27,890 nucleotides of DNA from a virus. Of the stretch, positions 1 to 27,890 are shown piece by piece; the first letter of the stretch is position 1, and the number at the start of each line of letters is the position of its first letter. Where the stretch lies: the IMG/VR virus record IMGVR_UViG_3300021401_000029, positions 1-27,890 of that record. One strand, written 5' to 3'. A model generated the notes under the pieces. The model made no database searches. It was not told the origin of the DNA and saw only the letters and a program-made list of their open reading frames with translations. The translations under genes were made by a program, and so were the position numbers.

Positions 1-2
1 AT

Positions 3-329
3 GGGAAGAATGTCATTATTTGTGTTGAGCAGGAGCCAGGTAGCGGCGGTAAGGAGAGTGCGCAAGGCACCGTGCGCAACCTAGCAGGCTACACAATCGG
101 CAAAGACAAGGTGACAGGCGACAAGATTCTGCGAGCGGACCCTTTCAGCGTACAAGTGAATGAAGGCAACGTACGCGCCTTGCAGGGCGCTTTATGGTGG
201 CCTTATCTGCGCGATCAGCTTTCACTATTTCCCATGGCGAAGCTGAAAGACGGAGTGGATGCGGCAAGTGGAGCTTTTGCCGTGCTTACCAACAAGGTGC
301 GCGTAGGTGCTCTGTTTGGGAAGCGATAA
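3..329 (+). CDS. Terminase large subunit, C-terminal part (5' truncated by window)
   Basis: The frame is open from base 3, so the true start lies before the window. The stop is TAA at 327-329. The visible 108 residues read like the C-terminal RNase H-like nuclease half of large terminase: an EQEPGSGGKESA segment (about residues 9-20), then a segment on residues carrying DPFSVQVNEGNV, and near the end FPMAKLKDGVDAASGAFAVL. The family typically has an acidic EQEP-type nuclease residue and a final 'DG/DD-VDA-S-A' motif there. In the phage it cuts concatemeric DNA and powers packaging into the prohead through the portal encoded at 2097. The GTG at 72 would give an 85-residue ORF, but it is internal because the conserved motif lies upstream of it. 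The packaging ATPase half is not in the window. Confidence 0.9.
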   Translation, partial: GKNVIICVEQEPGSGGKESAQGTVRNLAGYTIGKDKVTGDKILRADPFSVQVNEGNVRALQGALWWPYLRDQLSLFPMAKLKDGVDAASGAFAVLTNKVRVGALFGKR

Positions 330-335
330 TATAGC

Positions 336-710
336 ATGGACGAGTATAAAGAACGCAACGCCAAAATCACAGGGACCATGCTCGGAACTGAAGATCATGG
401 AATCCTGTCTTGTTTTGTCTATTTAGAATGGAAGGGAGCAGGTCAAGGATTTGGAGGCTATTGTTTAGACACTCCCATAAAAGACGGCAAAGGGAAATTT
501 AAATGCCGTCAGGGCACCGCGTATGGTATGGAGTTTATTTCTCGAATCTTAAGAACAGTGGGAGTGGATAAGTGGGAAGACCTAAAAGGCAAACATTGCC
601 GCATTCGTAGCAATTACAGCAAGATCAAAGCTATTGGACATATTATAGATGATGTTTGGTTTGAACCAGAAGTTGATTTGTTGTATTTGGTAGAAGAGGA
701 GATCGAATGA
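336..710 (+). CDS. Conserved phage-type hypothetical protein (124 aa)
   Basis: Begins with ATG six bases after the terminase stop, with no clear Shine-Dalgarno, and ends four bases into the next gene (ATGA at 707-710). The 124 residues are soluble, mixed alpha/beta in appearance, without a signal or membrane segment. A Gly-rich aromatic stretch (GAGQGFGGYCLD, about residues 35-46) and a KWEDLKGKHCRIR stretch resemble a small protein often found beside replication or packaging genes of phages, but I cannot name its function. Its place directly after terminase and its tight coupling to the next gene suggest one transcript. The reading frame is convincing; the role is unknown. Confidence 0.75.
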   Translation: MDEYKERNAKITGTMLGTEDHGILSCFVYLEWKGAGQGFGGYCLDTPIKDGKGKFKCRQGTAYGMEFISRILRTVGVDKWEDLKGKHCRIRSNYSKIKAIGHIIDDVWFEPEVDLLYLVEEEIE

Positions 711-982
711 AGCTCCAAATCTGCACAGCAAAGAGCCAACACAAGAACGGCGGAGTCTTTTCCACTGTTGAATTGGCGTTTGACAATGCCTGGGATGTTG
801 CTTCGACGAAAAGGAAACTGGAGCAACTACTTGAGGCGCTAACTGAAACCCATATAATGGTGATGAGCAATCCCGGTCGCAAAGTCTGCATCCCTTTCCC
901 TGTAGATGGTGTGGAGATAGTAGATGCGGGAATGGCAGGCGCAGTTCCGTCTGCTGCCTCAGCTCCAACTTTACTGACATGA
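707..982 (+). CDS. Hypothetical protein (91 aa)
   Basis: Start ATG overlaps the previous stop in an ATGA junction, which supports the start and suggests translational coupling. The first 65 residues look like a compact alpha/beta fold with a helix rich in Lys/Glu/Leu (TKRKLEQLLEALTE). The last 20 are Ala/Gly/Val-rich (AGMAGAVPSAASAP) and probably disordered. No family recognised. The stop TGA at 980-982 overlaps an ATG at 979, which opens a short reading frame discussed separately. Confidence 0.6.
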   Translation: MKLQICTAKSQHKNGGVFSTVELAFDNAWDVASTKRKLEQLLEALTETHIMVMSNPGRKVCIPFPVDGVEIVDAGMAGAVPSAASAPTLLT

Positions 983-1028
983 AATCACCCTCTATACACG
1001 TTGAGCATTTGGAGCGTGTCATTGTCAA

Positions 1029-1163
1029 ATGCCTTCCTTATCCCTCTCCAAGCAGGCACACGAGCTAATTGCAAAATACCTCAATAAGAAATACCACATA
1101 CTTGATTCCTACCAGTTGGATAAAACAACGTACATTTTGCGATTCGAGAAAGTGATTAAGTGA
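1029..1163 (+). CDS. Small hypothetical protein (44 aa)
   Basis: A 44-residue frame from ATG 1029 to TGA 1161-1163. It encodes a basic peptide with a plausible helix (SKQAHELIAKYLNKKYHIL) followed by a beta-like TTYILRFEKVIK end. Its stop overlaps the GTG start of the next gene (GTGA at 1160-1163), the same junction type as elsewhere here, and this is the main argument that it is translated. The 46 bases between 982 and 1029 are partly covered by another 29-codon frame starting in an ATGA at 979. The two may be parts of one gene joined by a -1 shift or separated by a sequencing error. Function unknown. Confidence 0.5.
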   Translation: MPSLSLSKQAHELIAKYLNKKYHILDSYQLDKTTYILRFEKVIK

Positions 1164-1438
1164 ACACAGTTGTCATCATTCCCGTAGGACAAAGTCCCGA
1201 GACATTCAAAAGCACGCTGCTGGTGTGTTTGCGCTGTCACGATTGCCAAACACCACATCCCTTGCATGGTAAAGATGTCGACACTTGGGTGGACGCAGAA
1301 TCCCAAGTCCGATTCACTTGTCGTTACTGTGGTGCAGTAAATTGGTATGTGGGGGACAAGCTGCATACCTGCTACAAATGGAAGTCTATCGTTGCAATGG
1401 ATCGTATGACCAGCCCTCCACGTGAAAGATTATTATGA
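1160..1438 (+). CDS. Small zinc-ribbon-like protein (92 aa)
   Basis: GTG start inside a GTGA overlap with the preceding small frame. The protein contains two Cys pairs, CLRCHDC at about residues 23-29 and CRYCG at about 54-58, spaced as in a zinc ribbon (CxxC-x25-CxxC). An aromatic NWYVGDKLHTCY segment follows. Such ribbons in phages occur in small DNA- or protein-binding proteins, but no specific family is recognised. There is no signal peptide or membrane segment. It ends in an ATGA overlap with the next gene (1435-1438). The metal site is read from the spacing; the function is unknown. Confidence 0.65.
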   Translation: MNTVVIIPVGQSPETFKSTLLVCLRCHDCQTPHPLHGKDVDTWVDAESQVRFTCRYCGAVNWYVGDKLHTCYKWKSIVAMDRMTSPPRERLL

Positions 1439-1695
1439 AATACGTTATTTACGAAATAGAAAAGCTTGCAGGTATGCCTCAAGCCATAATCTTCACCCCT
1501 GCGATTGAGCACAAGGACATTTTAAAGATGCTTCCTTCCTCTGCAAAAGTCGTGTCAGCCGGATTGATTCAAATCAAAGACAAGGAGATGTTAGTGGTGC
1601 TAGGGTCCTACTCGCTGAATCTTCCTTACGACAGCGAACGCCAATCGAAGGATGAAATGATGCTCAAGTTCTGCCTTGCTCAGACGCTGCTTTGA
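1435..1695 (+). CDS. Hypothetical protein (86 aa)
   Basis: ATG start overlapping the previous stop by four bases. The product is a small soluble alpha/beta protein (IYEIEKLAGMPQAIIFTP, then KVVSAGLIQIKDKEMLVVLG) with no cysteine pairs, signal or membrane segment. Family not recognised. It is coupled to its upstream neighbour and lies in the run of small genes between terminase and portal. Confidence 0.6.
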   Translation: MKYVIYEIEKLAGMPQAIIFTPAIEHKDILKMLPSSAKVVSAGLIQIKDKEMLVVLGSYSLNLPYDSERQSKDEMMLKFCLAQTLL

Positions 1696-1726
1696 AGCTT
1701 GCAAAGATCCACGTAGATGGTAAACT

Positions 1727-2017
1727 GTGAGCATGAGCTACTCCAATTCCAACTATGTACTCCGCACTTTTACCCGTGCCGTGATTTACTTCTTCACGTT
1801 CCGTTTTCTTACTGCGCTGTTTCCCCGCAAGCCTGTTCGCCAACACATTTCAGTTTATCGAGGACACGGAATCATTGACGAGATCTCTGAAGCGGGAGCA
1901 ATTAAGCAAGGAAGAATTGAGCCGCGTTCTTTCTTTTATTACTTGGGCGTTTTGTTTGCTGTTGCCGTGCTGAGCTTGTCCGTATTTGCAATCTACCAGG
2001 CAGTCACAGCCAAGTAA
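1727..2017 (+). CDS. Small membrane protein (96 aa), unknown
   Basis: Starts at GTG 1727 or at ATG 1733, two codons on; neither has a clear ribosome site. An aromatic, moderately hydrophobic stretch lies at about residues 15-32 (FTRAVIYFFTFRFLTALF). A clear transmembrane helix lies near the C-terminus at about residues 69-91 (FYYLGVLFAVAVLSLSVFAIY). A charged, soluble middle part separates the two. It could be a one- or two-pass inner-membrane protein. Holin or superinfection-exclusion roles are possible but nothing in the sequence shows them. It is the last of the small genes before the portal gene, which follows after about 55-80 bases. Confidence 0.6.
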   Translation: MSMSYSNSNYVLRTFTRAVIYFFTFRFLTALFPRKPVRQHISVYRGHGIIDEISEAGAIKQGRIEPRSFFYYLGVLFAVAVLSLSVFAIYQAVTAK

Positions 2018-2096
2018 TGTAATTGCTTTTGCAAGGGCGTTCCGCTAAGCGTGCTTTCAGCAAACTGCCAAGGTGTGCAGTTTCGCTTCTATTTAT

Positions 2097-4010
2097 ATGA
2101 GCGACGCGAAAGCCACTACCAATCAGTCTGCCAAGGCAATAACCAACAGCGAACTTGTCAACCACGCACTTAGCCTGCGTGGTGCTTTTTTGGAGCAGTT
2201 CCTCGACCGCGGCAAGGACATTGACAAAGAATGCGGATACCCTGAGTTTCTCACTCCTGCGCTGCTCAAGCTGCTTTATGACAGGGAAGGCATTTGCAAG
2301 CGGGTGGTGAACATCTTTCCCGATGAGTGCTGGAAGCAGGATCCTGAAATCATCGAGACGGACGATACCAAAGACACTTTGTTTGAAGCGACGCTGAATA
2401 ATATCCTCAAGCAATTCCAACTGTTCAGCATCATGCAGCGTGCGGACAAGCTGAGTGGAATTGCAACATTTGGAATTATGTTGTTAGGGATTGATGACGA
2501 TAAGCAACTCATTGAACCTGTGGATGGGGTACCACTGGACGGTTCTGTTCCAACCTGGCTCGCATTGAAGCCCGGGCAGAAGATGGATATGCGCAAAAAA
2601 TACACGCGCAATCCCAAGCACAATTTAATCTACACTCGCGTCTTTGATGAGACTGCGGTGAGCATCAACAAATTTGAGATAGACATCAGGAGTCCTCGTT
2701 ATGGGTTGCCGTTGCTCTACAATGTGAATTTTATCCAGTATGGAGTGAACACACAAATTATCCAGCCCGTAGCGCCCATGCCTACGAGCCCGACGCCTGT
2801 GCATTGGACACGCATTATCCATTTAGCGGACAACAGGGAGAGCAGTGAGGTCTATGGGGTGCCTCGCGCCTCGAGCGTGTACAACCGCCTTATCGACCTG
2901 CGCAAGGTGCTTGCAGGCAGCGGCGAGATGTTCTGGAAGGGCGGATTCCCTGGCATTAGCTTTGAGGTCAACCCTGAGCTGCAAAGCACAGCACAACTTG
3001 ACCCCGAAGAGATGCGCGAGCAGTTTGAACGCTACCAACAAGGCTTGCAAAGGTATCTGGCGTTAGTAGGTGTTACAGCCAAGAGCCTCCAAGTCCAGCT
3101 TGCGGATCCTTCCAACCACTTTAAGACACACATGCAAGCGATCGGGGCCTCACTCGGGATTCCTTACCGTGTGCTTATTGGAACGGAGGAGGCAAAGCTG
3201 GCAGCGGATCAAGATGCCACTGCATGGATGGAGCGAGTAGGCAACAGGCAGACGAAATACTGCACGCCTTACATCATTGAACCTGTTATCACTCGCCTCA
3301 TTTATATGGGGATCTTGCCGCCGCTGCAAGACATGCAGAAAGGCATCATTGTAAATTGGGAGGACTTGCACAGCCCGAGTGACACTGAGAAGGCGGAAGT
3401 GGCAGACACGCTCATGGACGCGCTGAACAAATACGTGACAGGCGGCTGCGATACGGTTATCCCTCCCAAAGACTTCCTTGTCATGTTTATGAACAAGACG
3501 GAAGAGGAAGCAGATGCAATCCTCGGCAACCTCAAAAAGTACTTGAGCACGAGTGCCGATCCGAATTCACAACGTGCGGCACTCAACCCCGCAGCTCCCG
3601 GAACTCCTCAGCCGCCACCCCCCGGAGGCGTGCCTATCCCGGGAGCCAAGAACGGTGAAGGCGCCTCAGTGATGGACAAGGTGAGTAATTTTCCTAACGG
3701 AGGGGATCCCAAAGATCAGGCCCGTGCAGCTCGAGGAGGAGCGTTTGGCAAAGGCGGCTTAGATCAAACCCAAGCTGCATCACCTATGAAAGCACCCAGC
3801 CTCAAAAAGCCGCAAACGATCCAGCCTGCTGCGAAGCTAAAGAGTGCGAGTGCAAAAATCCCCAGTCTCAACGAACAAGCTTTTGCAGACGGAGCCACTG
3901 CCAAGCGCACAGGCAAAGGTCCGTCTGTTCCTAAAGCATGGGTAGGAAATCGTTCGCAGTATATCCAATATAAAGCGGGCTATCGCAGTGCAGCACACAA
4001 CAGGTCATGA
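2097..4010 (+). CDS. Portal protein (DUF1073/HI1409-like)
   Basis: A 637-residue protein when started at ATG 2097. An in-frame GTG at 2073 would add eight residues, and neither start has a strong ribosome site. The N-terminal part (LYDREGICKRVVNIFPDECWKQDPEI, broken across about residues 50-80), the 'AKLSGIATFG'-like stretch and the 'RNRQTKYCTPYIIEP' helix region read as the phage portal family with DUF1073/HI1409. The twelve-subunit portal is the DNA entry pore, the terminase docking site and the platform for the connector proteins encoded at 13509-14302. The last 140 residues are Pro/Gly/Ala/Lys-rich and probably disordered, ending YIQYKAGYRSA. The gene overlaps the next by ATGA. Its place between terminase and the Mu F-like gene is the standard order. 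Confidence is high for portal and moderate for the exact family. Confidence 0.88.
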   Translation: MSDAKATTNQSAKAITNSELVNHALSLRGAFLEQFLDRGKDIDKECGYPEFLTPALLKLLYDREGICKRVVNIFPDECWKQDPEIIETDDTKDTLFEATLNNILKQFQLFSIMQRADKLSGIATFGIMLLGIDDDKQLIEPVDGVPLDGSVPTWLALKPGQKMDMRKKYTRNPKHNLIYTRVFDETAVSINKFEIDIRSPRYGLPLLYNVNFIQYGVNTQIIQPVAPMPTSPTPVHWTRIIHLADNRESSEVYGVPRASSVYNRLIDLRKVLAGSGEMFWKGGFPGISFEVNPELQSTAQLDPEEMREQFERYQQGLQRYLALVGVTAKSLQVQLADPSNHFKTHMQAIGASLGIPYRVLIGTEEAKLAADQDATAWMERVGNRQTKYCTPYIIEPVITRLIYMGILPPLQDMQKGIIVNWEDLHSPSDTEKAEVADTLMDALNKYVTGGCDTVIPPKDFLVMFMNKTEEEADAILGNLKKYLSTSADPNSQRAALNPAAPGTPQPPPPGGVPIPGAKNGEGASVMDKVSNFPNGGDPKDQARAARGGAFGKGGLDQTQAASPMKAPSLKKPQTIQPAAKLKSASAKIPSLNEQAFADGATAKRTGKGPSVPKAWVGNRSQYIQYKAGYRSAAHNRS

Positions 4011-4264
4011 AAAACAGATTCCATAGAAAGCCGCTTTCCTACATGGAGCGAGAAGCCGCCTGGAATGGCGGCAGTGGTAGCGGTCCCAAGTACGGGGTCC
4101 AGCTCCCCAAAGGACCTCCTGGCAGCAAGATCCAAAAAGGAAGCAAACTCAAACCAGCCCCTGCGGCCAAGGCTCCTTCCGGACAAGGAAAGAGCAGCAA
4201 GGCTAGTGGCGGGATGAAGTTTGGCAAGAAACAATCTCCGCGCGAAGTAGTTACTCCCTCCTGA
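4007..4264 (+). CDS. Small basic low-complexity protein (85 aa)
   Basis: ATGA overlap with the portal gene supports the start. The protein is rich in Lys, Gly, Pro and Ser, strongly basic and almost certainly disordered after the first 20 residues (for example GSGSGPKYGVQLPKGPPGSK). It resembles the disordered portal C-terminus in composition, so it may be a split-off tail of the portal or a small accessory head protein. No family recognised. The next gene starts one base after the stop. Confidence 0.55.
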   Translation: MKNRFHRKPLSYMEREAAWNGGSGSGPKYGVQLPKGPPGSKIQKGSKLKPAPAAKAPSGQGKSSKASGGMKFGKKQSPREVVTPS

Positions 4265-4265
4265 C

Positions 4266-5186
4266 ATGCCAGTCGCCAAGCGAGTTGATCCCTCCCGGAC
4301 GATGCTGTTGCAGACTAAGTTTGCAAACGAGCTAGCGGCACGACAAGAATGGCTCAAGGAGCAAGTAACAAAGCACATCCTCCACGAGGATAGCTACGGT
4401 CTCGGCAAGCCTGTCGCGAATGCAGACTATCAATTCCTTACCGACAGTGGTAAGTTGAAAGCTTTTAGCAGTTGGCTCCAAGATCAAATAGATGCGGGTG
4501 TGCTCATGGGAACAGGACAAACAGACGCCGCAGATCCCCTTACTATTAAATATATCCAGAGTGCCTACAAGCAGGGCGTGACGCGAGCCTACCTCGACGC
4601 GCATTCAGGGGACCTTGCGACGGATCCTGATTTCTACAATAAGAGCGCAGAAGCTTTCCTTGCGGAGTCTATGGGAAGTCCTGTCGCAATTGAACAAGTT
4701 CAGCTGCTTGCCACACGCACCTTCGAGGAAATGAAAGGTCTAGGCAATACGGAAAAGACGCAGCTAAATCGCATCCTTGCAGACGGGCTCGCAAACGGCT
4801 CACACGCTGACGAAGTTGCAAGGGACATGACTGATCAGATTGACGGTTTAACCCGCACACGCGCCAACGTCATTGCAAGAACCGAGATTGTACGAGCCCA
4901 TGCAGAGGGACAGCTAGACAGCTACGAAAAGTTAGATCCTAATAAACAACTAGGCGTGGAGGCGGAATGGTCCACAGCGGATGATGATTTAGTGTGTGAC
5001 GAGTGCGCAGACATGGCTGCTGATAATCCTTACACAATCGAAGAGGCTCGAGGTCTAATTCCTGCGCACCCCAACTGCCGCTGTTCTTGGATTCCATATC
5101 AAGCTGATCTTGAAGAGGCGCCTACAGATAATATAAGGCGCAGGGTGTTTGATTCCCTATTCAAAGCAGAAGGACTTGCTGCATGA
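4266..5186 (+). CDS. Head morphogenesis protein, Mu F / SPP1 gp7-like
   Basis: 306 residues. The C-terminal third carries the family signature: ANVIARTEIVRAHAEGQ (about residues 199-215), the Cys pair VCDECADM (about 243-250), and AHPNCRCSW (about 267-275). Proteins of this family (Phage_Mu_F) bind the portal and are packaged in small copy number, affecting head assembly or DNA ejection. The gene follows the portal directly, as usual. The first 180 residues are helical and variable, as in the family. The stop overlaps the next start (ATGA, 5183-5186). Nothing suggests truncation. Confidence 0.9.
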   Translation: MPVAKRVDPSRTMLLQTKFANELAARQEWLKEQVTKHILHEDSYGLGKPVANADYQFLTDSGKLKAFSSWLQDQIDAGVLMGTGQTDAADPLTIKYIQSAYKQGVTRAYLDAHSGDLATDPDFYNKSAEAFLAESMGSPVAIEQVQLLATRTFEEMKGLGNTEKTQLNRILADGLANGSHADEVARDMTDQIDGLTRTRANVIARTEIVRAHAEGQLDSYEKLDPNKQLGVEAEWSTADDDLVCDECADMAADNPYTIEEARGLIPAHPNCRCSWIPYQADLEEAPTDNIRRRVFDSLFKAEGLAA

Positions 5187-5518
5187 AACTAATTGATTTA
5201 GAGCCTGAATTCTTGAAGTTAGCGTCATTGACTGAAGAAAAAGGATTTCAACGGCAAGAGACAATTGAAGGGGCTGATGGAATTTGGTTTGTGTGCCCTG
5301 CTTGCTTTGAGAAAAATAGAGGATGTGTCGGGTCACATCATATAATTTGTTGGCGTCCGCATGTTCCCCAAACACAAACCCCCACACCCGGAAGATGGGA
5401 GTTTGTCGGAACGAAATTTGAAGACCTAACACTGAAAGCGGGTTCTTCATCTATTTTACTTAAAGGAGGATGCAATGCACATTTCTTTATAGAAAATGGC
5501 AACATTCGCATGTGTTGA
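5183..5518 (+). CDS. Hypothetical protein with putative zinc-binding Cys/His set (111 aa)
   Basis: ATGA-coupled to the Mu F-like gene. Cysteines and histidines are clustered in a way that suggests metal binding: C38 and C41 (CPAC), H52/H53, C56, and then C97 with H100. Motifs such as FVCPACF, IICWRPHVP, GRWEFVGTKFEDL and ILLKGGCNAHFFI recall a widespread small phage protein of unknown role with the same order of elements. I cannot give it a secure family name. There is no signal or membrane segment. It sits at the boundary between the head genes and the enzyme block. Confidence 0.7.
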   Translation: MKLIDLEPEFLKLASLTEEKGFQRQETIEGADGIWFVCPACFEKNRGCVGSHHIICWRPHVPQTQTPTPGRWEFVGTKFEDLTLKAGSSSILLKGGCNAHFFIENGNIRMC

Positions 5519-5536
5519 TTTTTGCGATAATACACA

Positions 5537-6436
5537 GTGAACACCTTACCCGAAGAGCATGTACTATATTGCCGCAGGATTGCGCGAGGCGACGTGTTGC
5601 TATGTACAGCCATAACACGCGAGCACAAGCGCCGCCGGCCGCAAGACAAATTATATTTCCGTACGGACTATCCTGAAATCTTTAAGAATAATCCAGATGT
5701 AGTGAGTGCGGGCCCAATGGAACGAGGCCCTTCCGCTCCTTTTGTAAATGTCCGCAATTTGGATTTTATAATGTACGAGCAGATGAATGGCTGCCATCTT
5801 ATTGACAGCTTTGCTTCAGGTGCTCATATGGCAGTAGGTGAATGCCCCAAAACTATAAGCCTACATCCCTCTCAAGAAGATAGAGACTGGGCAGCTAAAG
5901 AACTACCCCCAGACTGCCACAAGAATGGATTTGTAGTGATTGCTCCGGGACCGGGTTTGTGGGAAGGGCGTAATTGGGAGGAGCAAAAATGGTGGATGTT
6001 GATAAACTACATCCATAGGGAGTATGGGCTGCCTGTGGTAGTGACAGGAGTAGTGGAAGGCAAATCGCGCCACTATATACTCCCTGTGCCCGATCGACAT
6101 GACTTTAGAGGCAGAACTTGCACATTCTTGCATTTAGCTGCTATTATTGGTGCTGCGAAACTCTTCATCGGTATTGACAGCTTTCCGTGCCACGTAGCGG
6201 GCGCGATGCGCGTTCCTCGCGTGGTTCTATTTGGGATCACGAGTCCTGAGTGCATTCTTTGTGACGCACCTAACACGGTAGCGATAAAAAGTGATGCCGC
6301 ACACCCTTTCACCGGAATCCGCCATCGCATCAAAGGGGGCATGGCGACAATTGATTTAGGATGGCCTGCAAAGAATCCGATGTCTACTATTTCCGTGTCG
6401 CAAGTTACAGACGCTATTCCAAAATTACTAAAATGA
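5537..6436 (+). CDS. Glycosyltransferase family 9-like (heptosyltransferase fold)
   Basis: 299 residues from GTG 5537. The C-terminal half carries the GT9 (GT-B fold) pattern: a nucleotide-sugar-proximal FVVIAPGPGLWEGRNW region near residues 132-147, and FIGIDSFPCHVAGAMRVP followed by RVVLFGITSPE near 212-240. This matches the 'D-[ST]-x-P-x-H-x-A-x-A-x-x-x-P-x-V-x-LFG-x-T-x-P' signature of ADP-heptose:LPS heptosyltransferases. Such enzymes move a sugar from an ADP- or similar donor to LPS core or another acceptor in the cytoplasm. Here it lies inside the head operon, so either cell-surface modification or virion glycosylation is possible. It overlaps the next gene by ATGA (6433-6436). The donor and acceptor cannot be read from the sequence. 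Confidence 0.82.
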   Translation: MNTLPEEHVLYCRRIARGDVLLCTAITREHKRRRPQDKLYFRTDYPEIFKNNPDVVSAGPMERGPSAPFVNVRNLDFIMYEQMNGCHLIDSFASGAHMAVGECPKTISLHPSQEDRDWAAKELPPDCHKNGFVVIAPGPGLWEGRNWEEQKWWMLINYIHREYGLPVVVTGVVEGKSRHYILPVPDRHDFRGRTCTFLHLAAIIGAAKLFIGIDSFPCHVAGAMRVPRVVLFGITSPECILCDAPNTVAIKSDAAHPFTGIRHRIKGGMATIDLGWPAKNPMSTISVSQVTDAIPKLLK

Positions 6437-7128
6437 GATATCTTTTAGGTACAGGCTACCATCCAAATTCAAAAACTCCCATTCCGGCTGAGGAGTTTGC
6501 TCGCGTGTGGCTCAACAATCTTTCTATAAAAAAGGATTACTATCCTTCCGCTTGCGTAGTTATAGGGCACAATGTCCCGATGCTTTATTTTAACCGGGGA
6601 TTTACGCCGGTCCCTTTGAAAGGGGATTTAGGACATATCAGAGATAAGCATGAGGGCAGGAAGAATCATCATCTTGTGGGATGGACAGGGACGATGCTCG
6701 CTCTTGCGTTGTTGGCGTATAATTCAGAGTTGGATTTAATCTATAAGGAGCAAGATGCCTTAGGTTTCGGGCATGTAGAGGAACATCTTTACAAAGATGT
6801 AGGAGACGGAGGTATGACAATAGGTCCGCCGCTCGCGTCTCCTCACCAAAAACTCACCTCTGCACAATCACTGTTTCTAGTTAAGCACTTTTATATTCCA
6901 ACCTTTGTTCAGCACTACCTATCCTGTGGGGAGGATGCGTGTTATGCCGGGCAATTCGGAGAGCAGAAGTTTACTAGGCTGTTTAACATGGATCCTAGAA
7001 TGGTTAGAGTGTCTGGGAATTGGATCCTGGATCGTAACCGTCCCATGACTTGGGATGCTCCTGTGTGGTCTGCTCAGCAATGGACATTGGAAGAATTTAA
7101 CGAAGCAAAAAGGAGAAACCTAATATGA
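6433..7128 (+). CDS. Putative glycosyltransferase-like protein (231 aa)
   Basis: The start is set at ATG 6433 because it forms an ATGA junction with the GT9 gene; an in-frame ATG at 6361 would overlap that gene by 76 bases. The 231 residues contain YKEQDALGFGHVEEHLY (about 104-120), an acidic EQD like the metal-binding triads of GT-A enzymes. TSAQSLFLVKHFYIPTFVQHYL (broken across 142-163) and a final WSAQQWTLEEF region follow. I recall this pattern from uncharacterised phage proteins next to glycosyltransferases, but the assignment rests on the motif and neighbours only. No signal or membrane segment. It overlaps the methyltransferase gene by ATGA at 7125. Confidence 0.55.
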   Translation: MRYLLGTGYHPNSKTPIPAEEFARVWLNNLSIKKDYYPSACVVIGHNVPMLYFNRGFTPVPLKGDLGHIRDKHEGRKNHHLVGWTGTMLALALLAYNSELDLIYKEQDALGFGHVEEHLYKDVGDGGMTIGPPLASPHQKLTSAQSLFLVKHFYIPTFVQHYLSCGEDACYAGQFGEQKFTRLFNMDPRMVRVSGNWILDRNRPMTWDAPVWSAQQWTLEEFNEAKRRNLI

Positions 7129-7589
7129 ACGAAACACCGATGTGGATCAATTTAGGATGTGGTGCTAACATACTTCCCGCGCCTTGGCAAAACCACGACA
7201 GGGATGTGGATGTCACTACGCGTCTACCGTGGCTGGACGGAACTGTGGACTTCATCCTAATTGAACATTGCCTTGAGCACGTCACAGGCCCGGAGGGCTT
7301 TCACTTTATGCGTGAGGCTTACCGTATCCTTAAGAAAGGGGGAACGCTGCGCATTTGTGTTCCTCAGCTACGAAATCTTTCACAGGATGCTCGCGTGAGC
7401 ATAATCACTTGCCACGGGCACTTGATGGTTTACTGTCCAGAGAATATGGAGCTCATGCTCAACACAGCGGGCTTTTCAAATGTCCGCGTAGGAGTCCCTC
7501 GCAAGGAGTGTGACGGACACTGGAAGATTCCTCAGGTGGGATTGGAAACGGACACGCTGGAAACAATGAGGACGGAAGCAATCAAATGA
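7125..7589 (+). CDS. Class I SAM-dependent methyltransferase
   Basis: 154 residues with the motif I glycine loop INLGCGAN at residues 8-15. Next come an acidic strand end, a D-F-I-L-I-E-H-C-L-E-H segment (about 43-53) that matches 'fD.v...hvLEHv', and YRILKKGGTLRICVP (about 65-79). This is the layout of the type 11 methyltransferase fold. The protein is short and lacks a long substrate-binding C-terminal half, so the acceptor is unclear; sugar, small-molecule or protein substrates are all possible. A ribosome site AAGGAG lies about ten bases upstream, one of the few good ones in this window. The gene sits last in the GT9/GT-like/methyltransferase run, which suggests modification of the same glycan. 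It overlaps the next gene by ATGA. Confidence 0.85.
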   Translation: MNETPMWINLGCGANILPAPWQNHDRDVDVTTRLPWLDGTVDFILIEHCLEHVTGPEGFHFMREAYRILKKGGTLRICVPQLRNLSQDARVSIITCHGHLMVYCPENMELMLNTAGFSNVRVGVPRKECDGHWKIPQVGLETDTLETMRTEAIK

Positions 7590-8116
7590 AAATAGACACT
7601 CCTGAGGCATTTCGAATTAGGAAGTTAGTAGAAAGAGGATTTACAGCAGAGGATTTGTTACGAGCGTGTCCCGGATATCATTGGGAGGCTCTAAAAAAGT
7701 ATCTCATACAGTGTGATATCTCTGTTCCCGCGGATCCTGTTGAGCAGGTAAAACCAAAAGAGGAAGAGACTCCTCTAGATATTTCCAACAGCTTCCTTGT
7801 GCTGCTTGACCAGATCGAGAAACAAGCTGCCGCAGTAACGGATACCGTGCAAGCGGTAGAGGGAATAGTATCCCGTGCCCCTACCGAGGCGGAAATGGTC
7901 GCTTGTATGAGTAACTATTACGCCCTGTGGTATCAACTGGAAGAACCTCGGATGCTGTTCCATCGCTTTGCTGCGTTCTTGCTCCACAGAAACTTTATCA
8001 TCATACCGCGTCCTATCTTAAAACCAATTTCCGATGCCGACCATCTCAAAGCTCCCGGTCTTATTGCCGCCTCCCCCGTCCAAGCAGGTTGTATCTCAGA
8101 CAAGCCTGCCTCCTGA
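7586..8116 (+). CDS. Hypothetical protein (176 aa)
   Basis: ATGA-coupled to the methyltransferase gene. The N-terminus (FRIRKLVERGFTAEDLL) is helix-rich and looks like a small helix-turn-helix-like 'region that counts' found in several phage proteins, followed by an acidic linker and a helical middle (ALWYQLEEPRMLFHRFAAFLL). The last 30 residues are Pro/Ala-rich. The final 83 bases overlap the next frame. No domain identified with confidence. Confidence 0.6.
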   Translation: MKIDTPEAFRIRKLVERGFTAEDLLRACPGYHWEALKKYLIQCDISVPADPVEQVKPKEEETPLDISNSFLVLLDQIEKQAAAVTDTVQAVEGIVSRAPTEAEMVACMSNYYALWYQLEEPRMLFHRFAAFLLHRNFIIIPRPILKPISDADHLKAPGLIAASPVQAGCISDKPAS

Positions 8117-8261
8117 TCTTGCGGTTGTATTGGAAGAGTTAATACAAGTAAAAGCGGATAAGTTTTTTGGTAATGTGACAGTGTATATCGAGAACGGTGT
8201 GGCGTTCCGTATAGTGAAGTCTGAGAATATAATGGTTAAAGACCGCCTGCCAAAGGTTTAA
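8034..8261 (+). CDS. Small DUF2292/YezD-like protein (75 aa)
   Basis: The only ATG of this frame is 8034, giving an unusually long 83-base overlap with the previous gene. The Pro-rich first 24 residues lie in the overlap. The part after it (LPPDLAVVLEELI, then FGNVTVYIENGVAFRIVKSENI) has the helix plus 'G.V.....G....I..tE.i' beta pattern of small DUF2292/YezD-like proteins. That domain begins close to the upstream stop, so a downstream non-ATG start (for example TTG near 8130) or frame change cannot be excluded. Function of the family is unknown. It is the last gene before the structured leader of the capsid block. Confidence 0.55.
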   Translation: MPTISKLPVLLPPPPSKQVVSQTSLPPDLAVVLEELIQVKADKFFGNVTVYIENGVAFRIVKSENIMVKDRLPKV

Positions 8262-8335
8262 TTTACCAGGTAGGAAATGTTTCTGTATTGACTTCTTGGT
8301 AGGACCATCTATGTGGTAATGGTAGTTCCATAGTG

Positions 8336-8392
8336 GAGTGACCTGTTTAAGGGGCTCAAGTTTTTGAACTTGGCCCTTACTCTCCGTCACTC
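8336..8392 (+). promoter_or_regulatory. Two-tier hairpin in the leader of the protease-scaffold gene
   Basis: An outer perfect 7-bp stem pairs GAGTGAC at 8336-8342 with GTCACTC at 8386-8392. Inside it a second stem pairs AAGGG (8349-8353) with CCCTT (8374-8378), plus CAAGTT/AACTTG with two single-base bulges. The structure ends two bases before the ATG at 8395. There is no U tract, so an intrinsic terminator is unlikely; a structured translation or processing leader is more likely. A weak TTGACT at 8289-8294 lies upstream but lacks a convincing -10 partner. Pairing was read by eye and not folded. Confidence 0.4.
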
Positions 8393-8394
8393 AT

Positions 8395-10581
8395 ATGAAA
8401 CAAAAACGCGTCAAGCGTGCTCGGTCCGTGTTCGTTCGCAACCGCAGCGCCGCAAAGCTAATCCAGAACGAGCGCCAGGAAATCATTTTCAATCTGCGTC
8501 CATCCAAGAACCTGATCCGCAATGAGACGCTAGAGGGTCGGAAGTTCACCGTCGTGCCGATGGTGATGATGACAGAGGGGGTTCACAGAGGGTCCAATGG
8601 ATCTCTGTACTATCCCGCAGACGAGCTGGGCAAGACGCCTTGTGTCTGGAACATGAAGCCGATTGTCGTCAACCACCCTGAAGCTAACGGAGTGGGCATG
8701 AGCGCCTGTGATCCTGAGGTTGCGGAGAAGTACAAGATCGGAATGATCATGAACACGGAGTTTGATGATCTCGGCCGTCTCAAAGCAGAAGCCTGGATTG
8801 AGGCGCACCGGGCCGACGAGATTGAGCCACGGATCATGGAAGCCGTGGAGAACCAAACGATGATGGAGCTTTCCACAGGTGTCTTTGTTGATAAAGACTA
8901 TGTGGCAGGCGAATACGAAGGAGAAGCCTATGAAGCTATTGCGCGTAACTATCGCCCTGATCATCTCGCTGTACTACCGGACAAAAAAGGTGCCTGCGCT
9001 ATCGAGGACGGCGCTGGGTTCATCCGTAACCGTGCTGACGAAGCTCCTGGACTCGTTGACGCGATTCTTGTCTATAATGCGAAGAAGCCCTCACCGAGCA
9101 AAGACGAGCCCAAAGGAGATCCCGCACAAGCCGCGAGTCAGCAAGCTGTCAAAAAAGGAGCATGGGCAGTAATCGGAGGCACCAAGAAAGCACACGAGGG
9201 CGCAGCTCAAGCACACGAGAAAGCTGCGCGGCTCTATACTAAAGCGAAGAACAAAGCTTTTGCGGACTGGCACAACCAAAAAGCCAGTGACCACAAGAAC
9301 TGGGCTGACGAGGCTCCGGACGCTTCTGCAAAGCCCACGGACAACGAATTTGACGATGGTAATGGAGGCACCGATGCCAACGCGAACGACGACAAGGGTG
9401 TTCCGATCAAGGCAGAGGACAGCGATGCTGCTATCGCCCAAGCGACTGAGCGCAGCAACAAAGCAATGACAAGCGGCAAAGCTCGCCTGCACAAGAACGC
9501 TGCGATTGCTCACCGCTACGCCGCATCAGCTGTGCGCCGTGCAAACAAAGGGACGGATGACGTGCAGAGCAAATACCATATGAATGCGGCCAAGCTGCAT
9601 GACGCGATGGCAAAGAATTCAAAAGACATCACGGAGAACGAGCTGTCTTTTGACGACAAGCGTTCACAACTTTCCAAGCAACTGCGCGAAGGAAACCCGG
9701 AGTGCATGTGCTGGGTGAATGATGTGTTTGACGACTACTTCGTATATGACGACGGAAGTGGTAAACTGTTCAAACAAGACTACTGCGTCAACGATGACGA
9801 CACTTTGGAATTTGAGGGCGAGCCCGCAGCGGTGGTTCGCAAGACCTCTTACGAGCCCGCTGCAAACGAAGCCCTTCGGGGTACTATAACCAAAAACAAC
9901 AAGAACATGAATAAGAAGAAACTGATCGAAGCTCTAATCGCTAATCACGGTTGGGAGGAAAGTGATCGGAAGTACCTCTTGGGACTTCCTGAGGAGCGCC
10001 TTCTGGTGCTCCACAACCAAGCCGAAGCACTTGCGACGAAAAATACGCAAACTGCCAAGGACCACGCCAATGTATCTGATCCTGATGAGGACTCGGATGC
10101 CGAAGACAATCAGGACGACGATCGCGGCGAGCATGACAACGGTGGTACGTCTGCGGAAACGATCAAGAAAGGTGCTGCGGGAAAAGCCACTGTTGGCGCC
10201 ACCAAAGAAACCATGAATCAACGCAAGCCCAAAAAGGTTACGTTGAATGAGTGGATGGAAACCGCTCCTCCTGAAGTCCAAGAAGCTGTGCGCGAAGCCC
10301 AGGTCGTGGTGCAGAATGAGCGGACCAAGCTCATTGAAAGCATTACCGCCAACGAGGCTAACGAGTACGACGAGAACGAGCTGAAAGCGATGCCCATGCC
10401 GCAGCTCCGCAAGCTCGCCAAGATCGCTGGCATCGGCAGCGTCGAGAATGCTTTCGAGCAAGCTCAGCGCCGTCCCAACTACTCAGGCCAAGGTGACGCG
10501 GCCCCGATTAAGAATGAGGACGGCTCAGAAGACAATGAAGTCTTGGAAGTTCCCGTGATGAACTTCGAGCGGGCTTCATAA
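8395..10581 (+). CDS. Prohead protease (DUF2213-like) fused to a scaffold domain
   Basis: 728 residues. The N-terminal 220 residues carry the DUF2213 prohead protease pattern: KPIVVNHPEANG (His at about 94), MMELSTGVFVD (Ser at about 160), and NYRPDHLAVLPDKKGAC (His at about 190). This family cleaves the scaffold and capsid precursors during maturation. Residues 225-410 are Ala/Lys/Asp-rich with two His/Ala-rich helical modules (about 267-302 and 362-407). A compact Cys/Asp/aromatic region (about 437-485) precedes the C-terminal 220 acidic, helical residues, which look like scaffold. A-rich coding sequence just before the in-frame ATG at 9907 suggests a nested scaffold product. The gene is followed by decoration and capsid genes, the usual order. 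No frameshift is visible. Confidence 0.85.
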   Translation: MKQKRVKRARSVFVRNRSAAKLIQNERQEIIFNLRPSKNLIRNETLEGRKFTVVPMVMMTEGVHRGSNGSLYYPADELGKTPCVWNMKPIVVNHPEANGVGMSACDPEVAEKYKIGMIMNTEFDDLGRLKAEAWIEAHRADEIEPRIMEAVENQTMMELSTGVFVDKDYVAGEYEGEAYEAIARNYRPDHLAVLPDKKGACAIEDGAGFIRNRADEAPGLVDAILVYNAKKPSPSKDEPKGDPAQAASQQAVKKGAWAVIGGTKKAHEGAAQAHEKAARLYTKAKNKAFADWHNQKASDHKNWADEAPDASAKPTDNEFDDGNGGTDANANDDKGVPIKAEDSDAAIAQATERSNKAMTSGKARLHKNAAIAHRYAASAVRRANKGTDDVQSKYHMNAAKLHDAMAKNSKDITENELSFDDKRSQLSKQLREGNPECMCWVNDVFDDYFVYDDGSGKLFKQDYCVNDDDTLEFEGEPAAVVRKTSYEPAANEALRGTITKNNKNMNKKKLIEALIANHGWEESDRKYLLGLPEERLLVLHNQAEALATKNTQTAKDHANVSDPDEDSDAEDNQDDDRGEHDNGGTSAETIKKGAAGKATVGATKETMNQRKPKKVTLNEWMETAPPEVQEAVREAQVVVQNERTKLIESITANEANEYDENELKAMPMPQLRKLAKIAGIGSVENAFEQAQRRPNYSGQGDAAPIKNEDGSEDNEVLEVPVMNFERAS
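9907..10581 (+). CDS. Possible nested scaffold protein from internal in-frame start (224 aa)
   Basis: ATG 9907 is in frame at residue 505 of the protease ORF. It is preceded by an A/C-rich, G-poor stretch (ATAACCAAAAACAACAAGAAC) resembling the leaders of other structural genes here, and it opens with MNKKKLIEALIANHG, a typical N-terminus. The product would be the acidic, coiled-coil-rich scaffold alone, as with lambda Nu3 nested in C. This is inference from leader similarity and family precedent; there is no Shine-Dalgarno to confirm it. Confidence 0.4.
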   Translation: MNKKKLIEALIANHGWEESDRKYLLGLPEERLLVLHNQAEALATKNTQTAKDHANVSDPDEDSDAEDNQDDDRGEHDNGGTSAETIKKGAAGKATVGATKETMNQRKPKKVTLNEWMETAPPEVQEAVREAQVVVQNERTKLIESITANEANEYDENELKAMPMPQLRKLAKIAGIGSVENAFEQAQRRPNYSGQGDAAPIKNEDGSEDNEVLEVPVMNFERAS

Positions 10582-10633
10582 TCACACCCACTCAAAACAA
10601 ACTTAGAAACAAAGCATTTAACTAAATACTAAT

Positions 10634-11125
10634 ATGGCTAATCTAGTAATTCCTACTCCGCAAAAGCCGCGCCGGATCGAACTCGCCACGAATGTGATGC
10701 GCGAGGAAAATATCGCCGCTGTTGCTATCTACCCGGGCATGTTGGCAATGCTGACGTCTACCGGTCAAGTTCAGCCGCATACCACTTCAGGAGGTGCTGC
10801 GATGAAACGCTTCGTCGTTGAAGAAGCTCTTGTGAGCCGCAACGATCCTGCGCAATCAGGCGGTGTCTCGAACGTCAACACGCAATACGCCATCGGTGCG
10901 CTTGTGCCCTCTCGCGTGTACCGTGCAGGCGATCGCATCAATGCGCTGCTCGTCGCCGGGCAGAATTATCCGGTGGGCACTAAGCTCATGTCGGATGGTG
11001 CGGGTCGCTTGACTCCTGTCACGAGCACTAACGTCGTCCTTGCTGAGGTTGACGAATTCGGCGGGGGTGTCAACCTCACCGCCACCGGAGCCGTTGACAC
11101 GCTGTGCAGCGTGCGTCTCTGGTAA
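10634..11125 (+). CDS. Head decoration/stabilisation protein (probable)
   Basis: 163 residues, soluble and beta-rich, with no signal. It lies between protease-scaffold and the major capsid gene, where capsid decoration proteins are found. Stretches such as AAVAIYPGMLAMLTSTGQV, ALVPSRVYRAGDRINALL and YPVGTKLMSDGAGRLTPV are the beta-strand-turn pattern of small phage cement proteins. The G-poor leader at 10582-10633 has no ribosome site, as with the next genes. The role is inferred from position and composition; no specific decoration family is claimed. Confidence 0.75.
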   Translation: MANLVIPTPQKPRRIELATNVMREENIAAVAIYPGMLAMLTSTGQVQPHTTSGGAAMKRFVVEEALVSRNDPAQSGGVSNVNTQYAIGALVPSRVYRAGDRINALLVAGQNYPVGTKLMSDGAGRLTPVTSTNVVLAEVDEFGGGVNLTATGAVDTLCSVRLW

Positions 11126-11172
11126 ACGAGCCGTAACGAATCCAAAAGCAAAACAACTAAAAACTAAAACAT

Positions 11173-12270
11173 ATGAATATGGATTTCATTCTTAACGGCT
11201 CCGCTCACGGCAGCGTCGCTTCACGTTTGATGAACTCAGGCGGAGATGTCAACATCTTCCGTCCGTACATCAAAAACATCAACGGTCGCGATGTCTCGTG
11301 CATCACGGTCAACAAGTTTAACCCGAAGACGGGAAAAATGGTTGCACACGCTGTTCCTACGAACAACGCTAATGCTACCATGCGCTACGATGAGTGGCGC
11401 CAGCTTGACACCGCGGTGCTCAAGGCGGCTCGCGGTCGCTTGCGGTTTGTGGCTGACCTCCGTGCAAACGGGCTTCAGTTCACCATCCCGAACGGTCTCG
11501 CCAAAACCGTGCTGAGCACGGAATCGAGCACGGACCCGGGGTCGGCCTCAGTTAGCATGGACGGCTTGCGTAAAGGCAATTCCGATCGCCAAGAGTACGC
11601 GATGACGAACTTGCCCTTGCCGCTGATCCATTCGGACTTCAGCTTCAGCGCCCGCCAGATCATGGCGTCTCGTGAAAGCTCCACTCCGATCGATACATCG
11701 GGCGCCGAGGCCGCAGCTCGCCGTGTGGCGGAAGTGGCTGAGCAGATGGCTCTGGGTAACTGGAGCGGTGGCAGCTTTGCGTTTGGTGGCGGTACCGTTT
11801 ACGGTGCCACGACCTTCCCGCAACGGCTCACCTATAGCATCCACCAGCCCACAGTCACGGGTTGGATTCCCTCAAAGACGCTCGCAGACGTGTTGGCCAT
11901 GAAACAGGCCAGCATCAGTGCGCTGCACTTTGGACCCTGGATTCTGTACTGCTCCACCAACTGGGATCAGTACCTCGACAACGACTATATCCTCACGGGT
12001 GGAAACGTCGCGACGCAAACGCTCCGCGAACGTCTCAAGTCGATTGACGGGATCCAGGATGTCCGTGCGCTGGACTTCCTCACGGGCTTCCAGTTCCTGC
12101 TCGTGCAGCAAAGCAGCGACGTCGTCCGCGAAGTCGTGGGCCTTGACTTCACCACTGTGCAGTGGCAAGAAGAGGGCGGCCTGAAAATGAACTATAAGGT
12201 CATGGCGATCTTGGTTCCTCAGTTCCGCGCCGACATTAACGGCAACACAGGCATCGTTCACGGCAGCTAA
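11173..12270 (+). CDS. Major capsid protein (HK97-fold, inferred)
   Basis: 365 residues from ATG 11173; a second ATG lies two codons on. Position after protease-scaffold and decoration and before a strong terminator, plus length and composition, fit the HK97-fold capsid protein. Visible elements include an N-terminal arm, a beta-rich NPKTGKMVAHAVP E-loop-like stretch, a long helix AEAAARRVAEVAEQMALGNW (about 176-195) as the spine helix, and a C-terminal strand set WQEEGGLKMNYKVMAIL. No delta-domain is obvious before residue 60, so scaffolding is probably supplied by the separate scaffold domain. GC and G-poor leader match the neighbours. It is probably among the most expressed genes here. Confidence 0.88.
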   Translation: MNMDFILNGSAHGSVASRLMNSGGDVNIFRPYIKNINGRDVSCITVNKFNPKTGKMVAHAVPTNNANATMRYDEWRQLDTAVLKAARGRLRFVADLRANGLQFTIPNGLAKTVLSTESSTDPGSASVSMDGLRKGNSDRQEYAMTNLPLPLIHSDFSFSARQIMASRESSTPIDTSGAEAAARRVAEVAEQMALGNWSGGSFAFGGGTVYGATTFPQRLTYSIHQPTVTGWIPSKTLADVLAMKQASISALHFGPWILYCSTNWDQYLDNDYILTGGNVATQTLRERLKSIDGIQDVRALDFLTGFQFLLVQQSSDVVREVVGLDFTTVQWQEEGGLKMNYKVMAILVPQFRADINGNTGIVHGS

Positions 12271-12295
12271 GTTTGCGCAAGAGACGCAATATAAT

Positions 12296-12343
12296 CTAGG
12301 GCGGCGTGCTAATTAAACGCCGTTTGGCAGGCAGCCGCCCTAG
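12296..12343 (+). terminator. Strong inverted repeat after the capsid gene, probable terminator
   Basis: A perfect 10-bp stem pairs CTAGGGCGGC at 12296-12305 with GCCGCCCTAG at 12334-12343, extended by three further pairs across a bulge (12307-12309 with 12331-12333). Within it CGGCGT (12302-12307) can instead pair with ACGCCG (12317-12322), so two exclusive hairpins are possible. The site lies 26 bases after the capsid stop. No run of T follows, so it may be a pause, RNA-stability or factor-dependent element rather than a classic intrinsic terminator. Confidence 0.65.
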
Positions 12344-12357
12344 TTCACTTTCGCAGT

Positions 12358-12385
12358 AAACACACCACACAAAACACACACCACC
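12358..12385 (+). promoter_or_regulatory. CA-rich, SD-less leader
   Basis: The 28 bases before ATG 12386 contain only A and C (for example ACACCACACAAAACACAC) and no Shine-Dalgarno. A very similar leader precedes the tail chaperone at 20022. Such unstructured A/C leaders suit S1-type or SD-independent initiation; that is inference. Confidence 0.45.
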
Positions 12386-12844
12386 ATGAGACAGAAACAA
12401 GCGTTTAAAGTTAAGACAGGAATCCACTATCACCGCGAACCCGGTCAGGAAAAAACAGTGCCCTTCGGCAAGGGGCAGGAGGCGGGAGACACTATTGTCA
12501 CAACCCAGGATTTGATCGGCCGTTTCCCGGAGAAGTTCGAGCTTATGCATGAGGCTCGCATCCCGCAAGCCGCAGAAGCTACCGTCGCAGCCGTTCCGCC
12601 CGCACAACCCGCCGCAGCGCCTCAAGATTCACTGCGTGTAGGGGGCGAGCAAGAGGAAGCCCCTAACGGCACGCACCCGGTTGATGCCACCAAGGACTTC
12701 CCTAAGGCGAAGAAGCTGGGCTTTGTGGTCTTTGAGCGTGCCGGGAAATATTACGTCGCGGACAAAGACAATCCCGAAAAGTTCGCTAACAAGAAAGGCT
12801 TGGCCAAGGCTGAAGTTGAGGCTTTTGCCATTGACCAAGCGTGA
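12386..12844 (+). CDS. Hypothetical head protein (152 aa)
   Basis: Lies directly after the capsid terminator and before the connector genes, a position often held by small head or head-tail proteins. The first 58 residues (VKTGIHYHREPGQEKTVPFG, then TTQDLIGRFPEKFEL) form a small beta-like domain. A Pro/Ala/Gln linker follows at about 59-80, then a C-terminal region with KLGFVVFERAGKYYVADKD and a helix KKGLAKAEVEAFAID. No family identified. The stop overlaps the GTG of the next gene (12841-12844). The SD-less A/C leader is described separately. Confidence 0.65.
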   Translation: MRQKQAFKVKTGIHYHREPGQEKTVPFGKGQEAGDTIVTTQDLIGRFPEKFELMHEARIPQAAEATVAAVPPAQPAAAPQDSLRVGGEQEEAPNGTHPVDATKDFPKAKKLGFVVFERAGKYYVADKDNPEKFANKKGLAKAEVEAFAIDQA

Positions 12845-13509
12845 AGTGGGAAATCACAAAAGAGTGGGAGGGACAAGACGCCTTCATTTTAGGCGGCGGT
12901 CCCTCCCTGCGGGGATTCGATTGGTCGAAGTTTGAAGGCAGAAACACCATAGGGTGCAATTCCGCCTATATCCTCGGACCTCGAGTTGCTAAGCTGTGTC
13001 TATTTAGCGACAACGACTGGTTTGAGAAGAACGAAGACGGATTGATGGCTTACAGCTTTGCTGGAGGCCGCTGCGTCACCCATTGTGAATATGTGCCACG
13101 AGATTTGCATTGGGTTTCTTGCCTCGAGCGCCAAATGAAGTTCTTCTTGGATGATGGAACGATCTATCATGGCTACGGGGGCAACAGCGGTTCCGCTGCT
13201 CTGCATCTTGCATTACTGATGGGGGCGCGACGTGTATTCCTCTTTGGCTTCGACGGAGCACTAGGACAACACGGAGAGAGCAACTGGCATGACCGTGCGA
13301 TTGAATCTCCTAACGCTAAAGTTTACATCAAGTTTAACACTGCATGGGATGTTATTTCCACGGAGTACCGAAAAGTATTTCCTGGTACGGAAATCTACAA
13401 CTGCAATCCCAATTCGGCTATCACCCATTTCATCAAAACGGAGCCGGATATGGCGTTGGAGGGGTGGTGTGGCGGATTTACCACCTCAAAAAAGGAGGCT
13501 GTTGCCTAA
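12841..13509 (+). CDS. DUF115/sialyltransferase-like protein, probable glycan enzyme
   Basis: 222 residues from GTG 12841 (GTGA overlap). The N-terminus FILGGGPSLRGFDWSKFEG (about residues 15-33) is followed by TIGCNSAYILG. Further on, YGGNSGSAALHLAL (about 111-124) and GARRVFLFGFDGALG (about 127-141) give the Rossmann-like order shared by MptE/DUF115 proteins and GT42 sialyltransferases ('G.GPSL...D......v.r.N', later 'N/T-SG...a...A..lG...iyl.G.D'). These families use CMP-sugars or related substrates; the exact substrate is not visible. A glycan enzyme among connector genes is unusual and suggests virion or receptor modification. It ends in a TAATG junction with the next gene. Confidence 0.65.
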   Translation: MKWEITKEWEGQDAFILGGGPSLRGFDWSKFEGRNTIGCNSAYILGPRVAKLCLFSDNDWFEKNEDGLMAYSFAGGRCVTHCEYVPRDLHWVSCLERQMKFFLDDGTIYHGYGGNSGSAALHLALLMGARRVFLFGFDGALGQHGESNWHDRAIESPNAKVYIKFNTAWDVISTEYRKVFPGTEIYNCNPNSAITHFIKTEPDMALEGWCGGFTTSKKEAVA

Positions 13510-13958
13510 TGCTACCTGGACGCACAACTAGATCTCTAGTGGCAGGGATCATTGAAGTCGATCTCACCATTGTCCAGACAGACATGAGTGGGCTTGATCC
13601 TTTTATTGACATCGCTAATGAGCTTGTCACTGAATGCTGCACTACTACAGGTGCCACGTACTTGCCTTATCGCCTCGAGATGATTGAACGCTGGCTCACG
13701 GCGCACTTCTACGCCATGCGCGACGAGCGGCCGCAGATGGAACGAGCGGGTCCTGTTGCTCAGACTTTCCAAAAGGTAGTAGATACAGGCTTTGAGGCAA
13801 CACTGTACGGACAGCAGGCGATTCGTCTCGATACTCGCGGCGGGTTAGCGGCGAAGAACAACAAGACCAAGCACATGAGGGATTTGCCTGTTGGTATCTT
13901 TCACTTAGGGCGCCGTGGCTCATTCAATCTCAACCCCCCAACTAATCCTATCCCATGA
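13509..13958 (+). CDS. Head-tail connector/adaptor protein (probable)
   Basis: Start taken at ATG 13509, sharing a base with the previous stop (TAATG); an upstream ATG at 13344 would run through the glycan gene and is rejected. The 149 residues are helical, with DPFIDIANELVTECC, YRLEMIERWLTAHFYAM and FEATLYGQQAIRLD as the family-like pattern of small adaptor proteins that sit under the portal (helix, 'W.aAH', then 'T.YGQqA..lD'). It lies directly before the closure-like gene (ATGA, 13955-13958). Identification rests on the pattern and gene order; the precise adaptor family is not certain. Confidence 0.75.
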   Translation: MLPGRTTRSLVAGIIEVDLTIVQTDMSGLDPFIDIANELVTECCTTTGATYLPYRLEMIERWLTAHFYAMRDERPQMERAGPVAQTFQKVVDTGFEATLYGQQAIRLDTRGGLAAKNNKTKHMRDLPVGIFHLGRRGSFNLNPPTNPIP

Positions 13959-14302
13959 GCGTAATCACACGCATGAGAAAGCAGCAGGCGGTTTGGTGGG
14001 GGCAGACGGATGCTCCCGATAGCTTCGGTGTGCCTCGTTTGAATGTACCTGTGCAGATCCTGTGTCGCTGGGATGACGAGACAGTGGAGTTTATAGGCAA
14101 AGACGGAACTCCACAGGTTAGCAAAGCCGTTGTCTATGTGGACCGAGATATGCAGATTGGAGATATCTTGTGGCTCGGATCCATTGCTAACATTGCCACG
14201 TCACAAGCGCCGCGCGTGAATGCAGGCTGGGTGGAAATTAAAGGCTGGAAGAAGAATCCCAATTTCAAGGCTAGTGAATTTCTAAGAACCGCGTATTGCT
14301 AA
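13955..14302 (+). CDS. Head closure/stopper-like protein
   Basis: 115 residues, beta-rich. The pattern QQAVWWGQTDAPDSFG, then PVQILCRWDDETVEF, SKAVVYVDRDMQIGDILWLG is that of small head-closure/connector proteins that plug the portal before tail joining. ATGA-coupled to the adaptor-like gene. Only two bases separate its stop from the next ATG. Standard position between adaptor and tail completion genes supports the role. Confidence 0.75.
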   Translation: MSVITRMRKQQAVWWGQTDAPDSFGVPRLNVPVQILCRWDDETVEFIGKDGTPQVSKAVVYVDRDMQIGDILWLGSIANIATSQAPRVNAGWVEIKGWKKNPNFKASEFLRTAYC

Positions 14303-14304
14303 AA

Positions 14305-14739
14305 ATGTTTGTCGCCGAACTAAGTGGACTTCCTGAGGCACTCGCTAAGATTAAGGAATCTTACAAGCGAAAGGGCGACGCCGTGACACGAGGGCTTAAG
14401 AAAGCTGGTTTGCAGTTGCAACGCTGGAGCCAGCAAATTGTGCCTGTCGACAAGGGTATTCTCAAAGGCAGCGCGTTTACTCGCCTCACTAAAGACGCAG
14501 GATTTGATTCTGAAGTTCAAGTAGGGTACGCGGCAGGGTACGCAATCTTCGTCCACGAGAAGTTAGACGCTGCGCACGGAGCCGCCTATAACGAGAAGTA
14601 TGCGGCGCAGATTGAAGCAGGCGACAGCGGCTTTCATTCCCGAGGAGAAAACCAACAAGCGAAGTTCCTTGAACAGCCTGCCCGCGAACACGCACAAGAC
14701 ATCAAAAACATTGTGGCAGAGGAGGCACGACGCGGATGA
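14305..14739 (+). CDS. HK97 gp10-like tail completion/joining protein
   Basis: 144 residues from ATG 14305; a TTG at 14296 would overlap the previous gene by seven bases and is less likely. The central KAGLQLQRWSQQIVPVDKGILKGSAF segment (read in two parts, about residues 34-60), the GYAIFVHEKLDAAHG stretch and the FLEQPAREHAQDI helix are typical of the HK97 gp10 family: helix, 'vPvdtG.L..s', then '.Yai.vhe', then 'fl..a'. It helps join head and tail. ATGA overlap with the tail terminator gene (14736-14739). Confidence 0.82.
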   Translation: MFVAELSGLPEALAKIKESYKRKGDAVTRGLKKAGLQLQRWSQQIVPVDKGILKGSAFTRLTKDAGFDSEVQVGYAAGYAIFVHEKLDAAHGAAYNEKYAAQIEAGDSGFHSRGENQQAKFLEQPAREHAQDIKNIVAEEARRG

Positions 14740-15200
14740 TCAACCCACAATCAGCTGTCTTGCGTCAGTTGCTGCTCAACCAAGGAGGATTGGTTAGTAA
14801 CCCCGATGTTACGTCGAACACCTCGCCTTGGCCTTGTTTTTTATCCTCAATGCCTGACGGGACGTTGGTGCCAACTGAGGCTGTGTGTATTTACGACACT
14901 GCGGGACAAAAAGATGGGCGTATTTTAGCCACGGGAGAAGTCATTCGTCATTTAGGTGCGCAAATAAAAGTCCGCGCCATAACCTACCTCGATGCGTGGG
15001 AGGAGATGGAACAGATTAAATCTTTTATAGACAGTGTGGGCGTAGGCGGAGCTGTATCTGTCACCTACAATGGACACACTTACCAAGTTTTCAATATCAC
15101 TCGCCCCCATGAACCTTTCGATTTAGGGCTAGAGCCCAACCAACCAAAGCTCCGCCGCAACATTGTTCTAAATGTGCTGATGAGCGTAACTGAAATATAA
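14736..15200 (+). CDS. Tail terminator-like protein
   Basis: 154 residues, alpha/beta. The middle (AVCIYDTAGQKDGRILATGEVI, in two parts near residues 48-69) and YLDAWEEMEQIKSFID (about 87-102), followed by beta strands, match the common siphovirus tail-terminator/minor tail layout in which a helical 'A.e.m..i...ld' segment follows a short strand set. It caps the tail tube and contacts the head. Gene order (gp10-like, then this, then tail tube) supports it, although 4.3 kb of adhesin genes separate it from the tube here. Confidence 0.72.
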   Translation: MINPQSAVLRQLLLNQGGLVSNPDVTSNTSPWPCFLSSMPDGTLVPTEAVCIYDTAGQKDGRILATGEVIRHLGAQIKVRAITYLDAWEEMEQIKSFIDSVGVGGAVSVTYNGHTYQVFNITRPHEPFDLGLEPNQPKLRRNIVLNVLMSVTEI

Positions 15201-15203
15201 AAC

Positions 15204-15449
15204 ATGAGCGCACAGAATCCCAGTTTAACGGATAGTTTGTTGGGGTACACGAGTGATGCCCCTTCCACTCCGCAAAAGATACTCATTGGAGCGGTTGCCG
15301 CTGCAATTGGAGCTGTTAATCAAGTAACTCCTCCTGCCACCGCCACTTCTCCGGGAGTTGTGGGGCAGTTCGCTTTCGATGCAAATTATTTCTACTCCTG
15401 CCCCGCTACCAACACTTGGGTAAGATGCCCTCTTGCTAGCTGGACCTAA
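15204..15449 (+). CDS. Small virion/fibre-associated protein (81 aa)
   Basis: Starts three bases after the previous stop. The C-terminal half (SPGVVGQFAFDANYFYSC, then NTWVRCPLASW) resembles the short beta module 'G..Gq.a.D..y.Y.C...N.W.R..l..W' often found at the end of tail-fibre proteins or as a separate small protein next to them. The N-terminal half is low complexity with a TPQKILIGAVAAAIGAVN segment that may be a small helix. No signal peptide. It opens the adhesin island. Confidence 0.65.
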   Translation: MSAQNPSLTDSLLGYTSDAPSTPQKILIGAVAAAIGAVNQVTPPATATSPGVVGQFAFDANYFYSCPATNTWVRCPLASWT

Positions 15450-15462
15450 ATATTTTACCAAC

Positions 15463-16902
15463 ATGAAAAAACTACTATATTTATTTGTATTCCTTTTCGT
15501 TTTGCTGCCTTTGACTAGAGCAGCGGACAGCGCCTATGATTTAATCCTGCTCCAACAGAACTCAGCAAATACGGGGAAGGTGCAAGTCAACATAACCCCC
15601 GTGGCTAGTTCGCTGGTGGGGTTTAATACTTCCAAGCTTCCCGTAAACATTGCACTAGGAACAAACCTTTCCCTTTCAGGCACAACGCTGAACGCGACAG
15701 GAGGAGGGACTCCCGCAGGAAGTTCTGGTGATATACAAACGAACAGCTCAGGGGCATTCGGCCACATCACTCCAGGTGCAAACATAGTAACATTCCTAAC
15801 CTCCGCTCTTCCCACCACTCTAGCAGGGTACGGGATTACTAATGGTGTGGCAAATACTGTTACTGTTAACGGACATGCTTTGTCCTCTAACGTGACAGTA
15901 ACCAATGCGGATCTTGGCGCAGTACCCACTACTACTACAGTCAATGGACATGCATTAAGCAGCAACGTGACTGTCACCAATTCGGACCTAGGCGCTGTAC
16001 CTACAACGACCACAGTTAATGGTCATGCCTTAAGTTCAAACGTAACCGTTACAACAGGGGATTTAGGTTTAGGCACAATGGCAACTCAGTCAGCTTCTAA
16101 TGTGTTGATTTCTGGTGGTGTGATCTATAATCCACCAACCACAGCATCTGCTGGTGGGACAGTTGTGCTTTCCAATGGTAGTGACGTTTATATAAATCCA
16201 TACACGTCCAACACCTCTTTTACGCTTCCCGGATCACCCTCAGCAGGTTATTACTTTAGGATTCACTTTGAAGCTTGTGATGGAGCGTCGATCGCCACGT
16301 TCTCAGGAACAGTTAATCGTAACGGATTCAGTACAAGTGGAACAGTGTACACACCAGCACCTGCCGGTAATCACGTGGTCTATGGTAGGTATATAAACGG
16401 TGCATGGTACGAGTCGGACGACTTTTCCAGCAACACTGTAGCCAATGGAGGAACTGGTGCGACTACGTTTACTATTCATGGCGTTTTGTTAGGACAAACG
16501 ACATCCCCTCTCACGGCGACTGCTGCTGGTGCAGCAGATACAATCCTAACAGGCATGGGAGCATCTGATCCAACATTCCAATATCCTCATATTCACGTCA
16601 ACTCACAGTCGGCGGCCTATACGACGTTGCTTACCGACCAAGGCGACATCATCTACCATCCCAGTGCAGACACGACGGCGAGGACGTGGACGATCGACAG
16701 CAACGCGAACGTCGCGGCACCTATTGGCACTTCACTCTCGTTCTACAACGATACGAGCGCGGGCACGGTGACGATTGCCATCACGTCAGACACGCTGGTG
16801 CTGTCTCCTGCGGGCACGACGGGATCGGTCACACTACTGGCCGGCCACACCGCCACGGCGGTCAAGGTCGCGAGCACGCGCTGGTTCATCTCAATGAATT
16901 GA
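15463..16902 (+). CDS. Tail-fibre-like protein with Sec signal peptide
   Basis: 479 residues from ATG 15463, chosen because it opens a clear Sec signal (KK, then a LYLFVFLFVLLPL core, TRA cleavage near residue 20); a TTG/ATG start upstream at 15433 would put ten residues before it. The body is Thr/Ser/Gly/Val-rich and beta-like, with three near-identical 25-residue repeats (15862 on) built around [14 protein letters not shown]. About residues 225-310 are a distinct beta module. The last 100 residues (TTARTWTIDSNANVAAPIG and onward) form a fibre end-domain with clearly higher GC. It resembles adhesive fibres, but the signal peptide is unusual for a virion protein. It belongs with the LamG and beta-helix proteins downstream. 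Confidence 0.75.
   Translation: MKKLLYLFVFLFVLLPLTRAADSAYDLILLQQNSANTGKVQVNITPVASSLVGFNTSKLPVNIALGTNLSLSGTTLNATGGGTPAGSSGDIQTNSSGAFGHITPGANIVTFLTSALPTTLAGYGITNGVANTVTVNGHALSSNVTVTNADLGAVPTTTTVNGHALSSNVTVTNSDLGAVPTTTTVNGHALSSNVTVTTGDLGLGTMATQSASNVLISGGVIYNPPTTASAGGTVVLSNGSDVYINPYTSNTSFTLPGSPSAGYYFRIHFEACDGASIATFSGTVNRNGFSTSGTVYTPAPAGNHVVYGRYINGAWYESDDFSSNTVANGGTGATTFTIHGVLLGQTTSPLTATAAGAADTILTGMGASDPTFQYPHIHVNSQSAAYTTLLTDQGDIIYHPSADTTARTWTIDSNANVAAPIGTSLSFYNDTSAGTVTIAITSDTLVLSPAGTTGSVTLLAGHTATAVKVASTRWFISMN
15862..16068 (+). repeat. Tandem 75-base coding repeat (two full units and a partial third)
   Basis: Units begin at 15862, 15937 and 16012. The protein repeat is almost identical ([14 protein letters not shown], then a short D-L-G-A-V-P-T-T-T linker), but codons differ strongly: ALSS is GCT TTG TCC TCT, GCA TTA AGC AGC and GCC TTA AGT TCA in the three copies. 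Confidence 0.85.
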
Positions 16903-16906
16903 TGCC

Positions 16907-17695
16907 ATGAAAAAACTGATATTTTTCGCAGGTCTATTTTTCGCTTCTCTGGCCTTTGGTGGAGCGGCGCAGCAATGCTTGCTGACGGCGTATACAACGG
17001 CTGCATCCAACAATTTCAAGACGAACTTGGTGGCTTTTTACAACATGGACGATTCGGCGGGGTCTGGCGCAACCGACATATTCGCTGCGCACAATATGAC
17101 ACTGAATGGAACGATTGGTTCGTCCGCTGGCATAGTAACAAATTGTAGAACGAGCAACGGAGCTCCGGGTAATAATTTTACATTGGCTAGCGTAGGCTCA
17201 TTCAGCCCCGGTTCCAATAGTTTCACAGTAGCTTTTTGGACTAAAGCTGCCAGCTTGACACAAGCTGCCTATCCTACTTTTGCAGAAAAGGGAGGCAATC
17301 CTACTTCTATCGAATGGCTTATTTATTGGGATGCCCCGTCTTCTAAGGCAGTGTTGCAGGTAAGTGCAGATGGAACAACCAGTACATCCGTTACAGCTTC
17401 CACAGCATTTACAGATACGACCACTTTTCATTTGATTGTGGCCGAGTGGGACGGATCCAATATAAAGATCAGTTTTGATGGCGGCGCTTTCGCGACTACG
17501 GCATGGAGCACGACATTATTCTCCGGAATCGGTAACTTTGAAGTGTTTCAGGATGCTACTGGGACTGCATCCTACAATGGCTCAATTGGCCAAGTAGGGT
17601 ACTGGGTTGGTCGGGCATTGCCATTAACCGGCACTACCAGTATCGCGACTCTCTACAACGGCGGATCAGGATACGCTTATACAAATTTCCAATGA
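16907..17695 (+). CDS. LamG/concanavalin-like lectin protein with Sec signal peptide
   Basis: 262 residues, starting with a clear Sec signal (MKKLIFFAGLFFASLAFGGAA). The mature part has the LamG jelly-roll signs: VAFYNMDDSAGSG near the start, FTVAFWTKAAS at mid length, FHLIVAEWDGSNIKISFDG (about residues 178-196), and GQVGYWVGRALP near the end. Such domains bind sugars or glycoproteins and are common in secreted proteins and phage fibres. It starts four bases after the fibre gene and overlaps the beta-helix gene by ATGA, so the three probably act together at the cell surface or in the virion. No catalytic residues can be assigned. Confidence 0.8.
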   Translation: MKKLIFFAGLFFASLAFGGAAQQCLLTAYTTAASNNFKTNLVAFYNMDDSAGSGATDIFAAHNMTLNGTIGSSAGIVTNCRTSNGAPGNNFTLASVGSFSPGSNSFTVAFWTKAASLTQAAYPTFAEKGGNPTSIEWLIYWDAPSSKAVLQVSADGTTSTSVTASTAFTDTTTFHLIVAEWDGSNIKISFDGGAFATTAWSTTLFSGIGNFEVFQDATGTASYNGSIGQVGYWVGRALPLTGTTSIATLYNGGSGYAYTNFQ

Positions 17696-19236
17696 GGTAT
17701 TTTATTTTAAGCCTTATTTTGACGGTGCGCCTAACCGCTGCCACGTACTACGTCACCCAATCCGGTGCTGGGTCTGGCAATGGCAGCTCCATAGGCAATG
17801 CCGCGAGCATCGCAACCCTCAATGGACATATGCCAGCTGCCGGTGATACAGTGAGCCTGAATGGGGCGATCACCAGTGGCATCACGGTCAATGGTAGCGG
17901 AGCATCCGGCAACCCGATTACCTACCTCTTCGCATCAGGTGCGTCCATGAGCACGACGGTTTGGAACTCCGCTTTCACTCTCGCAAATAATAACTACATC
18001 ACGATTGATGGTGGTGCGACCGGTACTATCGGAGGGCCTGGGGCAACCGGGACGACCAACGGGTACATCCAAAACACGGCTAATGGGACGGGGTTGGCCA
18101 ATACCGCAGTTACGAATGCAATTGCTGCAACCGACTGCAACAACCTGACGATCCAAGGGTTGGTAATCCGAAACCTATACGTCAGAAATTCTTCGACTGA
18201 TGAAAGCGCAGGTGCTTCCAGCAGCAGCGGTATTTATGTGCTAAACAGTTCAGGAAACCTGACCAACCTAAAGGTCACAAATTGCGTGTTCCATGACATG
18301 AATACTGGTGTCGGCGCCGCCTACCGAGGGAGCGCGTGCATGACTTGGGAAGTGTCTTACTGCACGGCTTATAATTGCAACTGGGGAGCTGCGTTCGGGG
18401 ATGCAGGAACCTCTGGCCAGAACCTCACCGGAGCAACCATCCACCATAACCTCTTCTATAATTTCTCGAATTGGGATGATTCGGTATCAAACCTTTACCA
18501 TCACAACGGATTTTATGGATACGCCGAATCTGGCGGAGGCATCACCGGGGCGACGATCTACGATAACCAGATAGGGCCCGGTGCTGGAACCAATGCTACT
18601 GCTCATATCTTCCTTTCAGGCAATCTTCTCGGAACTTTCACGATCTATAACAACATATTTTTAGCGGATTCAACCGGAAATCCTAACAACGGTAACATAT
18701 ATTTTGACAACAAGTATGGTACAGGCACGACTTTGAATTACTACAATAACACCTCAATTGGTTATAATTCTTCAGGAATTGGCGTAGATATAGATGCTCT
18801 TAGCGGAACCTCGGGGACGGTGTTACTAAAGAATAATCTATTCTCTGGGGATGGGACGGCCATCGCGTTTTTTCACGTTAACCTGTACACGGCCACGGCG
18901 GATTACAATCTGGGCTATAACCTGAACTCCGGGCAGGCGTATTCGTGGTCGTCCAGCGGTGGTTCAAACCCGCAGACGTTTGCGCAGTGGCAGGCGGACG
19001 GGTTCGATACACATGGAACGAACGGGAACCCGAATCTCAACGGTAGTTATGTCCCGCAGCCGACCAGTTCGGCAATCTCCGCAGGCGCGAATCTGTCCTC
19101 CTATTTCACGACCGATTACGCTGGCGTCACGCGCCCGGCTTCCACGGCATGGGACATTGGGGCGTATGAGTACGGTGCTCCTGTCGGGGCCACTATTTTG
19201 AATTGCTTCAAGTTCGGAAACATAGGAAACCAATAA
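17692..19236 (+). CDS. Right-handed beta-helix protein with Sec signal, candidate depolymerase
   Basis: 514 residues, ATGA-coupled to the LamG gene. A short signal peptide (RYFILSLILTV, ending RLTAA) is followed by a long right-handed beta-helix. It shows an initial YYVTQSGAGSGNGSS, repeated N-rich rungs (NNYITIDGG, NLTIQGLVIRN, LKVTNCVFHDM, ATIHHNLFYNF, ATIYDNQIG, FTIYNNIF), and a C-terminal GVTRPASTAWDIGAYEY of the 'choice-of-anchor Q' type. Many such proteins are pectate-lyase-like or bind or cleave polysaccharides. No catalytic set is identified, so lyase, hydrolase or pure adhesin are all possible. A depolymerase acting on host glycan is the leading guess. The signal peptide is again unusual for a tail protein. 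Confidence 0.8.
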   Translation: MRYFILSLILTVRLTAATYYVTQSGAGSGNGSSIGNAASIATLNGHMPAAGDTVSLNGAITSGITVNGSGASGNPITYLFASGASMSTTVWNSAFTLANNNYITIDGGATGTIGGPGATGTTNGYIQNTANGTGLANTAVTNAIAATDCNNLTIQGLVIRNLYVRNSSTDESAGASSSSGIYVLNSSGNLTNLKVTNCVFHDMNTGVGAAYRGSACMTWEVSYCTAYNCNWGAAFGDAGTSGQNLTGATIHHNLFYNFSNWDDSVSNLYHHNGFYGYAESGGGITGATIYDNQIGPGAGTNATAHIFLSGNLLGTFTIYNNIFLADSTGNPNNGNIYFDNKYGTGTTLNYYNNTSIGYNSSGIGVDIDALSGTSGTVLLKNNLFSGDGTAIAFFHVNLYTATADYNLGYNLNSGQAYSWSSSGGSNPQTFAQWQADGFDTHGTNGNPNLNGSYVPQPTSSAISAGANLSSYFTTDYAGVTRPASTAWDIGAYEYGAPVGATILNCFKFGNIGNQ

Positions 19237-19237
19237 T

Positions 19238-19507
19238 ATGAATCCACTTCAATACTTAGCCAAAGCCACAGAGGACGGAGACGGAAATGTTTCTACCATG
19301 AGAATTCCTGTTCTATATGGATCCTTACTGTTTTTAACAATGATCGCAGCAGTCTGGATCGTAGCTCTAATATATCCAGATCGTTATAATATAGCGGTAG
19401 CAGCGTCGGCGGCTTTTGCTTCCACTCTAGTCATTTTACTTGGTATGAAGTTGGGCCAGAACGTGACAGAGAACCAAGGAAACAGAATCCCTCCGACAAC
19501 CCCTTAA
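19238..19507 (+). CDS. Two-transmembrane protein, holin-like
   Basis: 89 residues, two bases after the beta-helix stop, with an AGGA about ten bases upstream. Two hydrophobic helices: about residues 26-46 (LYGSLLFLTMIAAVWIVALIY) and about 51-72 (NIAVAASAAFASTLVILLG). The N-terminus is charged (KATEDGDGNVSTMR), and the C-terminus is short, polar and ends TTP. The 'N-T-M-R' before TM1 and size recall a holin-like family of small phage membrane proteins, but no endolysin lies nearby. Holin is possible; a membrane anchor or export partner of the neighbouring secreted proteins is an alternative. Confidence 0.6.
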   Translation: MNPLQYLAKATEDGDGNVSTMRIPVLYGSLLFLTMIAAVWIVALIYPDRYNIAVAASAAFASTLVILLGMKLGQNVTENQGNRIPPTTP

Positions 19508-19556
19508 TTTTCAAGTAGTAATTCCAAACAACCAAAATAGGAGCTAGTAAAATATC

Positions 19557-19976
19557 ATGTCCAAGTTAAACGACGGTTTCGCGACACTAATCACCTTTGC
19601 TCGGATTCCGAGTGCAAAGTTTTATGAAAAGACGGTTACTCCGCCTTCCATCAGCATTGGCAAGGCGATTGACACGACCACAATGCGCAATCTAACGATG
19701 CGCACGACTGCGGCTGCCAAGCTACAGAGCACGGGCAACATGAAGCTTGATGTTGCTTATGACACGCAGAGCTACCAGCAGGTGCAAGCCGTGCTAGGTC
19801 TCACACAGCTTGTTATCGTAACGTTCTCTGACGCTTCCTCTGTTAGCTTCTATGGTTACATTGATTCCTTCGCACCGGGAGTCGTTGAGGAGGGCAAACA
19901 ACCCACCGCGACGATTGAAGTCATCGCCACAAATACCAAGACGAGCGGCACGGAGTCCGCACCGGTTTGGGTCTAA
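19557..19976 (+). CDS. Tail tube (major tail) protein, probable
   Basis: 139 residues, start ATG 19557 with GGAG about 14 bases before it. Small, soluble and beta-rich: SAKFYEKTVTPPSISIGKAID near the start, a central TAAAKLQSTGNMKLDVAYD, then VVTFSDASSVSFYGYIDSF and ATIEVIATNTKTSG. The stretch after residue 45 reads as the tail-tube fold (strand-loop, 'tG.....v.yd', final 'A.i.i....'). The position right before the chaperone with its frameshift and the tape measure is diagnostic for siphoviruses. Highly expressed by analogy, not shown here. Confidence 0.78.
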   Translation: MSKLNDGFATLITFARIPSAKFYEKTVTPPSISIGKAIDTTTMRNLTMRTTAAAKLQSTGNMKLDVAYDTQSYQQVQAVLGLTQLVIVTFSDASSVSFYGYIDSFAPGVVEEGKQPTATIEVIATNTKTSGTESAPVWV

Positions 19977-19989
19977 ATTCTAAATTAGT

Positions 19990-20021
19990 AAAACACCACA
20001 CAAAATAAAAACACACCACAC
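19990..20021 (+). promoter_or_regulatory. CA-rich, SD-less leader of the tail chaperone gene
   Basis: Almost all A and C (ACACCACACAAAATAAAAAC and on), no Shine-Dalgarno before ATG 20022. It is strikingly like the leader at 12358-12385, with the same ACACCACACAAAA core. A repeated leader of this kind in front of two structural genes suggests a shared initiation or processing signal. Confidence 0.45.
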
Positions 20022-20399
20022 ATGAGCACAAAATTATCGTTCACCTCGAAACTCAAATTCCTAGAAGTTGATATTGATGGCAAGGATTATATCCTGTCAG
20101 AAATATCAGGCGCTCAGCGCGAAATCTTCTTCACCAAACAAAGCGCAAGAGTTCGTTTGGACGCCAAGGGTAACGTACAAGGACTGAGGGACTTCACTGG
20201 ATTTGAATCCAACTTGGTATCCTTGTCCCTTAAAGAGAAAGGGACAGGCACCTATGTTGCTGTCTCCATCATAGAGCAATGGCCTGCTAGTGTTGTTATG
20301 ACGCTGGCAAAGGAAGCTCGCAAGCTGAGTGGCATGGCGGCACCTGAAGAGATCGAGGAGAAGGAGCAACCAAAAAACGAATCAGCGGCGAGCGAGTAA
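20022..20399 (+). CDS. Tail assembly chaperone, gpG-like (zero frame)
   Basis: 125 residues, between tail tube and tape measure, with the helical, charged features of the gpG-type chaperone: LEVDIDGKDYILSEISGAQRE near the start, LVSLSLKEKGTGTYVAVSII mid length, and a Glu/Lys/Ala-rich end. Near its 3' end lie the slippery heptamer A AAA AAC (20372-20378) and a stem-loop whose loop holds the zero-frame stop. A fraction of ribosomes should shift -1 and continue into the next frame, as in lambda G/GT. The chaperone binds the tape measure and tube to start tail assembly. Confidence 0.83.
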   Translation: MSTKLSFTSKLKFLEVDIDGKDYILSEISGAQREIFFTKQSARVRLDAKGNVQGLRDFTGFESNLVSLSLKEKGTGTYVAVSIIEQWPASVVMTLAKEARKLSGMAAPEEIEEKEQPKNESAASE

Positions 20400-20419
20400 A
20401 GTGGTTCCAGCTCGCCGCT
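20356..20419 (+). promoter_or_regulatory. -1 programmed ribosomal frameshift cassette
   Basis: Three elements in line. AGGAG lies at 20356-20360, 11 bases before the slip site, and AAGGAG at 20361-20366. The heptamer A AAA AAC lies at 20372-20378 in the zero frame (CCA AAA AAC). After five bases a perfect 10-bp stem pairs AGCGGCGAGC (20384-20393) with GCTCGCCGCT (20410-20419), loop 16 bases. The zero-frame stop TAA (20397-20399) lies in the loop. This is the dnaX-like arrangement. Confidence 0.88.
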
Positions 20420-20752
20420 CGTTTAGGACGCACCGTCCAGCAACTACAGGAAGAAATAAGCAGCTCAGAGTTTAGTGACTGGATTTCCTTCCTGGATATT
20501 ATAGAGCCAAACCTAACGCATAGGGAAGATTACTACTTAGCGCAGATTGCCTACCGCATAGCATTAAGCCAAGTAAGCGATCCTTCTAAACTGAGAATCC
20601 AACAGTTCCTTATTAACTATAAGCCAGAAAACGAAGTTGAAGAAATAGAAGAGATTATCGAACGGGAAGACCTGAGTGACGAAGAGAAAAAGAAAATCAT
20701 CACTGAGCGTTCCAAGAAGGCTTGGGCAATAGGACTGGCAGCAACAAAATAA
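20378..20752 (+). CDS. Tail assembly chaperone extension, gpT-like (-1 frame)
   Basis: This frame has no ATG of its own and would be missed by ORF calling. After a -1 shift at 20372-20378, translation continues with CGA at 20378 to TAA 20750-20752, adding 124 residues to the 119 already made (243 in total). The extension reads WFQLAARLGRTVQQLQEEI, then SSEFSDWISFLDIIEPN, HREDYYLAQIAYRIAL, and a Glu/Lys-rich end. 'EF.dW..f....p' after a helix is the pattern of gpT-type extensions and of related GTA/tail chaperone C-termini. It fills what would otherwise be 360 bases of non-coding DNA before the tape measure gene. Confidence 0.86.
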   Translation, partial: RISGERVKWFQLAARLGRTVQQLQEEISSSEFSDWISFLDIIEPNLTHREDYYLAQIAYRIALSQVSDPSKLRIQQFLINYKPENEVEEIEEIIEREDLSDEEKKKIITERSKKAWAIGLAATK

Positions 20753-20758
20753 AACAAC

Positions 20759-23413
20759 ATGGCTGAAAGCGGTACAAACATAGGGGCACTAGTGCTGACG
20801 CTGAAAGGTGATGGCACCGAGTATTTCAATTGGCTGAATGAGATGCAGTCCGAGACCAAGGGAGCTGCCGGCACCATCAGTGCTGGGCTTACAGCAGCGT
20901 TTGCAGCCACCGCCGCAGCGTTTGCAGTTGTAGCAGCCACAGCGGTAAAGGAGTATGCGGATGCGGAGGAAGCGTTGGTGAACTCCACGGCGAATATGCG
21001 TGGAGCCACCAATGATCTTAGAAACGACATGATGGCAACGTCTATTGCGCTCTCCAATGCGTCAGACAGTGTGGCGAGTGTGGAAGAGCTGAACAAAGCG
21101 TTTGGGGATTTGCGCAACAATGGGAAGGACGCAGCGCAGGCCATGCAGGATATCGCCGTGGCGGATAAGTTTGCGATTGCGGCTAATATAGAAGCAGGTG
21201 AAGCTGCTAACCTCCTTGCCAAGGCGCAAAACGCGGTAGGGATGTCGAGTAAGAACGCTGCGCAGGATGCAGCGAACATGAAGCAGGTCTCTGACGTCAT
21301 CACCATTGCCAGTAGGGAAGGAGCAACATCGATGCAAGGTATGGCGGAAGCCATTGCCTCAGTGGGCCCAATGGCAAGGACGATGGGAATGGGGTTGAAT
21401 CAGGTGGCTTCCATGATTGCCGGGTTTACCAAACAGGGAATGGATGCGGGGGAAGCGGGACAAAGTCTCAATCAGATGCTTCGGACGTTGTCCCAAAGCA
21501 CCACTACCCATGCCAAGGATTGGGCCTATTACGGTATGTCTGCGTATGATGCCTCCGGGAAGCTAAAGAACATGGCTGACATTTTTGATATGCTTAAAGG
21601 GCGCATGGCGGGCCTTAATGAGGAGGAGCAAAGGCAGATGCTGGCTGACTTGGGATTCCAGGCCCGTTTCGTTAAAAGCATACAGCTTGGTATTCAGATG
21701 AGTGGAGGTTTGCGGGATCTGCAAGCTGCTTTGGAGGACACAGGGGATGCCACAAGCAAGGTGGCGGATACGCAGATGACTTCGTTGAATGCACAGATGG
21801 CTCATGCGTACAATGAAATCAAGAATGTCTTCATTGTTATTGGCTCTTATCTTACTCCTGTGATTGAGGCCCTGCTCCCTGTTCTACAGGATTGGCTAGG
21901 GGATATGAACAACATCAATTCCAATACCCAATTAGTTGCGCAGGGGTTTAAGGTGGGATTTGTTCTGGCGATCCAGCTGGCCATGGATACATGGACGGCA
22001 TTCATGGTTATCATAAAAGGCGGGGAATTGATCTTTGCAGAGATATACACCGCCGCTCTTGCGATGGCCACAATGATCGTGGGTGCATTCGATATAGTTT
22101 ATTCAGATGTGCTGTTTGTGTTAAATGGGATTATTACTGCATACAACAACACCATCGGGAAAATAAAGGACAGCCTCAAGCTTCCCCCTATCGGAAAAGA
22201 ATTTCAAAACAGCTTGGATGCCGCCACCCAAAAACTTGGGGATATGACGGTGGCATCTCAGCAAGCGGCAAATGCGATTGCGGTGGACATGGTGAAAAGC
22301 TTTCAAGATGGCGCAAAAGCATCTGATGCTTTTGGTGACAAGGCCCTTGCGCTTGGTGCAGGATTCCAGAGTGACGTGAAGCAGTCCACCAAGGCTGCTT
22401 CAGAGTTTGCCGCCGCTGTTGGCGGTAAGGGACTAGCTGGAAGTCCTTCAATTTCGGATGCCATGATAGCATCCAATCAAGGTATGGTGGAAGCACGTGA
22501 GCTTCTAAAGGATCTGGGTGCAGGATACGAAGTGGACACAGCCAAGATTGATAACTACGTCAAGGCACTGACTTCAGGTAAAGTAACGATGGATCAGTTC
22601 AATGCTGCGTTGGATAAGATGAATCCTTCGAGCAAGAAGGAGGAGGATCCGTTTACCCAGAAAACACTTGAGCTCCAACAGGGTCTGCTCCAAGAGAACG
22701 CAATCTATAAGGCCGCGCACGCTGCATTGCTTGCGGACAAAAAGACAACCACGGCAGAATTGGAAGCCCTGGACAGGGATCATAACGAGAAGGTGAGGGC
22801 GTACACAACCGCTACAACGCAATTGCAGGTAGGCGCGGCAGCAAGCATCGCCGACAGTGTTCTTTCCATCACGGGAAATATGTTCAGTCAGAAGAGCGGC
22901 ATCTATAAGGCAATGTTTGCTGTGGATAAGGCTTTCGCAATTGCCGAAGCCACAATAGACATGGGACAGGCAATAGCGAAGGCAGGTACACTGCCCTATC
23001 CCGCCAACCTAGGTGCTATGGCAACGGTAGCGTCTGATATGGCCACGATTATCAGTGACATCAGCTCAGTGGCGGCGAGTTTCGATGGCGGCGGGATGAC
23101 TCCTAGTGGTCCCCGTACAGGTGGCCTTGATGGACGTGGTGGGTTCATGGCCATCCTCCATCCAAACGAAAAGATTACAGACATGACCCGTCCACAGCCT
23201 CCGCAGGGGCAGGGAGGTGGAGAGACAAACGTGAACATTCATAACTATGCCGCCTCCGCAGGATACTCCGCTACTGCACAACCCGGAGCAGATGGAGGAT
23301 TGGATGTGATAATCCAGAAAGCCACAGACGGAATTGCGAATGGTGTAATACAAGGCGGCTCACCAATATCCAAAGCCCTGGAACAAACGTATCGTTTAAA
23401 ACGAGGAACCTAA
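20759..23413 (+). CDS. Tape measure protein
   Basis: 884 residues from ATG 20759, six bases after the extension stop. The N-terminal third (MATSIALSNASDSVASVEEL, then SREGATSMQGMAEAIASVG, MGMGLNQVASMIAGFTKQG, EAGQSLNQMLRTLSQS) is the TP901-type tape measure domain. Hydrophobic helices lie at about residues 40-62 and 399-462, typical for a protein that must insert in the host membrane during DNA ejection. The C-terminus ends with DGGGMTPSGPRTGGLDGRGG and FMAILHPNEKITDM. Length sets the tail length: at about 1.5 angstrom per residue, roughly 130 nm. It is the longest gene here, which fits a long tail. Confidence 0.93.
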   Translation: MAESGTNIGALVLTLKGDGTEYFNWLNEMQSETKGAAGTISAGLTAAFAATAAAFAVVAATAVKEYADAEEALVNSTANMRGATNDLRNDMMATSIALSNASDSVASVEELNKAFGDLRNNGKDAAQAMQDIAVADKFAIAANIEAGEAANLLAKAQNAVGMSSKNAAQDAANMKQVSDVITIASREGATSMQGMAEAIASVGPMARTMGMGLNQVASMIAGFTKQGMDAGEAGQSLNQMLRTLSQSTTTHAKDWAYYGMSAYDASGKLKNMADIFDMLKGRMAGLNEEEQRQMLADLGFQARFVKSIQLGIQMSGGLRDLQAALEDTGDATSKVADTQMTSLNAQMAHAYNEIKNVFIVIGSYLTPVIEALLPVLQDWLGDMNNINSNTQLVAQGFKVGFVLAIQLAMDTWTAFMVIIKGGELIFAEIYTAALAMATMIVGAFDIVYSDVLFVLNGIITAYNNTIGKIKDSLKLPPIGKEFQNSLDAATQKLGDMTVASQQAANAIAVDMVKSFQDGAKASDAFGDKALALGAGFQSDVKQSTKAASEFAAAVGGKGLAGSPSISDAMIASNQGMVEARELLKDLGAGYEVDTAKIDNYVKALTSGKVTMDQFNAALDKMNPSSKKEEDPFTQKTLELQQGLLQENAIYKAAHAALLADKKTTTAELEALDRDHNEKVRAYTTATTQLQVGAAASIADSVLSITGNMFSQKSGIYKAMFAVDKAFAIAEATIDMGQAIAKAGTLPYPANLGAMATVASDMATIISDISSVAASFDGGGMTPSGPRTGGLDGRGGFMAILHPNEKITDMTRPQPPQGQGGGETNVNIHNYAASAGYSATAQPGADGGLDVIIQKATDGIANGVIQGGSPISKALEQTYRLKRGT

Positions 23414-23416
23414 TCC

Positions 23417-23788
23417 ATGTTACAAGATTGGGCAAACACACCTTTCCCGGGACCGCTTCTGGACTATGTTTCTGCGGATGACAATTCCACGATTCGCACC
23501 AATATAGACGGGGGGCAGATCAACCAAAGACAGCGTTTTCAGTACGAGATTAAGACGCAGACGGTGAAGATTCTTCTGGACGATCCTACCTACTGCCTTT
23601 TTCAATCCTTCGTTCTCTATAATATAAATGGCGGAGCGGACCACTTTAAAATGCTCGTGCCTATTGAAGGAGCCCCTGCGGTAAACCGAACCGTTAGAAT
23701 GGTGAACGGAACATATCAAGGAACATACACAGATCCCTTTTGGCAGGTGGTGTTTCAACTTGAAATCTTTGAGGAGACCTCTACGTGA
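23417..23788 (+). CDS. Distal tail protein, paralogue 1 (123 aa)
   Basis: Follows the tape measure after three bases, with GAGGA about nine bases before ATG 23417. The core (QRQRFQYEIKTQTVKILL, then FQSFVLYNINGGADHFKM, then FWQVVFQLEI) resembles the next gene's product closely in order and spacing: R-rich start, V-strand, FQ-F, IN-G-D-F/W-M, and W-Q/L-Q-x-E-I/L at the end. The two are probably an old duplication. In siphoviruses this position often holds distal tail/minor tail proteins that form the adsorption end. No further function can be assigned. The stop overlaps the next start in GTGA (23785-23788). Confidence 0.7.
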   Translation: MLQDWANTPFPGPLLDYVSADDNSTIRTNIDGGQINQRQRFQYEIKTQTVKILLDDPTYCLFQSFVLYNINGGADHFKMLVPIEGAPAVNRTVRMVNGTYQGTYTDPFWQVVFQLEIFEETST

Positions 23789-24411
23789 GCTATCAATCAT
23801 GGCCTTCCACTCTACCAGGACACCTCGAACAGATAGACCAGCAAATCGAGGTTGCAATGCGTCGCACAGTAATGGAGAGCACACGGGTCCGGCAGCGTCG
23901 AAGGTTCAGCAAGGATTTGCTTACTCACAATGTGCGCTTTTACTTCACCGATGCACAATGGGCGACGTTTCAAACCTTCTTTTCCCAAACCATAAACAAT
24001 GGACAGGATTGGTTTATAATGCAAATGAGAGTGGGCGGGTTTGGTGGAGTGCAGTCCTACGTTTGTCGTTTTATTTGCGGAGGATCGCAAGGCCCGTACA
24101 ACATAAAATTTCAAGAGCCGCTTTGGTTACTCACCGCGCAAATTGAACTGGCTTATATACTAATTCCCGATCAAGGAGACATCGAAATGGCTACTATTAT
24201 AAATCTAACAGTAACAGCGAGAACAGGGGGAGGTCCTACTAATCTTGATGGGGTTCCTACAATAGGGCGAGCAGTCCCCTCTCTATTGATGGTCATATTT
24301 GCCTCGGAGGGCTTCCTGGTGTGGGAGCTTATCATTTCTAGTGCTGTTACTTCATCCGAGTGTGTTCAGCCTTTAGATAATGTCACCCTTCGTTGGATGC
24401 AAAGAAACTAA
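23785..24411 (+). CDS. Distal tail protein, paralogue 2 with C-terminal extension (208 aa)
   Basis: GTG start in a GTGA overlap with the first copy. Residues 30-125 align with paralogue 1: [55 protein letters not shown]. The last 80 residues ([16 protein letters not shown] onward) form a second, beta-like segment absent from the first copy, perhaps the binding end. The Thr/Gly-rich composition there resembles the following fibre. It could act as an adaptor between the tail tip and the fibre encoded at 24417. Confidence 0.7.
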
Positions 24412-24416
24412 CTATC

Positions 24417-26153
24417 ATGAAGATACTGAAATATATATTCTTGCTTGTGCTGATTACTTCCACAGCAAAAGCACAAGTGGCGGTAAAAGCGGACGGAGTT
24501 ACTGGAGCGCTTGCTGTGCCTACTACCTTTTTTAGTGGGAATAGTGCGGCTATTACGAGTGCTGTAGGTAGTTCTATTCTACTAAAATCAAATAATCTAT
24601 CTGATGTCCCTACACCTGCAACGGCTCGTACTAACTTAGGACTAGTTATAGGTACGAATGTGGAAGCATGGTCGGCAAACTTGGACACGTGGTCGGGCAA
24701 GTCGCCTCCTTCTGGAACGGTTATCGGATCCTCTGACACTCAAACATTGTCCAATAAATCGTTCACCGCTCCCGCGCTCGGCACCCCTGCATCAGGCACA
24801 CTCACGAACTGTACCGGATATGTATTTTCAAATCTAGCCAGCCTTCCTACCACTCTTTCAGGGTATGGGATTACGAATGGAGTAGCAAACACTGTGACAG
24901 TAAATGGACATGCTCTATCTAGTAACGTAACTGTCACGGCAAGCGATGTCAGTTTAGGTTCAGTAACAAACGATGTACAAACTAAAGCGGCTATCCTGAC
25001 GAACACAGCCCCCGCAAGTGGGCAAATTCCTGTAGGCAATGCAGGAGGAACAGCCTACGCGCCTGCTTCTGTAAGTGGAGACGGCACTCTAGCTTCTACT
25101 GGTGCGATGATAGTTACCAAGACAAATGGCGCACCTTTTGCCACTAGTGCAACAACGGACACAACTAATGCATCCAATATATCAAGTGGAACTTTAGCGG
25201 TATCCCGAGGCGGCACGAATATAGCGTCATACACAAAAGGGGATATACCCATTGCGAGTGCCTCTACTACCTTAACTAAGTTAGGAGTGGGGACCGATAC
25301 TTACGTCCTTACAGCAGACTCTACACAGACAACGGGAGTCAAATGGGCAGCTCCTTCAGGAGGCGGAGGAAGCGGAACAGTAACCTCAGTAGCCGCCTCC
25401 GTTCCAGCATTCCTTAGCATTAGTGGAAGTCCTGTGACAACGTCTGGTACCTTAGCCATTAGTTTATCTGGTACGGCATTGCCTGTAGCTAATGGAGGTA
25501 CTGGGGCCACTACCTCTACAGGATCAGGTGCCGCGGTATTAGCTACCAGTCCGTCATTAGTGACTCCTGCACTTGGAACTCCTTCATCGGGTACGCTTAC
25601 TAATTGTACCGGATTGCCCGCATCGGGCACCACCGGATTTGCCACTAGTGCAACAACGGACACAACTAATGCATCCAATATATCAAGTGGAACTTTAGCG
25701 GTAGGACAACTGCCTGGAAATCTATTTTCGTCCTCCAATTTAGTGGAGGCCATAGCCTCCGGCACTGTTTATCCGATGACCAGTAGCTATGCTGCTATAA
25801 CTTTCGGTACTACTAGTCCTGTTATTACAATTCCCGCAGCGGGCACATGGGTCATTCAATATGAAATTAGAATGGACACTAGCTCTCCTGTGACAACTGC
25901 GCAAGAAACCATAGCACAGTTTAAGATGGCTAGAACCAATAATTCTTTTTCTTACCTACCTATGGTTCTTGGAGTATGTCCCATTACCGAGGCTACCTCT
26001 AAAAGCAGAGACGGACATTGTACGGGATTCTGCGTTTATACCACCGCTAATACCAATGATTCCATTACTATTTTCACTGCCGTTGCAAACCCCACTTCAG
26101 GTGGGTACTACATTGTCGAGGAGGCTTCAATATTTGCCTACCGAATTTACTAA
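24417..26153 (+). CDS. Second tail-fibre-like protein with Sec signal peptide
   Basis: 578 residues from ATG 24417, five bases after the previous stop; the in-frame ATG at 24393 would overlap it and put eight residues before the signal. The signal peptide ([18 protein letters not shown], cut before QVAV near residue 19) is plain. The body is Thr/Ser/Gly/Ala-rich and beta-like, sharing the [20 protein letters not shown] segment with the fibre at 15463. It contains two exact copies of a 66-base coding segment and a '[19 protein letters not shown]' stretch found in many phage fibres. The last 130 residues form a compact, Cys-containing head-like domain. It may be a second receptor-binding fibre, again unusually with a signal peptide. 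Confidence 0.78.
25137..25202 (+). repeat. Exact 66-base direct repeat, copy 1
   Basis: Identical to 25638-25703 inside the same fibre gene. It begins TTTGCCACTAGTGC and ends CTTTAGCGGTA. The copies are read in the same frame and encode [20 protein letters not shown], then AV. Unlike the other repeats in this window, this pair shows no synonymous divergence, which suggests recent duplication or gene conversion. Confidence 0.9.
25638..25703 (+). repeat. Exact 66-base direct repeat, copy 2
   Basis: Second copy of the segment at 25137-25202, 501 bases downstream, in the same frame of the same gene. Slippage or recombination between the copies would remove exactly 167 codons and keep the frame. 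Confidence 0.9.
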
Positions 26154-26563
26154 GGATCCACGGAAACGATCTGAACAAATCTTCCAATATAATTTTGCTT
26201 CGTTACAAGACATCCATCTTCCCTTAAATTATGATCACCTTTGCAAATCCATCCTTCGTTAGGAAGCCCTGCGTGATAAACTGCGCGGTGCAGAACATAC
26301 GCATTTATAGACTCATTCCAATAACTGATAATCATGCCTCGTTTTATCTGAGCGAATGGAAGATACTCAATTTGAACTTTGGCCGTTTTTGGCAATGTTG
26401 GGAGCATAGAATCCCCCTCGGTTTCAAACACATCTGTATCGTATTTTACTTGCCCTTGTTTCTCCCCCACTACCAAAGCATGGAAATTACTGGGAGGAAG
26501 CGGTGCAAGGCATCCAGATAAAATTACTAGAACAAGCAATAGAAAAACCGGTAGAAGCTTCAT
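26150..26563 (-). CDS. Lipoprotein with S26B-type signal-peptidase motifs
   Basis: The only minus-strand gene. Start taken at 26563, where ATG opens [17 protein letters not shown], a lipoprotein signal with lipobox L-S-G-C (Cys18); a longer frame to 26659 adds 32 residues before it and is rejected. The 137 residues carry, in order, GDSMLPTL (Ser52), LHRAV (His92) and [10 protein letters not shown] (Asp110, Asp116). This is the box B / box D / box E order of the Ser-His(-Asp) signal peptidases of the ER/archaeal/S26B type. The usual bacterial enzyme has Lys instead of His. Nearby genes encode four Sec-signalled adhesins, so cleavage of those or of host preproteins is a natural guess. It overlaps the fibre stop by four bases in convergent order. 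It could instead be an inactive, surface-exposed moron. Confidence 0.72.
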
Positions 26564-26569
26564 AGTCCT

Positions 26570-26600
26570 ATTATCGTAATTCCAACATGGATCGTTGCAA
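26570..26600 (-). promoter_or_regulatory. Possible promoter for the minus-strand lipoprotein gene
   Basis: On the minus strand TTGCAA (26595-26600) is followed after 16 bases by TACGAT (26573-26578), or after 19 by GATAAT (26570-26575), each with four or five matches to -35/-10. It lies just before the start at 26563, in the divergent 75-base gap. Matches are weak and sigma-70 rules may not hold in this host. Confidence 0.3.
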
Positions 26601-26638
26601 GTTTTATTTTCCACGTAATCATCATCAAAAACATCGCC

Positions 26639-27691
26639 ATGAATAAGTCCCTGCTGCAATTGCTATTTGTCCTACTTCTAACTGGATGCAGTATTTTCCA
26701 TAAACCTATCGGATTACAAGCGCCCATAGTCCAAGCAGTTCCTTTACAACGTGCTACGTCTGCAGTAGACACTTCGATACAATCCTCGGATGAAGCATCG
26801 AAGCAAGTCAAAGCCATAGAAGCCTTGAAAGAGAGTAAAGCGGTATCGGCAATTGCGGACGCGAAAACAAACAACTCCTTAAATCCTAAAGGCAATCCCA
26901 AGACGATAGTGGATATGGATCTATCTCTTGCTTTAGGTATATTTGCAGACGTACAAGCGGATCCCGAGATGGCGTTAGCTTTATCGCAAAACAACGCTTT
27001 AGTGCAGCAAGGTAAGGCAGAAGCTGCATTAGCAGCTAATAACACGCTAGCGAGCAACGTTGCGGCATTAAACACGGCGCTAGCAGCCCAGAAAGCAGCA
27101 GAAGCTGCTGAAATAGCCAAAAGAGACCAAGCACTCAAGGATCAGCAGATTCAGCAGGATGCTTTTATCCAGAAAACAAACGAGAATCAAACCGCTGCGG
27201 ATAAAGCCCTAGCGGATGAGAAAGCGAAGGAATCTCAGATTGAGCAGGACAAGCAAGCCCTGTACCTAAACATTGCTGGTGGGGTGTTCCTTTTGATCTT
27301 TGGACTGGGTGTGGGATTTGGACAGCTTGCTGGTTTGAAAATAGTTTACCCTTTTGGAATACTGTCCTTAATGTGTTTAGGGCTGGCACAGATCATCACA
27401 CAGTGGTGGTTTAAATACGGGGTGTTAGGCGCAACCTTGCTTTTGCTCATTGTAGTGGGAGTTTGGTTCTATCAACACTACCAAAAAGGAAACCTATTGC
27501 AAGCTACACAAGCTCAAGCTACAAAATTACAAACAACCCTATCCCAAGTGGTGCCAGTTATCGACAACGCCTACAACAATGCGGACACTGCCACGCAAAA
27601 GGTTTTAGACGATACCGTCTTCAATAATCTCTCAACTAGTATGACTAAGGATGCAAAATCTGTTATCCATCTTGTCCGGGCTGCGCTTTAA
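26639..27691 (+). CDS. Lipoprotein with coiled coil and three TM segments, spanin-like architecture
   Basis: 350 residues. The N-terminus MNKSLLQLLFVLLLTGC ends in a lipobox (L-T-G-C, Cys17), so it should be lipidated. Residues 50-205 are Ala/Lys/Gln/Glu-rich and helical (AALNTALAAQKAAEAAE and similar), with the character of a long coiled coil or rod. Three hydrophobic helices follow at about 210-229, 235-257 and 260-281, and then a 70-residue soluble helical tail. Lipid anchor plus periplasmic rod plus inner-membrane segments is the layout of a unimolecular spanin, but those have one TM segment, so this would be an unusual version. An envelope or injection protein is an alternative. No SD is visible. 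Confidence 0.6.
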   Translation: MNKSLLQLLFVLLLTGCSIFHKPIGLQAPIVQAVPLQRATSAVDTSIQSSDEASKQVKAIEALKESKAVSAIADAKTNNSLNPKGNPKTIVDMDLSLALGIFADVQADPEMALALSQNNALVQQGKAEAALAANNTLASNVAALNTALAAQKAAEAAEIAKRDQALKDQQIQQDAFIQKTNENQTAADKALADEKAKESQIEQDKQALYLNIAGGVFLLIFGLGVGFGQLAGLKIVYPFGILSLMCLGLAQIITQWWFKYGVLGATLLLLIVVGVWFYQHYQKGNLLQATQAQATKLQTTLSQVVPVIDNAYNNADTATQKVLDDTVFNNLSTSMTKDAKSVIHLVRAAL

Positions 27692-27712
27692 CTAACCCTA
27701 CACACAACTACT

Positions 27713-27890
27713 ATGGCCCCTCGAAAAGAAGAACCTGACGATTCAGACGGTGCGGAAGTCCGTGTCAAAGTAAACTTGCGCAGCGTGGATGCGATGTTTG
27801 CCAAGATCCTTACGGAGGCCTCCTCTCTGAAGGAGTACGTAAAGGATCGTTTAGATTTTCAAGATCGAAGCTTGGAAGATATCAAACAAC
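27713..27890 (+). CDS. Partial gene at window end, unknown
   Basis: ATG 27713 opens a frame that is still open at the last base, giving 59 residues. The N-terminus is charged and partly acidic (APRKEEPDDSDGAEVRV), then NLRSVDAMFAKILTEASSLK and a charged helix (DRLDFQDRSLEDIKQ). The leader between 27692 and 27712 has no G and no Shine-Dalgarno, like other genes here. Too little is present to name it; a small helical protein with a later membrane segment is possible. Confidence 0.6.
   Translation, partial: MAPRKEEPDDSDGAEVRVKVNLRSVDAMFAKILTEASSLKEYVKDRLDFQDRSLEDIKQ

Follow-up and report, generated by a model that had tools for sequence, protein, structure and literature searches.

A predicted lipid-anchored S26B-like peptidase of a tailed phage belongs to an exported branch common in Verrucomicrobiota

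A short minus-strand gene of a tailed phage (26150–26563) is predicted to encode an exported, lipid-anchored Ser-His-Asp peptidase of the S26B type, and by its sequence this phage-borne protein belongs to an exported branch of S26B-like proteins that is common in Verrucomicrobiota. On balance we think it probable that this is an accessory phage gene, taken from that exported branch, for a lipid-anchored serine peptidase that cleaves an exported polypeptide. The stretch of DNA that was analysed, hereafter the window, comprises 27,890 nucleotides of IMG/VR record IMGVR_UViG_3300021401_000029, and its portal, Mu F-like head protein, encapsulin/HK97-like capsid and tape measure genes identify it as part of a tailed phage.

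Results

The gene and its product

The 26150–26563 gene is real: the minus-strand frame encodes 137 amino acids, and the plus strand, read in register, contains stops. All of the sequence boxes are found where an earlier, sequence-only reading had placed them. The protein opens with a putative lipoprotein signal peptide (residues 1–18, encoded at 26510–26563, minus strand; residues 4–17 are helical in the structural model), followed by a linker and then by a domain carrying GDSMLPT, LHR and KGDHNLRED. GDSMLPT holds the predicted nucleophile Ser52 (26408–26410), LHR the predicted general base His92 (26288–26290), and KGDHNLRED both Asp110 (26234–26236) and Asp116 (26216–26218), all on the minus strand. 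Judging from the sequence, a lipobox, L15-S16-G17-C18, takes the place of an N-terminal transmembrane helix, which supports the lipoprotein anchor proposed earlier.

Family and fold

NCBIfam model TIGR02228 (archaeal/ER-type signal peptidase I) matches residues 46–132 with an E-value of 3.6e-9, much better than chance would give; at 36.7 bits the score lies below the curated cut-off of 51.85, but no other family comes close, and the same model matches 50/50 relatives in alignment A4. Pfam and PHROGs returned zero matches for the peptidase protein itself. A profile built from 15 relatives matched human SEC11C and SEC11A at 7e-15, and Ser56, His96, Asp116 and Asp122 of SEC11A (in its own numbering in the printed alignment) align opposite Ser52, His92, Asp110 and Asp116 of the phage protein. 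The Ser-His-Asp triad of SEC11A and an S56A mutant have been described (PMC13385932), and ER-type enzymes have Ser-His where the bacterial type has Ser-Lys in its place (PMC10269814).

The AlphaFold2 model forms a block with pLDDT of 91–98 over residues 51–137, with values below 50 confined to the linker (24–40). When the model was searched with Foldseek, the top PDB matches were SEC11C and SEC11A (7p2q, 7p2p), followed by SpsB, LepB and LexA-type domains; the match to SEC11C is modest (E 2e-3, TM 0.52) and the other E-values are 2e-3 and above, partly because the model includes the signal peptide and linker. The modelled catalytic domain thus matches SEC11 first, and a fold other than that of signal peptidases, which would have refuted the sequence-only reading, was not seen. 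The family model, the SEC11A/C profile, the conserved histidine and the Foldseek ranking agree with one another, and the assignment of the phage protein to the S26B (Ser-His) class, as first suggested from its box order, is supported by both sequence and model. A bacterial signal peptidase I (Ser-Lys, S26A) was considered and rejected, the general-base Lys being absent and a His standing there in 94/94 homologues.

Searches for close copies were unproductive: with the protein as tblastn query, GenBank phages and plasmids gave no match, and when viral and genome contigs were scanned for exact peptides, the same virus alone was recovered.

Conservation of the catalytic residues

Conservation was assessed in an alignment of 94 distinct homologues that had not been selected for Ser or His. 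A serine stands at position 52 in 91/92 and a histidine at position 92 in 94/94, so that both residues named by the sequence-only reading hold, and Asp116 is kept in 93/94, with Glu in the remaining one. Asp110 is present in 53/94. At loci found with a DNA pattern both aspartates are fixed by the pattern itself, while in the much larger Verrucomicrobiota set they are not. Since Asp116 is near-invariant and Asp110 is not, the triad is most simply Ser52-His92-Asp116; the conserved acid, earlier sought in either aspartate, would be the second of the two, with Asp110 a non-conserved position in the family. A conserved triad is by itself no proof of proteolysis, and we infer peptidase activity as a prediction from the sequence.

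The gene is accessory and lacks a recognisable promoter

Within the window the peptidase gene is the sole gene-like minus-strand ORF without an overlapping plausible plus-strand gene. It is carried as well by a 4,444-bp contig of the same virus that overlaps the window with 100% identity. Past the right end of the window, on overlapping sequence of the same virus, lie SbcC/SbcD-type genes that are on the minus strand too; the earlier description of the peptidase gene as the only antisense one is therefore true of the window but not of the phage.

In the sibling phage L006, DNA identity is 88–90% at both flanks and the gene is absent at the site, the tail-fibre stop (2438) being followed by the lipoprotein ATG at 2469; it is absent from a second sibling, L228, as well. 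This presence and absence at one site marks the gene as accessory (moron-type), in keeping with the sequence-only reading. The same reading had also given the gene a possible promoter of its own and a possible role in the lysogen, and neither suggestion found support. A consensus scan found no minus-strand sigma70-like promoter or terminator-like site, including in the 75 bp that separate its start from that of the divergent lipoprotein gene (26564–26638), and no match to Phage_integrase (tyrosine integrase) was found in the window plus overlapping contig, about 40 kb; action in a lysogen is therefore unsupported. Because the SbcC/SbcD-type genes further right share its strand, the peptidase gene may be expressed early.

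Neighbouring genes and candidate substrates

To the left, convergent with the peptidase gene and overlapping its end by 4 nt, lies a gene for a tail-fibre-like protein (24417–26153, plus strand) with a Sec signal peptide that is conserved in sibling L006. An identical 66-bp repeat occurs twice within this gene (25137–25202 and 25638–25703). To the right, the plus-strand gene at 26639–27691 encodes a 350-residue lipoprotein with three transmembrane segments, a charged middle part and, from profile matches, a weak Rz-like spanin match; it may be a spanin-like lysis protein.

The fibre-like protein is one of four large fibre/lectin-like proteins that have Sec signal peptides at their natural starts (15463–16902, 16907–17695, 17692–19236 and 24417–26153, plus strand), and these four exported proteins are candidate substrates of the peptidase. 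Together with the neighbour at 26639 they make up 5/19 large genes with a signal peptide or lipoprotein signal, against 25/834 at other viral loci (p 3e-4), signal peptides having been called by a simple hydrophobicity rule, not SignalP, and the control loci not being randomly chosen. Among the four, one matches a tail-protein PHROG and one Laminin_G_3; such a set of signal-peptide proteins is unusual for a tailed phage. Elsewhere, the structural block contains glycosyltransferase family 9-like (5537–6436) and sialyltransferase-like (12841–13509) genes, both on the plus strand.

Exported relatives in Verrucomicrobiota

A profile search found S26B-like matches in 57/289 Verrucomicrobiota genomes. 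Among 81 Verrucomicrobiota rows a C-terminal transmembrane segment is present in one, an N-terminal hydrophobic segment in 54 (in 35 of them as the only such feature) and a lipobox in 19, the last corresponding to 18/80 proteins, whereas 21/30 Bacillota relatives have a C-terminal transmembrane segment and one has a doubtful lipobox; this contrast is biased to the exported form because the search profile held two Verrucomicrobiota rows. The lipoprotein topology, which had been regarded as uncommon, thus recurs on Verrucomicrobiota chromosomes, and it does so on the phage contig L231 as well.

As the layout of the phage protein is that of these abundant exported proteins, the gene was most likely acquired from the exported S26B-like branch rather than evolved in phage. 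In a tree on 88 columns the phage proteins stand beside the exported Verrucomicrobiota group, but at unresolved forks that do not single out a donor. No prophage relatives of the phage capsid protein were found in the 289 Verrucomicrobiota genomes, so a Verrucomicrobiota host is unproven.

Some of the chromosomal genes form divergent pairs of exported S26B-like genes (G171:C40:263682-264702, similarly in G180, G141, G135 and G236), in which one member is often a lipoprotein; many genes of these pairs have lost the equivalent of Asp110 and kept Ser, His and Asp116. No context common to four Verrucomicrobiota copies was found among their neighbours.

Relatives in other phages

Using a DNA pattern for the C-terminal GDxN-D-VT-NYxG region, we located small exported S26B-like proteins on at least seven other viral contigs. 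Those on L127/L129 and L229 have a signal peptide, those on L128, L230, L232 and L233 an N-terminal anchor, and the one on L231 is a lipoprotein (FVSC). On L233 (3001–7254) the order is tail fibre, S26B-like protein, lipoprotein with transmembrane segments and small protein with a C-terminal transmembrane segment, which is the order of the window although the contig is otherwise different, and the S26B-like–lipoprotein part of it recurs in L232/L234. The neighbouring lipoproteins of the window and L233 have no detectable homology, and the small transmembrane proteins align weakly. The relatives on L129, L229 and L231 sit among replication, glycosyltransferase or small early genes.

Foldseek also matches annotated phage signal peptidases, from Bacillus phage BCD7 (J9PV64) and an uncultured Caudovirales phage (A0A6J5PXA0), so it is not new for a phage to encode an S26 protein; a literature search for phage-encoded signal peptidases found no relevant description.

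Discussion

The mechanism that we favour begins with export by Sec, after which the peptidase would be lipidated at Cys18 and cut by host signal peptidase II. The compact beta domain would then be kept near the periplasmic face of a membrane by a disordered linker about 20 residues long. There Ser52 would attack the peptide bond while His92 acts as the base and Asp116 orients the His. Where an ordinary signal peptidase has an N-terminal membrane helix, the lipid would serve instead, and there is no counterpart of the usual C-terminal helix. The target would most likely be an exported polypeptide near the membrane, either a signal-peptide protein of the phage or an envelope protein of the host.

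Other roles have to be weighed against this one. A peptidase dedicated to the fibre/lectin-like proteins that the phage itself exports, removing their signal peptides or trimming them after export, would account for the signal-peptide enrichment and for the fibre gene that abuts the peptidase gene. We nevertheless consider this role unlikely: sibling L006 retains the signal-peptide fibre without a peptidase at the site, where host signal peptidase I is presumably enough, the other S26B-like-bearing phages have no such enrichment in the stretches examined, and the enrichment was measured against loci chosen non-randomly. The more general proposal is that an extracytoplasmic, lipid-anchored ER-type signal peptidase is encoded by some phages themselves and processes a set of their own Sec-exported fibre/lectin-like proteins, which the infected cell would display or shed; this strikes us as very unlikely. 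The recurring gene order on L233 and, in part, L232/L234, as well as the weak spanin match of the right-hand neighbour, would place the peptidase in a lysis region, cutting or activating an envelope or lysis protein. This is hard to square with the lack of detectable likeness between the neighbouring lipoproteins, the weak alignment of the small transmembrane proteins, the different surroundings on L129, L229 and L231 and, in the window itself, an orientation antisense to the lysis-like genes, and we hold it to be quite improbable.

T5 Llp is one of the phage lipoproteins that block infection, and a small exported lipoprotein encoded by an accessory gene in a variable interval, in its own orientation, could likewise change the host surface by cutting or obstructing an envelope protein of the host, in superinfection exclusion or receptor removal. 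Blocking alone would not need a conserved triad, however, and with no integrase found in about 40 kb we doubt that this is the role of the gene. Finally, the gene could be a catalytically idle passenger, captured from a host and unused as a peptidase. The exported Verrucomicrobiota paralogues are without known function, and the base composition of the gene (GC 41%, GC3 35%) departs from the 50% GC of the window, but the adjoining fibre gene has an equally low GC3 (36%), the triad is intact, the catalytic domain is confidently modelled and phage-borne relatives occur on several independent contigs, which makes an idle gene the least likely of these possibilities. An accessory, exported peptidase with an exported target is the reading that we retain.

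Signal peptidases are normally held in the membrane by helices. With the S26B enzymes (SEC11A/C, archaeal signal peptidase, Bacillus SipW; TIGR02228) the phage protein shares the order and spacing of Ser, His and Asp, the catalytic fold and, by prediction, an extracytoplasmic active site, but it is apparently lipid-anchored, has neither an N-terminal nor a C-terminal transmembrane helix and scores below the family cut-off. The exported Verrucomicrobiota proteins (e.g. L131, L141, L152, L160) are likewise small and exported, without a C-terminal transmembrane segment, in some cases with lipoboxes, and with the triad conserved; they differ in being chromosomal, about 20–32% identical to the phage protein, which has a shorter N-terminal part and keeps the Asp110 that many of them have lost. 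The annotated phage proteins J9PV64 and A0A6J5PXA0 share the S26 fold in a phage, but neither, compared by label only, is called a lipoprotein. An exported, lipid-anchored, single-domain Ser-His-Asp form that is common in one bacterial phylum and repeatedly phage-borne would point to a so far uncharacterised branch of extracytoplasmic peptidases, one that it pays phages to carry. With about 90 residues the soluble domain is small, and its expression and assay should be easy, so that function is directly testable.

The S24 phage repressors (CI/LexA type) have a related catalytic fold and a GDSM-type box, but differ in their Ser-Lys dyad, DNA-binding N-terminus and cytoplasmic location. They are the commonest GDSM[LF]PT proteins in viral contigs, and a DNA pattern for GDSM[LF]PT, tried as a finder there, returned almost only CI-type repressors of this family.
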